Shown: in pieces, positions 1-64,000 of the stretch
Layout: each line of letters starts with the position of its first letter
Position numbering within the stretch: position 1 is the first letter of the stretch
NCBI GenBank assembly: GCA_902535745.1
Contig: CACAUR010000001.1
Span: forward strand, 1 to 64,000
DNA: 64,000 nucleotides
Origin: an uncultured Pelagibacteraceae bacterium
GTDB lineage: Bacteria > Pseudomonadota > Alphaproteobacteria > Pelagibacterales > Pelagibacteraceae
Reading direction: 5' to 3'
Notes under the pieces: model-generated
The model's database searches: none
What the model saw: only the letters and a program-made list of their open reading frames with translations
Told to the model about the DNA's origin: nothing
Program-made: the position numbers and the translations under genes

Positions 1-478
1 GTTTTTCGAATTCTTTCCAATTAATCAAATAACCCTGCTTTTCAAATAATGATTTTAAATTATCAAAGATAAGTCTTAAATCTGAAAATTTAATAGGTTC
101 CTTTTTCTCACTAAGGTCTTGTTCAAAATCTTTATGATCAACTTCACACATTCTATATGATTTATCACTTTCAATTTCATTGATAATTTTAAATCTTATC
201 AAACCATTTAAGATAACTATATACCTACCATCATCAGTCTCATTAAAACTTGTAATTTTTCCCATACATCCAATTTTAAATAGATCAGGTTTTTTTGAGT
301 CTCCAGATTTTTTTGGCTGTATCATTCCAATAATCCTGTCACTCTTCATACTATCGTCTATCATTTGAATATATCTTGGTTCAAAAATATTCAGAGGAGC
401 ACTTGTATTCGGAAAAAATATAAAATTTGATAAAGGAAAAACTGGTATCTTTTTTGGTAGTTTTGTTTCATTGTTCAT
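1..478 (-). CDS. Lon N-terminal (substrate-binding) domain protein, partial
   Basis: About 159 residues are visible; the C-terminal end lies beyond the left edge. The protein starts at the ATG complementary to 476-478. It opens with PVFPLSNFIFFPNTSAPLNI followed by FEPRYIQMIDD, the typical first strand and helix of the Lon N-terminal PUA-like domain. This domain also occurs alone, without the AAA+ and protease parts, as a small stand-alone protein (YbjP/LON-like) of about 200 residues. What is visible fits the stand-alone type, but the edge prevents proof that ATPase and protease domains do not follow. The role of the stand-alone form is not established. The gene diverges from the tRNA-Gly gene. 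Confidence 0.8.
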   Translation of the reverse strand, partial: MNNETKLPKKIPVFPLSNFIFFPNTSAPLNIFEPRYIQMIDDSMKSDRIIGMIQPKKSGDSKKPDLFKIGCMGKITSFNETDDGRYIVILNGLIRFKIINEIESDKSYRMCEVDHKDFEQDLSEKKEPIKFSDLRLIFDNLKSLFEKQGYLINWKEFEK

Positions 479-559
479 TAACAAATTGTAGCAAAGAGTT
501 AAGAAAATTTCTATACCAAAGCTTAAAGAATTCTTAATTTAGACTAATCAATTTGTCGC

Positions 560-588
560 TTGCTTAATTTTTGAAAAGCCTTTAACTT
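560..588 (+). promoter_or_regulatory. candidate promoter of tRNA-Gly
   Basis: A TTGCTT at 560-565 and a TAACTT at 583-588 are 17 bases apart, which fits a sigma-70 -35/-10 pair placed about 16 bases before the mature tRNA 5' end. In such AT-rich DNA chance matches are common, so this is only a position-based suggestion. Confidence 0.3.
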
Positions 589-604
589 TAAGATAATTAA
601 ATAG

Positions 605-679
605 GCGGGCATAGCTCAGTGGTAGAGCGTCTCGTTGCCAACGAGAAGGTCGTGGGTTCAAGTCCCATTGCCCGCTCCA
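605..679 (+). tRNA. tRNA-Gly (anticodon GCC)
   Basis: A full cloverleaf can be drawn. The acceptor stem GCGGGCA (605-611) pairs with TGCCCGC (669-675), followed by discriminator T and an encoded CCA (677-679). The anticodon stem TCTCG/CGAGA (630-634, 642-646) carries a seven-base loop with anticodon GCC at 637-639, which reads GGC/GGU glycine codons. The D-arm (AGCTCAGTGGTAGAGC) and the T-loop motif GGTTCAAGTCC are standard. The next gene, phhB, begins only 11 bases downstream, so processing of a joint transcript is likely. Confidence 0.97.
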
Positions 680-690
680 TTTAAAAAATT

Positions 691-1029
691 ATGAGCGATT
701 TAGCAGAAAAAAAATGTATTCCATGTGAAGGGGGTATACCAAGTTTCAAAATTGATGAGATACACAAGTATCTAAAAAAAGTTGACGGCTGGGATGTTAA
801 ACCTGACGAAAACAAAAACTATTATCTAATTAAAGAATTTAAATTTAAAAATTTTCATGAAAGCCAAGAATTTGTTAACAAAGTTGGAAGTATTGCAGAA
901 AGCGAAGGTCATCATCCTGATATTTGGTTTGGTTGGGGATACGCAAAGATAAAAATATTTACTCACGCTATAAATGGTCTTGCTGAAAGCGACTTCATAC
1001 TTGCAGCAAAAATAGATAAAATCTCTTAA
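691..1029 (+). CDS. phhB: 4a-hydroxytetrahydrobiopterin dehydratase
   Basis: This 112-residue protein has the usual length of pterin-4a-carbinolamine dehydratase. It dehydrates 4a-hydroxy-tetrahydropterin during regeneration of the cofactor of aromatic amino acid hydroxylases. The family signature EGHHPDIWFGWGYAKIKI carries the catalytic His pair and is followed by a typical C-terminal THAINGLAESDFILAAKID. The start ATG lies 11 bases after the tRNA. The 3' end overlaps that of purH, transcribed from the other strand, by four bases. No aromatic hydroxylase gene is in this window, so a general pterin-recycling role is possible. Confidence 0.9.
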   Translation: MSDLAEKKCIPCEGGIPSFKIDEIHKYLKKVDGWDVKPDENKNYYLIKEFKFKNFHESQEFVNKVGSIAESEGHHPDIWFGWGYAKIKIFTHAINGLAESDFILAAKIDKIS

Positions 1030-2573
1030 TGTTTAAAATGTCTTGTCTTTGAAAAGACGAGGATAGTATTTGTTTTGTTTGCAAATTTTATAACTTCTTT
1101 ATCTCTAATAGACCCACTTGGTTGAATTATAGCCTCAACACCAGCTTGTACTAAAGTTTCAATCCCATCTACAAAAGGAAAAAAAGCGTCAGATGCAGCT
1201 ATGACTTTTTCTTTACTGTCGATTTTTCTTAATTTTTTCATTTTACTAACAGCAATCTTGCAGCTATCTAGTCTACTTGGTTGTCCTGATCCTATTCCAA
1301 TAGTTGCGTTGTTTTGCGAGATTACAATCGCATTTGATTTTACAAATCTGCAAACGTTAAATGTAAATAAAAGATTGTTAAGGATTTCATTTGAAGGTTT
1401 GACTTTTGAAACAATTTTAAAATCGTTTTTTTTAAATATTTTAGTGTCAGAAGATTGTGAAAGAAAATTGTTAATAATTGATGTATTTTGCTCAAAATCA
1501 AGTTCTTTCAATGAGCTAGAGTCAATCAATCTTAAATTTTTTTTCCGTTTTAATATTTTTAAAGCGCTATTTTCAAAACCGTTAGCAACAACTACTTCAT
1601 AAAACTTACTTGAAATTTCTTTTGCAACAGTTTTATCAATTTTATAATTACATGAAATAATACCTCCAAAAGCACTTGTAGGGTCACACTCATATGCTTT
1701 TAGATAGCTATTGATTTTTCTTTTATCTAATGCAACTCCACATGGGTTTGCATGTTTGATAATTACTGTCGAATAATCTTTAGTAAATGATTTTGATAAT
1801 GATATACCTGTAAAAATATCGTTATAATTATTGTAACTTAATTTTTTTCCATTTAGTTGTTTTATATTTATTTCTTTGTTTAAAGAATAGACACTTGCGC
1901 CTTGGTGAGGATTTTCCCCATACCTTAAATTTTCAACTAAATTTCCACCAATTAATTTCTTTTTTGGCGGTGGAGAGTTATTATTAGCTTTGTTCAAATA
2001 GTCTGTAATTTTTGTATCGTAATATCCAGTTTCAAGAAAAGCGTCTCTTGATAATATTTTTCTAAAATTAAGAGTTGTTGATCCTCTATATGTGTTCATT
2101 TCATTTTGAAGTGCAACATATTGACTTGTGTTCGTAATGACTGTTACATCCTCATAATTTTTTGCTGCCGCTCTAACTAAGGTTGGACCACCAATATCGA
2201 TATTTTCTATTATTTTTTTATCATTTCCTGTTTTTACCGTATCTTCAAAAGGATAAAAATTTACAATAACTAAATCTATCTTTTTTATATCAATTTTTTT
2301 AATTTGTTTTTGATGTTTTTTATTGTTCCTTTTGAATAAGATTCCCCCATAAAGTTTTGGATGTAAGGTTTTTACTCTTCCGTCTAATATCTCTGGAGAA
2401 TTAGTAAAATCACTTATTTCAATACTTTTATAACCAAGTCTATTAATTTTTTTATAAGTACCTCCAGAACTTAATATTTCAACTTTAAATTTTTTAAGAA
2501 TTTTTAAAATTTTTGTAAGCTCAGATTTGTCAGAAACTGAAACTAGGGCTCGATTAATTTTTTTTAAATTCAT
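1026..2573 (-). CDS. purH: bifunctional AICAR transformylase / IMP cyclohydrolase
   Basis: PurH catalyses the last two steps of IMP synthesis: formylation of AICAR, then cyclisation of FAICAR. The N-terminal MGS-like cyclohydrolase domain shows ALVSVSDKSELTK, DGRVKTLHPKLYGGIL and DIGGPTLVRAAAKNY. The C-terminal transformylase part shows the KHANPCGVA catalytic Lys-His region, SAFGGII, ASDAFFPFVDGIE and the terminal RHFKH. The ATG complementary to 2571-2573 is chosen as start because it forms an ATGA overlap with the stop of the upstream gene and gives MNLKKINRALVSVSDKSE, 515 residues, the family length. A start six codons earlier at 2591 is possible but unlikely. It is last in a leftward block with the heparinase-like gene. 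Confidence 0.96.
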   Translation of the reverse strand: MNLKKINRALVSVSDKSELTKILKILKKFKVEILSSGGTYKKINRLGYKSIEISDFTNSPEILDGRVKTLHPKLYGGILFKRNNKKHQKQIKKIDIKKIDLVIVNFYPFEDTVKTGNDKKIIENIDIGGPTLVRAAAKNYEDVTVITNTSQYVALQNEMNTYRGSTTLNFRKILSRDAFLETGYYDTKITDYLNKANNNSPPPKKKLIGGNLVENLRYGENPHQGASVYSLNKEINIKQLNGKKLSYNNYNDIFTGISLSKSFTKDYSTVIIKHANPCGVALDKRKINSYLKAYECDPTSAFGGIISCNYKIDKTVAKEISSKFYEVVVANGFENSALKILKRKKNLRLIDSSSLKELDFEQNTSIINNFLSQSSDTKIFKKNDFKIVSKVKPSNEILNNLLFTFNVCRFVKSNAIVISQNNATIGIGSGQPSRLDSCKIAVSKMKKLRKIDSKEKVIAASDAFFPFVDGIETLVQAGVEAIIQPSGSIRDKEVIKFANKTNTILVFSKTRHFKH

Positions 2574-4195
2574 ATTTTTTCTATCGACCAATTTATTTCT
2601 TCCTCTTCATTCGATATAAATCCATTAATAAAAATATTTAGATTTTCTGAAAAAGAGTTTTTTCTCCCAAAATAAAGACCTTTTTCAATATTGAAAATTT
2701 CTTTATCACAAGAAAATTTCCAACCAGATTTTTTGAGTTGTATTAATATAGATTTTTGATCTTGTGTTTTAATCGCATTTATACCTGGCATAAGATGGAA
2801 TCGAATTTCATATTCTAAATTTTGAAAACCCCTTTTGGATATGATTTTATCTGTTCCAATAAATTTATTTTTATTTTTGAAAAAGATAAGGTCTCTTTGA
2901 ATATTTAGGCCATATTTTTTTTGGTAACCATCATGTTTTGCTGAGATATGCCATTTATCTTGATCGTCCTCTATTTTTTTATCAAATATTCTTAAGTTAG
3001 TTTTTAGAAAATTTTGACCATTAGGATTTTTTGAAAAAGAACATGAAGAACTGTCATCAACTGAAATAGTTGAATGCGATGCCGTTGATTTTGAAATAAT
3101 ATTTAATTTATGTTTAAAATCTTGATAGTACCCACAATTAGTAATGAGTTTTTCATTGTCATGAAAAAATTCAAAAGATAATGCCCCAGATTGATATTCT
3201 GATGAATTTCTCTTCTCGGGGGATGAACCAACATCCACAGCTAAACAACTTTTTTTATGAGAAAGAATTGCGTAACCACCTAAATTATTTAAGTTATTTT
3301 TAAATTTATAATCATGGATTTTAAGAAAATTTTGAAAATCATGGTTATTTATTTCTTGATTACCATTAAACAAAAATTTCTTTTCATTTTCTTTAAAGAA
3401 AAATGCATAACATTTTCCTAAGTAATAGATAATTTCATTTAGATGATCAGGAATTTCACTCTGTGAGTCTCTAAGAAGCTCCCTTATAAATATCAAATAC
3501 TTCATGTAAAAAAGTAATTGTCTCGGACTTCTAGATTTTGGAAATCCATCTAATTCAAAAGATGAGTTAATAATTTTTCTTAATAAATTTAATCCAAAGT
3601 CTAGATATTTCGTTTGGCCATTAAAAGATAAACTAGCGAGAATAATTGCGGCACATCCCAACATTTTGTCGTTTAAAGTTGAAGAATTATTAATCTCATT
3701 CATTAAATGATTAACTTGTTTCTTAATATTTCTAGAAAATAAAATTTTATAATTTTCTGTCGCATCTTCATAAGTAATTTGACTGTTAGAAATCCATGAA
3801 ATAATTCTTCTTGCTAATGTATCAGTTTCCCAACTTTTCGGAGAATAACTTTCATAATTTCCAATCCAGTTCGATATTATATTTTGAGTAATTTTTTTTG
3901 ACGACTTTAAGTTAATTGTAAACAACCAATAAAAACTATGAATCTTTTTGAAATCTTTATCATTAAGATCAATTTTGTTCCAAACATCTTCAAGACTAAA
4001 ATCTTCAATTCTAAAATTTCTCTCTTTTGATTTAATAATACAATTTAGTAAACTCAAATTTGGAACATAATTTAAACCTCCGTCAAATACTCTAGATATC
4101 TTCCGGTTATAAATATTTGAGTTGAGATATACTTTTCTAATTTGTTTATAAAGATAAGAAAGAGAATTATTTAAAAATTTTTCTTTAGCTATCAT
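2570..4195 (-). CDS. heparinase II/III family protein
   Basis: A 541-residue protein with an alpha-helical N-terminal half (about 1-290) and a beta-rich C-terminal half. The latter contains GGYAILSHKKSCLAVDVGSS, a STASHSTISVDD stretch and FHLMPG, which match the heparinase II/III-like domain (polysaccharide lyase fold). No signal peptide is evident, so it is probably cytoplasmic, unlike true secreted lyases. In many alphaproteobacteria a gene of this family sits directly upstream of purH, as here (4-base overlap). I recall that neighbourhood from general knowledge. The substrate is unknown, and a role in cell-surface sugar metabolism is a guess. Confidence 0.75.
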   Translation of the reverse strand: MIAKEKFLNNSLSYLYKQIRKVYLNSNIYNRKISRVFDGGLNYVPNLSLLNCIIKSKERNFRIEDFSLEDVWNKIDLNDKDFKKIHSFYWLFTINLKSSKKITQNIISNWIGNYESYSPKSWETDTLARRIISWISNSQITYEDATENYKILFSRNIKKQVNHLMNEINNSSTLNDKMLGCAAIILASLSFNGQTKYLDFGLNLLRKIINSSFELDGFPKSRSPRQLLFYMKYLIFIRELLRDSQSEIPDHLNEIIYYLGKCYAFFFKENEKKFLFNGNQEINNHDFQNFLKIHDYKFKNNLNNLGGYAILSHKKSCLAVDVGSSPEKRNSSEYQSGALSFEFFHDNEKLITNCGYYQDFKHKLNIISKSTASHSTISVDDSSSCSFSKNPNGQNFLKTNLRIFDKKIEDDQDKWHISAKHDGYQKKYGLNIQRDLIFFKNKNKFIGTDKIISKRGFQNLEYEIRFHLMPGINAIKTQDQKSILIQLKKSGWKFSCDKEIFNIEKGLYFGRKNSFSENLNIFINGFISNEEEEINWSIEKI

Positions 4196-4201
4196 GATAA
4201 A

Positions 4202-4861
4202 TCAAATCGATTTAAGAAAATCTATATTCTTTTTTATATCTCCATTGTTCTCTTTAAAAATTGTAGTCCCTGATACCAAGACATTTGCACCAGCATCAAT
4301 TACTGATTTGAAATTTGAAAAATTAATTCCACCATCAACTTCAATATCAAAATTTAATTTTTTTTTATCTTTTAAATTTTTTAAGCTTCTAATTTTTTCT
4401 AAAACATCTGATATAAATTTTTGACCACCAAAACCTGGATAAACACTCATGATGAGTATTAAGTCGACTTTATCTAGATAATCTTCAACAATGTCAATTT
4501 TAGTATCTGGATTTAAAGATATGCCTACTTTTTTTTTAAAACTTTTTATTTCATCAATGGACTCTTGTAAATTAGGGGTAGCCTCTGGATGAATTGTAAT
4601 AATATCTGCTCCTGCATTTGCAAAATCTTTTATATATTTATGAACTGGATCAATCATTAAATGAACGTCAAATGGAAGTGAAGTTTTGCTTCTTAGAGCT
4701 TTAATAACTGGTGGTCCAATAGTAATATTGGGCACAAAGTGACCGTCCATCACATCTACATGAATCATGTCAGCTCCCGCTGTTTCAAGTTTTTTAATAT
4801 CTTTTTCCAGATTACTGAAATCAGCTGAAAGAATTGATGGAGATATTTGAATTTTTTTCAT
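4202..4861 (-). CDS. rpe: ribulose-phosphate 3-epimerase
   Basis: A 219-residue TIM-barrel enzyme interconverting ribulose 5-phosphate and xylulose 5-phosphate in the pentose phosphate pathway. It shows ISPSILSADFSNLE, HVDVMDGHFVPNITIGP (metal ligand and catalytic Asp), FDVHLMI, SVYPGFGGQKF and the phosphate-binding ends VDGGIN and VSGTTIF. The length is normal. It lies six bases before the heparinase-like gene. A perfect 8-bp inverted repeat (TTGATACT/AGTATCAA, 4861-4868 and 4878-4885) runs into the first base of the start codon, and there is no clear Shine-Dalgarno sequence. This could affect translation but may be chance. Confidence 0.96.
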   Translation of the reverse strand: MKKIQISPSILSADFSNLEKDIKKLETAGADMIHVDVMDGHFVPNITIGPPVIKALRSKTSLPFDVHLMIDPVHKYIKDFANAGADIITIHPEATPNLQESIDEIKSFKKKVGISLNPDTKIDIVEDYLDKVDLILIMSVYPGFGGQKFISDVLEKIRSLKNLKDKKKLNFDIEVDGGINFSNFKSVIDAGANVLVSGTTIFKENNGDIKKNIDFLKSI

Positions 4862-4904
4862 TGATACTTAGAATACTAGTATCAATTTTTGTTTTTTTTT
4901 TGAA

Positions 4905-5255
4905 TCAATTTTTACCGAAAATTTGGTATATCTGAATAGCAATTTCACTTTCTAATGGAAATGACAACATTCCCATTACAGAATAGCCTAATAGATAAGG
5001 CATTAAGTAAAATCTAAACATGTAAAAGAACCAAGCAACATAAAGTGGCACCAGGGGCTTTATAATGAAGGACGGAGTGATAAATGCAAATATCTTGATA
5101 AATGGGTCAGTCATTTTAATAAATATCTTCATAAAGAAGAAATTAGAGTCTTCTCTTTGAAATATGTTCATCGCAACTCTTCCAATTAGTGTCCACATAA
5201 TTACGCCCATGACGTAATCGATTAAATAAACCATAGGATGAAAGTTTGCGTACAT
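4905..5255 (-). CDS. small integral membrane protein, possibly YggT-like
   Basis: I place the start at the ATG complementary to 5253-5255 (MYANFHPMVYLIDYVMG), giving 116 residues. A longer frame opens at 5297, but its first 14 codons lie inside the terminator hairpin of the upstream symporter gene and are probably not translated. The protein has about three hydrophobic segments (roughly 8-25, 48-65 and 69-95). Between them lies REDSNFFFMKIFIKMTDPF followed by ITPSFIIKPLVPLYVAWF, which resembles the TDP/P-rich loops of YggT membrane proteins, though the match is loose. The function is not known. It sits between a Na+ symporter and rpe. Confidence 0.6.
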   Translation of the reverse strand: MYANFHPMVYLIDYVMGVIMWTLIGRVAMNIFQREDSNFFFMKIFIKMTDPFIKIFAFITPSFIIKPLVPLYVAWFFYMFRFYLMPYLLGYSVMGMLSFPLESEIAIQIYQIFGKN

Positions 5256-5264
5256 GATTTTAAA

Positions 5265-5294
5265 AAGATTGAAGGGGCGAAAATTCGCCCCTTC
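5265..5294 (-). terminator. rho-independent terminator of the symporter operon
   Basis: The arms 5271-5280 (GAAGGGGCGA) and 5285-5294 (TCGCCCCTTC) form a perfect 10-bp GC-rich stem with a 4-base loop. Read on the minus strand it is followed by ATCTTTTT. It lies 12 bases after the stop codon of the symporter gene. Such a GC-rich block stands out strongly from the AT-rich surroundings. Confidence 0.85.
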
Positions 5295-5306
5295 CAAAGT
5301 ATTTAT

Positions 5307-7127
5307 TTAGTGTTGTTTACCAAGTATCGTCTTACCGCTAGGTACACGTACTTCGTCAACCATTCTTTGAGTAGCAGCATCAGGTGCTTTAGTCAATAAG
5401 CTGACTACGACCATAGATACTAAGCTTACTAAAGATCCGATTATTCCAAATGTTAACTGAGTAACTCCCCAGAAACCAGGATAACCGTTTCTGACTGCTA
5501 TTAAGTAGGCAGTTCCAGAAATTAGACCAAGTAGCATTCCAGCAACAGCACCTTGTGCGTTTGCTCTCTTCCACCATACTCCTAATACAAGTGGGAAGAA
5601 CAATCCTGACATCGCAAAGTCAAAAGCCCAGATGACTGAACCTAAGATACCTTGAATCTCAAGAGCTGCAATTGTTGCTCCTGCAAAACCAATTAATACA
5701 AGTAATACCCTTGCAACGATAAGTCTTTTCGCTGTCTCTGCTTTTGGGTTAATCATCTTGTAGTAAATATCATGCGATAGAGCATTTGATATCGCTAACA
5801 CTAATCCGTCAGCTGTTGACATGGCAGCAGCCATACCTCCAGCAGCAACTAGACCAGAAATTACATATGGTAATCCTGCTATCTCTGGAGTAGCCAATAC
5901 AACGGCTTTACCACCCATGAAAAACTCGTTTAATTCAAGTGTTCCATTTCCGTTAAAGTCGCTTACAAACATTAAGTTTGCTTGGTTCCAGTTTTGATAC
6001 CAGTCAATCGCTTGAACTTCAGTGATTGATTTACCAATAATTCCAGTAGCTAAGTTTGGATCCATTAGTGATAGTTTAGACAAAGTCGCTAACATTGGTG
6101 CTGAAGAGTATAGTAGGAATATAAAGAATAGTGACCAACCTACTGATCTTCTTGCAGCTTTCACACTTGGAGTTGTGAAATATCTCATCATAACGTGTGG
6201 TAATGAAGCTGTTCCAGCCATCATACAAATCGCTAATGAAATAAATTTCCAAGGTGTTGTGTTAACTTCTGAGTGCGCTTTAGTTATACCTGCTAAGCCT
6301 TTTGGTACCTGTTTTAGGTCAGCTGCAGAGTTTTTAACTTCGCCAAGACCAAACTGAGCTTCTAACTCAGCGATCCTCGCCACTTCATCTGCTAACATTA
6401 GGTGTGGAAATACTCCTGCACCCATTTTGTTACTGATCCAGAAAACTGGTAACAAGTATGCTATAATCAGTACGATGTACTGAGCAACTTGCGTCCATGT
6501 AACCGCTCTCATTCCACCAAGCATTGAACACATCAATATACTTGCAAGACCAACGTACACAGCAATGTTAAAAGGAATATCTAATGCAACTGATGCAATA
6601 GTTCCTGTAGCATTGATTTGTGCCGTCACATATGTGAATGAAGCAACTGTTAAGACTATTACCGCAGATAGTCTAGCTAAGTTTCCACCATATCTAGTTC
6701 CGATAAAATCTGGAACTGTGTAGCAACCAAACTTTCTTAAGTAAGGTGCTAATAGCGAAGCAACTAGTACGTATCCACCCGTCCAACCAACAAGCAATGC
6801 CATATAGCCGTAACCTTTAAAATAAATTCCTCCAGCCATCGCAACGAATGAAGCACCAGACATCCAGTCTGCTGCAGTCGCCATTCCGTTGAATACTGTT
6901 GGAACTTGTCTTCCAGCTACGTAATATGCATCTGTTTGCATTGTACGTGATAGGTAACCAATTAACGCATAGATTAAAACTGTAAACGCAACAAAGAAAA
7001 TACCAATTAACTTTGCTGACATTCCAGCCTGTTCGGCAATCGCCATTAAGATTATGAAAACCAGGAAACCACCTGTGTACGTTCCATAAATCTTAGGAAG
7101 ATTGTCTATAAATTTACCTTTAAACAT
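5307..7127 (-). CDS. sodium:solute symporter (SSS family, ActP/VC_2705-like)
   Basis: A 606-residue, multi-pass transporter. Motifs such as DAYYVAGRQVPTVFNGMATA, ADWMSGASFVAMAG, GWTGGYVLVASLLAPYLRKFG, VPDFIGTRYGG and AAAMSTADGLVLAISNALSHD identify the sodium:solute symporter family, in the branch that works with a DUF4212 subunit. It is probably an importer of small carboxylates (acetate, pyruvate or lactate); the acs gene lies 1 kb away. An extra hydrophilic insertion at residues 390-401 (DFNGNGTLELNE) matches an EF-hand calcium-binding loop. It overlaps the small-subunit gene by one base (TAATG) and ends in a strong terminator. Confidence 0.88.
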   Translation of the reverse strand: MFKGKFIDNLPKIYGTYTGGFLVFIILMAIAEQAGMSAKLIGIFFVAFTVLIYALIGYLSRTMQTDAYYVAGRQVPTVFNGMATAADWMSGASFVAMAGGIYFKGYGYMALLVGWTGGYVLVASLLAPYLRKFGCYTVPDFIGTRYGGNLARLSAVIVLTVASFTYVTAQINATGTIASVALDIPFNIAVYVGLASILMCSMLGGMRAVTWTQVAQYIVLIIAYLLPVFWISNKMGAGVFPHLMLADEVARIAELEAQFGLGEVKNSAADLKQVPKGLAGITKAHSEVNTTPWKFISLAICMMAGTASLPHVMMRYFTTPSVKAARRSVGWSLFFIFLLYSSAPMLATLSKLSLMDPNLATGIIGKSITEVQAIDWYQNWNQANLMFVSDFNGNGTLELNEFFMGGKAVVLATPEIAGLPYVISGLVAAGGMAAAMSTADGLVLAISNALSHDIYYKMINPKAETAKRLIVARVLLVLIGFAGATIAALEIQGILGSVIWAFDFAMSGLFFPLVLGVWWKRANAQGAVAGMLLGLISGTAYLIAVRNGYPGFWGVTQLTFGIIGSLVSLVSMVVVSLLTKAPDAATQRMVDEVRVPSGKTILGKQH

Positions 7128-7390
7128 TAGTCATCCTCTCTTTCAGTGTAGCCGAACTCTTCGTCAATTTTTTCTTGTCTATTCGCAAACCAGAAAATTA
7201 GTACTACGAATATTCCAAGAGAACCTTGACATGTCATGTAATAAGACAACGGATATCCTAGTGGTCTTATTGATGACGCTTCCATCTCGGCGCCGAAGAA
7301 AAAGATGCCAATAGAGAAAACAAACCAGATTGCTAATGTAATAAATAGCAACGTTCTAGTTTTTTCCCAGTGTTGTTGTTGTTTTGACAT
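7127..7390 (-). CDS. DUF4212 symporter small subunit
   Basis: The 87-residue protein starting at the ATG complementary to 7388-7390 (MSKQQQHWEKTRTLLFITLA) has two membrane segments and a C-terminal NRQEKIDEEFGYTEREDD tail. This is the pattern of the putative sodium:solute symporter small subunit (DUF4212, TIGR03647). The start is fixed by a strong Shine-Dalgarno GGGAGGG eight bases before it; a frame extending upstream to 7441 lacks such a site. It overlaps the large transporter gene by one base, and the two are presumably made together as a membrane complex. Confidence 0.88.
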   Translation of the reverse strand: MSKQQQHWEKTRTLLFITLAIWFVFSIGIFFFGAEMEASSIRPLGYPLSYYMTCQGSLGIFVVLIFWFANRQEKIDEEFGYTEREDD

Positions 7391-7512
7391 TTTTTTTCCC
7401 TCCCTATAGGTTAAAAGACGAAACATTACCCAAAATGACATAGATTGGAACCCCTAAAAATGATACAAATGAGGGTGTTTTTACACATTTAAACAACTTG
7501 AAGTAGAAAATA
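7391..7512. promoter_or_regulatory. divergent intergenic region, symporter operon / unknown gene
   Basis: This 122-base gap separates the leftward DUF4212-symporter operon from the rightward gene at 7513, so it should carry promoters for both. I see the DUF4212 ribosome-binding site (GGGAGGG, minus strand) but no convincing -35/-10 pair or operator. Confidence 0.4.
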
Positions 7513-8136
7513 ATGCTAAAATACAAATTCAATTTAAAAGACATTAATCTTGCTGATTTTAAAGTTTATTTACTTGCAATGTTTAAAGCAGTGCTTCCAA
7601 AGAGCAAATTAAGGAATTTGGAAGACTTAAAAAAATTTATTCAACAAAAATCAGCCTGGGTCACTCAAGTTACTCTTTATAATTATTTAAAAACCAGAAT
7701 GGGAACAAGATATGTTTTACATTTTGATAATGAAGTCTTCTTGTCCTCAATAAACAAAGCAAAATGGAACATATATTATGTGGCTCTACAAGATCTTACT
7801 CTTTATAGCTTCTCATATTTAAATTATTTCTTCAAATACGAGGATACAGCAAAATCAAAAATGATTTATGAAGAGATTTTACAAGATGAACTTAAGAACG
7901 GAATACCAGAGGATATAATCGCCAAAGGTAAAGCCACTTTTGACAAAAGATTAGAAGAAATTGATTGGAAAAAATATTTTGCCTCTTTGCCATTTAATAA
8001 GAGCGCTTTGGCTTTGTATGAATGGGCGCCAATTGCTGAAGAACTAAAAACTCTTGATAGGAAAATTGTTTTAAACTCCATGATACTGAAGTGGGACAAT
8101 ATTAAAGAAGAATTCGAAAAGAGAATTAATTTTTAA
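7513..8136 (+). CDS. conserved protein of unknown function
   Basis: This 207-residue soluble, mostly helical protein has no signal peptide or clear membrane span. Its most distinctive segment is [27 protein letters not shown] followed by [21 protein letters not shown] believe this motif recurs in uncharacterised alphaproteobacterial proteins of similar length, but I cannot name a domain. A second motif, [14 protein letters not shown], lies near the C-terminus. The 3' end overlaps that of acs (opposite strand) by four bases. It lies between a symporter operon and acs, which does not by itself show a role in acetate use. Confidence 0.7.
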
Positions 8137-10226
8137 ATATTTTTTCTTTCATCAACAAGACTTTTTACAACACTAGGATCTGCTAAGGTTGTGGTGTCGC
8201 CAAGTTGATCGTGTTCATTTGCAGCAATCTTTCTTAAAATTCTTCTCATTATTTTTCCTGATCTAGTTTTAGGCAGTCCTGGAGAAAAATGAATTATATC
8301 TGGTGTAGCTATCGGCCCAATTTGTTTTCTTACCCAAAGCTTCAAATCTCTTTCCAAATCACCATCAGGATTTTCACCCACATTAAGAGTCACATAACAG
8401 TACAAGCCGTTTCCTTTGATGTCATGAGGATAGCCCACAACTGCAGCTTCTGCTACTTTAGGATGAGCAACGAAAGCACTTTCTATTTCAGCAGTCCCTA
8501 AATTATGACCTGATACAATTATAACATCGTCAACTCTTCCAGTGATCCAATAATAACCATCTTTATCTCTTCGACATCCATCACCAGTAAAATATTTTCC
8601 ATCAAATTGTGAAAAATATGTTTCGATAAATCTATTGTGATCTCCATAAACAGTTCTCATTTGTCCAGGCCATGATTGAGCGATACACAATCTTCCTTGG
8701 GCTTCTCCTTTCAAAACGTTCCCATCTTTATCCACTATTACAGGTTTTATTCCATAAAAAGGTTTAGTAGCTGAACCTGGTTTAAGATCTATTGCTCCAG
8801 TCTGTGGACTTATTAATATACCACCTGTTTCTGTTTGCCACCAAGTATCAACAATTGGACATTTGCTATCCCCAACTGTTTTATAATACCATTCCCATGC
8901 TTCTGGGTTAATTGGCTCTCCAACAGTGCCTAAAAGTTTTAAGCTTTTTCTAGAAGTTTTTTTAACAGGTCCTTCTCCCTCCCTCATCAAAGCTCTAATT
9001 GCGGTAGGGGCCGTATAAAAAATGTTAACTTTATATTTATCAACAATTTGCCACCACCTTGAGCTATCAGGATAAGTTGGAATTCCTTCAAACATTATTG
9101 TTGTTGCTCCATTAGCTAGAGGTCCATAAATGATATAACTATGACCTGTAATCCAACCAATGTCTGCAGTACACCAATAAATATCTTTGTGTTTATAATT
9201 AAATACATATTGATGTGTCATAGAAGCATAAACCATATAACCGCCTGTAGTATGAAGCACACCTTTGGGCTTACCTGTTGAACCAGACGTGTACAGAATA
9301 AAAAGAGGATCTTCTGCATTCATTTCCTCAGGCTCACACACAGCAGGGACATTTTTTGTTATGTCATGGTACCAGACATCTCTGTCTTCATTCCAATTAA
9401 TTCTATTTCCTGTTCTTTTAACAACAACACATTTTTTAACATTGGTGCAACTTAACAAAGCTTCATCTGTTATTTCTTTCAACGGAATAGTTTTTCCACC
9501 TCTGACCCCTTCATCAGCAGTCACAACATAATCTGAATTACAGTCATTAATTCTACCTGCAATACTGTCTGGTGAAAATCCACCAAAAATTATTGAGTGT
9601 ATTGCACCAATTCTTGCACATGCTAGCATCGTGTATGCAAGCTCGGGTATCATAGTTAAATAAATTGTAACTCTATCCCCTTTTTTTACACCAATATTTT
9701 TTAGTCCGTTTGCAATTTTAGATACCTCCGAGTGTAGTTGCTTGTAGCTTATTTTCTTTTGAACTTTTGGATCATCCCCGACCCAAATTATTGCAGTTTT
9801 ATCTTTATTGTTTTTAAGATGTCTATCAATACAGTTTGCCGAAGCATTTAAAGTCCCATCATAAAACCATTTAATATGTACGTCAGATTTACTATACTTA
9901 ACGTCCTTAATTTTAGAGTATGGTTTAATCCAACTGATTCTCTTTCCTTCTTTTCTCCAAAAAGAGTCATTTTCTTTCAAAGATTGATTGTATTTTTTTT
10001 CATACAAGGACTTTGTGACTAAAGCTTTTTTAATCCATTCTGATTTTGTTTTATAAATTTTTTCATTATCTTCTATTGTTTTACTGATAGACGATTTCGT
10101 TTTCCTTTTTTTAGATTTTAAGGACTTTCTTTTTTTGGATTTTCGTAAAACCTTTTTTCTCTTTTTTGCGGGTTTTCTTTTTTTAATCTTTTTACCTTTT
10201 TTCTTTTTTCTAGTTTTTTTTGGCAT
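8133..10226 (-). CDS. acs: acetyl-CoA synthetase with lysine-rich N-terminal tail
   Basis: AMP-forming acetate (or propionate) CoA ligase, cytoplasmic. It carries the ATP-binding loop [11 protein letters not shown], the [11 protein letters not shown] motif, the hinge [20 protein letters not shown], and the C-terminal [16 protein letters not shown] with the Lys usually controlled by acetylation. It is 697 residues; typical Acs is about 650. The excess is a leader (residues 1-46) in which 30 of 46 residues are Lys or Arg. The ATG is supported because it directly follows the stop of the EVE gene and no other ATG follows until deep inside the conserved domain. It is third in a tsaD-EVE-acs operon. 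Confidence 0.93.
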
Positions 10227-10227
10227 G

Positions 10228-10641
10228 CTAAATATTACTCATTTTATTTAATATTTTCCAGCTTTTAGAGTCAATTGGCATTACTGATAATCTGCTTTGT
10301 TTAATAAGGGGGATTTCACTTAAAGAGCTATTTTTTTTAATATCCTCCAATTTTATGGGATTTTTTAATTTTTGCTTAAATCTAACCATAACAGCTACGA
10401 ATATTTTTTTTTTATCTGTTGGGTCTAAGAAAGCTTCTTTTATTACTTCTACTATACCAACAATTTCTTTTCCAATATTTGAATGGTAAAAAAAACAAAG
10501 ATCACCATTTTTCATTTTTTTTAAATTATTTCTAGCTTGATAATTTCTTACACCATCCCATATCGCTCCTTTGACACCTGCTTTTTCCTGCTGGGTGAGT
10601 GACCATACATCTGGCTCCGACTTTATTAACCAATATTGCAT
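10228..10641 (-). CDS. EVE domain protein (PUA-like)
   Basis: A 137-residue EVE domain protein. It begins [19 protein letters not shown], continues with [20 protein letters not shown] and LCFFYHSN, and has the late segment [16 protein letters not shown]. These are the hallmarks of the family that includes human THYN1. EVE folds resemble YTH and PUA domains and are thought to bind modified bases in DNA or RNA. The ATG directly abuts the stop of tsaD, a tRNA-modification gene, and its stop is one base from the acs start. The physiological role in bacteria is not settled. Confidence 0.9.
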
Positions 10642-11712
10642 TTAGATTTTTACCCCGGCGCCTTTAAGAAATTTTGCGTTATTATCTAATTGCCATCTTG
10701 GGTTTGCTTCAAAATTATGTTTATCAAATTTTTTCTTCTTATACCTTTCGAGACCTGCTAACGCTATCATCGCTGCATTATCGGTACACAATTTTAAATC
10801 AGGAAAGTAAATTTTAAATTTTTCATCTTGGCATAATTTTTTTAAAATAATTCTGACTTGTTTATTAGCAGCAACACCACCTGCAACAACCAAAGTTCTA
10901 TTTTTTGGATAAAGTTCCAAATGTTGTTCAATAGCTTTTTTCGTTTTTTTATACAAAATATCAAGAACGGTTTTTTGAAAACTTGCTGCAAGATCGTTTT
11001 TATCTTTGTCCGTCTTTATGAATTCTTTTACTTTTAAAATTGCTGTTTTCAGACCAGCAAAAGATAAATTAGACCCACCTCTATTTAAAATAGGTTTTGG
11101 TAAGACAAACCTATTCTCATTTCCTTTTCTAGCCAACTCTTCAATCTTAGGTCCACCTGGGTAACCAAGATTTAAAAGTTTTGCTGTTTTATCAAATGCC
11201 TCACCAAGCGCATCATCTATCGTTGTACCAAGTCTTTTGTATTTACCTAATTTCTTAATAGTTAAGTATTGAGTGTGTCCACCTGAAATTAAGAAAAGAA
11301 GATATGGATATTTGATGTTAAAATTTAATTTTGGACTTAATGCATGTCCCTCTAAATGATTTACAGCTATAAAAGGTTTTTTCAACGATATAGACAAAGC
11401 TTTTGCGAAATTTAAACCAACTGATAAACAAACTATCAAACCAGGCCCAGCAGTTGCTGCAATAGCATCAATATCTTTCAATTTTACTTTACTAATTTCA
11501 AGGGCTTTCTTTGTCATGATGTCAATTTTATCAAGATGCGCTCTTGCAGCTAAATCTGGAACCACACCACCAAATTTTTTATGAACTTCAAATTGACTTG
11601 AAACAACATTTGATAAAATTTTTGGTCTATTTTTTCCATTATCTCTTAATATGGATACAGCCGTCTCATCACAACTAGTCTCTATACCAATAATAATTGT
11701 TTTTTTTTTCAT
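10642..11712 (-). CDS. tsaD: tRNA threonylcarbamoyladenosine synthase subunit TsaD
   Basis: TsaD transfers the threonylcarbamoyl group to A37 of ANN-decoding tRNAs. The 356-residue protein has IGIETSCDETAVSIL at its start, the metal-binding HLEGHA motif, LISGGHTQYL, DDALGEAFDKTAKLL and GGVAANKQVR, all characteristic of the ASKHA-fold TsaD/Kae1 family. The length is normal. The gene heads a leftward operon with the EVE and acs genes and is separated by only 50 bases from the divergent hemC gene, an arrangement common in alphaproteobacteria. The partners TsaB, TsaC and TsaE are not in this window. Confidence 0.97.
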   Translation of the reverse strand: MKKKTIIIGIETSCDETAVSILRDNGKNRPKILSNVVSSQFEVHKKFGGVVPDLAARAHLDKIDIMTKKALEISKVKLKDIDAIAATAGPGLIVCLSVGLNFAKALSISLKKPFIAVNHLEGHALSPKLNFNIKYPYLLFLISGGHTQYLTIKKLGKYKRLGTTIDDALGEAFDKTAKLLNLGYPGGPKIEELARKGNENRFVLPKPILNRGGSNLSFAGLKTAILKVKEFIKTDKDKNDLAASFQKTVLDILYKKTKKAIEQHLELYPKNRTLVVAGGVAANKQVRIILKKLCQDEKFKIYFPDLKLCTDNAAMIALAGLERYKKKKFDKHNFEANPRWQLDNNAKFLKGAGVKI

Positions 11713-11762
11713 AAAAGGTTTTTATTAATGTAATTTACTCTAAAAATAAAAAAACTAAATAA

Positions 11763-12662
11763 ATGGAAAAACTTATAATTGGCTCTCGAGGAAGTAAATT
11801 AGCATTAAAATATGCTGAAATTGCAAAAAAAGCTTTTCTTAAAAAACTAGATATTGAAATAGAAATAAAAAAAATTACCACAAAGGGAGATTTAATTTTA
11901 GATAGAAGGACTAGTGAAATTGGTGGCAAAGGGGAGTTCATTAAAAATATTGAAAAAGAGCTTATAAGTAAAAATATCGATGTTGCTGTCCACTCTTTAA
12001 AAGATGTCCCATCTATTAAAACTAAGGGTTTAAGTATTGAATGTTTTCTTAAAAGAAATGATCCTCAAGAAGTATTGATTAATAAAGCAAACTTAACACT
12101 TGATAAAATTAAAAAAAATTCGGTGATTGGCACTTCATCATTAAGAAGAGAATTTCAATTAAAACATTTAAGACCAGACTTAAAATTTAAATTAATAAGA
12201 GGAAATATAGACACCCGAATTAAAAAATTAGATGAGGATCAATACGATTCAATTATTTTAGCAAAAGCTGGGTTAGTATCTTTATCTATAGAAAATAGAA
12301 TTTCAGAGGTTTTCGAATGTAGGAAAATAGTTCCTCCAGCTGGCCAAGGAACAATCGTTCTTCAGTCTAGAGAAGACGACGACAAAATAAATAGTATACT
12401 TTCAAAAATAAACCATTTTGAAACTTCAATTGAAGCAAAAGTTGAAAGGAAAATTTTAAGTGTTTTAGAGGGTGATTGTAATACAGCAGCAGGTATATAT
12501 GCTAATATAAAGGGCAAGAATGTAAACATTATGGCTGAATTATTTTCTGATAATGGTGATAAAAAATTTACTTATAAAGATGAATGTAAAATAGAAGAGG
12601 CTTTAAAAATTGCCGAGAAAGCTGGCAACGATTTAAAAAAGCAGTTTAAGATGGCTAAATAA
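11763..12662 (+). CDS. hemC: hydroxymethylbilane synthase (porphobilinogen deaminase)
   Basis: This cytoplasmic enzyme joins four porphobilinogens into hydroxymethylbilane for heme synthesis. The 299-residue protein has IGSRGSKLALKYAE at its start, KGEFIKNIEKEL, VAVHSLKDVPS, GTSSLRREFQLKHLRPDLKF, RGNIDTRIKKL and the GDCNTAAGIYA segment, whose Cys carries the dipyrromethane cofactor. Its stop directly abuts the ATG of hemD, so the two form an operon. The divergent tsaD start is 50 bases away, so both promoters must lie in that short gap or overlap the genes. Confidence 0.97.
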   Translation: MEKLIIGSRGSKLALKYAEIAKKAFLKKLDIEIEIKKITTKGDLILDRRTSEIGGKGEFIKNIEKELISKNIDVAVHSLKDVPSIKTKGLSIECFLKRNDPQEVLINKANLTLDKIKKNSVIGTSSLRREFQLKHLRPDLKFKLIRGNIDTRIKKLDEDQYDSIILAKAGLVSLSIENRISEVFECRKIVPPAGQGTIVLQSREDDDKINSILSKINHFETSIEAKVERKILSVLEGDCNTAAGIYANIKGKNVNIMAELFSDNGDKKFTYKDECKIEEALKIAEKAGNDLKKQFKMAK

Positions 12663-13361
12663 ATGCATGTTTTGTTAACTAGACCTTTAGAGGACTCAAT
12701 AGATCTCATAAAGAGATTTAAGGACAAAGATATTACTGTATCCCATCTTCCGTTAATAAAAATAAATAAATTAGATTACCCTAAACTTAAAAGTTCAGAA
12801 TATAATAAAATTGTTTTTACTAGCTCAAATGCAATTAGAAATTTAGATACTAAGGATTTTAATAAAAATACTCCATGTTTTTGTGTTGGAGATGCAACAG
12901 AAAAAACTGCAAAACAAAAAGGTTTTCATAATACATTTTCGGCTGGTGGAAATGTAAGAAATTTACGAGAACTAATTTTACAAAATATAGAAAAAAAAAC
13001 TGAGAAAATTTTATATGTAAGTGGTGAATTAATTTCATATGATTTAGATAAAGACCTAATTAAAGAAGGGTTAAATGTTCAAAGATTAATTAATTATAGT
13101 GTTTCACATGTTAAAGATTTAAGCTCTGATTTTTTAAGTGAATTAAAAGAAAAAATTCCCGATATTATTTATATCTACTCTCAAAATAGTGCAGTTAGTT
13201 TTTTAAATTTGATCAAAAAATATGAATTGGATGAATATTGGATGAAAACCAATTTAATGTGCATAGGTGAAAAAACATCATCTGTATTAAATGAGCTAAA
13301 ATGGAAGAAAATTTTCTTATTTAATCCTGGTGAAGAAGAATTTTTATTATATAAAATTTAG
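12663..13361 (+). CDS. hemD: uroporphyrinogen-III synthase
   Basis: This enzyme closes and inverts hydroxymethylbilane to uroporphyrinogen III. The family is poorly conserved, but the 232-residue length, the opening MHVLLTRPLEDS, the KIVFTSSNAIRNL motif, CVGDATEKTAKQKGF, YVSGELISYDL and the late IYIYSQNSAVSFL and CIGEKTSSVLNEL fit HemD well. The gene directly follows hemC without a gap, which supports the call. The fold should be two Rossmann-like lobes, with each lobe carrying one of the matching motif pairs. Confidence 0.9.
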   Translation: MHVLLTRPLEDSIDLIKRFKDKDITVSHLPLIKINKLDYPKLKSSEYNKIVFTSSNAIRNLDTKDFNKNTPCFCVGDATEKTAKQKGFHNTFSAGGNVRNLRELILQNIEKKTEKILYVSGELISYDLDKDLIKEGLNVQRLINYSVSHVKDLSSDFLSELKEKIPDIIYIYSQNSAVSFLNLIKKYELDEYWMKTNLMCIGEKTSSVLNELKWKKIFLFNPGEEEFLLYKI

Positions 13362-13363
13362 AT

Positions 13364-14449
13364 ATGGAAGTTTTTATAAATTTTAAAGATTTATTTCTTT
13401 CGGTCTGGGACCAGGGAATTCTCGGAATTGATATTGGTCAAATTCTGATTGGTTTAGGAATATTCTTAATATTTTTAATTTTCAGAGGCCTTATTAGCAA
13501 ACTAATTCTTAAAAAATTGGAAATTATATCTAAAAAAACAACTAACAAATTGGATGATACATTCGTGAAATCTTTAGTTGGTCCAGCAAGATTTTTGCCA
13601 ATAGTGTTAGGTTTCTTTTTTGCAAGTTACTATATGACATTTAGTGATGAAACTAGTTCATTTGTTGATACTGTTAATAGAACATTAATTACAATACTAT
13701 TGTTCTGGATTATTCATCAGATTATAGAACCAATTTCTTATATTTTAAGTGGACTAGATAGAATATTAACTCGTGAATTAATTGGCTGGATAATTAAATC
13801 TTTAAAAATACTTATTTTTATACTTGGAGCAGCAGCTGTTTTAGAACTTTGGGGAATAAAGATTGGTCCAATTATAGCAGGACTAGGTTTATTTGGTGTT
13901 GCAGTAGCACTAGGTGCACAAGACTTATTTAAAAACTTAATTTCAGGAATTTTAGTACTTGTTGAAAAAAGATTTAAAATGGGTGACTGGATTTTAGTTG
14001 AAGGCATAATAGAGGGTATTGTTGAAAAAATTGGATTTAGATCAACTACTATTAGAAAGTTTAATAAATCATTAGCTATAATACCAAATTTTCAATTTGC
14101 TGAAAACGCCGTTATAAACATAAGCCAAACTACAAACTGGCTTATAAGCTGGACAATTACACTTCAGTACGACACTACCATAGAACAACTAAAAAATGTA
14201 CGGGACCAAATTGAAAATTTTATTAAAGAAAGTAAAGATTTTGATACAAAAGTTGGTTTAGCTGTAAGAGTAGACAAATTTTCGGATAGTTCAATAGATA
14301 TGTATGTTAGATGTTTTACACATACAGATAGCTGGAACGAGTGGCTTAAAGTTAAGGAAAGATTAGCTATTGGCATTAAAGAAATTGTTGAAAAAAATAA
14401 AGCATCGTTTGCTTTTCCTAGTCAATCAATTTACGTAGAAAAAAAATGA
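13364..14449 (+). CDS. MscS-type mechanosensitive channel
   Basis: A 361-residue inner-membrane protein with several N-terminal membrane segments. These are followed by the pore helix and beta-domain signature GLGLFGVAVALGAQDLFKNL, then GDWILVEGIIEGIVEKIGFR and IPNFQFAENAVIN. These define the MscS family, whose members open under membrane tension to release solutes after osmotic downshock. It is somewhat longer than E. coli MscS (about 286) because of extra N-terminal helices. It starts two bases after hemD and overlaps yggT by four bases, so the genes are probably co-transcribed. Confidence 0.92.
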   Translation: MEVFINFKDLFLSVWDQGILGIDIGQILIGLGIFLIFLIFRGLISKLILKKLEIISKKTTNKLDDTFVKSLVGPARFLPIVLGFFFASYYMTFSDETSSFVDTVNRTLITILLFWIIHQIIEPISYILSGLDRILTRELIGWIIKSLKILIFILGAAAVLELWGIKIGPIIAGLGLFGVAVALGAQDLFKNLISGILVLVEKRFKMGDWILVEGIIEGIVEKIGFRSTTIRKFNKSLAIIPNFQFAENAVINISQTTNWLISWTITLQYDTTIEQLKNVRDQIENFIKESKDFDTKVGLAVRVDKFSDSSIDMYVRCFTHTDSWNEWLKVKERLAIGIKEIVEKNKASFAFPSQSIYVEKK

Positions 14450-14733
14450 TAATAATTTACATAGTTGCAATGACAATACTTAAATATTACTCATATATAG
14501 TAATTGCAAACGTCATATTAAGTTGGTTAGTTGCTTTCAATATAATTAATACTGGAAATAGATTTGTTTATTCTGTTTTAGACTTTACTTCACGGATGAC
14601 TGAACCTTTTCTTAATAGAATAAGAGCCTTTTTGCCAAATCTTGGCGCATTTGACATCTCGCCCGTAATATTACTTATGTTGATATGGATTATGCAAATG
14701 TGTATGGAGTATTACATAAGACCGATAATTTAA
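14446..14733 (+). CDS. YggT family membrane protein
   Basis: A 95-residue protein with two hydrophobic segments. Between them is the YggT signature region FVYSVLDFTSRMTEPFLNRIRAFLPNLGAFDISPVI: an aromatic-rich turn, TEP, R(I)R and a P-x-G-x-D-type loop. YggT proteins are small inner-membrane proteins of unsettled function, linked in various bacteria to osmotic tolerance, cell division or protein insertion. The ATGA overlap with the mechanosensitive channel gene and the six-base gap to folD suggest one operon. Confidence 0.88.
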   Translation: MIIIYIVAMTILKYYSYIVIANVILSWLVAFNIINTGNRFVYSVLDFTSRMTEPFLNRIRAFLPNLGAFDISPVILLMLIWIMQMCMEYYIRPII

Positions 14734-14739
14734 AATATC

Positions 14740-15585
14740 ATGAATTTGATTGATGGAAAAAAAATTGCTGCTGAAATGAGAAACAAACTTAAAGTTGAAG
14801 TTGACATCATTAAGAAAAAATTCAATAAAGTTCCAGGCCTCACAGTAATTTTAATCGGAGATTTAGCACCTAGCCAAATTTATGTAAGGAACAAAGAAAA
14901 ATCTGCCAAGGAAATTGGTCTTAAATCAGAAATTATAAAATACCCTAAGGATATCCAAGAGATTTCGGTATTAAACAAAATTGATGAACTTAACAATGAC
15001 GCGACAGTTTCGGGTATACTTGTCCAACTTCCTCTTCCAGATCATATTGATAAAAAAAAAATAATCGAGAGAATTAATCCTGATAAAGATGTTGATGGTT
15101 TTCATCCTTATAATGTAGGAAATTTATCTTCTGGATATGAAAGTTCTGTTCCTTGCACACCATTAGGATGTTACTTACTTATAAAAAAAATTGAACCAAA
15201 TTTAAGCGGAAAAAAAGCAATTGTGATTGGAAGATCAAATTTGAACGGTAAACCAATGGCCCAGCTACTTTTAAAAGAAAACTGTACAGTAACTATTACT
15301 CATTCAAAAACTAAAGATTTAAAAAATGAGTGTTCTAAAGGTGATATTGTAATTGCTGCTGTAGGAATTCCAGAGCTAGTTAAAGCTGACTGGATCAAAA
15401 AAGACGCAATAGTTATTGATGTGGGAATTAATAAGACAGATAAAGGCATCGTAGGGGATGTTGCATTTGAGGAAGTATCTAAAGTTGCAAAAGCATTAAC
15501 ACCAGTACCAGGTGGTGTAGGCCCAATGACTATTGTTTGTTTACTAAAAAATACAATTGAATGTTTTAAAAAAAGTCTAAAATAA
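14740..15585 (+). CDS. folD: bifunctional methylenetetrahydrofolate dehydrogenase / cyclohydrolase
   Basis: FolD interconverts 5,10-methylene-THF and 10-formyl-THF using NADP. The 281-residue protein shows YVRNKEKSAKEIG with the catalytic Lys, VSGILVQLPLPDHID, PDKDVDGFHPYNVG, PCTPLGCYLL, the NADP-binding VIGRSNLNGKPMAQLLL and LTPVPGGVGPMTIVCLL. The length is normal. In SAR11-type bacteria it would help oxidise one-carbon units such as those released from DMSP, which fits the dmdA gene later in this window. The 3' end overlaps the converging glycosyltransferase gene by nine bases. Confidence 0.97.
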   Translation: MNLIDGKKIAAEMRNKLKVEVDIIKKKFNKVPGLTVILIGDLAPSQIYVRNKEKSAKEIGLKSEIIKYPKDIQEISVLNKIDELNNDATVSGILVQLPLPDHIDKKKIIERINPDKDVDGFHPYNVGNLSSGYESSVPCTPLGCYLLIKKIEPNLSGKKAIVIGRSNLNGKPMAQLLLKENCTVTITHSKTKDLKNECSKGDIVIAAVGIPELVKADWIKKDAIVIDVGINKTDKGIVGDVAFEEVSKVAKALTPVPGGVGPMTIVCLLKNTIECFKKSLK

Positions 15586-17238
15586 TTCTCTTAAAATAGA
15601 ATTAAATTTTTCACCAACATCTTCAGTATTAAAAAGTTTTTCATTTGCTGCCTCTTGATAATATTTTTTCTTATCCAAAATATTTTTATCATTTGCAATT
15701 TCAATTGCTCTATCAACATAATCATCTTTATTTTTAACTATAGGTGGATTTTTAACCTCCATTTGATTATAAGCAGCACTTACAATTCTTGATTTAATAT
15801 ATTCGGTTGGACATGTAACTGTTTGCGTACCGTAAAACATCGATTCGTGAAAAGAATTTCCAGAACCGAAGTAAATAGGGTCTAGGAGAACTGAGGATGT
15901 TCCCAAATGATTAATAAATTGATTTAAATTTAATGGATTTAAAAAAATAACTCTATCAGGATCAAAATTTTTATTCTTCTTAAATCTTTCTAGTAATTTC
16001 ATATAATAAATTTTATGGGTATCTTTTAATAAATACAAAACTGCTTTTTTGTCTTTTTTTAAAATATCAAAGAGATAGTCATCAAAGTCTGGATGGAATT
16101 TAAACAAGGTCTGGGGACATGAATAAATATTTTTTTTAGATAAATCTTTGTCAGTTAATTTATTTTCAATATTTGGTTTCTCGTAGATCATTGGAAGTTT
16201 ATCTATTATTAAAAATTTTTCAGTGTAAAATTTATAAGAATTTTCTGTAATAAGATTTTTAGAACACAAGAAAAAATCTATGGACTCAGACCCAGTCGTT
16301 TCAGGATGGCCCCAAGACATGATTTGATATTTCGCCAATCTTACTAAAGATAAAAAATAAAATTCGATCGACATGCCAATATCCGGATAGAAGAGAATAT
16401 CAAATTTTTCTTTTTCAATAATTTTAATTTTTTCTATCAATTTGATTGGTAGTGTTTCATTTTTAAATCCTTGTTTATTCTGAAATTTTTTAAATATCTC
16501 CCCTTTTTTAGTTTTATTTGAGTGGTATATGACAATATCAAAAAATTTTAAATCGAGACTAAAAATTAAATTTTTAAATAATTTACCGATTGTATGGTCG
16601 GTAAAAAATTCAGAAATAAAACCGATTTTAATTTTATCATTCGATTTCCTATTTATTGTAATTTTATGATTAAGTGGTTGATAAATTTTTTTCAGGGCTC
16701 TCACCATTTTTTTATTTATTTCCTTATTATCTTTATCAGTGTAGGTAAGTTCAAATAATGGAGGTGAAATTATTTGATCATTATCATAGTCTAATTCTAT
16801 CTCAGAACTAATAATTTCATCTAAATTTTTTTCAATTTTTTTTCTATAATAATCTATCTCTTTTTTATCTTTTGCTATTAAAGGAGAAAGTAATTTTTTT
16901 TGAAAATCCCATTTTTTATTTATTAAGTTTTTTTTTAATCCTTCATTAATTATTTTAATCATCTCATCAATTTTGTCTTGATTTTTTAAGACACTAGCTA
17001 GAGTCTGATAAGCAAAAGGTTCGTCAGGTTTAATCTTTATAATCTTTTTAATACTTTCCTCCGCTTTTTGATAAGTTCCAGAAAAAGCATAAGCGAGACT
17101 AATGTTTCGAAGTATCTGCAAATTTTCAGGAAAGTCTTTTAAAAGTTTCTCAAATAAGTAAATTGATTTTCCAAATTCTTTTTTTTGAAAATGACTGTGG
17201 GCTATTTTAAAAAGTTCATCTGCTGAATATTTGTTCAC
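15577..17238 (-). CDS. TPR protein with GT41-like (SPINDLY/OGT-type) glycosyltransferase domain
   Basis: The 553-residue protein has an N-terminal TPR region (about 1-110; units near FQKKEFGKSIYLFEKLLKDF and YQKAEESIKKIIKIKPDEPF), a linker, and a C-terminal region from about 202. That region contains KIGFISEFFTDHTIGKLF, DILFYPDIGMS, QIMSWGHPETTGSESIDFF and GSGNSFHESMFYGTQTVTCP, which fit the OGT/SPINDLY-like glycosyltransferase family. Such enzymes typically transfer sugars to proteins. Here the acceptor is unknown, and use on lipids or envelope polymers cannot be excluded. Without a signal peptide it should be cytoplasmic. It stands alone between folD and the SDR gene. Confidence 0.8.
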   Translation of the reverse strand: MNKYSADELFKIAHSHFQKKEFGKSIYLFEKLLKDFPENLQILRNISLAYAFSGTYQKAEESIKKIIKIKPDEPFAYQTLASVLKNQDKIDEMIKIINEGLKKNLINKKWDFQKKLLSPLIAKDKKEIDYYRKKIEKNLDEIISSEIELDYDNDQIISPPLFELTYTDKDNKEINKKMVRALKKIYQPLNHKITINRKSNDKIKIGFISEFFTDHTIGKLFKNLIFSLDLKFFDIVIYHSNKTKKGEIFKKFQNKQGFKNETLPIKLIEKIKIIEKEKFDILFYPDIGMSIEFYFLSLVRLAKYQIMSWGHPETTGSESIDFFLCSKNLITENSYKFYTEKFLIIDKLPMIYEKPNIENKLTDKDLSKKNIYSCPQTLFKFHPDFDDYLFDILKKDKKAVLYLLKDTHKIYYMKLLERFKKNKNFDPDRVIFLNPLNLNQFINHLGTSSVLLDPIYFGSGNSFHESMFYGTQTVTCPTEYIKSRIVSAAYNQMEVKNPPIVKNKDDYVDRAIEIANDKNILDKKKYYQEAANEKLFNTEDVGEKFNSILRELF

Positions 17239-17290
17239 AATAATTTAAGAATATATTATTTTATTAAAAATGGTATTTTAATAATTTAGA

Positions 17291-18007
17291 TCAAGTTAAT
17301 TTTGATCTTCCACCATCTACACCTATTATTTGACCGGTTATCCAAGAACTTTCATCAGTTAGTAAAAATTTTGCCATTGCTGCAGCATCTTTACCTTCAC
17401 CTATTCTTTTCATGGGATGTGCTTTAGCAATACCCTCCGCGATAAGTTTGTTCTTCAGCATTGGTTCAGCAATTTTGGACTTAGTTAAACTTGGAGCAAT
17501 ACAATTTACTCTTATATTTGGAGCAAATTCAGCAGCTAAAGATACAGTCAATCCCTCCAAAGCTCCCTTTACAGAAGCGATAATGCTATGATTGGTAAAC
17601 CCTCTTCTGACTGCAACAGTTGAAAAAATTACAACAGAGCCTTTATTTTTTTTTAAACTTTCTTGGAAATTTTTAATTGTATCTACAATTGGGTAAAAAT
17701 TTAAATCGAAACACTTTTGAAAGTCCTCTTTTTTTACCATTCTTAATGGTTTAAGGTCTATTGAACCTACACAATATGCAATTCCTTTTATTTCCTCATT
17801 TGCAAATTCATTTTTTAAACTTTCTATTTTTGCAGAGTCAAGAACATCCACGACAGTATATTTGCAACCTGTTTCAGAAGAAATATTTTTTAAATTATCT
17901 TCATCTCTTCCAATTAGTTGAACATCTTCATTATTTTCAGCCATCATTTTTGACAAATTTGAGCCGATAGAACCTGTCGCACCAAATATTAAATATTTTC
18001 CTGACAT
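17291..18007 (-). CDS. SDR-family oxidoreductase with altered catalytic Tyr
   Basis: A 238-residue short-chain dehydrogenase fold. The dinucleotide motif FGATGSIGSNLSK starts at residue 8, followed by CVGSIDLKPL, the VVIFSTVAVRRGF strand with Ser129, and the end LLTDESSWITGQIIGVDGG. In the usual YxxxK active site, Lys147 is present in NHSIIASVKGALEGL but the Tyr position (143) is Ile, so classical SDR chemistry is doubtful. It diverges from the photolyase-like gene with only 28 bases between their starts, so the two are likely co-regulated. Its substrate is unknown. Confidence 0.85.
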   Translation of the reverse strand: MSGKYLIFGATGSIGSNLSKMMAENNEDVQLIGRDEDNLKNISSETGCKYTVVDVLDSAKIESLKNEFANEEIKGIAYCVGSIDLKPLRMVKKEDFQKCFDLNFYPIVDTIKNFQESLKKNKGSVVIFSTVAVRRGFTNHSIIASVKGALEGLTVSLAAEFAPNIRVNCIAPSLTKSKIAEPMLKNKLIAEGIAKAHPMKRIGEGKDAAAMAKFLLTDESSWITGQIIGVDGGRSKLT

Positions 18008-18035
18008 ATCTTATAATAGTATTTATAAATAGATT

Positions 18036-19529
18036 ATGAAATTGTTTATTACACTTGGAAATCAACTATTTCCATTAAAATACTTAAGCCGCTTCAAAAA
18101 TGACCATCTTTTTTTTATGGCAGAAGATTATGACCTATGCACGTACGAAAAACATCATAAACTAAAAATATTACTATTTTTATCTTCAATGCGATCATAT
18201 GCAGACGATTTAAAGAAAAATAGTTTTAAATTAATTTATTCAAGGATTGATAGCGCTGATTTTAAAAGAGATTATTTAACAAAATTACAAAAGGTTGTTA
18301 AAAAGAACAAATTTAAAGAAATTTCTTTTTTTGAAATAGAAGACAAACCGTTTGAAAAGAAAATTTTAGATTTTGTAAAAAAAAATAAAATAAAATTAAA
18401 TATAATCAAAACCCCAATGTTTTTAAATTCTAGAGATGATTTTAAAAAATATTTATCTAAATCAAAAAAACCTTTCATGGCAGTGTTTTATAAAGAAACA
18501 AGAAAAAAAATGAATATTTTAATGAATGGTGAAGATCCTGTTGGAGGGAAATGGAGTTTTGATGAAGATAATAGAAAAAAACTTCCTAAAGGAACCAAAA
18601 TTCCAGCCTTGCCAAAAATAAATGAAACCTCTCACACAAAAAATTTAAAAGAGATTATAGAAAAAAATTTTTCAAAACATCCTGGTTCAACAAAAAATTT
18701 CTGGTTTGCAACCGAATTTAAAGATGTAATGAGACTATTGGATTTTTTTATCAAAGAAAAATCAAATTTATTTGGAGATTATGAAGATGCTGTTGATCAG
18801 AGTAATAATATATTATTCCACAGTGCACTCAGTCCTTATTTAAACTTAGGGATAATTACACCTGAAATAATATTAGATAGAATTTTAACCAGTCACAAAA
18901 AGAAAAAAATAAGAATTAACTCTTTGGAAGGTTACATACGACAGGTAATAGGTTGGCGTGAGTTTATGAGAGGAATTTATCAAAATTTTGATAATAAATT
19001 AGAAACTGGGAATTTTTTTAAACACAACCGAAAAATGAAACCTTCTTGGTATGAAGGAAACACAGGTTTACCTCCTTTAGATTACGCAATTAAAAATGCT
19101 AATGATCATGGGTGGTCTCACCATATTGAGAGATTAATGATTTTATCTAATATAATGAATCTTTGCGAGATTAAGCCAATCTTTGTCTATAAATGGTTTA
19201 TGGAAATGTTTGTTGATTCATCTGACTGGGTAATGTCACCAAACGTTTACGGTATGGGACTCTTCAGCGATGGGGGAATATTTGCAACCAAACCATATAT
19301 TTGTGGTTCAAGCTATTTTTTAAAAATGATGGATTTTAAAAAAGGCGATTGGTGTAATATTATGGATGGTCTTTATTGGCGATTTATTAATAAAAATAGA
19401 AAATTTTTTTTAAAAAATCCAAGACTATCGATGATGGTGAGAATTTATGATAAAATGAATGCGCCTAGAAAAAAAATGATTCTGACTGCAGCAGATAAAT
19501 TTATTAAAGAAAACACAAATGCCAATTAA
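18036..19529 (+). CDS. cryptochrome/photolyase, FeS-BCP (PhrB-like) family, cluster ligands apparently missing
   Basis: The 497-residue protein opens with LFITLGNQLFPLKYL and has KPFMAVFYKETRKKMNIL, VGGKWSFDEDNRK, GWREFMRG, HGWSHHIERLMI, DWVMSPNVYGMGLFSDGG and LYWRFI. These place it in the deoxyribodipyrimidine photolyase-related (FeS-BCP) family, known for repairing (6-4) photoproducts with FAD. In Agrobacterium PhrB four Cys bind a [4Fe-4S] cluster. Here the helix position reads LPPLDYAI, and the CxxC-containing segment is shortened to MMDFKKGDWCNIMDGLYW, leaving one Cys. It overlaps the DCC gene by 11 bases. Repair activity is inferred. Confidence 0.88.
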   Translation: MKLFITLGNQLFPLKYLSRFKNDHLFFMAEDYDLCTYEKHHKLKILLFLSSMRSYADDLKKNSFKLIYSRIDSADFKRDYLTKLQKVVKKNKFKEISFFEIEDKPFEKKILDFVKKNKIKLNIIKTPMFLNSRDDFKKYLSKSKKPFMAVFYKETRKKMNILMNGEDPVGGKWSFDEDNRKKLPKGTKIPALPKINETSHTKNLKEIIEKNFSKHPGSTKNFWFATEFKDVMRLLDFFIKEKSNLFGDYEDAVDQSNNILFHSALSPYLNLGIITPEIILDRILTSHKKKKIRINSLEGYIRQVIGWREFMRGIYQNFDNKLETGNFFKHNRKMKPSWYEGNTGLPPLDYAIKNANDHGWSHHIERLMILSNIMNLCEIKPIFVYKWFMEMFVDSSDWVMSPNVYGMGLFSDGGIFATKPYICGSSYFLKMMDFKKGDWCNIMDGLYWRFINKNRKFFLKNPRLSMMVRIYDKMNAPRKKMILTAADKFIKENTNAN

Positions 19530-19890
19530 AGTTTTTTTCAATAACTCCTGTAACATTTGTAAAATGGAAATTGACCACTATAAAAAAAATTCTGATGAAA
19601 ATTTAGAGTGGGTTGATATCACAAATAATCAGGAAGCAATTAATTTGACTTCAAAATCCCAAGCAGAGCTTTTACGAAGATTACATGTTATCGAAAATGG
19701 AGAAGTTATAGGTGGGGCGAAAGCATTTGTAATAATTTGGTCTAAAATTCCAAAATATAAATTTTTAGCTAAAATATTTAGTTTCAAACCTTTATTTATA
19801 ATTTTTCATTATCTTTATGAATTTGTTGCCTACTTTCTTTTTTTGAAAAACAAACATCAACTTAATGAAGAAACAAAACCTTCCAACTAA
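19519..19890 (+). CDS. DCC family thiol-disulfide oxidoreductase-like protein (DUF393)
   Basis: A 123-residue protein with a thioredoxin-like start, [20 protein letters not shown], where CNIC is the redox CxxC pair. It also has [25 protein letters not shown] and a hydrophobic C-terminal part ([18 protein letters not shown]). This is the DUF393/DCC family pattern. It overlaps the photolyase-like gene by 11 bases and the DUF2256 gene by 26 bases, so it belongs to a small light-response operon. The partner of its thiol pair is unknown; electron delivery to a flavoprotein is a guess. Confidence 0.88.
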
Positions 19891-19990
19891 AATTTGTCCA
19901 GTTTGTCAAAGGCCATTTAAATGGAGAAAAAAATGGAGATTGAATTGGGATAAAGTCAAATACTGTTCAAAAAGATGTTCTTCTAAGTGA
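19865..19990 (+). CDS. DUF2256 small zinc-ribbon-like protein
   Basis: A 41-residue protein reading [20 protein letters not shown], then [20 protein letters not shown] and K. It has two Cys pairs (CPVC and CSKRC) that should bind zinc and the conserved WRKKW core of DUF2256. The gene is easily missed because of its length and its 26-base overlap with the DCC gene. It overlaps the end of the opposite-strand photolyase by eight bases. DUF2256 genes, to my knowledge, frequently sit beside or are fused to cryptochrome/photolyase genes, which matches this location between two photolyase genes. The function is unknown. Confidence 0.88.
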
Positions 19991-21125
19991 ACATTGTAAT
20001 AATTTTTGGAATATAATTTTTAAAATTAAAAAAACCTTTATTGCAATACTGCCAGGAATACTGATCAAGCTTTCTGTATAAGAAGTTAAGTTTAATGTTA
20101 TTTGAATTTAAATAATCTAAGTTTTCACCAACTGTTGGATATAAACCAATAATATTTTCACCTATTTTTTTGACCTCACTTATATCTATAATCTCGCACT
20201 CAATTGATTGATTTTTTATTCTTTGTTCTTGGTCTTTAATTAAAAGGGATTTAAATTTGATTACTTTATCACTTAATTTGATAGATCTGTTTTCATTTTT
20301 GTTCGATACCAAATAAATCTTTTTAAATTTAAAATCTTTAAAATCAGCGATTTCAAAAGATAGGTTATTTTCAAAAATTAGTAAATTTTCAGAATCGATA
20401 TCTTGAGGATTGGCAAAATTTTGTTTTACAATTGAGTATGTCTTTTCAGAAACTTTTGGTGGCGCGTTTTCATTCAATTTAATATTGTTAAATCTATTAT
20501 TAGTAAATTTTTTGATATTCCATTCACTAGCTAGATAATGTTTTCCTTGTGTTTGTACTCCAGCAACCCATCTCCATCCAAGTGTATTTGATGCAGCATC
20601 ACCATCATAAAGATGTTGCATAAAAAATTCTGCGCCTAGCTGCCAAGGTAAATCTAATGTAAATATCCAGATACTTGCAAACCACATTCTCGTGTGATTA
20701 TGAAGATAATTATTTTCTTTTAATTCTTTTACCCATTCATTAAAGCATTCGATGTTAGTATTTCCCTCTATCGCATTTAAGTATTCTTTATTATCTACAA
20801 ATTTTTTTCTTATACTGTTTAAGCTTACCAAATAATCGGTCCAGACGTTTGGTCTCAACTCAAGCCAACCTTTCCAATAAGTTCTCCAAAGAACCTCCTG
20901 TATAAATTTTTCATTTTTTGAAAAAGAAAACTTCGCTAGCGATTTTTTAATAATTTCAATTTCATTAAGGACCCCATGAGTAACATAGGGTGATAAGCAC
21001 GAGACGTTATCTCTTTTATCAGGCCCAAAATCGAAGTTTCTCAACCTTGAATAATCCGAAAGATTTATTTCTAAAAAATTATTTAATTTATCAATAGCCT
21101 TCGCTCTGGATGCTTCGAAATTCAT
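19983..21125 (-). CDS. photolyase/cryptochrome FAD-binding protein, antenna domain not at N-terminus
   Basis: Residues 1 to about 220 are a photolyase FAD-binding domain: [74 protein letters not shown] and [20 protein letters not shown]. The usual N-terminal antenna (Rossmann) domain is absent. Instead about 155 residues follow, ending in [16 protein letters not shown] and [20 protein letters not shown]. This resembles the antenna domain of photolyase relatives, so the domains may be permuted. It probably binds FAD; repair or sensing function cannot be told. It lies four bases after argG on the same strand and converges on the DUF2256 gene. Confidence 0.85.
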
Positions 21126-21129
21126 ACTT

Positions 21130-22314
21130 TTAATTTAATTTTTTTTTATGGAAATTTATAAATCTTTCAACATTTGATTTGTTAAAAGTTTTATTTTCTT
21201 CAAAAGAAACTTTTTTCATTGAGTAAGCACTGCTTTTTGTCATTCTCGATTGAATTGTAACATTACCTTTGTAAAGTTTTACCTTAATACTTCCATTTAC
21301 CTTATTTTTTTTTAGATCTACTATTTTTTGTAATTTAAATCTTTCTTTTGAGAACCAATAACCGTTATAAATTAATTCTGCATATCTTGGCATAATAGAA
21401 TCTTTTTTATGCATAGTATCTTTATCTAGTGTCACAGACTCCATTGCTCTATGAGCGATTAAAAGTAATGTCCCACCTGGCGTTTCATAAACACCTCTTG
21501 ATTTAATTCCGATAAATCTATTTTCAACTAAATCAACTCTCCCAACTCCATTTTTTCCACCGATTTGATTTAATTTTTCTAAAAGTTTTTCTGGTGTTAA
21601 CTTTTTTTCATTAATACTAACTGGATCACTGTTTTTGAAACCAATGGAAACATAAGTTGGTTTATTAGGTGCCTTTTCAGGTGAAGTTGTTCTTTGAAAA
21701 ATAAATTCAGGTGCTGAATTTTTTGGATTTTCTAAAACTTTACCTTCAGTAGATGTATGAAATAAATTGTCATCTACTGAAAAAGGTGGTGCACCTTTTT
21801 TATCTTTTGGAATTGGAATGTTATGTTTTTTTGCATAATTAATTAAATCTGTTCTTGATTTTAATTTCCAAATTCTCCAAGGGGCAATAACTTTTATTTT
21901 TGGACCAAAATAATGATATCCAAGTTCAAATCTAACCTGATCATTTCCTTTTCCAGTTGACCCATGCGAAACAGCAAAGGCTTTAAACTTTTTAGCAACT
22001 TTAATTTGATCTTTTGCAATTAAAGGACGAGCAATTGATGTTCCAAGTAGGTAAACTCCTTCATAAATTGCGTGACCTCTGATCATTGGGAAGACATATT
22101 CTTTTACAAACGTATTTTTTAAATTGTTAATAATTATTTTTTTAACACCAAGTTTTTTTGCATTTTTTACAATTTTCTTCCGGTCCATTTCTTGACCAAT
22201 GTCTGCAGTGTAGGCAATTACTTCGCTATCGTAATTTTCCTGTAACCATTTTAAAATAATAGATGTATCAAGTCCGCCCGAGTAGGCTAAAACAATTTTT
22301 TTGTTTTTTTTCAT
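21130..22314 (-). CDS. argG: argininosuccinate synthase
   Basis: ArgG condenses citrulline and aspartate with ATP in arginine synthesis. The 394-residue protein begins with the ATP-pyrophosphatase P-loop VLAYSGGLDTSIILKWL and contains AVSHGSTGKGNDQVRFELG, VIAPWRIWKLKSRTDLI, GRVDLVENRFIGIKSRGVYETPGG and TLDKDTMHKKD. The size is normal for the family. It is followed at four bases by the photolyase gene and preceded at eight bases by ialB, so the leftward genes from the aldo/keto reductase to the photolyase may form one transcript. Confidence 0.97.
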   Translation of the reverse strand: MKKNKKIVLAYSGGLDTSIILKWLQENYDSEVIAYTADIGQEMDRKKIVKNAKKLGVKKIIINNLKNTFVKEYVFPMIRGHAIYEGVYLLGTSIARPLIAKDQIKVAKKFKAFAVSHGSTGKGNDQVRFELGYHYFGPKIKVIAPWRIWKLKSRTDLINYAKKHNIPIPKDKKGAPPFSVDDNLFHTSTEGKVLENPKNSAPEFIFQRTTSPEKAPNKPTYVSIGFKNSDPVSINEKKLTPEKLLEKLNQIGGKNGVGRVDLVENRFIGIKSRGVYETPGGTLLLIAHRAMESVTLDKDTMHKKDSIMPRYAELIYNGYWFSKERFKLQKIVDLKKNKVNGSIKVKLYKGNVTIQSRMTKSSAYSMKKVSFEENKTFNKSNVERFINFHKKKLN

Positions 22315-22322
22315 TTAAGATA

Positions 22323-22829
22323 TTAAGCGCAACTTTTTTTTGCAGTATTATAAGCCTTTGTGAAACCCATTAAAGAATAGTGATCAATTGTTTGAGATCC
22401 AGATTGATTATATCCCGTAATCATAATTCTTGATCCTTTTTTCATTACATTAACCATCTTTCGTTCTAAACCTGTGTCGCCTATCCAAGCAAAGTTTTCT
22501 TTTTTAACATCAAACTTAATTTTATTTTTTCCAGATTTAGCTGTAATTGAATTTTGAGTGTTATATTGGTAACCAGATGTAATACTCACTTCATCTTTAA
22601 TTTTATCAGCTGGTCTGAAACTAATAAATAATCTTGCCTCTCTTGGATTTTTTTTTGGTGATTGCAAAACTGGTTTTGATTGTGCAAAACATAATTTTTT
22701 TGCTCCATCAGTAACTACTATTGTTTCCCAATCTTTAAATTTACCTACCTTTTTAATTTCTTGAGCCGAAGCTTCAGTGACAATAAAAAGACAAAATAAT
22801 AATACTGTAATTTTATTAATTAAGGACAT
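22323..22829 (-). CDS. invasion-associated locus B (IalB) family exported protein
   Basis: A 168-residue protein with a cleavable signal peptide (KITVLLFCLFIVTEASA, probable cut after ASA near residue 22). The mature part has FKDWETIVVTDGAKKLCFAQSKP, ARLFISFRPAD and a paired C-terminal Cys, typical of the IalB family (named after Bartonella). In free-living alphaproteobacteria these are periplasmic proteins of unknown purpose; the name should not be read as evidence of invasion. It overlaps the end of the upstream aldo/keto reductase gene by ten bases. Confidence 0.85.
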   Translation of the reverse strand: MSLINKITVLLFCLFIVTEASAQEIKKVGKFKDWETIVVTDGAKKLCFAQSKPVLQSPKKNPREARLFISFRPADKIKDEVSITSGYQYNTQNSITAKSGKNKIKFDVKKENFAWIGDTGLERKMVNVMKKGSRIMITGYNQSGSQTIDHYSLMGFTKAYNTAKKSCA

Positions 22830-23860
22830 GGATTTGGATATATTTTTTGAACTTCGTTAATTTCATTAATAATTTCATTATTTAGTTTTACATTTACACT
22901 TTCTACATTTGTTTTCAACTGTTGCATAGTCGTAGCACCAATTATTACACTTGTAACAAAAGGCTGTATTTCACAAAATTTTATAGACATTTGAGCAAAA
23001 TCCAAATTAAATTTTTGAGAAATTTTATAGTATTCTTCGATAGCTTTAATGCTATTTTCATTATTGTAACGAGTAAAGTCTTTAAAAAGATCTATTCTTG
23101 AACCTTTTGGCATATTGTTATTTCTATATTTTCCAGTGAGGTAACCAAAAGCTAATGGAGAATACGCCAACAAACCACTTTGTTCTCTAACCGAGATTTC
23201 AGCAAGGCCAACCTCATAGGTTCTATTGAGTAAGTTGTAAGGATTTTGTACAGCCATCATCTTGGGTAAATTTTTTAACTTTGACAGCTCAAGACATTTT
23301 GCTAAACCCCATGCAGTTTCGTTTGAAAGACCTACATATCGAATTTTACCTTCGTCAACAAATTTTTTTAAATTTTCTAAAATCTCTTCAAACGCAATCC
23401 AATTTTTTTCATTTGAATCGTGTTCATATCCTTGCTTACCAAAAAAATTTGTATTTCTTTCAGGCCAATGTAATTGATATAAATCGATATAATCAGTTTG
23501 CATTCTTTTTAAACTTTTCTCTAATGCCTCAGACATACTTTTTTTGTCATAACTGCATCCTCCACCTCTTATATACTCCTTACTAGTAGGACCCGAAACT
23601 TTTGTGGCTAAAATGACTTTGTCTCTCTTTTTGGATTTTTTGAACCATTCACCTATGATGTTTTCAGTCTCACCATAAGTTTCTTCTCTCATCGGTATTG
23701 CATATATCTCTGCTGTGTCCCAAAAATTTACTCCATTATCAATTGCATAATCCATTTGCTCAAAACCATCCGCCTTTGAGTTTTGCTCCCCCCAAGTCAT
23801 GGTTCCGAGACAAATTGTACTCACATCGATGTTTGTACTGCCTAGTTTCTTATAATTCAT
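22820..23860 (-). CDS. aldo/keto reductase, Tas-like
   Basis: A 346-residue TIM-barrel NADP(H)-dependent oxidoreductase. It shows LGSTNIDVSTICLGTMTWGEQN, GVNFWDTAEIYAIP with the catalytic Asp/Tyr, VILATKVSG with the catalytic Lys, DYIDLYQLHWPER and the cofactor-binding SVIIGATTMQQLK. The length and the EIYAIPMREETYG segment match the E. coli Tas/YajO-like branch. The substrate is not known. It is the first gene of the leftward block leading to ialB and argG, with a 65-base divergent gap to the BI-1 gene. Confidence 0.9.
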   Translation of the reverse strand: MNYKKLGSTNIDVSTICLGTMTWGEQNSKADGFEQMDYAIDNGVNFWDTAEIYAIPMREETYGETENIIGEWFKKSKKRDKVILATKVSGPTSKEYIRGGGCSYDKKSMSEALEKSLKRMQTDYIDLYQLHWPERNTNFFGKQGYEHDSNEKNWIAFEEILENLKKFVDEGKIRYVGLSNETAWGLAKCLELSKLKNLPKMMAVQNPYNLLNRTYEVGLAEISVREQSGLLAYSPLAFGYLTGKYRNNNMPKGSRIDLFKDFTRYNNENSIKAIEEYYKISQKFNLDFAQMSIKFCEIQPFVTSVIIGATTMQQLKTNVESVNVKLNNEIINEINEVQKIYPNPCP

Positions 23861-23925
23861 AAAAATATAATATTTTGGTACCTTTAGACCATTGAAAATT
23901 TTTGTAAAATTAATATATTCAAATT

Positions 23926-24678
23926 ATGGATTTTAACAGACAAAATATCTTCCAAGCAACATCTGCAAAAACCGCAGTTTGGGATGCCGGTTTAAGAGCT
24001 TACATGTTGAAAGTATATAACTACATGGCGACTGGAGTGCTTTTAACTGGAATCATTTCATTAATTTCATTTAAAATGTCTGTTGTTACAGATTCTGCGG
24101 GAGCGATTGCTTCATTTACAAGTTTCGGTAACGCAATTTTCTTTTCAGGTTTAAAATGGGTAATTATGTTAGCACCTTTAGCAATAGTTTTTTATATGAG
24201 TTTTGGTATTAACAAAATGTCAGCAGCCAAAGCACAAACTGTTTTCTGGGTGTTTGCATCTTTAATGGGATTATCATTATCATGGATACTTTTAGTTTAC
24301 ACAGGAGTAAGTGTTGCGAGAGTATTTTTTATTACGTCAGCAACTTTTGGAGCAATGAGTATTTACGGCTATACAACTAAAAGAGATTTAACTAAGTTTG
24401 GTTCATTTTTAATGATGGGCTTAATAGGAATTATAATTGCTTCACTAGTAAATATTTTTCTAAAATCTGCAATGATGTATTTTGTAATTTCAATATTAGG
24501 TGTTTTAATTTTTGTTGGTCTAACTGCATACGACACACAAAAAATTAAAAATATGTATTCAGCTTCAGATACGGTCGAAATATCTGGCAAAAAAGCAATA
24601 ATGGGTGCATTAACACTTTACTTAGACTTTATAAATCTATTTATCATGCTTCTAAGACTTTTTGGTCAAAGAAGATAA
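23926..24678 (+). CDS. Bax inhibitor-1 / YccA family membrane protein
   Basis: A 250-residue protein with about seven hydrophobic segments. Motifs include YNYMATGVLLTGIIS, MSAAKAQTVFWVFASLMGLSLSWI, FFITSATFGAMSIYGYTTKRDL, GLTAYDTQKIKNMY and ALTLYLDFINLFIMLLRLFG, the standard BI-1/TMBIM pattern with conserved Asp residues of the pH-sensitive calcium-leak channel. The bacterial function is uncertain; members act as ion channels or modulate FtsH. It stands alone rightward; its stop abuts the end of the opposite-strand DUF2794 gene with no room for a separate terminator. Confidence 0.92.
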   Translation: MDFNRQNIFQATSAKTAVWDAGLRAYMLKVYNYMATGVLLTGIISLISFKMSVVTDSAGAIASFTSFGNAIFFSGLKWVIMLAPLAIVFYMSFGINKMSAAKAQTVFWVFASLMGLSLSWILLVYTGVSVARVFFITSATFGAMSIYGYTTKRDLTKFGSFLMMGLIGIIIASLVNIFLKSAMMYFVISILGVLIFVGLTAYDTQKIKNMYSASDTVEISGKKAIMGALTLYLDFINLFIMLLRLFGQRR

Positions 24679-25017
24679 TTAAAGCTTTTTCCAATTTATT
24701 TTATTAATCAAATTTTCAAGATCGTGTGAATTTTTTAATATACGGCCCCTGCTATCAGTAATACAATATTTTAAGTTTTTACTGTTTGGTTTAAAATTTT
24801 TACAAATATTATAAATTGCATTTTCAGCAGAATTTTTAAAAACACTAAAACTCACTTGTTTATTTGAAATATTAAGACCATAATCTTTCCAAGAACCGTT
24901 CGAAACCATTTTTGCGTATAAATCTAAAATAATTTTAAGCTCACCTTTTTCGAAAAAAAATTTTTCTTCGTAACTTTTAATCGAGTTATTGATAACTAAT
25001 TTTAAATTTCTATTCAT
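24679..25017 (-). CDS. DUF2794 protein
   Basis: A 112-residue soluble protein. The core FEKGELKIILDLYAKMVSNG plus SWKDYGLNISNKQVSFSVF, YNICKNFKPNSK and SRGRILKNSHDLENLINKI matches the alphaproteobacteria-restricted DUF2794 family. Its function is unknown. It overlaps yciB by eight bases on the same strand, so the two are probably co-translated. Confidence 0.85.
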   Translation of the reverse strand: MNRNLKLVINNSIKSYEEKFFFEKGELKIILDLYAKMVSNGSWKDYGLNISNKQVSFSVFKNSAENAIYNICKNFKPNSKNLKYCITDSRGRILKNSHDLENLINKINWKKL

Positions 25018-25561
25018 TTTGTGAGTATTTTTTAATTAACGGAATCTGAAAAGCCGTAAAGATAAAAGTAATCGGCAGCATACCCCAAACTTTAAAATTT
25101 ACCCAAAATTCCTCAGTTTGTGTTCGCCAAATAAGTTCATTTAGAATGGCCAATGCAAAGAAAAACCATATCCATCTAAAATTTAAAATATTCCATCCTT
25201 CATCATTTAAAGGTAATGATTTTCCTAAAATTAATTTTAAGAGAGGCTCTTTTGTAAAATATTTTCCAAAGAAAAGGGATAAACCAAATAACACATTAAT
25301 TATTGTTGGCTTCATGTAAATAAAAATTGGGTTGTTGAAGTAGATAGTTAATCCGCCAAAAAGAGTTATAAGAATACCACCCGTAAGGGGCACCATAGGA
25401 ATTTTTTTTTCTAAAAACCAAACAATCATAACAGAAACTATTGTTGCAACTATAAGAGGAGGTATAGCTAACTGAAGATCTTTTCCAGAATTATAGTAAA
25501 AGTAAAAGAAAATTACTAATGGACCAAAATCAGTTAAAAATTTTATTAACGACTTATTCAC
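25010..25561 (-). CDS. yciB: inner-membrane septation protein A (YciB/IspZ)
   Basis: A 183-residue polytopic membrane protein opening KFLTDFGPLVIFFYFYYNSG. It contains PMVPLTGGILITLFGGLTIY, PTIINVLFGLSLFFGKYF, NFRWIWFFFALAILNELIWR and FWVNFKVWGMLPITFIF, the YciB hallmarks. It is linked to envelope integrity and normal septation in gammaproteobacteria and Shigella. The gene diverges from hspQ with about 80 bases between them and is followed by the overlapping DUF2794 gene. Confidence 0.93.
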   Translation of the reverse strand: MNKSLIKFLTDFGPLVIFFYFYYNSGKDLQLAIPPLIVATIVSVMIVWFLEKKIPMVPLTGGILITLFGGLTIYFNNPIFIYMKPTIINVLFGLSLFFGKYFTKEPLLKLILGKSLPLNDEGWNILNFRWIWFFFALAILNELIWRTQTEEFWVNFKVWGMLPITFIFTAFQIPLIKKYSQNE

Positions 25562-25639
25562 AACTAAACAATATCAGATTTATAAACTTTTAATAATTTT
25601 TTTATTGATTTTTTATCTCAAATACCCATATTATTTAGT

Positions 25640-25960
25640 GTGAGTGTTCAAAAAGCAAAATTTTCAATAGGCGATGTAGTAAAGCATAAACACTTTGATT
25701 TCAGAGGTGTTATTTACGATGTAGACTTTGAATTTAATAATTCTGAAGAATGGTATGAGTCTATACCCAAAAATGTAAGACCTAGAAAAGACCAACCATT
25801 TTATCACCTGTTAGCTGAGAACGAGGATGTTACTTACGAAGCATATGTTTCTGAACAAAATCTTCTCAAAGATGATTCGAAAGAACCGATTAAACATCCA
25901 TTAATTAATGAGATATTTTCGGGAAAAAAAGGCTCTTCTTACTTCAAACAGTCAAATTAA
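25640..25960 (+). CDS. hspQ: heat shock protein HspQ
   Basis: A 106-residue protein with FSIGDVVKHKHFDFRGVIYDVDFEF, RKDQPFYHLLAEN and YEAYVSEQNLL, the complete HspQ/hemimethylated-DNA-binding-like (YccV) domain. In enterobacteria HspQ modulates Lon protease specificity and helps degrade mutant DnaA. It uses a GTG start at 25640 (GTG AGT GTT CAA), the first one preceding the conserved region. It is followed by a 162-base gap holding a stem-loop before ccmC. Confidence 0.9.
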   Translation: MSVQKAKFSIGDVVKHKHFDFRGVIYDVDFEFNNSEEWYESIPKNVRPRKDQPFYHLLAENEDVTYEAYVSEQNLLKDDSKEPIKHPLINEIFSGKKGSSYFKQSN

Positions 25961-26029
25961 TTAATAGGGTCATCATTTAAACACAATTCTCTCAAATCTT
26001 AGACATACCTTTGTTCTATGATAAGCTTT

Positions 26030-26085
26030 CTGATCAAGGATGTTAAATATTTCCCAACATTATCTCCCTCAACGTTCTTGATCAG
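26030..26085 (+). ncRNA. stem-loop in hspQ-ccmC gap, possible small RNA or leader
   Basis: Arms 26030-26044 (CTGATCAAGGATGTT) and 26071-26085 (AACGTTCTTGATCAG) form 15 consecutive pairs in the plus-strand RNA, including two G-U pairs. On the minus strand those two would be A-C mismatches, so the plus RNA is favoured. The loop is 26 bases. The element ends 37 bases before ccmC. The 162-base gap (25961-26122) is one of the longest in the window. No clear U-tract follows, so it is not a typical terminator. A small RNA, a ccm leader, or a degraded gene are open alternatives. Confidence 0.4.
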
Positions 26086-26122
26086 TTAATTTCTTTATAA
26101 TAAAATCATTTAAATTATCAAT

Positions 26123-26830
26123 ATGTTAAACAGAATTTTTGAAATATTAAAAATAATCTCACTATCAAAAGTAACGAGAATTATTGTATTCTCTCTCTTC
26201 GTTATATTCCTTACGCTAGGGCTTTTTGAATCCTTATTTTTATCACCAGAGGATTATATCCAAAGCGATGCAGTAAGAATTATGTACGTTCATGTTCCTG
26301 CAGCATGGATTTCTCTGGGGATATTTTCTTTTATAGCTTTACTATCCTTAGGTATTTTTATTTTTAAAAATAAAAATTTTGCAATAATTGCAAAAAGTCT
26401 TGCACCATCAGGTTTAGTTTTTAATCTAATTGCTTTAGTAACTGGTTCTATTTGGGGAAAACCAACATGGGGAACATGGTGGGCATGGGATCCTAGAATT
26501 ACTTCAATGTTGGTGCTATTTTTATTTTATATCCTTTATATTGCATCGTGGAGATTATTTGAAAATGATAAAGCATCAAAAGTTTCAAGTTTAGTAGCAA
26601 TTACAGGTTTTGTGAATGTACCAATAATTAAATTTTCGGTTGATTGGTGGGCGAGTCTTCACCAGCCGTCTTCAGTCAAAATTCTTTCCGAAACCACAAT
26701 TCATTCCTCGATGTTGACGCCATTATTACTCATGACTGCGGCATTTGCACTATTCTCAGTGTTAATTTTTTTAATGAAATATAATATAGAATTGATAAAA
26801 ATTAAGTCAAAAGGATTAGATAGATTGTGA
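26123..26830 (+). CDS. ccmC: heme exporter protein CcmC
   Basis: A 235-residue inner-membrane protein of the heme handling protein family with six membrane segments. It carries the WWD motif in WGKPTWGTWWAWDPRITSML, the heme-binding His of YVHVPAAWISLG and the second His near SVDWWASLHQPSSVK. CcmC loads heme onto CcmE in System I cytochrome c maturation. It is the first ccm gene here; ccmA and ccmB, which usually precede it, are absent from this window. Its TGA overlaps the GTG start of ccmD. Confidence 0.95.
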   Translation: MLNRIFEILKIISLSKVTRIIVFSLFVIFLTLGLFESLFLSPEDYIQSDAVRIMYVHVPAAWISLGIFSFIALLSLGIFIFKNKNFAIIAKSLAPSGLVFNLIALVTGSIWGKPTWGTWWAWDPRITSMLVLFLFYILYIASWRLFENDKASKVSSLVAITGFVNVPIIKFSVDWWASLHQPSSVKILSETTIHSSMLTPLLLMTAAFALFSVLIFLMKYNIELIKIKSKGLDRL

Positions 26831-27057
26831 TTAACTTATTATTTATGAATGGTTACGGATTGTTTGTATGGTCGGCGTTTGCATTTACACTAATTAACTT
26901 TTTTACACTGTACGTAATAATCAATAGACAATTAATAAAAGAAAATAAAAAATTCGAATTTAAATTTAATCATTTAGAAAAAATTAAATATACAGAGGCC
27001 TACAAACAAAGAACTAACCAAGTATTAGTTTCAAGTAACGCTGCACAAAAAATCTAA
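26827..27057 (+). CDS. ccmD: heme exporter protein CcmD
   Basis: A 76-residue protein with one N-terminal membrane segment (GYGLFVWSAFAFTLINFFTLYVII) and a basic cytoplasmic tail, the usual CcmD layout (typically 45-75 residues). CcmD releases holo-CcmE from CcmABC. It starts with GTG at 26827, overlapping the ccmC stop as GTGA. Its identity rests mainly on position, size and topology because the family is poorly conserved. Confidence 0.8.
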   Translation: MINLLFMNGYGLFVWSAFAFTLINFFTLYVIINRQLIKENKKFEFKFNHLEKIKYTEAYKQRTNQVLVSSNAAQKI

Positions 27058-27066
27058 TTTAAACTA

Positions 27067-27483
27067 ATGTACAGCAAGAAAGTTAAATTAAGATTTGTAT
27101 TTATCGTCGTATTTTTAACATTAATAGTACTTACTACATTTATAGTTTTAAAAGTTTTAAAAGATAACGTGGTATACTTTAAATCCCCAAGCGAAATTAA
27201 TCTCCAGTCGGAGATTTCTGAAAAAAAAATTAGAGTTGGAGGCATGGTAAAAAAAGACTCGGTAATAATGAATAACAATAAAATCAACTTCATAATCACT
27301 GATTTTAAAAATGAACTTTACGTAACTTTTTCAGGTACAGTTCCAAATTTATTTGAGGAGGAAAAGGGAGTTGTTGCGGAGGGATTTCTTAATGATAAAA
27401 AATTTTTGGTAGCGGATAAAATTTTGGCTAAACATGATGAAAATTATATGCCCCCAGAAGTTAAAAAATCTTTAGGAGATTAA
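27067..27483 (+). CDS. ccmE: cytochrome c maturation heme chaperone CcmE
   Basis: A 138-residue membrane-anchored periplasmic heme chaperone. An N-terminal anchor ([20 protein letters not shown]) is followed by the OB-fold with [34 protein letters not shown] and the end [14 protein letters not shown]. The His in KHDENY is the family's covalent heme attachment site. It lies nine bases after ccmD and one base before ccmF. Confidence 0.95.
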
Positions 27484-27484
27484 A

Positions 27485-29371
27485 TTGATTATTTCGCAAT
27501 TAGGACATTATTCATTAATTTTTGGTTTATTAACATCGATTTTAATTTTTTTTAATTCTTCAATTCAAATAAAAAAAAATGATGCGATAATCTCTGATAA
27601 GACCACTGGTTTAATTGGTTTTCAGTTTTTTTTTGTTTTTATCTCTTTTATTTCGTTAATTTATTCTTTTTTAATTTCTGATTTCAGTAACGAGACAGTT
27701 TATAATAACTCTCACACTACAAAGCCTCTATTTTATAAAATTACAGGGACTTGGGGAAATCATGAGGGTAGCTTACTCTTATGGTTGCTGGTTCTAACTG
27801 GGGTATTATTAGGATTTATTTTTAAATCTAAAAATGAGCCAAAAAAATACAGACTGTTAACTACAATATTCCATCAAATTATCGTAATTGGTTTTTTTGT
27901 GTTCGTTTTAAAAACATCAAATCCTTTTAATGAAATTTTCCCAGTTCAAACAGAAGGGCTTGGACTAAATCCTATATTACAAGATCCTGCTTTGGGTATT
28001 CATCCTCCAATTTTATACTTGGGCTATGTGGGAACATCGATAATCTTTTCAGCTGCGTTAGCTTCAATGATGTCAAACTATGTAAATAAAATTTGGGCTA
28101 AAAATATAAAATTTTGGATTTTATTTTCTTGGATCTTCCTAACAGGCGGAATTTTATTAGGTTCAATATGGGCTTATTATGAACTTGGATGGGGTGGGTT
28201 TTGGTTTTGGGACCCAGTGGAAAATGTATCATTAATGCCGTGGTTAAGTTTGACTGCGTTGCTTCACTGTATTGTGACTTTAGAAAAAAGAGAACTTTTA
28301 AAAAAATGGACAATTGTTTTATGTATAATAACTTTTGCATTAAGTATGGTTGGAACGTTCTTGGTGAGATCTGGGATTTTAAATTCGGTACATACTTTTG
28401 CGAATGATCCATCCAGAGGAATTTATATATTAACATTTTTATTAGTTTTAATTTTATTATCATTTGTAATTTTTATAATTTTCGAAAATAAAAGTTTTAC
28501 TCAAAAAAGTGAAATTTTTATTTTTAGTAAGGAAACAGCAGTTCTAATTAATAATTGGTTTATATTGTATTTTTTAAGCGTCGTTTTGATAGGTACTATT
28601 TACCCAATATTTCTTGACGTCATATTAGACGAACAAATTTCTGTTGGACCACCATTTTATAACAAGCTTATTTTACCCTTCCTTGTTCCGTTTGTTATTT
28701 TTATGTCTATTGGTCCTAGCATGAAATGGATTAAAACAAATTTTAGAATTGGAATTAAAAGTCTTCTTGTAATCATATTTACACTGATTTTATCCTTCAT
28801 TACTGTTTATTATATTGGAGAGAAAAATATATTAATTCTTTTATTATTTATTGGGTTTATCTATTTACTTCTCAAAAGTTTAGATCAGCTAAGACAAAAA
28901 ACAAAAAATTTTGCACAAATATTTTCACATATTGGATTTTCGTTACTTTTAATATCAATATTATTAAATAGTTTTTTATCAAAAGAGATTATTAAGAATA
29001 TTCAAGTTGGGGAGAGTTTTTTTCTTAAAAATGAAAAGATAATTTTTAAAAAAATTGCAATAGAAAAAGAAAAAAATTATGAGTCGATTATTGGTTTTTT
29101 TGAAATACTTGATGAAAAAAATAAAACTATTAATCTTCAACCTGAAATAAGAATTTATAATGAACCAGATATGGCAACTAGTGAAGCATCTATAAAAACT
29201 TCATTATTCAAAGACAGATTTATAACAATCAATATAATTAAAGATCAAAATTTTTTTAATGTAAGATACCAACATAAGCCATTTATGATTTGGGTATGGA
29301 TTTCGACTTTAATAATCATGTTGGGAGGTTTGTTTGCAATTTTTAGAAAAAACAAAGAAGTCAATATTTAG
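27485..29371 (+). CDS. ccmF: cytochrome c heme lyase subunit CcmF
   Basis: A 628-residue polytopic inner-membrane protein. It shows GTWGNHEGSLLLWLLVLTG, HPPILYLGYVGTSIIFSAAL, the WWD-type YYELGWGGFWFWDPVENVSL and MVGTFLVRSGILNSVHTFA, all canonical CcmF. With CcmH it ligates heme to apocytochrome c in the periplasm. It begins at a TTG one base after the ccmE stop; no ATG lies near the conserved N-terminus. Its 3' end overlaps ccmG by 38 bases. Confidence 0.95.
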   Translation: MIISQLGHYSLIFGLLTSILIFFNSSIQIKKNDAIISDKTTGLIGFQFFFVFISFISLIYSFLISDFSNETVYNNSHTTKPLFYKITGTWGNHEGSLLLWLLVLTGVLLGFIFKSKNEPKKYRLLTTIFHQIIVIGFFVFVLKTSNPFNEIFPVQTEGLGLNPILQDPALGIHPPILYLGYVGTSIIFSAALASMMSNYVNKIWAKNIKFWILFSWIFLTGGILLGSIWAYYELGWGGFWFWDPVENVSLMPWLSLTALLHCIVTLEKRELLKKWTIVLCIITFALSMVGTFLVRSGILNSVHTFANDPSRGIYILTFLLVLILLSFVIFIIFENKSFTQKSEIFIFSKETAVLINNWFILYFLSVVLIGTIYPIFLDVILDEQISVGPPFYNKLILPFLVPFVIFMSIGPSMKWIKTNFRIGIKSLLVIIFTLILSFITVYYIGEKNILILLLFIGFIYLLLKSLDQLRQKTKNFAQIFSHIGFSLLLISILLNSFLSKEIIKNIQVGESFFLKNEKIIFKKIAIEKEKNYESIIGFFEILDEKNKTINLQPEIRIYNEPDMATSEASIKTSLFKDRFITINIIKDQNFFNVRYQHKPFMIWVWISTLIIMLGGLFAIFRKNKEVNI

Positions 29372-29876
29372 TTTATTTATTTTAATACTTTTAATATTAT
29401 CTTTTTTTGTTTTTAAATTTGCTCTAGATAAAGAAAAAGTTTATTCCCCAAAAATTACAGATGAGCAAATTTTTACAGACTTTGAAGTTGAAGATTTAAT
29501 AGACGGGAGAAAAATAAATTTTAGCAAAGTACTCTTTGGAAAAAATTTTTATTTAATAAACATTTGGTCTTCGTGGTGTGAACCTTGTAAAGATGAAAGT
29601 GACAAACTCTTAGAATTAAAAAAGGAAACTTCAATTATGATGGTTGGAATAAATTATAAAGATAAAAAGAAAAATGCTTTAAATTTTTTAAAATTATATG
29701 GAGATCCATTTGATCAAATCTTTATTGATAAACAAGGCACAATATCTATCAACTTTGGGGCTTATGGTGTTCCTGAAACGTTTTTAATAAACGATCATAA
29801 TAAAGTGTTGAAAAAATATATAGGTCCGTTAAATGACGAGGATGTTTTTGAAATCAAAAAAATTACTAATAATTAA
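29334..29876 (+). CDS. ccmG: thiol:disulfide interchange protein CcmG/DsbE
   Basis: A 180-residue membrane-anchored thioredoxin-fold protein. The N-terminal anchor (SIFSLFILILLILSFFVFKF) precedes the active site NIWSSWCEPCKDES (WCxxC), and the cis-Pro loop FGAYGVPETFLIN follows. It reduces the haem-binding cysteines of apocytochromes. The start is a TTG at 29334 (MQFLEKTKKS) with GGGAGG about six bases ahead, inside the end of ccmF. The 38-base overlap implies translational coupling. Confidence 0.92.
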   Translation: MQFLEKTKKSIFSLFILILLILSFFVFKFALDKEKVYSPKITDEQIFTDFEVEDLIDGRKINFSKVLFGKNFYLINIWSSWCEPCKDESDKLLELKKETSIMMVGINYKDKKKNALNFLKLYGDPFDQIFIDKQGTISINFGAYGVPETFLINDHNKVLKKYIGPLNDEDVFEIKKITNN

Positions 29877-30237
29877 AATTTTAATAATTTTTGTATTAAT
29901 TACTATTAATTTTAAAAATTTCGCTATATCATCAACTTATTCTGAAGAGCAAACTATAAATATTACTAAAAATTTAAGATGTTTAATTTGTCAAGGTCAA
30001 ACGATTCACGAGTCTAACTCAGATTTTGCCGAAAGTATGAAAAAGTATATTAAAAGTGAATTGGAGGATGGAAAAACCAATGAGGAAATATTTTCATCAC
30101 TTGTTAAGAAATATGGTCAGTGGATAGTATATGATCCAGGTATATCAAGAAATACCCTTTTATTGTGGTCTTTGCCCTTATTGTTATTTTTAATTGGAGG
30201 TGCCATAATAGTAAAAAAAATTTTTAGAAAAATATGA
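29833..30237 (+). CDS. ccmH: cytochrome c maturation protein CcmH (CcmL/CycL type)
   Basis: A 134-residue periplasmic thiol protein. It has an N-terminal hydrophobic signal/anchor, the redox motif NLRCLICQGQTIHES, the conserved ESMKKYIKSELEDGKTNEEI and YGQWIVYDP, and a C-terminal anchor (LLLWSLPLLLFLIGGAII). It keeps apocytochrome thiols reduced for heme ligation. This is the short form without a CcmI/TPR part; no ccmI follows. It starts within ccmG (44-base overlap; another ATG lies nine bases later) and overlaps the next gene as ATGA. Confidence 0.92.
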   Translation: MTRMFLKSKKLLIIKILIIFVLITINFKNFAISSTYSEEQTINITKNLRCLICQGQTIHESNSDFAESMKKYIKSELEDGKTNEEIFSSLVKKYGQWIVYDPGISRNTLLLWSLPLLLFLIGGAIIVKKIFRKI

Positions 30238-30752
30238 TCAAAAGAATAATTAAAATTTTAACAATTTTTTTAATAATTGTTGGATCAACAAAGAGCATAA
30301 ATGCTGATGAATTGAAATCTACCGATGGTCATCAACTTAATTTCTTTTCAGGAGTGTGGGATATCAACAATGATTTAAACAAATCTTCGGAATTATTCGG
30401 TATACAACATTCTAATGAGAATTTATTCAGAGATACCTTTTTAGGAAAGTTAAGTCCAATATCAGGGTTTATGATGACAGCGGATTCAGATACATACTTT
30501 TATACTGGAGTTCAAGCGGATTATAAAATTGGTAAATTAAATTTAACCCCAAGTTTCTCACCTGGTTTATACTCTGTAGGCGATGGTAAAGATTTAGGTT
30601 ACCCCTTAGAATTTAAATCTGAACTTCAAATATCTATAGATTTTTTTGGCTCAAGATTGGGATATTCGCAAAGTCATCTATCTAATGCCGATTTAGGGGA
30701 TAAAAATCCTGGGGCAGATAGTTACATGTTTAATTTCATGAAAAGTTTTTAA
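30234..30752 (+). CDS. PagL-like lipid A 3-O-deacylase / acyloxyacyl hydrolase
   Basis: A 172-residue protein with a signal peptide (IKILTIFLIIVGSTKSINA, cut near residue 24) and a predicted small beta-barrel. The C-terminal signature LGYSQSHLSNADLGDKNPGAD and FNFMKSF ending in Phe matches the PagL family, where the His and Ser of SHLSNA are the catalytic pair. It would remove the 3-O acyl chain of lipid A in the outer membrane. It overlaps ccmH as ATGA, an unexpected partner for a cytochrome c maturation operon. Confidence 0.75.
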   Translation: MIKRIIKILTIFLIIVGSTKSINADELKSTDGHQLNFFSGVWDINNDLNKSSELFGIQHSNENLFRDTFLGKLSPISGFMMTADSDTYFYTGVQADYKIGKLNLTPSFSPGLYSVGDGKDLGYPLEFKSELQISIDFFGSRLGYSQSHLSNADLGDKNPGADSYMFNFMKSF

Positions 30753-30761
30753 AATAGTATT

Positions 30762-31913
30762 ATGAAACTTTCAAATTGTCATAATTTTAGAGATTTTAGA
30801 AAACTAGCTAAGAAAAAACTCCCGTCACCAATTTTTCATTATATTGATGGCGCTGCGGATGATGAAATAACTTACGCAAGAAATACAAGTGCATTTGATG
30901 ATGTTGACTTAGTGCCAAATGTTTTAAGAGGTGTTGAGAACATTGATCTATCAACTACCATATTTGGAAAAAAACTTGATTTACCTTTTTATTGCTCACC
31001 TACAGCACTTCAAAGACTTTTCCATTATGACGGAGAAAGAGCAGTAGGTAAAGCAGCACAAAAATTTAATACTATGTTTGGAGTTTCAGCTTTAGCTACG
31101 GTAAGTGTAGAGGAAATATCCTCGATGATTGATACTCCAAAAATGTTTCAATTTTATTTTCATAAAGATAGAGGATTAAATACTTCATGTTTGGAACGAG
31201 CAAAAGCTGCAAAGTTTGATGTTATGGCTCTAACAGTTGATACTATTACTGGAGGAAATCGTGAAAGAGATTTAAGAACTGGATTTACATCACCCCCCAA
31301 ATTAACATTATCGAGTTTATTTAGTTTTGCTACTAAACCAATGTGGGGAATTAACTATTTGACGAAAGGTAAGTTTGAATTACCCCATCTTCAAGATTTT
31401 GTAAAGGAAGGCACAAGTACAAACTCTTCGATTGGAAATTATTTTTCTACCATGTTAGATCAATCTATGAATTGGAAAGATGCAGAAAAACTTTGCTCAC
31501 AATGGGGAGGCCATTTTGCATTAAAAGGAATTATGAGTGTAGAGGATGCAAAAAAAGCTGTTGATATTGGATGTTCAGGAATAATGGTTTCAAACCATGG
31601 AGGAAGACAACTTGATGGCTCAAGATCTCCTTTTGATCAACTTACAGAAATAGTAGATGCAGTTGGAGACAAATTAGATGTTATCTGTGAGGGTGGATTT
31701 CAAAGAGGAACACATATGTTAAAAGCTTTATCTCTTGGTGCTAAAGCTTGTGCAGGAGGAAGACTATATCTTTACGCTTTAGCTGCAGCTGGTCAAGCAG
31801 GTGTTGAAAGAGCTTTAGAATTATATAAATCTGAATTGGTAAGAGATATGAAATTAATGGGGTGTACAAAAATTTCAGATCTTAATAGAAGTAACTTAAG
31901 ATTTAGAAGATAG
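30762..31913 (+). CDS. FMN-dependent alpha-hydroxy-acid oxidase/dehydrogenase (LldD-like), copy 1
   Basis: A 383-residue TIM-barrel flavoenzyme. The N-terminal IFHYIDGAADDEITYARN, MFQFYFHKD with active Tyr, ALTVDT with Asp, and the catalytic SNHGGRQLDGSRSPFDQL (His and Arg) are the family's FMN and substrate residues. Members oxidise L-lactate, glycolate, mandelate or similar L-2-hydroxy acids to 2-oxo acids. The substrate cannot be told here. It begins nine bases after the PagL-like gene and shares one base with a second copy directly downstream. Confidence 0.9.
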   Translation: MKLSNCHNFRDFRKLAKKKLPSPIFHYIDGAADDEITYARNTSAFDDVDLVPNVLRGVENIDLSTTIFGKKLDLPFYCSPTALQRLFHYDGERAVGKAAQKFNTMFGVSALATVSVEEISSMIDTPKMFQFYFHKDRGLNTSCLERAKAAKFDVMALTVDTITGGNRERDLRTGFTSPPKLTLSSLFSFATKPMWGINYLTKGKFELPHLQDFVKEGTSTNSSIGNYFSTMLDQSMNWKDAEKLCSQWGGHFALKGIMSVEDAKKAVDIGCSGIMVSNHGGRQLDGSRSPFDQLTEIVDAVGDKLDVICEGGFQRGTHMLKALSLGAKACAGGRLYLYALAAAGQAGVERALELYKSELVRDMKLMGCTKISDLNRSNLRFRR

Positions 31914-33070
31914 TGCGTTTAAAAAATTGTTATAACTTTGAAGACTTTAGAAAGCTTGCAAAAAAGAGATTACCTTCACCAATTTTTCATTACATAGATG
32001 GCGGAGCAGATGATGAGTCGACGTTAAGGAGAAACACAGCATCATTCGATGATTGTGATCTTGTTCCAAATATCCTGGCAAGCGTAGGTAAACCTGATTT
32101 ATCCACAACTTTATTTGGTAGAAAAATTGACATACCAATTTTTCTTTCACCTGCAGCGATGCAAAGACTTTATCATCCAGATGGGGATAAGGCTTCTGCA
32201 AGAGCAGCTGAAAAATTTAATACTTTTTACAGTATGTCGTCAATGGGGAATAACACCATTGAGGAAGTTTCGAATATTTCTAGCGGACCAAAATTATTTC
32301 AGCTATATGTTCATAAGGATAGATCAATTTCTGATGATTTAATTGAAAGGTCTAAAAGATCCGGCTTTGATGCTATGTGTTTAACTGTAGATACTTTAGT
32401 TGCAGGTAACAGAGAAAAAGATCATAGAACAGGATTTACAACTCCGCCTAAACTTACAATCGAAAGTATAATGAGTTTTGCAGTGCGCCCTGGATGGGTT
32501 TTAAACTATTTAATGGGCAAAAAATTTGAATTATCAAATGTAAAAAAGAAAACAGATAAAGGCACAAATATTGCAAAGTCAGTGATTGAATATATTAACG
32601 AACAATATGACCCTGCAATGGGTTGGAAAGATGCTGAGTATTGTGCAAAAAAATGGAACGGACCCTTTGCGCTAAAAGGAGTTATGTCAGTGGAAGATGC
32701 AAAAAAAGCTATTGATATTGGATGCACAGCAATAATGATCTCAAATCACGGCGGTAGACAATTAGATGGATCACGCTCACCATTTGATCAAGTTAAGGCA
32801 ATTTCAGATGCGGTAGGAGATAAATTAGAAATTATTCTCGATGGAGGAGTTAGAAGAGGAACTCACGTCCTAAAAGCTATCGCAGCAGGGGCTAAAGCTT
32901 GTAGTTTCGGTAAAATGTTTTTGTTCTCTTTGGCCGCAGGAGGTCAACAAGGTGTTGAACAATTACTCCAAAATATGCGCGATGAAATTAATAGAAATAT
33001 GGTTTTAATGGGCTGTAAGAACTTAAAGGAGTTGAATAGTTCTAAATTAATTTATAGAAATAGGATATAA
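31913..33070 (+). CDS. FMN-dependent alpha-hydroxy-acid oxidase/dehydrogenase (LldD-like), copy 2
   Basis: A 385-residue paralogue of the preceding protein, with the same IFHYIDGGADDES opening, FQLYVHKD, CLTVDT and SNHGGRQLDGSRSPFDQ catalytic loop. The two differ mainly around residues 90-120 and 195-225, where substrate specificity would be set. It starts with GTG at 31913, overlapping the first copy's TAG as TAGTG. The tandem pair suggests a local duplication with retained activity in both; whether they form hetero-oligomers or have different substrates is unknown. Confidence 0.9.
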   Translation: MRLKNCYNFEDFRKLAKKRLPSPIFHYIDGGADDESTLRRNTASFDDCDLVPNILASVGKPDLSTTLFGRKIDIPIFLSPAAMQRLYHPDGDKASARAAEKFNTFYSMSSMGNNTIEEVSNISSGPKLFQLYVHKDRSISDDLIERSKRSGFDAMCLTVDTLVAGNREKDHRTGFTTPPKLTIESIMSFAVRPGWVLNYLMGKKFELSNVKKKTDKGTNIAKSVIEYINEQYDPAMGWKDAEYCAKKWNGPFALKGVMSVEDAKKAIDIGCTAIMISNHGGRQLDGSRSPFDQVKAISDAVGDKLEIILDGGVRRGTHVLKAIAAGAKACSFGKMFLFSLAAGGQQGVEQLLQNMRDEINRNMVLMGCKNLKELNSSKLIYRNRI

Positions 33071-33081
33071 AACAATTTTTT

Positions 33082-34245
33082 ATGAAGTTAGCTAAGAGTT
33101 TAGATAGATTAGGAACCGAGTCTGCATTTACCGTCCTTGCGGAAGCAAAAAAATTGGAGGCTCAAGGTAAACCCATGATCCATTTAGGATTAGGTCAACC
33201 AGATTTTAAAACTCCAAAACATGTTGTTGAAGCAGCCAAGAAAGCACTTGATGATGGACATCATGGATATGTAATGTCAAATGGTATTCCTGAATGTCGT
33301 CAGGCTGTCACCAGATGGATAAAAAAACGTTATAATGTTGATATCGATTTTGAAAGAATTCTCATCATGCCAGGTGGAAAACCTACAATGAGTTATGCTA
33401 TCCAATGTTTTGGTGAACCAGGAGCAGAGATAATACATCCTACACCAGCATTCCCAATATATGAGTCGATGATAAATTATACTGGCTCAACATCTGTTCC
33501 TTATGATTTAACAGAGGATAAAGATTTAAAATTCAACCCAGATAAAATATTATCTTTAATTACTGACAAGACTAGACTGTTAATCTTAATTAATCCAAAC
33601 AATCCAACAGGAAGCTTTGTTGACAAAAAAGATATTGACTTTTTAGCTGATGGTCTAAAAAAATATCCTCACGTAACAATATTAAGTGACGAGATTTATA
33701 GTAGACAAATTTTTGATAATAAAGAAATGCCATCATTTTTCCATTATCCAGAATTAAGGGAAAGATTGATAGTTTTAGAGGGATGGAGTAAAGCTTATTC
33801 AATGACAGGTTGGAGGCTTGGTTGGAGTTTTTGGCCTCAAAATTTAATCCAGCATGTCAATAAATTATTAATCAATAGTGTTTCTTGTGTTAATGCTGCA
33901 GCTCAGTTTGCAGGTATCGCTGCATTAGATGGACCAGATGATTCAATCAATACAATGATGGAAAAATTTACCCAACGGAGAGATCTAATTTATAAAGGGT
34001 TAAATGATTTACCAGGTGTTGAATGCAGCTTACCAGGCGGAGCATTTTATGCATTTCCTAAAGTAATTGGAACTGGCATGAACGGTGCTGAATTTGCAAG
34101 GAAGGCTATGCATGAAGCAGGTGTAGCAATAGTTCCTGGATCAGCTTTTGGTGAAACTTGCCAGAATTATGTTAGATTCAGTTTTGCTGCATCAAGAGAT
34201 AATATTTCACAAGCATTAGAAAACATCAAAAAAATGCTGAAATAG
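33082..34245 (+). CDS. PLP-dependent class I/II aminotransferase
   Basis: A 387-residue fold-type I aminotransferase. It has IHLGLGQPDFKTPKHVVEAA, LLILINPNNPTGSFVDK, LSDEIYSRQIFD and the PLP-Lys motif EGWSKAYSMTGWRLGW, plus the substrate carboxylate Arg near QNYVRFSFAAS. It would swap an amino group between an amino acid and a 2-oxo acid, which fits its place downstream of two 2-hydroxy-acid oxidases. The acceptor is unknown; it resembles the aspartate/aromatic aminotransferase subgroup. Confidence 0.9.
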   Translation: MKLAKSLDRLGTESAFTVLAEAKKLEAQGKPMIHLGLGQPDFKTPKHVVEAAKKALDDGHHGYVMSNGIPECRQAVTRWIKKRYNVDIDFERILIMPGGKPTMSYAIQCFGEPGAEIIHPTPAFPIYESMINYTGSTSVPYDLTEDKDLKFNPDKILSLITDKTRLLILINPNNPTGSFVDKKDIDFLADGLKKYPHVTILSDEIYSRQIFDNKEMPSFFHYPELRERLIVLEGWSKAYSMTGWRLGWSFWPQNLIQHVNKLLINSVSCVNAAAQFAGIAALDGPDDSINTMMEKFTQRRDLIYKGLNDLPGVECSLPGGAFYAFPKVIGTGMNGAEFARKAMHEAGVAIVPGSAFGETCQNYVRFSFAASRDNISQALENIKKMLK

Positions 34246-34288
34246 TTTTAATAGTATTTCCGAAAAATATTAGATAATATCAAATCTT

Positions 34289-35662
34289 ATGAATACCATT
34301 CTTCAACAAGAATTAAAAAAAATTTTGAATGGTAGATTTTCTCAATCAGAGTCTACACGCTTAAATTATTCTAGAGGAGAAGATACTTACGATCCGATTT
34401 TATCTAAAGCAGTAGTTTTCCCAGAAACAAATGAAGAGGTGTCGAAAATACTTAAGCTTTGTAACGAGCACAAAGTACCAGTCGTTCCTTTTGGCACTGG
34501 AACATCCCTTGAGGGAAATGTAGTCGGTAACGATAAAGGCATAACAATTTCTCTAGAAAAAATGAACAAAATTTTAACTGTTAACACTCAAGATTTTGAC
34601 TGCAGAGTCCAAGCGTGCGTAACAAGAGAACAACTAAATGATTTTTTGAGAGAGGACGGTGTTTTTTTCCCAATTGACCCTGGTGCAAACGCTGCAATAG
34701 GAGGCATGGCTTCAACTTCTGCTTCTGGAACAATGGCAGTAAAATACGGTACAATGAAAACTGTAATAACTGGCTTAACAGTTGTTCTTCCTAATGGTGA
34801 AATAATGAATACAGGAGGAAGAACAAAAAAAACTTCTGCTGGATATAATTTAACAAATTTATTTGTAGGATCAGAAGGTACTTTAGGAATTATAACTGAA
34901 ATTCAATTGAGGTTATCTCCTATTCCTGAAAGTATAATGAGTGCTGTTTGTCATTTTTCATCTTTAGAAGATGCAGTGAAAACTGCACAAGAAATTATTC
35001 AATATGGTATCCAAATTGCAAGAATTGAAATGCTCAATAAAGATCAAATGGAAATAAGTATTAATTATTCAAAATTAGAAGATGTTAAAGCTCTTCCAAC
35101 ACTATTCTTTGAATTTCATGGTTCAGAAGTTTCAAATAAAGAGTCAATTAAAACTGTAGAGGAATTATCAAAAAATAACAATGGAAGTTCATTTAAGTGG
35201 GCAAAAAGTTTAGAGGAAAGAAATAAATTATGGAAAGCGAGATGGGATGTATATTATTCAGTCAAAGCTTTAATAGATAATGGTAGGGTTTATTCAACAG
35301 ATGTGTGTTTACCAATCTCAAAAATAACTGAATGTGTAAAATTTGCTGAAGAAGAGGTTAAAAAATTTGGATTAAGGGCCCCAATGGTAGGGCACTTAGG
35401 AGATGGAAATTTTCATGTTTTACTCCCTTACAATCCTGAAAAAAAAGAAACTTACGAAAAGATAAGAAAATTCAGTGACATTTTAATTGAGAAAACATTG
35501 GAACTTGAGGGAACAATTACAGGTGAGCATGGCGTAGGACTACATAAAAAAGAATATTTAAAAAAAGAACATGCTGATAATCTTCCAACGATGAAACTAA
35601 TTAAAAGAACTATGGATCCAAATAATATAATGAATCCTGGTAAAATTTTTGATCTAAATTAA
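34289..35662 (+). CDS. FAD-linked 2-hydroxy-acid oxidase (GlcD / D-lactate dehydrogenase-like)
   Basis: A 457-residue flavoprotein of the VAO/PCMH type. It shows VVPFGTGTSLEGNVVGNDKG for FAD pyrophosphate binding, PGANAAIGGMASTSASGT, NLFVGSEGTLGIITEIQLRL, the metal-site HLGDGNFHVLLPYNP and EHGVGLHKKEYL. Such enzymes oxidise D-lactate, glycolate or D-2-hydroxyglutarate. It complements the two L-type FMN enzymes upstream. No GlcE or GlcF partner genes are adjacent, so a stand-alone D-lactate dehydrogenase (Dld/LDHD-like) is more likely than a GlcDEF complex. Confidence 0.88.
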   Translation: MNTILQQELKKILNGRFSQSESTRLNYSRGEDTYDPILSKAVVFPETNEEVSKILKLCNEHKVPVVPFGTGTSLEGNVVGNDKGITISLEKMNKILTVNTQDFDCRVQACVTREQLNDFLREDGVFFPIDPGANAAIGGMASTSASGTMAVKYGTMKTVITGLTVVLPNGEIMNTGGRTKKTSAGYNLTNLFVGSEGTLGIITEIQLRLSPIPESIMSAVCHFSSLEDAVKTAQEIIQYGIQIARIEMLNKDQMEISINYSKLEDVKALPTLFFEFHGSEVSNKESIKTVEELSKNNNGSSFKWAKSLEERNKLWKARWDVYYSVKALIDNGRVYSTDVCLPISKITECVKFAEEEVKKFGLRAPMVGHLGDGNFHVLLPYNPEKKETYEKIRKFSDILIEKTLELEGTITGEHGVGLHKKEYLKKEHADNLPTMKLIKRTMDPNNIMNPGKIFDLN

Positions 35663-35669
35663 ATCTCTT

Positions 35670-36623
35670 ATGAAAAAAATATTAGTCACTAGAAAATTAC
35701 TTGACTCAAACGAGGAAAAGTTGAAAAAACTTTATGATGTTAAACTGAATTCAAATGATGAATTATACTCACAAAAAAAATTAATAGAAATGAGCCAAGG
35801 TTGTGACGGTGTCCTTTCTGCATTGACTGATAAATTAGACAAAGAAACAATAAATTTTTTACCAGACAGTGTAAAAATTCTTTCCAACTTTGCAGTTGGG
35901 TTCGGTAATATTGATCTTGATGCTGCAAAAAAAAGAAATATTACCGTTACAAATACACCAGAAGTTCTAACAGATGCTACAGCAGAAATAGGCGTTCTCT
36001 TAATTCTTGGGGCGTGCAGAAGAGCCTCAGAGGGAATAGAGGGAGCAAGAGCTGGGGACTGGAAGTGGTCAGCAGACTATTTAATCGGAAAACAGTTAAC
36101 AGGATCAAGATTAGGTATTTTAGGAATGGGGAGAATTGGTCAAAAAATTGCTAAAATTGCAAAATCTTTAGGAATGATTATTCATTATCACAACAGATCA
36201 AAATTAAATTCTGAAAAAGAGCAAGGCGCCATCTATCATGAAAAATTAGAAAGTTTGTTGTCTGTTTCAGATGTTCTCTCAGTTTGTTGTCCTGCCTCAA
36301 ACGAAACAATTAACTTAATCAATAAAGATAGTTTAGAGCTTTTACCAAAAGGTGCAGTTGTTACCAATGTCGCGAGGGGAGATATTGTAGATGATGAAGC
36401 TTTAATAGACGCATTAAATAGAAGAAAAGTTTATGCGGTTGGATTGGATGTTTATAAAAATGAACCAAATTTAAACCCTGGGTATTTAAAACACAAAAGT
36501 GCTTTTATTCTTCCTCACTTAGGTAGCGCCACGAAAGAAACTAGAACCGCAATGGCAAATCTAGCTATCGATAACATCACAGAATTTTTCCAAACAGGTT
36601 CGTGTAAAAATAAAGTAAACTAG
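35670..36623 (+). CDS. D-2-hydroxyacid dehydrogenase (glyoxylate/hydroxypyruvate reductase-like)
   Basis: A 317-residue NAD(P)-dependent enzyme. It shows LSNFAVGFGNIDLDAAKKRN, TEIGVLLIL-type dimer segment ATAEIGVLLILGACRRA, the nucleotide fold LGILGMGRIGQKIAKIAKSL, TNVARGDIVDDEALIDAL (Arg) and LPHLGSATKETRTAM (His). It is closest by eye to the glyoxylate/hydroxypyruvate reductase (GhrB) branch and would interconvert a 2-oxo acid and its D-2-hydroxy acid. It lies eight bases after the GlcD-like gene and completes the 2-hydroxy-acid gene set. Confidence 0.9.
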   Translation: MKKILVTRKLLDSNEEKLKKLYDVKLNSNDELYSQKKLIEMSQGCDGVLSALTDKLDKETINFLPDSVKILSNFAVGFGNIDLDAAKKRNITVTNTPEVLTDATAEIGVLLILGACRRASEGIEGARAGDWKWSADYLIGKQLTGSRLGILGMGRIGQKIAKIAKSLGMIIHYHNRSKLNSEKEQGAIYHEKLESLLSVSDVLSVCCPASNETINLINKDSLELLPKGAVVTNVARGDIVDDEALIDALNRRKVYAVGLDVYKNEPNLNPGYLKHKSAFILPHLGSATKETRTAMANLAIDNITEFFQTGSCKNKVN

Positions 36624-36657
36624 CAAAATAATACCACTCATAGTTGTAAATAAATTA

Positions 36658-36688
36658 CCTACGCGCGAATTAACAGTAGGACTCTTTT
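36658..36688 (+). terminator. weak terminator-like hairpin
   Basis: CCTAC (36658-36662) pairs with GTAGG (36676-36680) over a 13-base loop and is followed by ACTCTTTTT. The stem is short, so termination would be partial at most. It lies in the 120-base gap between the hydroxyacid dehydrogenase and dctP genes. Confidence 0.3.
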
Positions 36689-36712
36689 TCATTATTATGC
36701 TTAAATAGTTAC

Positions 36713-36726
36713 AAGTTAATTAACTT
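36713..36726. promoter_or_regulatory. perfect palindrome upstream of dctP, possible operator
   Basis: AAGTTAATTAACTT is a perfect 14-base palindrome ending four bases before the Shine-Dalgarno AGAGGAG (36731-36737) of the TRAP binding-protein gene. Its position fits an operator or mRNA hairpin, but its AT-only core makes chance occurrence plausible in this genome. Confidence 0.3.
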
Positions 36727-36743
36727 AACAAGAGGAGAAAATA

Positions 36744-37898
36744 ATGATTAAAGAAAAAAAATCATTGAAGGGAAAAATTCCTTCAAGACGAAAGTTCTTT
36801 AAGGCAGCAGCAGCAACTGGTGCAGCAGCAACAGCAGCAGTAGCAATGCCAAACATTGCATTTGGAGCGCCACAAACTCTAAAAATGCAAGCGGCATGGC
36901 CAAGTGGTGCTAACATCTTTTTTGAAATGGCAGGAGACTATTGCAAAATGGTTAGCGACATGTCAGGTGGATCACTTAAAATTGATCTTCAACCTGTAGG
37001 GGCAGTTGTAAAAACAAGTGAGATCGGCCAAGCAGTAAGTTCAGGTGCTGTAGATATGGGACACTGGGTAACTGCGTATTGGTATGGTAAAAACCCAGCC
37101 GCATCTTTATTTGGAACTGGACCATCTTACGGAATGTCATCTCAGGAAGTTATGGGATGGATGGAGTATGGTGGAGGAAGAAAACTGTATGAAGAAACAA
37201 TTGCGAAAGTTGGTTTTGATTATACAGGTGTTTTCCATATGCCTATGCCAGCTCAACCGTTTGGTTGGTTTAAAAAGAACGTAACAAAAGTATCTGACGT
37301 TAAAGGTATGAAGTACAGAACAGTTGGTCTTGCTACTAACGTTCTTACTGCAATGGGAATGGTCGTAAGACAGTTACCAGGTGGTGAAATTCAACCAGCT
37401 ATGAAAACTGGTTTGATTGAAGCAGCTGAGTTTAACAACCCAACATCAGACTCTCAATTTGGTATGCAAGATGTTTCTAAGCATTATCACTTAGGAAGCT
37501 TTCACCAATCACAAGAGATGTTTGAAATACCAATTAACAACAAAACGTTTAACAGTCTATCACCAGCGAACAAAGCAATATTGAAAAATGCTGCTTACGC
37601 TGCTAATACAGATAACTACTTTAAAGCATTAGTTAGATATTCAGCAGACTTATCTAAATTAATGAACCAACATAAAGTAAACGTTTATCAAACGTCTGAT
37701 GAAATTTTAGCTCAACAATTAAAAGGTTGGGATAAAGTTATCGGTGATTTCACTAAGAAAGATGCTTTCTTTAAGAAAATCGTCGATTCTCAAAAAGCAT
37801 ATGCTAAGAGAGTAATGAAGTACTTGTTGATGAATCAACCTAATTACAAATTAGCTTATGAAAATGAGTTCGGACCTATTGGTAAAGTAAAAATATAA
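36744..37898 (+). CDS. TRAP transporter substrate-binding protein (DctP/TakP-like)
   Basis: A 384-residue exported solute receptor. The leader KIPSRRKFFKAAAATGAAAT has twin Arg at 15-16 and an Ala-rich hydrophobic stretch ending IAFGA, a Tat-type signal. The mature part shows LKMQAAWPSGANIFFEMA, FHMPMPAQPFGWFKKNV, KGMKYRTVGLATNVLTAMG and EAAEFNNPTSDSQFGM. The features resemble the TakP/mannitol-chloroaromatic TRAP branch, which binds 2-oxo acids such as pyruvate. The clear ribosome site AGAGGAG and a strong terminator after the gene fit high expression of the receptor relative to its permease genes. Confidence 0.92.
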   Translation: MIKEKKSLKGKIPSRRKFFKAAAATGAAATAAVAMPNIAFGAPQTLKMQAAWPSGANIFFEMAGDYCKMVSDMSGGSLKIDLQPVGAVVKTSEIGQAVSSGAVDMGHWVTAYWYGKNPAASLFGTGPSYGMSSQEVMGWMEYGGGRKLYEETIAKVGFDYTGVFHMPMPAQPFGWFKKNVTKVSDVKGMKYRTVGLATNVLTAMGMVVRQLPGGEIQPAMKTGLIEAAEFNNPTSDSQFGMQDVSKHYHLGSFHQSQEMFEIPINNKTFNSLSPANKAILKNAAYAANTDNYFKALVRYSADLSKLMNQHKVNVYQTSDEILAQQLKGWDKVIGDFTKKDAFFKKIVDSQKAYAKRVMKYLLMNQPNYKLAYENEFGPIGKVKI

Positions 37899-37917
37899 TA
37901 TTAGTTTTACGCAATTT

Positions 37918-37945
37918 AAGGGGGCCTAAAGGCCCCCTTTTTTTT
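37918..37945 (+). terminator. rho-independent terminator after dctP
   Basis: GGGGGCC (37920-37926) and GGCCCCC (37931-37937) form a perfect 7-bp GC stem with a TAAA loop, followed by eight T. It sits between the receptor gene and its permease genes, so it probably attenuates rather than fully separates them, giving receptor excess. Confidence 0.92.
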
Positions 37946-37983
37946 GTTTGATTAATAGGTAGAATTTAACATAAAGTAGTACA

Positions 37984-38571
37984 ATGAAATCTTTCATAAA
38001 ATTCGCAGATACTCTAAGTGCTTCAATGGGTAAGGCGTTCTCATGGTGTATTGTAATTTTAATGGGGGGAACGTGTTACGAAGTAATAATGGCTTATGCC
38101 TTTAACAGCCCAACTTTATGGAACTTTGACTTTAGTCTGCAAATGTATGGAGCAATTTTTATGATGGCGGGTGCTTATTGTTTATCAACGGAAGCACATG
38201 TTAGAGGGGATGTTATTTACAGATTATTTCCAACAAGAGTTCAAGGTTGGATTGATTTAATTTTATATTTTATATTTTTCTTTCCAGGAATATTAGCTTT
38301 AGTATTTTATGGATATGAGTATGCAGCACTAGCTTGGAAAATTAAAGAAACTAGCTGGAACAGTCCAGCACAAATACAAATTTATATGGCAAAATCTATA
38401 ATACCTTTGTCGGGATTATTGTTAGCGATCCAAGGTATCAGCGAAGTATTTAGAGCAATCATTTGCATAAGAACAGGTCATTGGCCAACAAGATTATCAG
38501 CAGATGCTGAGGAAACAGAAAAAGTATTAATGAGAACTTCACAAAAGGACGAAAAAGCAGATGTTATTTGA
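37984..38571 (+). CDS. TRAP transporter small permease (DctQ)
   Basis: A 195-residue membrane protein with four hydrophobic segments. YEVIMAYAFNSPTLWNFDFSL, MMAGAYCLSTEAHVRGDVIYRLF and SWNSPAQIQIYMAKSIIPLSG give the DctQ pattern (R-NSPT-W and HVRGDV). The small subunit pairs with DctM to form the Na+-driven importer fed by the upstream receptor. A polar C-terminal tail of about 30 residues follows the last segment. It overlaps dctM by 11 bases. Confidence 0.92.
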   Translation: MKSFIKFADTLSASMGKAFSWCIVILMGGTCYEVIMAYAFNSPTLWNFDFSLQMYGAIFMMAGAYCLSTEAHVRGDVIYRLFPTRVQGWIDLILYFIFFFPGILALVFYGYEYAALAWKIKETSWNSPAQIQIYMAKSIIPLSGLLLAIQGISEVFRAIICIRTGHWPTRLSADAEETEKVLMRTSQKDEKADVI

Positions 38572-39922
38572 ATTAACAAATCCTGAGATAGCAATATTAA
38601 TGATGAGTCTATTTTTATTTGCAGTCTTATTGGGCTTTCCAATTGCATTTACTTTACTAGCTATGGGAGTTGGATTTGGTTATTACGCATACTTCGATCC
38701 TTCAAGGATGGATCATTTACTCGATAATCGGATATTTTCTTTATTGGTCCAGAACACTTACACCATTATGGATAACACTGTTTTGACCGCTGTCCCCTTA
38801 TTTTTATTTATGGGTTATTTAGTTGAAAGAGCTGGTATAGTTGCAAAACTATTTTTTGCAATAAGACTTGCCTCTCATAGACTACCCGCATCAATGGCTG
38901 TAGCTGCTTTAGTTACATGTGCCTTATTTTCAACAGCAACAGGTATCATTGGAGCAGTAGTAACTTTAATGGGCCTTTTAGCTTGGCCCGCAATGATTAG
39001 AGCTGGATATGATAAAAAATTTGCTTCTGGAGTAATATGCTCGGGTGGTTGTTTAGGAATTTTAATACCTCCAAGTATAATGCTTATAGTTTATGCAGTA
39101 ATTGCTCAATTATCACCACTTAGACTCTTTGCTGCAGCTATATTTCCTGGTCTTATGTTGGCTGGACTTTATATTTTATATGTAATTATAAGAGCGTACT
39201 TTAACCCTTCATTAGCACCCAAACCTGCGGCAGAGGAAATCCCTCCAAGAGCAGAAATTTTAAAAGAAGTTTTAGTATCTTTTGTACCATTGTTTTCATT
39301 AATAATTTTAGTTCTAGGAACAATTCTAGGAGGTTTGGCAACTCCTGCAGAAGCTGCGGCTGTCGGTGCGTTCGGTGCACTAGTTTTATCTTATTTTTAT
39401 AAATCGTTAAAATGGAAAAATTTTAAAGAGTCAGTTTTTTTAACTGCAAAAACCAGTGCTATGATTATGTGGTTATTTGTTGGATCTTGGACATTCGCCT
39501 CAGTATTTTCATATTTAGGTGGTCACGAAGTTTTTGAACAATTTTTCAAGTCAATGGATATTCAACCTTGGCAGTTCTTAGTTATAACTCAAATAATTAT
39601 ATTCTTACTTGGTTGGCCATTAGAGTGGACAGAAATATTAATTATCTTTGTACCAATATTCTTGCCACTTGTAGAGTTCTTTGGAGTAAACCCTTATTTT
39701 TTTGCTATGCTAATAGCTTTAAATTTACAGACTTCTTTTCTAACACCACCGATGGCAATGTCAGCCTATTATCTAAAAGGTGTTCAAAGTAGAAACGTAG
39801 AGCTAATGCAAATTTTTAGGGGCATAATGCCTTTCCTCGCAATAGTAATTTTTGCAATGGTATTGATGTATATGTTTCCTGGGATCGCACTTTGGTTACC
39901 TGATACGTTATTTGCTGAATAA
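38561..39922 (+). CDS. TRAP transporter large permease (DctM)
   Basis: A 453-residue protein with about 12 membrane segments. It carries LGFPIAFTLLAMGVGFGYYA, LTAVPLFLFMGYLVERAG, ATGIIGAVVTLMGLLAWPAM, SGGCLGILIPPSIMLIVYAV, GGLATPAEAAAVGAFGALVL and LNLQTSFLTPPMAMSAYYLKG. These are the scoop-domain signatures of the DctM elevator-type transporter. It starts inside dctQ (11-base overlap), and the amidase gene follows after five bases. Confidence 0.95.
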   Translation: MLFELTNPEIAILMMSLFLFAVLLGFPIAFTLLAMGVGFGYYAYFDPSRMDHLLDNRIFSLLVQNTYTIMDNTVLTAVPLFLFMGYLVERAGIVAKLFFAIRLASHRLPASMAVAALVTCALFSTATGIIGAVVTLMGLLAWPAMIRAGYDKKFASGVICSGGCLGILIPPSIMLIVYAVIAQLSPLRLFAAAIFPGLMLAGLYILYVIIRAYFNPSLAPKPAAEEIPPRAEILKEVLVSFVPLFSLIILVLGTILGGLATPAEAAAVGAFGALVLSYFYKSLKWKNFKESVFLTAKTSAMIMWLFVGSWTFASVFSYLGGHEVFEQFFKSMDIQPWQFLVITQIIIFLLGWPLEWTEILIIFVPIFLPLVEFFGVNPYFFAMLIALNLQTSFLTPPMAMSAYYLKGVQSRNVELMQIFRGIMPFLAIVIFAMVLMYMFPGIALWLPDTLFAE

Positions 39923-39927
39923 TTTTT

Positions 39928-41265
39928 ATGTCTAACGTCTTTTCATTAAAAGTATCTGAAATTGCAGATAAGATAAGAAATTCAGACTTAACTTCTGTTG
40001 AGTTATGTAATTTGTATATCGATCAAATCAATAAGTTTGAAAAAGATGTTAAAGCTTGGGCCCATTTTGACAAAAAGCTTCTAATAGAAAAAGCTGAGGA
40101 AGCAGATAATCACAGAAGGGCTGGAAAAGTAGTAGGTCCGCTTCATGGGATACCAGTTGCACTCAAAGACATTATAGGAACCTATGAAATGCCGACTGAA
40201 TGTGGAACTGTTTTAAGAAAAGGTAAGACAGAGTCACAAAATGCAGAAATAGTAGATTTGTTAAAATCAGCTGGAGCTATAATAATGGGAAAAACTAATA
40301 CGTCTGAACTTGCTTATCTTGCTCCTCCAAAAACTAAAAATCCACACGATTATTCTAGAACTCCCGGAGGATCTTCAAGTGGATCTGCTGCTGTTATAGC
40401 ATCTCATATGGCACCATTATCTATCGGTTCTCAGACAGGAGGTTCAGTTATCAGACCAGCCTCTTATTGTGGTGTTGTGGGTTATAAACCAAGCTATGGA
40501 TTAATTTCTCGTAATGGAGTTTTAAAAACATCATATAATTTAGACCACATAGGTGTATTTGGCAGAACAGTTGAAGATGTTGCTCTACTTGCAAAAGTTT
40601 TAATTAAAAAAGATCCTTACGATAAAGCTACAATTCACTTTTCATCAGAATTTATGTTGGAAGAATGCAAAAAAGGTCCAATGTTTGATCCTAAATTTAT
40701 TTTTTACAAAACTGAAAGTTGGAAAAAAATTGATAAAAAATCAAGAGATGCTTTTGAATTTTTTATCAAATCATTTAAAAAAAATATCGAAGTCTTTGAT
40801 ACACCTTCATATTTCAAAGATATAGACAAATATCATCGAATTATTCATGAAACTGATTTAGCTAATAATTTTCAAGTTTATTATAAAAAATCTAAAAATA
40901 AACTTTCAAAAGAAATGCAAGCTGCAATTTCAAGAGGTATGAAATATTCAGCAAAAGAATATCTTGATGCGGTAGATTTTATGGATAGAAGCTATGAGTC
41001 TTACAAGGAAGTATTTGAGGATTATCACGGGGTTCTAAGTCCATGTAGTACTGGTGTTGCTGATAAAGGCTTGAAGAGCACAGGTAGTGCAGACTTTAAT
41101 AGAGTCTGGTCTTATATGCATACACCAGCTATCTCTCTACCTTTACTTCAAGGAGAAAATAATTTACCATTAGGTGTACAATTAATTGGTGACAAGTATG
41201 ATGATCATAGATTTTTAGGAGTTGCTAATTGGTTAGAGAAAGAAAGTAAAAAATTTAATGAATAA
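39928..41265 (+). CDS. amidase signature family enzyme
   Basis: A 445-residue amidase. It shows LHGIPVALKDIIGTYEMPTE with the catalytic Lys, NPHDYSRTPGGSSSGSAAVIAS with the cis-Ser, and GSQTGGSVIRPASYCGVVGYKP with the nucleophile Ser, the Ser-Ser-Lys triad of the AS family (also GatA). The length and the missing GatC/GatB neighbours argue against a tRNA amidotransferase. It is co-directional with the TRAP genes and may release carboxylate and ammonia from an imported amide. Its substrate is unknown. Confidence 0.88.
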   Translation: MSNVFSLKVSEIADKIRNSDLTSVELCNLYIDQINKFEKDVKAWAHFDKKLLIEKAEEADNHRRAGKVVGPLHGIPVALKDIIGTYEMPTECGTVLRKGKTESQNAEIVDLLKSAGAIIMGKTNTSELAYLAPPKTKNPHDYSRTPGGSSSGSAAVIASHMAPLSIGSQTGGSVIRPASYCGVVGYKPSYGLISRNGVLKTSYNLDHIGVFGRTVEDVALLAKVLIKKDPYDKATIHFSSEFMLEECKKGPMFDPKFIFYKTESWKKIDKKSRDAFEFFIKSFKKNIEVFDTPSYFKDIDKYHRIIHETDLANNFQVYYKKSKNKLSKEMQAAISRGMKYSAKEYLDAVDFMDRSYESYKEVFEDYHGVLSPCSTGVADKGLKSTGSADFNRVWSYMHTPAISLPLLQGENNLPLGVQLIGDKYDDHRFLGVANWLEKESKKFNE

Positions 41266-41434
41266 AATTACAATAATAGTCGGTTTATCTTTTGCGATCT
41301 TTTTTTTGGTTGGACTAGCAACAACATTAACCAGATCAATGATGATCGGGTTTTTAGATGTATTACCAGTTTACATATTAATGGGAATAGCAATTGCAAT
41401 GATGATTTACGAGTCCTTCTTTGATAAGTCCTAG
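41258..41434 (+). CDS. 58-residue two-span membrane protein
   Basis: A short frame starts at an ATG overlapping the amidase stop (ATGAATAA) and encodes MNKITIIVGLSFAIFFLVGL, then ATTLTRSMMIGFLDVLPVYI, then LMGIAIAMMIYESFFDKS. Two hydrophobic segments (about 4-22 and 33-52) are separated by a TRSMM turn. The 8-base overlap and a following 6-base gap to the EamA gene place it in the operon. I recognise no domain. Its reality rests on operon packing and its clear membrane-protein composition. Confidence 0.65.
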   Translation: MNKITIIVGLSFAIFFLVGLATTLTRSMMIGFLDVLPVYILMGIAIAMMIYESFFDKS

Positions 41435-41440
41435 TAAATA

Positions 41441-42325
41441 GTGAAAAAAAAGGACTTTTTACCCTACTCATTACTTCTAATTCAACCTATTTTTATGGCA
41501 AGTAATCTTGTGGTGGCCAGAGGGGGCGTAGAACATGTCCCGCCGATTTCCTTAGCATTTTGGAGATGGTCAACAGTATTTTTCTTGTTGATTTTATTTA
41601 ATTACAAAATTTTTTATAAAAAAAAAATATTGTTAAAAGAATATAAAGAATTATTTTTTTTAGGTCTCATGGGGTGCGGAGTCTGTGGAGCCTTCCCCTT
41701 TATAGCTGGTCAAACAACAACAATAATAAATATGGGTATAATTTACACCTCATCCCCAATTTTTATTATTTTACTTTCTTATTTCTTATTTAAAGAAAAA
41801 ATGAACTTATTTAAATCGATAGGATTATTTTCTTGCTTATTTGGAGTTTTAATTATTATCATTAAGGGTGAATACTTATCATTGATATCTTTAAAATTTA
41901 CAAAAGGAGATTTATGGATGTTAGGAGCGTCTATTGGATGGGCATTATACTCTATATTTTTATTCAATTGGAAATCATCTTTAAACGTTTTTGAAAGATT
42001 TACAGCTATTTCTTTTTTTGGAGCTTTAAGTTTATTACCTTTTTATATTCTTGAACAAAATTTTGTAATTAGCACGATATTTGATATGAAATTTTTGTTT
42101 TGGATTTTTTTTGCAGCAATATCTCCAGGAATAATTGCTTTTATTTTATACACTTATACTCAAAAGTATCTTGGCGCTACAACCACTGGGTTTACTTTAT
42201 ATCTATTTACAGTTTATGGTGCATTTTACGGAATTTTATTTTTTGGTGAAACCTTAGAACTATTTCACCTATATGGAACATTTCTGGTTTTTCTTGGCGT
42301 TTATCTAGTTAGAAAAAAGGCTTAG
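41441..42325 (+). CDS. EamA/RhaT family transporter (DMT superfamily)
   Basis: A 294-residue protein with ten hydrophobic segments in two repeats. It has ASNLVVARGGVEHVPPISLAFWRW near the start, GQTTTIINMGIIYTSSPIFII and the second-half counterpart LGATTTGFTLYLFTVYGAFYGILFFGE, as in EamA drug/metabolite exporters. It begins with GTG at 41441. Substrates of this family are varied (amino acids, metabolites), so the solute cannot be named. The gene follows the small membrane protein by six bases. Confidence 0.9.
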   Translation: MKKKDFLPYSLLLIQPIFMASNLVVARGGVEHVPPISLAFWRWSTVFFLLILFNYKIFYKKKILLKEYKELFFLGLMGCGVCGAFPFIAGQTTTIINMGIIYTSSPIFIILLSYFLFKEKMNLFKSIGLFSCLFGVLIIIIKGEYLSLISLKFTKGDLWMLGASIGWALYSIFLFNWKSSLNVFERFTAISFFGALSLLPFYILEQNFVISTIFDMKFLFWIFFAAISPGIIAFILYTYTQKYLGATTTGFTLYLFTVYGAFYGILFFGETLELFHLYGTFLVFLGVYLVRKKA

Positions 42326-42326
42326 A

Positions 42327-43139
42327 ATGTTAAATAAGAAAATTATGCTTATCTTTAGTACTTTAATTGGTTTAATTAGTGTTTATGTAATTATTTGTTT
42401 AGTAATTTTTCTGTCACAGAGAAAATTATTATATCATCCTAATGAAAATAATTATTTAGATGAGAACAAACTTACACATAATATAGAAAAAGTGTTTGTT
42501 GAGTCGGATAATAAGTTAATTGGTTGGCATCATTTAAAAGACAGGAAATACAAGACATTACTATTTTTTCATGGGAATGCAGGAAATTTACAAAATAGAA
42601 TTTACAAATTAAATGAGATAGCTGAACTAGATTTAAATTATTTAATTATTGCTTATAGAGGTTTCAGTGGGAATGGGGGAAAACCAACAGAAGAAGGTTT
42701 GTACAATGACTCAATGGCAGCAAAAAAGTGGTTAAATTCCATCAACATTGATGATAGCAATATTATTCTTTACGGAGAGTCTCTTGGTACAGCTGTTGCA
42801 GTGGACCTTGGTTCAAAATTTTCATTTGCAGGAATTATCTTAGAATCTCCTTTTACTTCAATGGTTGAACTCTCGAAAATATATTATCCTTATTTACCAG
42901 TGAATTTACTTTTGAAAGACAGATATGACTCTATTAATAAAATTGGCAAAATAACTTTCCCTAAACTCGTTATGCACGGGGATAAAGATAACATTGTTCC
43001 ATTTAGTATGGGAAAAAGAATATTTGAAAGTTTTTCAGAACCAAAATTTAGTTATTTTAAATCAGGCGATGATCACATGATGGATTTTGACCAAGAACTT
43101 TTAGGGAATATAAAAAATTTTATTAATGAATTGAATTAA
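42327..43139 (+). CDS. membrane-anchored alpha/beta hydrolase (ABHD13/BEM46-like)
   Basis: A 270-residue protein with an N-terminal membrane anchor (IMLIFSTLIGLISVYVIICL) and an alpha/beta hydrolase domain. It has RKLLYHPNENNYL, LLFFHGNAGNLQNRI (oxyanion loop), IAYRGFSGNGGKPTEEG, the nucleophile elbow YGESLGTAVAVDLGSK, the acid loop VMHGDKDNIVPF and His in GDDHMMDF. This matches the ABHD13/BEM46 branch (serine aminopeptidase S33-like). The substrate is unknown. It is one base after the EamA gene and converges on ftsY. Confidence 0.88.
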   Translation: MLNKKIMLIFSTLIGLISVYVIICLVIFLSQRKLLYHPNENNYLDENKLTHNIEKVFVESDNKLIGWHHLKDRKYKTLLFFHGNAGNLQNRIYKLNEIAELDLNYLIIAYRGFSGNGGKPTEEGLYNDSMAAKKWLNSINIDDSNIILYGESLGTAVAVDLGSKFSFAGIILESPFTSMVELSKIYYPYLPVNLLLKDRYDSINKIGKITFPKLVMHGDKDNIVPFSMGKRIFESFSEPKFSYFKSGDDHMMDFDQELLGNIKNFINELN

Positions 43140-44060
43140 TTATTTTAAACTTAAAAAATTTTCTGCAAAAGTTTCAGCATCAAAAGATTGCAAATCGTCT
43201 TCTTTTTCACCAAGACCGATTGCAATTATTGGAAGTTTGAATTTTTTTGCAGCAGCAATTAAAATTCCCCCCTTTGCAGTTCCATCAAGTTTTGTCATGA
43301 CAAGACCTGTCAAAGGGATAATGTTATTAAACTCTGTTACTTGATTTATCACATTTTGTCCTGAGGTAGCATCCAAGATTAGAACAACATCGTGGGGTGC
43401 ATTGCTATCGACTTTTTTAATTACATTTGCAATTTTTTTATATTCATCCATCAAGTTTTTTTTATTCTGAAGTCTACCAGCCGTATCTATTAAAACTGTA
43501 TGAATTTCATTTTTTTTTGAATATTCCATTGCTTTAAAAGCAACAGACGCAGGATCACTTCCTGCCTCTGATTTTATTATTTCACTTCCAACTTTTTTTG
43601 ACCAGTTTTCTAACTGATCTATTGCTGCAGCTCTAAATGTGTCACAAGCAGCTAGCACTGTTTTATTATTATTATTATGAAATATCTTAGACATTTTCCC
43701 AATTGTAGTTGTTTTTCCTACCCCATTGACACCTGAAACTAAAATTGCTCTAGTTTCATTAGATTGATCAAAAAAATTTTTATTTTCTAAAGGTTTCATT
43801 AATGAGAGAATATATTCTTTAAGAATCTTGTTAATCTCATCCAGTTTATTTTTACTTGGATCGATTCTGCTATTAGCTATTTGTTGTCTAATCTCTGATG
43901 AAGCATCAACCCCAACGTCTGATTGAATTAAAAATTCCTCAATTTCTTCTAAGGTTTTATCGTCAATTTCTTTGTTTACTACAATGTCTTTTATACCTTC
44001 TGAAAAATTTGACGTAGTTTTTTTTAAGCCATCCTTAAATTTTTGAAAAATATTAATCAT
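43140..44060 (-). CDS. ftsY: signal recognition particle receptor FtsY
   Basis: The 306-residue SRP-GTPase receptor docks Ffh-ribosome complexes at the membrane for co-translational insertion. The N domain is residues 1 to about 100. The P-loop GVNGVGKTTTIGKM starts near 110, followed by DTFRAAAIDQLENW, DTAGRLQNK, TKLDGTAKGG and the closing GLGEKEDDLQSFDAETFAENF. There is no acidic A domain, so this is a short form. It overlaps dapF as ATGA; its partner gene ffh is divergent just 0.9 kb away, with dapF between. Confidence 0.97.
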   Translation of the reverse strand: MINIFQKFKDGLKKTTSNFSEGIKDIVVNKEIDDKTLEEIEEFLIQSDVGVDASSEIRQQIANSRIDPSKNKLDEINKILKEYILSLMKPLENKNFFDQSNETRAILVSGVNGVGKTTTIGKMSKIFHNNNNKTVLAACDTFRAAAIDQLENWSKKVGSEIIKSEAGSDPASVAFKAMEYSKKNEIHTVLIDTAGRLQNKKNLMDEYKKIANVIKKVDSNAPHDVVLILDATSGQNVINQVTEFNNIIPLTGLVMTKLDGTAKGGILIAAAKKFKLPIIAIGLGEKEDDLQSFDAETFAENFLSLK

Positions 44061-44869
44061 AAATTTATATCAATATGTTCAACTTCTGAGACTAAACCTT
44101 CCATAATAATGTTTCCTTGTTCATCTTTATTGATTTTAATTTTTCCTAATTTAAATTCTATTTCGGTTGGAAATTTTGAGATACCATTAATTTCACCAGC
44201 TACAGCTGTTGCACATGCTGCAGTTCCACATGCTTTTGTAGGACCAGCTCCTCTTTCCCAGTGCAATACTTTAAAATGATTTTCATTTTGCACTTTTGCA
44301 AAAGTAACATTAACTTTTTCAGGAAATAATTCATGATTTTCTAAGATCGGTCCAACTTTTTCAATTTCGATCTTTTCTAATTCGTTTATAAAAAAAATAA
44401 TGTGGGGATTTCCAACATTAATTGCTGTGCCTAAGAACTCAATATCACCGACCTTAACTCTTATTTTTTTTGTATCTATTTTCTCACTTAGAGGTATTTG
44501 ATTCCAATTATTTTTTGGTTTTCCAATATTTGTTTGGATCAAATTATTATTTAATATTTTCGACTCTAATTTTCCTGAAGAAGTTTCAACAATAATTAAG
44601 CTCTTTGAATTTTCTTTTGATAACAAACTAGCTACACATCTAGTTCCATTTCCGCATGCTGCGGAGTCTGAGCCATCTGAATTTTTAAAGTTTAGAAATG
44701 CATCAAATTTATCACTTTTATTTATAAAAATTAGTTGATCACAACCAATATTGTCTCTGTCACAAATTTTTTTTATTTGAGAATCGTTTAGATCATATTT
44801 TTTTTCACGTTGATCAATTATGACGAAGTCATTTCCAAGTCCATCCATTTTATAAGCTTTAAAATCCAT
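44057..44869 (-). CDS. dapF: diaminopimelate epimerase
   Basis: DapF converts LL- to meso-diaminopimelate for lysine and peptidoglycan synthesis. The 270-residue protein has KMDGLGNDFVIIDQ at the start, the first active Cys in SAACGNGTRCVAS, FLGTAINVGNPHIIFFI, WERGAGPTKACGTAACATAVA with the second Cys, and the usual fold duplication. The size is normal. The gene starts 157 bases from ffh on the opposite strand; that gap holds the ffh promoter and structured leader. Confidence 0.96.
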   Translation of the reverse strand: MDFKAYKMDGLGNDFVIIDQREKKYDLNDSQIKKICDRDNIGCDQLIFINKSDKFDAFLNFKNSDGSDSAACGNGTRCVASLLSKENSKSLIIVETSSGKLESKILNNNLIQTNIGKPKNNWNQIPLSEKIDTKKIRVKVGDIEFLGTAINVGNPHIIFFINELEKIEIEKVGPILENHELFPEKVNVTFAKVQNENHFKVLHWERGAGPTKACGTAACATAVAGEINGISKFPTEIEFKLGKIKINKDEQGNIIMEGLVSEVEHIDINL

Positions 44870-44888
44870 ATAATAATACTTAACTTAT

Positions 44889-44917
44889 TTATTGACTTTT
44901 TGAACCTCTATTATAGT
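44889..44917 (+). promoter_or_regulatory. promoter for ffh operon
   Basis: TATAGT at 44912-44917 is a good -10. TTATTG (44889-44894) is 17 bases upstream; the better hexamer TTGACT (44892-44897) overlaps it but gives only a 14-base spacer. Transcription would begin near 44924, giving an untranslated leader of about 100 bases before ffh. Confidence 0.5.
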
Positions 44918-44924
44918 TTCTCAC

Positions 44925-45026
44925 AACTTCCGCAAAAACAGCATTTTGCGGTGTCTTTGGAAACAAAGAGATCGACACCAGTCAGCGAGGGTTCGCCCAC
45001 TGGTGCGATTGCTGCTGGAAGAAATT
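44925..45026 (+). promoter_or_regulatory. structured 5' leader of ffh
   Basis: The 5' leader is rich in complementary segments. A perfect 8-bp hairpin (44930-44937 / 44944-44951) has a six-base loop ACAGCA. A 5-bp CTTTG/CAAAG hairpin (44955-44959/44964-44968) carries a GAAA tetraloop. CACCAGT (44976-44982) pairs with ACTGGTG (44999-45005), with an inner GCGA/TCGC helix (44985-44988/44993-44996). Loop CAGCA (44939-44943) complements TGCTG (45013-45017), and CTTCC (44927-44931) complements GGAAG (45017-45021), the apparent ffh Shine-Dalgarno. I cannot assign it to a known riboswitch class; it lacks the conserved 4.5S core. Confidence 0.6.
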
Positions 45027-46385
45027 ATGTTTGAAAATTTGACAAATAAATTCGAGGGAATACTCGATACATTTAAAAAGGCGCCATCACTTAATGAAAA
45101 ACAGGTTGATGAGGGTCTTAAGCTTATTAGACAAGCTTTACTAGAGGCAGATGTATCGCTCGAGGTAGTAAAAGATTTTGTAACAAAAGTTAAACCAAAA
45201 TTATTAGGAAAAGAAATAATAAGATCCACAGCTCCAGGACAAATGGTTGTTAAAATTGTTCACGATGAGCTTGTTTCATTTTTAGGTGATAGCAATCAAG
45301 AAATTAATTTAAAGTCCAATCCACCGGTAACAATAATGATGGTTGGTTTACAAGGTTCAGGAAAAACAACCACAACTGCAAAACTCTCAAAATTTTTAGA
45401 AAAAAATAATAAGAAAAAAATTATGATGGTAAGTTTAGATATTTATAGACCAGCTGCTCAGGAACAACTAAAAATTTTGGGTGATCAAAATAATATCCAA
45501 ACCTTGCCAGTGATAAAAGATCAAATTCCAGCTGACATTTGCAGAAGAGCCTTATCTGCAGCTAATTTAAATGGTTCTGATGTAATCATTTTTGATACCG
45601 CGGGAAGAACGCAAATAAATCTACAGATGATGTCCGAGATAAAACAAATCGAAGAAGTAATAAAACCAACAGAGACTATACTTGTTGCGGACTCATTAAC
45701 TGGACAAGTAGCCGCGAGTGTTGCAAAAGAATTTTCCAATACGGTAAAGGTTACCGGAATAATACTAACTCGAGCTGACGGTGATGGTAGAGGTGGAGCT
45801 GCATTAAGCATGAAACATATTGCCAATGTTCCAATTAAATTTTTAGGTATTGGAGAAAAAATAGAAAATTTTGAAAGTTTTCATCCCGATAGAATTGCCA
45901 ATAGAATTTTAGGAATGGGGGATATCGTATCTCTCGTTGAAAAAGCAGCAGACGAAATCGACGAGGAAAAACTCAAAGAAACTGAAGAGAGTTTAAGGAA
46001 AGGTCAGTTTTCTTTAGAAGATTATCTTTCTCAATTAAAACAAATGAAAAAAATGGGAGGACTAGAGGGTGTGATGTCTTTTTTACCTGGAGTTTCAAAA
46101 ATAAAATCCCAAATGGACCAAGCTGGTGTTGACGAAAAAATAATTACACAAAATGAAGCGGTAATACTTTCAATGACTAAAAAAGAAAGAGAAAATCCAA
46201 AAATTATCGATGGTTCAAGAAAAAAAAGAATTGCTAATGGCTCTGGAACAGATATTGCCACTATCAATAAATTGTTAAAACAATTTAAAATGATGTCTGA
46301 CATGATGAAAAAGATGTCAAAAGGAAACACAAAAGGCTTAACGGAAAAAGGAATTCCACCTGAGCTATTCAATCAACTTAAATAA
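45027..46385 (+). CDS. ffh: signal recognition particle protein Ffh
   Basis: The 452-residue SRP GTPase that binds signal peptides and 4.5S RNA. The order is N domain, G domain (GLQGSGKTTTTAKLSKF near 105, DIYRPAAQEQLK, DTAGRTQINL, TRADGDGRGGAAL, FLGIGEKIENFESFHPDRIA) and M domain with the methionine-rich MKKMGGLEGVMSFLPG and IANGSGTDIATINKLLKQF. I start at the ATG at 45027 (MFENLTNKFEGIL), with GGAAG just upstream. A frame running in from 44946 is a continuation into the leader. It leads the operon ffh-rpsP-trmD-rplS. Confidence 0.96.
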   Translation: MFENLTNKFEGILDTFKKAPSLNEKQVDEGLKLIRQALLEADVSLEVVKDFVTKVKPKLLGKEIIRSTAPGQMVVKIVHDELVSFLGDSNQEINLKSNPPVTIMMVGLQGSGKTTTTAKLSKFLEKNNKKKIMMVSLDIYRPAAQEQLKILGDQNNIQTLPVIKDQIPADICRRALSAANLNGSDVIIFDTAGRTQINLQMMSEIKQIEEVIKPTETILVADSLTGQVAASVAKEFSNTVKVTGIILTRADGDGRGGAALSMKHIANVPIKFLGIGEKIENFESFHPDRIANRILGMGDIVSLVEKAADEIDEEKLKETEESLRKGQFSLEDYLSQLKQMKKMGGLEGVMSFLPGVSKIKSQMDQAGVDEKIITQNEAVILSMTKKERENPKIIDGSRKKRIANGSGTDIATINKLLKQFKMMSDMMKKMSKGNTKGLTEKGIPPELFNQLK

Positions 46386-46398
46386 AAAGGAGAAATAA

Positions 46399-46878
46399 AT
46401 GTTAAAGTTAAGATTATCAATGGGAGGAACAAAAAAGAGACCAGTTTATAAAATCGTGGTTGCAGATAGCAGATTCCCTAGAGATGGAAGATTTATCGAA
46501 AAATTAGGTTTTTTCAATCCTCTACTTCCTAAAGAAAAAAAAGAAAGAGTTGGACTACAGTCAGAAAGAATAAAGTATTGGCTGAGTCAAGGAGCAAAGC
46601 CAACAACTAGAGTTGCTCGATTACTTGGAGAAAATAATTTAATGGAAATGCCTAAACCAGGAAATAATCCAAATAAAGCTATTCCAAAAAAAGATAGAAA
46701 AAAAGATGCTTCTGAAGCACCAAAAGAAGAAAAGAAAGCAGAGGCACCAAAAGAAGAAAAGAAAGCTGAAGCACCAAAAGAAGAAAAGAAAGCAGAGGCA
46801 CCTAAGGAAGAGAAAAAAGCTGAAGCACCAAAAGAAGAAAAGAAAGCAGAGGCACCTAAGGAGGAGAAGAAAAAATAA
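46399..46878 (+). CDS. rpsP: 30S ribosomal protein S16 with repetitive C-terminal tail
   Basis: Residues 1 to about 85 are ordinary S16: [61 protein letters not shown]. The protein is 159 residues; bacterial S16 is usually 80-90 but alphaproteobacteria often carry longer tails. Here residues 106-159 are six copies of a nine-residue unit EAPKEEKKA, highly charged and presumably disordered. A Shine-Dalgarno AAAGGAG sits before the start. It lies between ffh and trmD in the usual order. Confidence 0.96.
46714..46875 (+). repeat. six 27-base tandem repeats in rpsP 3' end
   Basis: Six direct 27-base units encode EAPKEEKKA (the last ends KKK). Units 1, 3 and 5 (46714-46740, 46768-46794, 46822-46848) are identical at the DNA level, while units 2, 4 and 6 begin GAG and differ at several third positions. 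This alternation shows that growth happened by 54-base steps or by conversion between alternating units. The array is likely length-variable between strains. Confidence 0.95.
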
Positions 46879-46880
46879 TT

Positions 46881-47567
46881 ATGTTTAAAGCAAAAATTTT
46901 TACTTTGTATCCTGAATATTTTCCAGGACCTTTCGATATAGGTATTTGTAAAAAAGCTTTTGAAAAAAAACTTTGGGATTTAAAACTTATAAACATAAGG
47001 GATTATGCAGACGATAAACACAAAACTGTTGATGATACCCCATATGGCGGTGGCGTAGGTATGTTAATGAGACCAGATGTAGTAGCAAAATCTTTAGATT
47101 CAAATCTCGAAGAAAAAGAAACAGTTTACTATTTAACACCTAAAGGGAAAATTTTTAATCAAAATATTGCACAGGATATTGTTAAAAAAAACAAAGTAAA
47201 TATTTTATGCGGGCACTTCGAGGGAGTTGATCAACGAGTTCTAGACTCTAGGAACGTTGAAGAGATAAGTATAGGAGACTTTATACTTTCAGGAGGAGAG
47301 ATGGCTACTTTTATTGTTTTAGACACAGTTTTAAGATTGGTTCCTGGAGTATTAGGAAACCTTAATTCTACAAAAGATGAAAGTTTTGAAAATGGACTTT
47401 TGGAGTATCCACAATATACTAAACCTCAAATATGGGAGAAATTAAGTGTTCCAGACATTCTTTTATCTGGAGATCATAATAAAATTAAAAGCTGGCGTTT
47501 ATCACAATCTGAGGCTATAACACGGCACCGAAGGCCAGATTTATGGCAAAAATATAAGAAGGACTAA
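46881..47567 (+). CDS. trmD: tRNA (guanine-N1-)-methyltransferase
   Basis: TrmD methylates G37 of tRNAs using SAM and prevents frameshifting. The 228-residue SPOUT enzyme shows [75 protein letters not shown] for SAM trefoil-knot binding and the C-terminal [24 protein letters not shown]. It follows rpsP after two bases. The RimM gene often found between S16 and TrmD is missing here. Confidence 0.96.
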
Positions 47568-47569
47568 AA

Positions 47570-48118
47570 TTGCAAAATTTAAACATGAAAAATATAGAAG
47601 ACATAAATAAAGCAAACGTTAAAAAAATTTCAGCTGAAAAAAAACTTCCAGAATTTTTTCCAGGAGATATCATAAAAGTTGGTGTAAAAATTACTGAAGG
47701 AAAAAGAGATAGGATTCAGTATTTTGAAGGTGTTTGTATAGCAAAGAAAAATAGAGACTTAAATTCATCCTTTACAGTTAGAAAAATTTCTTTCGGAGAA
47801 GGTGTTGAAAGAACTTTTGCTCTTTATAGTCCGATAGTTGATACAATAAAAGTTATTAGATCAGGTAAGGTAAGAAGAGCTAAATTATACTACTTAAGAG
47901 AGAGAACAGGAAAATCAGCTAGAATAGCTGAGAAGATTAAAAAGAAAATAGGTATTGATGTTGAGGCAAAACCTGAAGAAGTAACAGAAGAGAACGTGTT
48001 AAAAGCTACAGAACAAAAGAATATTGAGGAAAAAGCTGAAACAAAAGTCGCTGAGACACCCAAAAAACTTGAAGAGAAAAAAGAAGATAGTAAGCTTTCA
48101 CCCGAATTAAAAAAATAA
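47570..48118 (+). CDS. rplS: 50S ribosomal protein L19 with charged C-terminal extension
   Basis: The L19 core is evident: [62 protein letters not shown] and [21 protein letters not shown]. The 182-residue length exceeds the usual 115-130 through a Glu/Lys-rich tail of about 55 residues (after [16 protein letters not shown]). The TTG at 47570 is preferred because AAGAAGGA precedes it at a proper distance; an ATG at 47585 (MKNIEDINK) is the alternative. It ends the ffh-rpsP-trmD-rplS run. Confidence 0.95.
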
Positions 48119-48129
48119 TCTTTTTTTAA

Positions 48130-49533
48130 ATGCCAAAGACTTTATACGATAAAATCTGGAGTGATCACTTAGTCCACCAACAGGATGATGGAACATCTTT
48201 GCTATTTGTGGACAGACATTTGATACATGAGGTGACTAGCCCACAAGCTTTTGAAGGACTTAGAAATAGCAAAAGGAATGTAAGACATCCGAACTTAACT
48301 CTTGCTGTTGTTGATCACAACATACCTACAACTGACAGATCTAAAGGAATTGATGACAACGACTCTAGAATTCAAGTAGAAACACTTGAAAAAAATTGCA
48401 AAGACTTTGATATTAAACTTTTTGGAATGAATGATAAAAGACAAGGAATAGTTCATATAGTAGGACCCGAGCAAGGCTTTACTCAACCAGGAACAGTTAT
48501 TGTTTGCGGAGACAGCCACACAGCAACTCACGGCGCTTTCGGGGCTTTAGCGTTTGGAATAGGAACCTCAGAAGTTGAACACGTTCTAGCAACACAAACT
48601 CTTGTTCAGAAAAAAGCAAAGAATTTTAGAATTAATGTTAATGGAAAACTTCCTATAGGAGTAACTTCAAAAGATGTAATTCTTCAAATTATTGGCAAAA
48701 TAGGAACTGCTGGAGGAACTGGATGTGTATTAGAGTATGCTGGCTCAGTCATATCAAATCTTTCTGTCGAACAGAGAATGACTATTTGTAATATGTCTAT
48801 AGAAGGTGGCGCTAGAGCAGGACTAATCCAACCTGATGAAAAGATTTTTAATTATTTAAAAGATAGACCAATGTCTCCAAAAAAAGAAAATTGGGAAAAA
48901 GCTCTTGATTATTGGAGTAAATTAAAAAGTGATAGCGATGCAAAATTTGATAAAGAAATTAATTTAAAAGGTGATGAAATAGCGCCCATGGTTACATGGG
49001 GAACTTCACCTGAGGACGTAGTTTCAATTAATGGAAAAATCCCTAATCCAGAAAATGAAAAAAATATCGATAAAAAAAATTCAATAAATAGATCTCTTAA
49101 TTATATGGGGCTTAAACCTGATGTGAAAGTTCAAGACATTAAAATTGACAAAGTTTTTATAGGAAGTTGTACAAATGGAAGAATTGAAGATTTAAGAGAG
49201 GCTGCAGAAATATTAAAGAATAAGAAAAAAGCTTCACATGTACATGGAATGGTAGTTCCTGGTTCTGGTTTAGTTAAAGAACAAGCTGAGCAAGAAGGTC
49301 TAGATAAAATATTTATAGAGTCTGGTTTTGAATGGAGAGAGCCAGGATGTTCAATGTGCTTAGCAATGAATGCTGATAAACTAAAACCTCAAGAAAGATG
49401 TGCGTCCACTTCGAATAGAAACTTCGAAGGAAGACAAGGAAGAGGGGGAAGAACCCACTTAGTAAGCCCAGGTATGGCAGCTGCTGCAGCTATCGCTGGA
49501 AATCTAGATGATGTTCGAAAATATCAAAACTAA
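48130..49533 (+). CDS. leuC: 3-isopropylmalate dehydratase large subunit
   Basis: LeuC with LeuD isomerises 2- to 3-isopropylmalate in leucine synthesis. The 467-residue aconitase-type subunit shows [41 protein letters not shown] with the catalytic region, and the Cys ligands of the [4Fe-4S] cluster in [18 protein letters not shown] and [15 protein letters not shown]. Its TAA shares a base with the leuD ATG (TAATG). The preceding rplS gene is only 11 bases upstream. Confidence 0.97.
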
Positions 49534-50138
49534 TGAAAAAATTTACCTCTCTTAAAAGTATTCCAGCTTATTTACCGATTGTAAATATAGATACGGATAT
49601 GATTATTCCTAAACAGTTTTTAAAAACTATTAAACGCACAGGATTAGGAAAAAACTTATTTCACGAAATGAGATACGACGATGATGGAAAAAATATTGAT
49701 AATTTTATTCTTAATAAATCTCCATATAGCAATTCAAAAATTTTAATAGCTGGAAATAATTTTGGCTGCGGATCATCGAGAGAACATGCTCCGTGGGCAC
49801 TTTTGGACTTTGGAATAACATGTGTAATAAGCTCAAGCTATGCAGATATTTTTTACAATAATTGTTTTAAAAATGGTATTTTGCCGATAATTCTCGATGA
49901 GGAAAAAATAAAAGAGTTAGCTGAATATTCAAAGAGAAAAGAAGAAATTGGAATCGATTTAAAGGAAGAAAAAATTATTTTTGGAAATAATGAATTAAAA
50001 TTCAAAATAGATCCTTTTAAAAAGAAATGCTTGATTGAAGGTCTAGATGACATCGCTTTATCATTAGAAAAATCATCACATATTAACGAATTTGAAAAAA
50101 AGATTAAGTCAGCAAGGCCCTGGATTTTTAATGATTAA
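49533..50138 (+). CDS. leuD: 3-isopropylmalate dehydratase small subunit
   Basis: A 201-residue small subunit with [30 protein letters not shown], the swivelling-domain motif [21 protein letters not shown] and [22 protein letters not shown]. It forms the heterodimer with LeuC. The TAATG overlap with leuC implies translational coupling, and its end overlaps leuB by eight bases. Confidence 0.97.
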
Positions 50139-51240
50139 AGTTAAAAAAAGAAAAATTCTTCTTTTACCAGGAGATGGAATAGGTCCAGAGGTTATCACCG
50201 AAGTCAAAAAAATTATTCAGTGGTTTAACAAAAATAAATCCCTAGATTTTGAAATTGATGAAGATCTTGTTGGTGGAGCAGCATATGATAAATACAAGAC
50301 ACCCATAACAGATGAAGTATTTTATAAAGCTTTAGAGAGTGAAGCGGTAATACTTGGTGCTGTAGGAGGACCTAAATGGGACAAGCTAGAATTTTCAAAA
50401 AAACCTGAAAGAGCACTTCTTAAACTTAGAAAAGAGTTAAAACTTTTTGCTAATTTAAGACCTGCCATTTGCTTTAAACAATTAGTAGACGCTTCCAGTT
50501 TAAAACCAGAAATTGTCTCAGGTTTAGATATAATGATAGTAAGAGAATTGACGGGCGGAATATATTTTGGGGAGCCAAGAGGGATCAAACCAATAGATAA
50601 TGGTGAACGAAAAGGAATTAATACCCATACTTATACTACAAAAGAAATTGAAAGAGTTGCGCGAGTTGCTTTTGATCTAGCTAAAAAAAGGGATAATAAA
50701 GTTACGTCATGTGAAAAATCCAATGTGATGGAAGCAGGTCAGCTTTGGAAAGAGGAAGTTCAAATTTTACATGACAAAGAATATAAAGATGTAGAGCTAA
50801 CACATATGTTGGCAGACAATTGCGCAATGCAATTATTGAGAAATCCAAAACAGTTTGATATAATTGTGACTGATAATTTGTTCGGTGATATTTTATCAGA
50901 TGAAGCTGCAATGTTGACAGGCTCTTTAGGTTTATTACCATCTGCATCATTAGGAGCCAAAGATAAAGACGGAAATATAAGATCGATGTATGAGCCCGTA
51001 CATGGTTCAGCTCCTGATATAACTGGTAAAGGCATTGCAAATCCTATTGCAACTATATTAAGTTTTTCAATGGCATTAAAATATTCATTAAATTTAGATA
51101 AGGAATCTAAAGCTTTAGATAGCGCAGTTCAAAAGGTATTAGATGATGGATTAAGGACAAAAGATATTATTTCTAAGGGAAAAAAAGAAGTTTCTACTTC
51201 GGAGATGGGAGATGCGATTATTGCGTGTTTGCAAAAATAA
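50131..51240 (+). CDS. leuB: 3-isopropylmalate dehydrogenase
   Basis: LeuB oxidises and decarboxylates 3-isopropylmalate to 2-oxoisocaproate with NAD+. From the ATG at 50131 the 369-residue product begins [20 protein letters not shown] and contains [76 protein letters not shown] and [20 protein letters not shown] (NAD site). A longer frame from 50092 would add 13 residues deeper into leuD and is not needed. The eight-base overlap with leuD supports coupling. LeuA is not in the window. Confidence 0.96.
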
Positions 51241-51273
51241 ATAAATTAACTTACCTTAGATAATTAAAAAAAT

Positions 51274-53034
51274 ATGACTATTTATACTGCACCAGTGGAA
51301 GAAATGATGTTCCTCTTTGATAATCTTAAAGATAATCAAAGATATAAAGAAATTGAAAAATATAAAGAAATAAATTCGGAACTTGTTAAAGGGATTTTAG
51401 AAGAAGCAGCAAAAATAAACCAAGAGCTGATTTTACCATTAGCTAAAGCAGGGGATGAAAATCCTTGCGTGTATGAAAATGGTGTTGTCAGAACACCTCC
51501 TGGCTATAAAGAAGTTTATAAAAAATTTATAGAAGATGGCTGGACTTCCCTTTCTTGCGACCCAAAATATGGTGGTCAGGGTATACCAAAAACTGTAAGT
51601 ACTTTTTTTGAGGAAATGTTGTCATCGTCAAGTTTAGCATTTAAATTATATAGTGAACTTAGTATCGGGGCTTATAATTGTATACTTACTCATGCTGAGC
51701 AAAGCATAAAAGATAAATTCCTTCCAAAAATCGTAGAGGGAAAATGGAGTGGCACAATGTGCTTAACAGAACCACAGTGTGGAACCGATTTAGGTTTATT
51801 AAAAACTAGAGCAGTCCCAAAAGGTGATGGAACCTATGAAATAACTGGACAAAAAATTTTCATTACTTCTGGAGACCATGATTTAACGGAAAATATAATT
51901 CATTTAGTTTTAGCAAGAACAACGGATGCACCAAAAGGAACAAAGGGAATAAGTTTATTTCTTGTACCAAAATTTGAGGTCAGCGACGATGGAGTTGTAG
52001 GTTCTAGAAATGGTGTCAGTACAAACTCAATTGAGAGCAAGATGGGAATTAAAGGTTCTCCAACTTGTGTTTTAAATTTTGAAAATTCAAAAGGTATTAT
52101 GATTGGACCTGAAAACAAAGGTTTGAACTCCATGTTCACAATGATGAATTTAGAAAGAATTGTAGTGGGTGTTCAAGGTTTAGGAATTGCAGAAACCGCG
52201 TATCAAAATTCTGTTGCATATTCTAAAGAAAGAAAACAAGGAAAAGCAAACAATAGTAAGAATGGCGAAACAGATTTAATAATAAAACATGCAGATATCA
52301 GGAGAAGCTTAATGAACATGAAATCAATTATTGAGGGTCAAAGATCCTTTGCTTTTTGGTTATCTCAACAAATTGACGTAAGTTTATCTCATGATGATAA
52401 AGATGTAAGAAATGATGCGTCAAATATGGTTGCTCTACTTACACCTGTTATAAAATCATTTTTCACGGACAATGGTGTAGAAATTACTAATGATGCAATT
52501 CAGGTGTTTGGTGGATACGGCTATACAAAAGATCAAGGGATAGAACAATTATTTAGAGATAATAGGATAACACCAATTTATGAAGGTACAAACTCTGTAC
52601 AAGCAATTGATCTTGTTTACCGAAAAATTTCTTCAGAGGGCATATTTGAAAACTTTATAAAATCAATGGATAATGAAATCAAAAATTATAAAAATGAAAA
52701 AAACCTAGTGAGTTTTTTAAATATCTTTGAAAAATATAAAGAAATCTTAGTATCTTTTACAAAGTGGACGAGAGAAAAAATCAATTCAAATAAGGACGAT
52801 GCAAGCGCAGCATGTAATGATTATTTAAAAGTATTAGGTTACACATCCTTAGCTTTTGCTTGGATTAAAACTTTAAAAGTAAGTTTTGAAAAACAAAATA
52901 CAAATAAAGATTTTTATGAGGATAAAATAAATACAGGAAAGTATTATTTTGAAAAAATTTTACCTAGAGCACAGTCACATTACGTAGTTGGAACAAGTGG
53001 TAGCCACACAACTATGAATGCCAAATTTAATTAA
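51274..53034 (+). CDS. dmdC: 3-methylmercaptopropionyl-CoA dehydrogenase (DmdC-like acyl-CoA dehydrogenase)
   Basis: A 586-residue acyl-CoA dehydrogenase of the long DmdC/FadE5-like type. It has an N-terminal lead MTIYTAPVEEMMFLFDNL, the FAD motif WSGTMCLTEPQCGTDLG, GITNDAIQVFGGYGYTKD-type segment EITNDAIQVFGGYGYTKDQG and QLFRDNRITPIYEGTNSVQ with the catalytic Glu. In the DMSP demethylation pathway it oxidises MMPA-CoA to methylthioacryloyl-CoA. The substrate is inferred from its place in a block with dmdB and dmdA. Its TAA shares a base with the next ATG. Confidence 0.85.
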   Translation: MTIYTAPVEEMMFLFDNLKDNQRYKEIEKYKEINSELVKGILEEAAKINQELILPLAKAGDENPCVYENGVVRTPPGYKEVYKKFIEDGWTSLSCDPKYGGQGIPKTVSTFFEEMLSSSSLAFKLYSELSIGAYNCILTHAEQSIKDKFLPKIVEGKWSGTMCLTEPQCGTDLGLLKTRAVPKGDGTYEITGQKIFITSGDHDLTENIIHLVLARTTDAPKGTKGISLFLVPKFEVSDDGVVGSRNGVSTNSIESKMGIKGSPTCVLNFENSKGIMIGPENKGLNSMFTMMNLERIVVGVQGLGIAETAYQNSVAYSKERKQGKANNSKNGETDLIIKHADIRRSLMNMKSIIEGQRSFAFWLSQQIDVSLSHDDKDVRNDASNMVALLTPVIKSFFTDNGVEITNDAIQVFGGYGYTKDQGIEQLFRDNRITPIYEGTNSVQAIDLVYRKISSEGIFENFIKSMDNEIKNYKNEKNLVSFLNIFEKYKEILVSFTKWTREKINSNKDDASAACNDYLKVLGYTSLAFAWIKTLKVSFEKQNTNKDFYEDKINTGKYYFEKILPRAQSHYVVGTSGSHTTMNAKFN

Positions 53035-54662
53035 TGAACAAATACAATCAAAATTTAGATAAAAATAATGCTAATTTTGTACCACTAACACCTTTAAGTT
53101 TTTTAGAAAGGGCAAAAGATATATATCCAAATTATGAGGCACTGGTGTACGAAAATCGTTCTTATACCTGGTTACAAATTTACAATCGCTGCATTAAGTT
53201 TGCTAGTGCGCTTGAGAAGATAGGAATTAAAGAGGGAGATACTGTTTCGGTAATGGCTTTTAATACTCCTGAAATATTTGAAGCTCACTATTCTGTGCCA
53301 ATGACAGGAGCAGTTCTTAATACTATTAATACGAGATTGGATGCAAAAACAGTTTCCTATATATTAGACCACGCAGAGGCAAAAGTTCTTATAGTCGATA
53401 GACAACTTCACTCAGTAATAAACAAAGCATTAGAAAGCGTAAAATTTAAGCCTTTAATAATCGATATCCAAGACGATAAAGCAGATCAATCTTTGCTCAA
53501 AAAAATTGGTGATAAAGAATATGAAGATTTTTTAAATACAGGAGATGAAAATTATACCTGGAAAAAACCAAAAGACGAATGGCAAGCAATTTCATTAAGT
53601 TATACTTCGGGCACAACAGGTAATCCAAAAGGTGTAGTTTATCATCATCGTGGTTCTTATCTGATGTCAACTGGGAGTGCAGTTGCTTGGAATATGCCTA
53701 ATAGATTAAATTTTTTAACGGTCGTTCCAATGTTTCATTGTAATGGATGGGGATATCCTTGGACAATTCCAATGTTGAATGGAAAAACTATATGTTTAAG
53801 AGCTATAGATATTAAAAAAATTTTTGAATTAATTGAAAAACATGACATCAGTCACTTCGGGGGTGCACCAATAGTTCTTAATATGATCACTGGTGCTTCA
53901 GAATCCGAGAGGAAAAAGTTGAAGAAAAAAGTTTTTGTTTTAACTGCTGGTGCCCCACCCCCAAGTATTATTTTTAAGAAAATGGAAAATTTGGGTTTTG
54001 AAGTAATGCACGTGTACGGATTAACTGAAACGTATGGCCATATTTTACAATGCGCTTGGAATGACGATTGGAATTCTTATGATGAAGATAAAAAAAATGA
54101 AATAAAAGCCAGACAAGGTGTAAGATATCCAAATACAGAGGACACAAAAGTAATTGATCCAGAAACTATGAGTCCTGTGCCAAAAGATGGCAAAACGATT
54201 GGTGAAATCATGATTAAAGGAAACATAGTTATGAAAGGTTATTTTAAAGATAAAGAAGCAACTGACAAAGCTATGGCTCACGGCTGGTTTCACTCTGGAG
54301 ATTTAGCTGTAGTGCACCCGGATGGCTACATAAAGATCAAGGATAGATCAAAAGATATAATTATTTCTGGTGGCGAGAACATATCTTCTATTGAAATAGA
54401 GAATACTTTAGCCAAACACCCTAGTGTTTCAATAGCAGCAGTAGTGGCTAAACCAGATGAAAAATGGGGCGAGGTTCCTTGTGCATTTATAGAAAAAGTA
54501 AAAGATAAAGAAACAAGCGAGAAAGAACTTATAGATTTTTGTAGAGAAACATTAGCTGGCTTCAAAATTCCAAAAAAAATCGCTTTTTGCGAATTGCCAA
54601 AAACTTCAACAGGAAAAATTCAGAAATTTGAGTTAAGGAAAAAGGCCAAGGAATTAACTTGA
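53034..54662 (+). CDS. dmdB: 3-methylmercaptopropionate-CoA ligase (DmdB-like)
   Basis: A 542-residue AMP-forming acyl-CoA ligase. It shows ISLSYTSGTTGNPKGVVYHH (ATP site), HVYGLTETYGHILQCAWND, GWFHSGDLAVVHPDGYIKIKDR, IISGGENISSIEIENTL and PKTSTGKIQKFELRKKA with the catalytic Lys. DmdB activates methylmercaptopropionate, the product of DMSP demethylation. Other short or medium chain acids are possible substrates. Substrate call rests on the adjoining dmdC and dmdA genes. It overlaps its neighbours on both sides (1 and 4 bases). Confidence 0.85.
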   Translation: MNKYNQNLDKNNANFVPLTPLSFLERAKDIYPNYEALVYENRSYTWLQIYNRCIKFASALEKIGIKEGDTVSVMAFNTPEIFEAHYSVPMTGAVLNTINTRLDAKTVSYILDHAEAKVLIVDRQLHSVINKALESVKFKPLIIDIQDDKADQSLLKKIGDKEYEDFLNTGDENYTWKKPKDEWQAISLSYTSGTTGNPKGVVYHHRGSYLMSTGSAVAWNMPNRLNFLTVVPMFHCNGWGYPWTIPMLNGKTICLRAIDIKKIFELIEKHDISHFGGAPIVLNMITGASESERKKLKKKVFVLTAGAPPPSIIFKKMENLGFEVMHVYGLTETYGHILQCAWNDDWNSYDEDKKNEIKARQGVRYPNTEDTKVIDPETMSPVPKDGKTIGEIMIKGNIVMKGYFKDKEATDKAMAHGWFHSGDLAVVHPDGYIKIKDRSKDIIISGGENISSIEIENTLAKHPSVSIAAVVAKPDEKWGEVPCAFIEKVKDKETSEKELIDFCRETLAGFKIPKKIAFCELPKTSTGKIQKFELRKKAKELT

Positions 54663-55435
54663 ATCTTGAAATAGATAAGAAGCAGGTATTTGCATCCACA
54701 GCAGGTAAAGATTTTGATCCAGCAAAACAAACGGTTTTTCTTTTGCATGGAAGTGGACTCTCCCATATTGTGTGGTCTCTTACAGAACAATTTTTATCTA
54801 ATAAAGGTCTAAATATTTTATCTTTAGACTTACCTGGTCATGGAAATTCAGAAGGTCCTTGCATTGATTCAATTGAAAAAATTGCAGATTGGATTGAAAG
54901 TGTAAGACTTTTTTTAAAAATTGAAAGAGTTTCAATAGTAGGACATTCTCAAGGGTGTTTAGAGGCTTTAGAGTATGGTTCCCGTTTTAAAAAAAGTATT
55001 TTTAAATTAGTTTTTCTAGCGGGCTCCTACAAAATGCCTGTTAACCAAGATTTAATAGACCTAGCAGACTCTGGGGATAAAAAAGCAGTTCATTTAATGA
55101 TGAAATGGGGTTACGAAGGTTCAAGAAAATTTATAGGAGGTAATCCTGTCGAAAAAATCATTAATTCTTCCAGAGAGGTAAAGGAAATATTGGCCACTGA
55201 TTTAAAAGCTTGTAATAATTACAAAAATGGAAAAGAGGCATCTGCCGCCATAGAATGCCCTACTTTATTAATTTTTGGGGCTTTAGACAAAATGGTACCA
55301 TCTGAAAATGGAAAAAAATTCGCAAATTTAATTAAAAATTCAGAGACACAAATAATAAATGAGTGTGGACATATGATTATGTTTGAAAAAGCTTTTGAAA
55401 TGAGAGAAAAGGTAGCAGAATTTTTAAAAAAATGA
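54659..55435 (+). CDS. alpha/beta hydrolase within the dmd operon
   Basis: A 258-residue cytosolic alpha/beta hydrolase. It has [17 protein letters not shown] for the oxyanion hole, [20 protein letters not shown], the nucleophile elbow [12 protein letters not shown] (Ser97), the Asp loop [13 protein letters not shown] and His in [16 protein letters not shown]. The start is a TTG at 54659 overlapping the dmdB stop (TTGA); it ends overlapping dmdA as ATGA. By position it should act on a DMSP intermediate, perhaps as a thioesterase for an acyl-CoA; no DmdD-type hydratase is present in the window. This role is an inference. Confidence 0.85.
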
Positions 55436-56541
55436 AAAATTTTTCTATTATAAAATCTAGAAGGTTAAGAAGCACTCCGTATACTGATAGGATCGAGGCC
55501 CACGGAGTAAGCGGATATACAGTATACAACCACATGTTATTACCAGTCACTTTTAAATCTGTAGAGGCAGATTACGAGCATTTAAAAAAGTTTGTTCAAA
55601 TTTGGGATGTTTCTGCAGAAAGACAAGTTGAAATTTCGGGTAAGGACTCTGCAAAACTTGTTCAATTAATGACATGTAGAGATTTATCAAAATCAAAAGT
55701 TGGAAGATGCTATTATGCACCTCTGATTGACGACGGCGGCTGTTTAGTCAATGACCCAATAATAAATAAATTAGCTGATGATAAATGGTGGCTTTCAATA
55801 GCAGATGCTGATGTAATATTTTTTGCAAAGGGCTTAGCTGCAGGGCATAAGTTCGATGTAAAGATTCATGAACCTAACGTAAATATACTTGCTATCCAAG
55901 GTCCCCTTTCAGATGATTTAATGGCTAAGTTATTTGGTGAGGAAATTAGAAATCTTAAATTTTTTAATTTTAAATACTTTAATTTTAAAGGAAATAATTA
56001 TTTTATAGCAAGATCGGGATGGTCGAAGCAAGGAGGCTTCGAAGTTTATGTTGAAGACAATAAGGCTGGTCAAGATTTATATGATTACTTGTTTGAATAT
56101 GGTAAAGAATTTAATGTAAGAGCTGGTTGCCCTAATTTAATTGAGAGAATTGAGTCAGCTTTATTGTCTTACGGTAGTGATTTTGACAATAGAGATAATC
56201 CATTTGAAGCAAACTTTGACAAATTCATTAATTTAGACTCTGATGTAAATTTTTTAGGCAAAGAAAAATTAAAAAAAATTCAAAAAGAAGGGGTTTCTAG
56301 AAAATTGATGGGTGTAAAAATTGATCATAACAAAATTGATATGTATTGTGAGAAAACATTATTAGATGATAATAACAACATTGTTGGATATGTTAGATCA
56401 GCTGCATATTCACCAACTTTTAAAAAGGTTATTGGCATTGCAATGATTAACAAACCTTATTGGGATAGCAAACATCAGTTTAAGATAGATATTAATGATA
56501 AAATATTTTTAGGAACAGTTTGCGATTTACCCTTCATTTAG
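55432..56541 (+). CDS. dmdA: DMSP demethylase (DmdA)
   Basis: A GcvT-fold, tetrahydrofolate-dependent enzyme that moves a methyl group from dimethylsulfoniopropionate to THF, leaving methylmercaptopropionate. The 369-residue length equals that of characterised SAR11 DmdA. It starts [20 protein letters not shown] and contains [62 protein letters not shown] and [15 protein letters not shown]. It differs from glycine-cleavage GcvT in these segments. The THF product can enter FolD, also in this window. It closes the dmdC-dmdB-hydrolase-dmdA operon. Confidence 0.9.
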
Positions 56542-56556
56542 TATAAGTTAATCATC

Positions 56557-57549
56557 ATGAATATTGCAATCGTAGGTGCCACAGGAAATGTCGGTAGAAA
56601 AATAATTGAAGTTATACATAAAAAGGAAATTTCAATTGATAGTCTATACTTTGTTGCATCATCCAAAAGCGCTGGATCAGTTTTAGAATTTGGTGATAAA
56701 GAAATTAAAATTGAAAATTTAGAAAATTTTAATTTTTCTAAAGTAGATCTCTCTTTTTTTTGTGCTGGAAAAACAATCTCTGAAAAATATGTGCCTTTAG
56801 CAGCCAAACATTCAGTTGTTATTGATAACTCAAGTTTTTTTAGAATGGACCCTGATGTACCTTTGATAGTTCCCCAAGTAAATAAAGATCATTTAAAAGA
56901 TATTAAAAAAAATATAATTGCAAATCCTAACTGCTCTACTGCACAACTAGTTATTGTTTTAAAATCGCTTAATGACTCTTTTAAAATTAAAAGAGTAGTT
57001 ATTTCCACTTATCAGTCTACCTCAGGAGCTGGAAAAAAACCTATGGATGAACTAATTGACCAAACAAAGTCCATATTGAATAATAAAAATTTTGAATCTA
57101 AAAACTTCACAAAGCAAATTGCGTTTAATGCAATACCTCATATAGATAGTTTTTCTGATGATGGTTATACTAAAGAAGAGTTAAAAATGATTCATGAAAC
57201 CAACAAAATACTTGGCACTAAAATTGACATTACTGCAACATGTGTCAGAATTCCAGTTCTTGTTTCTCATGCAGAGTCAGTAAATATTGAATTTGAAAAT
57301 GATTTTACTATTAAAAAAGTAAAAGAATTATTAAGTACCGCTGAGGGTTGTAAGGTGGTTGATGAGAATTCTGATGGTGGTTATATTACACCAGTTGAAG
57401 CAGAAGGTAAAAATGAGACTTTTATTTCAAGAATTAGAAAAGATAATAGTAAAAAGAATGCTTTAAATATGTGGATTGTTTCTGACAATCTATTAAGGGG
57501 GGCAGCTTTAAACGCTGTTGAAATTGCGGAGGCTTATATTAAAAGATAA
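56557..57549 (+). CDS. asd: aspartate-semialdehyde dehydrogenase
   Basis: Asd reduces aspartyl phosphate to the semialdehyde on the way to lysine, threonine, methionine and DAP. The 330-residue protein shows NIAIVGATGNVGRKIIEVI (NADP), SLYFVASSKSAGSVL, ANPNCSTAQLVIVLKSL with the catalytic Cys, VVISTYQSTSGAGKKPMDEL and CVRIPVLVSHAESVNIEFEN with the active His. The length is normal. It begins 15 bases after dmdA and ends seven bases before sdhC. Confidence 0.96.
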   Translation: MNIAIVGATGNVGRKIIEVIHKKEISIDSLYFVASSKSAGSVLEFGDKEIKIENLENFNFSKVDLSFFCAGKTISEKYVPLAAKHSVVIDNSSFFRMDPDVPLIVPQVNKDHLKDIKKNIIANPNCSTAQLVIVLKSLNDSFKIKRVVISTYQSTSGAGKKPMDELIDQTKSILNNKNFESKNFTKQIAFNAIPHIDSFSDDGYTKEELKMIHETNKILGTKIDITATCVRIPVLVSHAESVNIEFENDFTIKKVKELLSTAEGCKVVDENSDGGYITPVEAEGKNETFISRIRKDNSKKNALNMWIVSDNLLRGAALNAVEIAEAYIKR

Positions 57550-57556
57550 TATAATT

Positions 57557-57943
57557 ATGAAAGAAAATAATCCATTATCTCCTCACATTCAGATATATAA
57601 CTGGCATGTGTCATCCCTTGTTTCTATTTCACATAGAATTACGGGCATTGTAAATTATTTTCTGTTAATTTTTATTTGCATTTGGGCAAGTAGTTTATTT
57701 TTTGGTGAAGGTGCCTATGAAATTTTTAAATTATTTTTAAACTCAGTAATCGGGAAATTTTTTATAATCAGCTTAATATGGTCTTACACTTTTCAAATTT
57801 TAAGCGAAGTAAGACATTGGTTTTGGGATATTGGATTAGGTTTTGAATTAAAAACAACAAAAATAACTGGGCTTCTGGTTATCTTTGGTTCCTTCCTATT
57901 AACAATTTTAATCTATTCTTCTAAGGGTTTTTTACAATTATGA
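57557..57943 (+). CDS. sdhC: succinate dehydrogenase cytochrome b556 subunit
   Basis: A 128-residue membrane anchor. From the ATG at 57557 it begins MKENNPLSPHIQIYNWHVSS and has SISHRITGIVNYFLLIFICIW with the conserved SHRITG, and EVRHWFWDIG with the heme His. Three hydrophobic segments are visible. A frame extending 13 codons upstream runs into asd and lacks the family N-terminus, so I reject it. It overlaps sdhD by four bases. Confidence 0.95.
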   Translation: MKENNPLSPHIQIYNWHVSSLVSISHRITGIVNYFLLIFICIWASSLFFGEGAYEIFKLFLNSVIGKFFIISLIWSYTFQILSEVRHWFWDIGLGFELKTTKITGLLVIFGSFLLTILIYSSKGFLQL

Positions 57944-58263
57944 TTAAAGCAACAAAGAAATGGCTTTTTTTAAAAATATCCTCTTTAGTAATGGTTCCTC
58001 TAATGTTGTGGTTTTTACTCAATTTTGTTTCACTTTATGATTCTAATTACGCTGAAGTCTTAGCGTTTTTGTCTTCTCAACCTTCAAAATTATTTTTTTC
58101 TCTATTTCTTGTTTCAATGTTTTTTTATTCCGCTTTAAGTATAAGTGAAGTTTTTGAAGACTATATTCACGTAGAGAGCACCAAAAAGCTCCTAAATGTT
58201 GGTGTTTTTTTGTCATCTTTGATTATTCCATTATTTACAATAATACTTATATCTAATTTATAA
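57940..58263 (+). CDS. sdhD: succinate dehydrogenase membrane anchor subunit
   Basis: A 107-residue membrane protein with three hydrophobic segments. It has WLFLKISSLVMVPLMLWFLL and FFYSALSISEVFEDYIHVES, which is the alphaproteobacterial SdhD pattern (HxxxGxxxxxxDY is replaced by a weaker SISEVFEDYIH). Identity rests on operon position between sdhC and sdhA, the size and topology. It helps anchor SdhAB and bind quinone and heme. Confidence 0.88.
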   Translation: MIKATKKWLFLKISSLVMVPLMLWFLLNFVSLYDSNYAEVLAFLSSQPSKLFFSLFLVSMFFYSALSISEVFEDYIHVESTKKLLNVGVFLSSLIIPLFTIILISNL

Positions 58264-58266
58264 ATT

Positions 58267-60042
58267 ATGAAGTCTTACAAAATTATTGACCATGAATATG
58301 ACGTAGTTGTCCTTGGCGCAGGTGGCTCAGGTTTGAGAGCTGCTGTAGGTTTAAGTGAAGCTGGATTAAAAACTGCGTGTGTGTCAAAAGTTTTTCCAAC
58401 TAGAAGTCATACTTCTGCTGCTCAAGGTGGGATCTCTGCAGCCTTAGGTAACATGGGTGAAGACGATTGGAGATGGCATATGTACGATACAGTTAAAGGT
58501 GCTGATTGGTTGGGTGATCAAGATTGTATAGAATATTTATGCAAAGAAGCTCCTAGAGCAGTTTTAGAATTAGAAAAATATGGTGTACCCTTCAGTAGAA
58601 CTGAAGATGGAAAAATATATCAGCGTCCATTTGGAGGAATGACAAAAAATTATGGTAATGAACCTGTTCAAAGAACATGTGCAGCAGCAGATAGAACTGG
58701 GCATGCAATACTGCACACTTTATATGGCCAGGCCTTAAAACATAAAACAGAATTTTTTATCGAGTATTTTGCTTTGGATCTTTTAATGAAAGATGGTCAG
58801 TGCAAAGGACTAATTGCGTGGAATTTAAATGATGGGACTATACATAGATTCAGATCACACATCACAATAATTGCAACAGGTGGTTATGGAAAAGTTTATT
58901 ACTCTGCAACATCAGCACATACTTGTACAGGAGACGGAAATGCAATGGTGCTTAGAGCTGGTTTACCTTTGCAGGATATGGAGTTCGTACAATTTCATCC
59001 AACAGGAATTTACGGTCATGGAACTCTAATTTCTGAAGGTGTGAGGGGTGAAGGTGGTTATTTAGTAAATTCCAAAGGAGAGAGATTTATGGAAAGATAT
59101 GCTCCAAAAGCTAAAGATCTTGCCTCAAGAGATGTTGTAAGCAGGTCAATTGCAGTTGAAATTAATGAGGGAAGAGGAGTTGGAAATGAAAAAGATCATG
59201 TTCATTTACACCTAAACCATTTAGACCCAAAAGTTATAGAAGAAAGACTTCCAGGTATATCAGAGTCTTCAAGATTATTCGCGAACGTAGATGTAACAAA
59301 AGAACCAATACCAGTGGTTCCAACTGTTCACTATAACATGGGAGGTATCCCCACAAATTATAAAGCTGAAGTTTTAACTTTAAATGGATCGGAAAAAACT
59401 GTTCCAGGATTGATGGCAATTGGAGAAGCAGCCTGCGTGTCAGTTCATGGAGCAAACAGACTTGGATCGAACTCTTTAATTGATCTAGTTGTTTTTGGAA
59501 GAGCTGCAGCCAAGAGAGCGGCAGAGTTAATAAAACCAGGCACACCTCATGAGGAAATTTCTCAATCTGAGACTGATAAATGTTTAGAGAGATTTGATAG
59601 ACTTAGAAATGCATCTGGAACAAATAATACAGCAGATTTAAGACTGGCAATGCAAAAAACAATGCAATCTAAATGTGCTGTTTTCAGAACTGAAAAAACA
59701 CTAAAAGAGGGTGTAAATGAAATTAGAAAACCTTATGAGGGTATGGATGACCTTTCGGTAAAAGACAAGTCTCTAATTTTTAATACTGATCTAGTAGAGA
59801 CATTAGAATTTGATAATTTGATTAGACAAGCAATAACTACAATGGACTCCGCTTATCACAGAAAAGAAAGTAGAGGAGCTCACGCTAGAGAAGATTTTCC
59901 AAAGCGAAATGACGAAAAATTTATGCAGCATACATTATCGTGGTGTGATGGCAAAAAGACTAAAATTGACTATAGACCTGTTCACAGATCAACACTTTCA
60001 AATGACGTTCAATACTTTCCCCCTCAAGAAAGAGTTTATTGA
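58267..60042 (+). CDS. sdhA: succinate dehydrogenase flavoprotein subunit
   Basis: The 591-residue FAD subunit oxidises succinate to fumarate. It shows [40 protein letters not shown] with the FAD-linking His, [51 protein letters not shown] and [20 protein letters not shown], all complex II signatures. The TGA shares a base with the sdhB start. Confidence 0.98.
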
Positions 60043-60812
60043 TGGTTCAAATAAACTTACCACAAAATTCTAAAGTTGAAAAAGGTAAGTTTTTTAAAGA
60101 CAAGACTGGCTCAAAAAACATACGCAAAGTAAATATTTATAGATGGGATCCATCTACTGGAGAAAATCCAAGGATTGATACTTACGAAGTAGACATGGAT
60201 AATTGTCCTTCGAAAGTTTTAGATCTATTAAATAAAATTAAAAATGAGATAGATCCATCAATTGCTTACAGAAGGTCTTGTGCACATGGAGTGTGTGGTT
60301 CTTGTGCTATGAATATGGATGGTAAAAACGGATTAGCTTGTACGAAGCCACACTCTGAGATTAAAGGAGATATTAATATTTATCCATTGCCACATTTGAA
60401 AGTTTTAAAAGACTTGATAGGTGATCTCAGCACTTTATACAAACAATATGAGTCAGTTGAACCTTGGTTAAAGACAACCTCAAAAACTGAAAAAGAGAAT
60501 ATTCAATCCAAAGAGGATAGAGCAAAACTAGATGGGCTTTACGAGTGTATAATGTGTGCATGCTGTTCAACTTCTTGTCCAAGTTATTGGTGGAATGGTG
60601 ATAAATACCTAGGGCCTGCCGTTCTTTTACAGGCTTATAGATGGATAATTGATTCAAGAGACGAAGATAGAAAAGAGAGATTAAAAAAAGTTGCAGATGA
60701 ACTTAAGTTATACAGGTGCCATACTATTATGAATTGTACTAATGCTTGTCCCAAAGGTTTAAATCCAGCAAAAGCAATAGCCTCAATTAAGAAAATGCTT
60801 GCAACTAGCTAA
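60042..60812 (+). CDS. sdhB: succinate dehydrogenase iron-sulfur subunit
   Basis: The 256-residue electron-transfer subunit. It carries the [2Fe-2S] ligands in [20 protein letters not shown] and NGLACTKPH, and the [4Fe-4S]/[3Fe-4S] ligands in [20 protein letters not shown] and [18 protein letters not shown] choose the ATG at 60042, which overlaps the sdhA stop as TGATG, over a TTG three bases earlier. It completes sdhCDAB and links succinate oxidation to the quinone pool. Confidence 0.97.
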
Positions 60813-60836
60813 TTACTTAATTAAATAATTTCGCCG

Positions 60837-63305
<2,469 letters not shown>

Positions 63306-63306
<1 letters not shown>

Positions 63307-64000
63307 TGAATATTCACGAACACCAGGCTAAACAATTATTAAAAAAATTTGGCGCCATTGTTCCTAATGGAGAGGCTTGTTTTACAGTACAAGAGGTTTT
63401 AGAAAAAGCAAAAAAACTCAATCTTAAAAAATATGTTTTAAAAGCACAAATACATGCAGGCGGGAGAGGTAAGGCAGGTGGAGTTAAAATATTAGATAAT
63501 TTATCTGATCTAGAAAAAGCTGCAAGAGATTTGTTAGGAAAAAAATTAATTACACATCAGACAGGACCAAGTGGCAAAGAAGTTAAAAGACTTTACTTAG
63601 AGGAGCCATCCAACATTAAAAAGGAATTCTATTTATCCTGTCTTATTGATAGGGCAAGTTCTAAAATTGCTTTTATTTCTAGCGATCAGGGTGGGATGGA
63701 CATCGAAGAAGTTGCAAAAAATGATCCTAATAAAATCAATACTGTAAAAATTAGTTTTAAGAAGGATATTGAAGATGAGGATTGTAAAAAAATTATTCAT
63801 AATTTCAATCTAGATGATGATGCTAATCTAAAATGTATCAAGATTATTAAATCAATTTACAAAACATTTGTTTCTACCGATGCAAGCTTAATTGAAATCA
63901 ATCCACTAATACTTACAAAGGAAAACAATATTATGTGTCTGGATGCAAAAATAAGCTTTGATGACAATGCAATTTTCAAACATCCAGAATTACTAGAATT
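63306..64000 (+). CDS. sucC: succinyl-CoA synthetase beta subunit, partial
   Basis: The first 231 residues are present; the right edge cuts the gene (about 390 expected). They include MNIHEHQAKQLLKKFGAIVP, KAQIHAGGRGKAGGVKILDN (ATP-grasp), EFYLSCLIDRASSKIAFISS and IEINPLILTKENNIMCLDAK, typical of SucC. It makes ATP or GTP from succinyl-CoA in the TCA cycle. The TAATG overlap with mdh implies co-translation. Confidence 0.97.

Follow-up and report, generated by a model that had tools for sequence, protein, structure and literature searches.

The ffh RNA motif (RF01793) in the SAR11 order as a possible leader of the rpsP-trmD-rplS operon

The leader and operon at the ffh locus

The window analyzed here (the whole stretch of 64,000 nucleotides) carries an operon of the order ffh-rpsP-trmD-rplS, preceded by a structured leader; the coordinates of all features are collected in Table 1. 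Three hairpins, referred to here as P1, P2, and P3, follow a likely promoter that sits just 5' of P1. The ATG start codon of ffh (45027 to 45029) is located 21 bases past P3, and trmD follows rpsP with no gene in between.

Table 1. Coordinates of leader and operon features in the window
Feature	Positions	Strand	Description
Likely promoter	44892-44919	+	TTGACT (44892-44897), 16-base spacer, TAGTTT (44914-44919); letters checked; putative
Hairpin P1	44930-44951	+	CCGCAAAA-ACAGCA-TTTTGCGG; 8 bp, loop ACAGCA
Hairpin P2	44949-44974	+	GAAA loop; base CGGU/AUCG with one G-G mismatch
Hairpin P3	44976-45005	+	7-bp and 4-bp helices separated by a CA/CC internal loop; core of RF01793
Tail with UGCUGG (ffh ribosome-binding region)	45006-45026	+	Pairing with P1 region possible in the SAR11 order
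ffh	45027-46385	+	First gene of the operon here; ORF and tblastn
rpsP (ribosomal protein S16)	46399-46878	+	Proposed true partner of the leader; ORF
trmD	46881-47567	+	ORF
rplS (ribosomal protein L19)	47570-48118	+	ORF

The helices named in the original prediction are all present: the 8-bp hairpin with loop ACAGCA (P1), the GAAA-tetraloop hairpin (P2), the pairs of which are conserved and the core of which reads CTTTG-GAAA-CAAAG at 44955 to 44968, and the 7-bp helix CACCAGT/ACTGGTG (44976 to 44982 with 44999 to 45005) with its inner pairs GCGA/TCGC (44985 to 44988 with 44993 to 44996), which together form P3. Bases 44950 and 44951 belong both to P1 and to the base of P2, a 2-base overlap. The sequence GGTGTC is found at 44950 to 44955, GACACC at 44974 to 44979, and TGCTGGAAG at 45013 to 45021. 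The region from 44925 to 45040 has a folding energy of -38.2 kcal/mol, compared to -27.0 ± 3.3 kcal/mol for 200 dinucleotide shuffles (z, -3.4).

The proposal of a credible -10 box stood in part. The site is plausible by eye, and a TTGAC together with a TA-rich box was also seen by eye just upstream in the printed leaders of the SAR11 order and of family f51 (described below); a consensus promoter scan of 44870 to 45030, on the other hand, gave no promoter-like site. Two further signals were set aside as chance: a terminator-like score of P1, because the T-run after P1 falls within P2, and a second place in the genome resembling 45030 to 45062, because the stretch that contains it (L002) is without the leader.

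An Rfam scan and a covariance analysis had been named as checks in the original prediction. In the former, 44961 to 45013 matched the family RF01793 ("ffh") with 58.3 bits (cutoff of 35; E value of 1.6e-8; model positions 1 to 52 of 52), and no other family reached its cutoff on the leader. P3 is a member of this known, catalogued RNA family, and the leader hairpin is therefore not a new object. The ffh motif was published by Meyer et al. in 2009 (PMC2704228), whose account treats a role in regulating ffh as possible and mentions detection of the motif transcript in metatranscriptomic small-RNA analyses. A literature search for "ffh motif" found nothing beyond that work, and a search for RF01793 found only a survey of small RNAs (sRNAs) in Mesorhizobium huakuii (PMC5596092). 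A table in the latter places an RF01793-labeled sRNA on a plasmid, away from the chromosomal ffh, and a copy away from the operon is therefore possible.

The window leader resembles RF01793 in spanning the full model length, in its place before ffh, and in forming an internal-loop hairpin with a covarying stem (11 of 11 pairs). It differs in that the RF01793 consensus pairs P3 only; P2 is additional, as are P1 and the tail pairing in the SAR11 order. Moreover, whereas Meyer et al. linked the motif to ffh, it is also found 5' of rpsP in family f51, which has no detectable signal recognition particle (SRP).

Distribution and pairing conservation

RF01793 was detected in 50 of 61 genomes comprising the window's own genome and its relatives (11 without a match), in 268 of 297 genomes of the SAR11 order (29 without a match), and, at an E value of ≤0.001, in 106 of 385 genomes of the class, representing 69 of 276 genera. 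The score exceeded the RF01793 cutoff in 81 class genomes. No match at this E value was obtained in the other 279, so the operon lacks a recognizable copy of the RNA in many lineages. In each of the three surveys, 0 of 14 control genomes gave a match. The 179 matched loci derive from 175 genomes, as 4 genomes of f51 were fetched twice. Every locus was found via the RF01793 model, and the pairing counts that follow therefore lean towards the structure of the model.

Pairing was assessed in an alignment of 57 rows (A1), consisting of the window and 56 loci chosen from 104 distinct clusters. All 11 pairs of P3 hold in 57 of 57 sequences (627 of 627 cells), and 9 of these pairs have two-sided changes; the covariance check of ffh leaders thus finds covarying pairs, and the claim of a structured leader that is both conserved and covarying is supported. 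When P3 and the base of P2 are taken together, 99.6% of cells pair, compared to 29 to 44% with partners slid, and the covariation score was reached by 0 of 500 shuffles. By one covariation measure, that of further pair types (22), the observed value was reached by 125 of 500 shuffles. RNAalifold predicts the same 11 P3 pairs unprompted; P2, which varies in length, is not among the pairs that it predicts. Across all matched loci, 178 of 179 keep 11 of 11 P3 pairs in their best placement, and the remaining one (L145) keeps 10. P3 and the base of P2 are shown by these comparisons to be under strong pairing constraint. An extension of P3 by AUCG/CGAU was rejected, as its four steps pair in only 36, 29, 32, and 50 of the 57 sequences.

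Within the base of P2, GGU pairs with AUC (44950 to 44952 with 44971 to 44973) in 168 of 171 cells of A1, and the G-U step is nearly constant. In the upper part of P2, letters change and pairing stays, both between SAR11 clades and, in a shorter form, in f51; in some other alphaproteobacteria, the same search gave no clear P2. When placed for best fit, P1 has 7 or 8 of 8 pairs in 57 of 58 distinct leaders of the SAR11 order, and compensatory changes occur (for instance, CCAC/GTGG in place of CCGC/GCGG). The P1 of f51 has no sequence relation to that of SAR11. A UUGG or UGCUGG tail follows P3 in many rows of A1.

The alternative pairings of the original prediction, which had been read as the layout of an RNA switch, fared less well across the SAR11 order. 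The pairing of GGUGUC with GACACC, proposed to compete with the outer helix of P3, is present in the window and complete in 36 of 58 leaders of the order; it is broken in the other 22, so it is kept less strictly than P2 and P3, and we rejected it as a conserved competitor. The loop CAGCA had been proposed to pair with TGCTG near the ffh start, and the upstream CTTCC with GGAAG. Among the same 58 leaders, 20 have both CAGC and GCTG, 17 have GCTG only, and 21 have neither, and TTCC and GGAA occur together in just 6; neither is kept as a fixed pair, and both were dropped as such. In the window itself, the minimum-energy fold opens P1, and the 5' strand and loop of P1 pair with UGCUGGAAG through CUUCCG/UGGAAG and CAGCA/UGCUG.

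A less sequence-specific comparison used the 24 bases after P3, which in this window reach the ffh start codon. The complementarity of this tail to the P1 region, given as own minus shuffled energy, is -2.63 ± 0.40 kcal/mol across 60 distinct leaders of the SAR11 order, and the next best of 12 other downstream segments reaches -1.14 kcal/mol (13 segments were compared, with neighboring segments overlapping). Tail complementarity is weak in other alphaproteobacteria (exceeding that of shuffled tails by 0.85 ± 0.30 kcal/mol) and was not seen in f51 (+0.20 ± 0.61 kcal/mol), where segments further on reach -2.22 kcal/mol. A permutation test gave a z of -4.2 for the SAR11 tail, which is inflated by relatedness, as other SAR11 segments reach +2.9; in other alphaproteobacteria, a far segment gave -2.6 versus -2.5 for the tail. 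We therefore relied on the comparison of segments and claim the pairing for the SAR11 order alone, for which a long-range interaction between the P1 5' strand and the start region is plausible. The switch-like layout accordingly fits the complementarity within this order; start-codon masking as a general mechanism is not supported. With starts taken from tblastn, the start codon lies 21 to 42 bases after P3 in the SAR11 order, 37 to 44 in f51, and 17 to 292 elsewhere; simple occlusion of the start site is therefore not a shared mechanism.

The RNA in family f51 and the proposed feedback by SRP

Family f51 corresponds to genomes named PS1 clade, OCS116 cluster, alpha proteobacterium MED-G09, and the like; of these names, the first two are classified under Alphaproteobacteria incertae sedis. 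RF01793 was matched in 14 of 18 f51 genomes and not in the remaining 4. In all 14 motif-bearing genomes, rpsP is directly next, with no ffh. For seven of the 14 matches (in G706, G592, G716, G718, G711, G668, and G497), the contig breaks off within 600 bases. Among 16 named pattern matches, 13 have rpsP adjoining the pattern and no ffh; the matches L194, L195, and L202, which lack all of the genes tested, were dropped as chance.

PF00448, the SRP GTPase domain shared by Ffh and FtsY, scored over its cutoff in 0 of 18 f51 genomes and in 14 of 14 controls; one f51 genome gave a subthreshold match of 20.5 bits over 41 positions. SRP RNA (RF00169) was likewise detected in 0 of 18 f51 genomes. The RF00169 model matches only 11 of 14 controls and scores the SRP RNA of the window's own genome below its cutoff, so the absence of SRP RNA taken alone is weaker evidence. 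A query with the SAR11 Ffh protein, run without a positive control of its own, gave no match in 4 of 4 f51 genomes. The Ffh M domain was detected in 346 of 385 class genomes; the f51 genome G373 is one of those lacking a match, and the list of positives does not contain G497, G592, or G668. As a control, SecY was found in 14 of 18 f51 genomes, including 6 of 6 near-complete ones. Gene order points the same way for ftsY: this gene adjoins dapF in SAR11 and follows dapF in a locus of another family (L231) at a spacing close to the length of mtaB, whereas two f51 genera have dapF and an mtaB-like gene, then a thioredoxin-like gene and aconitase, and no ftsY (among ORFs of at least 110 amino acids, with gene names from reading of the translations). 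The whole SRP system (Ffh, FtsY, and SRP RNA) has apparently been lost in f51 (loci L120, L170 to L183, L247, and L248), with SecY kept. SRP has been described as essential in general, with only a few exceptions (PMC8299109), which would make such a loss a notable finding in its own right. Literature searches for the PS1 clade with the signal recognition particle and for OCS116 with ffh found nothing. Across the class, 18 of 314 near-complete genomes, f51 members included, are without an Ffh M domain match; some of those outside f51 may carry a divergent or overlooked Ffh instead of having lost it.

Within f51, P3 has undergone paired changes from A-U to G-C at 44977/45004 and from C-G to U-A at 44979/45002 (6 rows, window numbering). 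Judged from the alignment, these differences between genera suggest selection on P3 after the loss of SRP. The loss likely occurred before the f51 genera parted, and if so, P3 stayed under selection afterwards. Retention of P3 in this family without detectable SRP speaks against Ffh or 4.5S RNA as necessary ligands there.

This bears directly on the role assigned to the leader in the original prediction, namely, autoregulation of SRP synthesis, in which free Ffh (or a shortage of 4.5S RNA) would bind the leader and tune ffh translation. Such feedback would account for the position of ffh, which directly follows the motif in 159 of 179 matched loci (in the others, the neighbor is rpsP in 18 loci, from 14 genomes, or the contig ends, in 2), agrees with the regulation of ffh considered by Meyer et al. 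(PMC2704228), and could draw on the complementarity of the tail before the ffh start to the P1 region in the SAR11 order. An RNA of this kind would be expected only where Ffh is present, however, and f51 retains it, with paired changes, in the absence of detectable Ffh, FtsY, and SRP RNA. We therefore judge SRP feedback improbable. The family, with SRP apparently lost, serves as a natural experiment that separates regulation by SRP from regulation of the downstream operon, which synteny alone could not do.

We also dismissed the possibility that the leader is a disguised SRP RNA: RF00169 has no match at the leader, and the 4.5S SRP RNA, which shares with the leader the biological context of Ffh, has its own gene elsewhere in the genome. 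The SAR11 SRP RNA (G000:C5:84114-84212, L033) scores 38.0 bits, below the cutoff of 40, and displays a GAAA loop by eye.

Probable assignment of the leader to the rpsP operon

Among 40 long loci, drawn from the 106 class matches, rpsP and trmD are downstream on the same strand in all 40, and rplS is downstream and codirectional in 38. In the two exceptions, rplS is absent within the 13 kb fetched (L206) or is located ∼6 kb past trmD on the opposite strand (L214). S16 is thus the ribosomal protein that is always downstream, and the structured RNA stands consistently upstream of a ribosomal protein operon, as do known leaders of this type. In Alphaproteobacteria, ffh is simply the usual first gene of the rpsP operon. 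As the RNA is kept before rpsP in a family without detectable SRP, it probably controls the ribosomal protein operon. We consider it quite probable that the element is part of the rpsP operon and does not serve SRP feedback. The explanation that best covers the data as a whole, to which we assign a probability of roughly 0.5, is that the RNA acts as a leader at the 5' end of the rpsP-trmD-rplS operon and responds to excess S16. For the identity of the ligand taken by itself, S16 stands slightly below even odds.

In this proposed mechanism, excess S16 would bind P2 and P3 and lower expression of the operon, the tightly packed genes of which would be translated in a coupled manner. In the SAR11 order, binding could choose between a state in which P1 is formed and the start region is free and a state in which the 5' strand of P1 pairs with the start region and masks it. 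Outside this order, the output of binding would have to differ, because the start codon lies at such different distances from P3. Two observations weigh against parts of this account. First, ffh lies between the leader and rpsP in most species, and in family f24 ffh and rpsP are further separated by acetyltransferase-like and other genes, which share their strand in the clear cases. Second, the lack of P1-tail pairing in f51 and its weakness in other alphaproteobacteria argue against the SAR11 switch as the common mechanism.

A parallel exists in Flavobacteria, for which a structured RNA before rpsP has been described with S16 as its proposed ligand (PMC7247131). These bacteria belong to a different phylum, and the two leaders are set side by side here by description only; the term "ffh" is absent from the main text of that paper. 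According to a 2024 review (PMC10931766), no information exists on the regulation of the trmD operon (rpsP, rimM, trmD, and rplS), and our literature search found no proposal of an rpsP operon or S16 leader for Alphaproteobacteria. Similarity to an rRNA binding site, which is common in ribosomal protein leaders and not required, was not found for P3 against 16S rRNA. A P3-like pattern had no match in the SAR11 16S rRNA of locus L246, and the one match in L245 (position 203 of the turned sequence) is short, dissimilar, and in the flank before the 16S gene. With no convincing look-alike, rRNA mimicry by P3 is unsupported.

Other products of the same operon were considered as ligands in place of S16. 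The linkage of trmD to the RNA is as tight as that of rpsP, so TrmD is a possible ligand, and an L19 leader is known in Firmicutes. In addition, the ligands of multigene ribosomal protein leaders in Escherichia coli and Bacillus subtilis are, according to the same study of Flavobacteria (PMC7247131), mostly not the product of the first gene. For L19, the two loci with rplS out of the row count against this alternative; for RimM, rpsP and trmD are too close together in the SAR11 window to accommodate another gene, so RimM lies outside this operon here; and for TrmD, no tRNA-like anticodon loop was seen by eye. Overall, sensing of TrmD, RimM, or L19 appears unlikely.

A generic element at the 5' end, acting in mRNA stabilization, in directing RNase cleavage, or as the source of an sRNA from the 5' untranslated region and having no dedicated operon ligand, would agree with the transcript reported in metatranscriptomic small-RNA analyses (PMC2704228), with the RF01793-labeled plasmid sRNA of M. 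huakuii (PMC5596092), and with the very variable distance from P3 to the start codon. We nevertheless regard such an element as a doubtful explanation. The constant letters of the stem and of the CA/CC internal loop exceed the needs of a plain stabilizing hairpin, and the tie to one operon is strict, with ffh or rpsP next in 177 of 179 loci and the other 2 at a contig edge. The same 177 loci, all of which precede a single operon, do not display the pattern of a metabolite riboswitch, in which different genes of one pathway would be found downstream.

Returning to the S16-responsive leader, its fullest form can be put forward tentatively: the name "ffh" of RF01793 would be a misnomer for an Alphaproteobacteria-wide leader of the rpsP-trmD-rplS operon that senses S16, has survived the loss of SRP in the PS1 clade, and in SAR11 operates a switch between P1 and the start region. 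With such a reading, a catalogued RNA whose function was unknown becomes a regulator that can be tested.

As a separate observation on rpsP itself, the S16 protein predicted in the window has a C-terminal tail of KEEKKAEAP-type repeats. In the SAR11 order, many matches (G263:C3, G292:C1, and G175:C18 are examples) are separated from a contig end by ∼1,650 to 1,760 bases, and these contig ends fall about where the S16 repeat tail would be.
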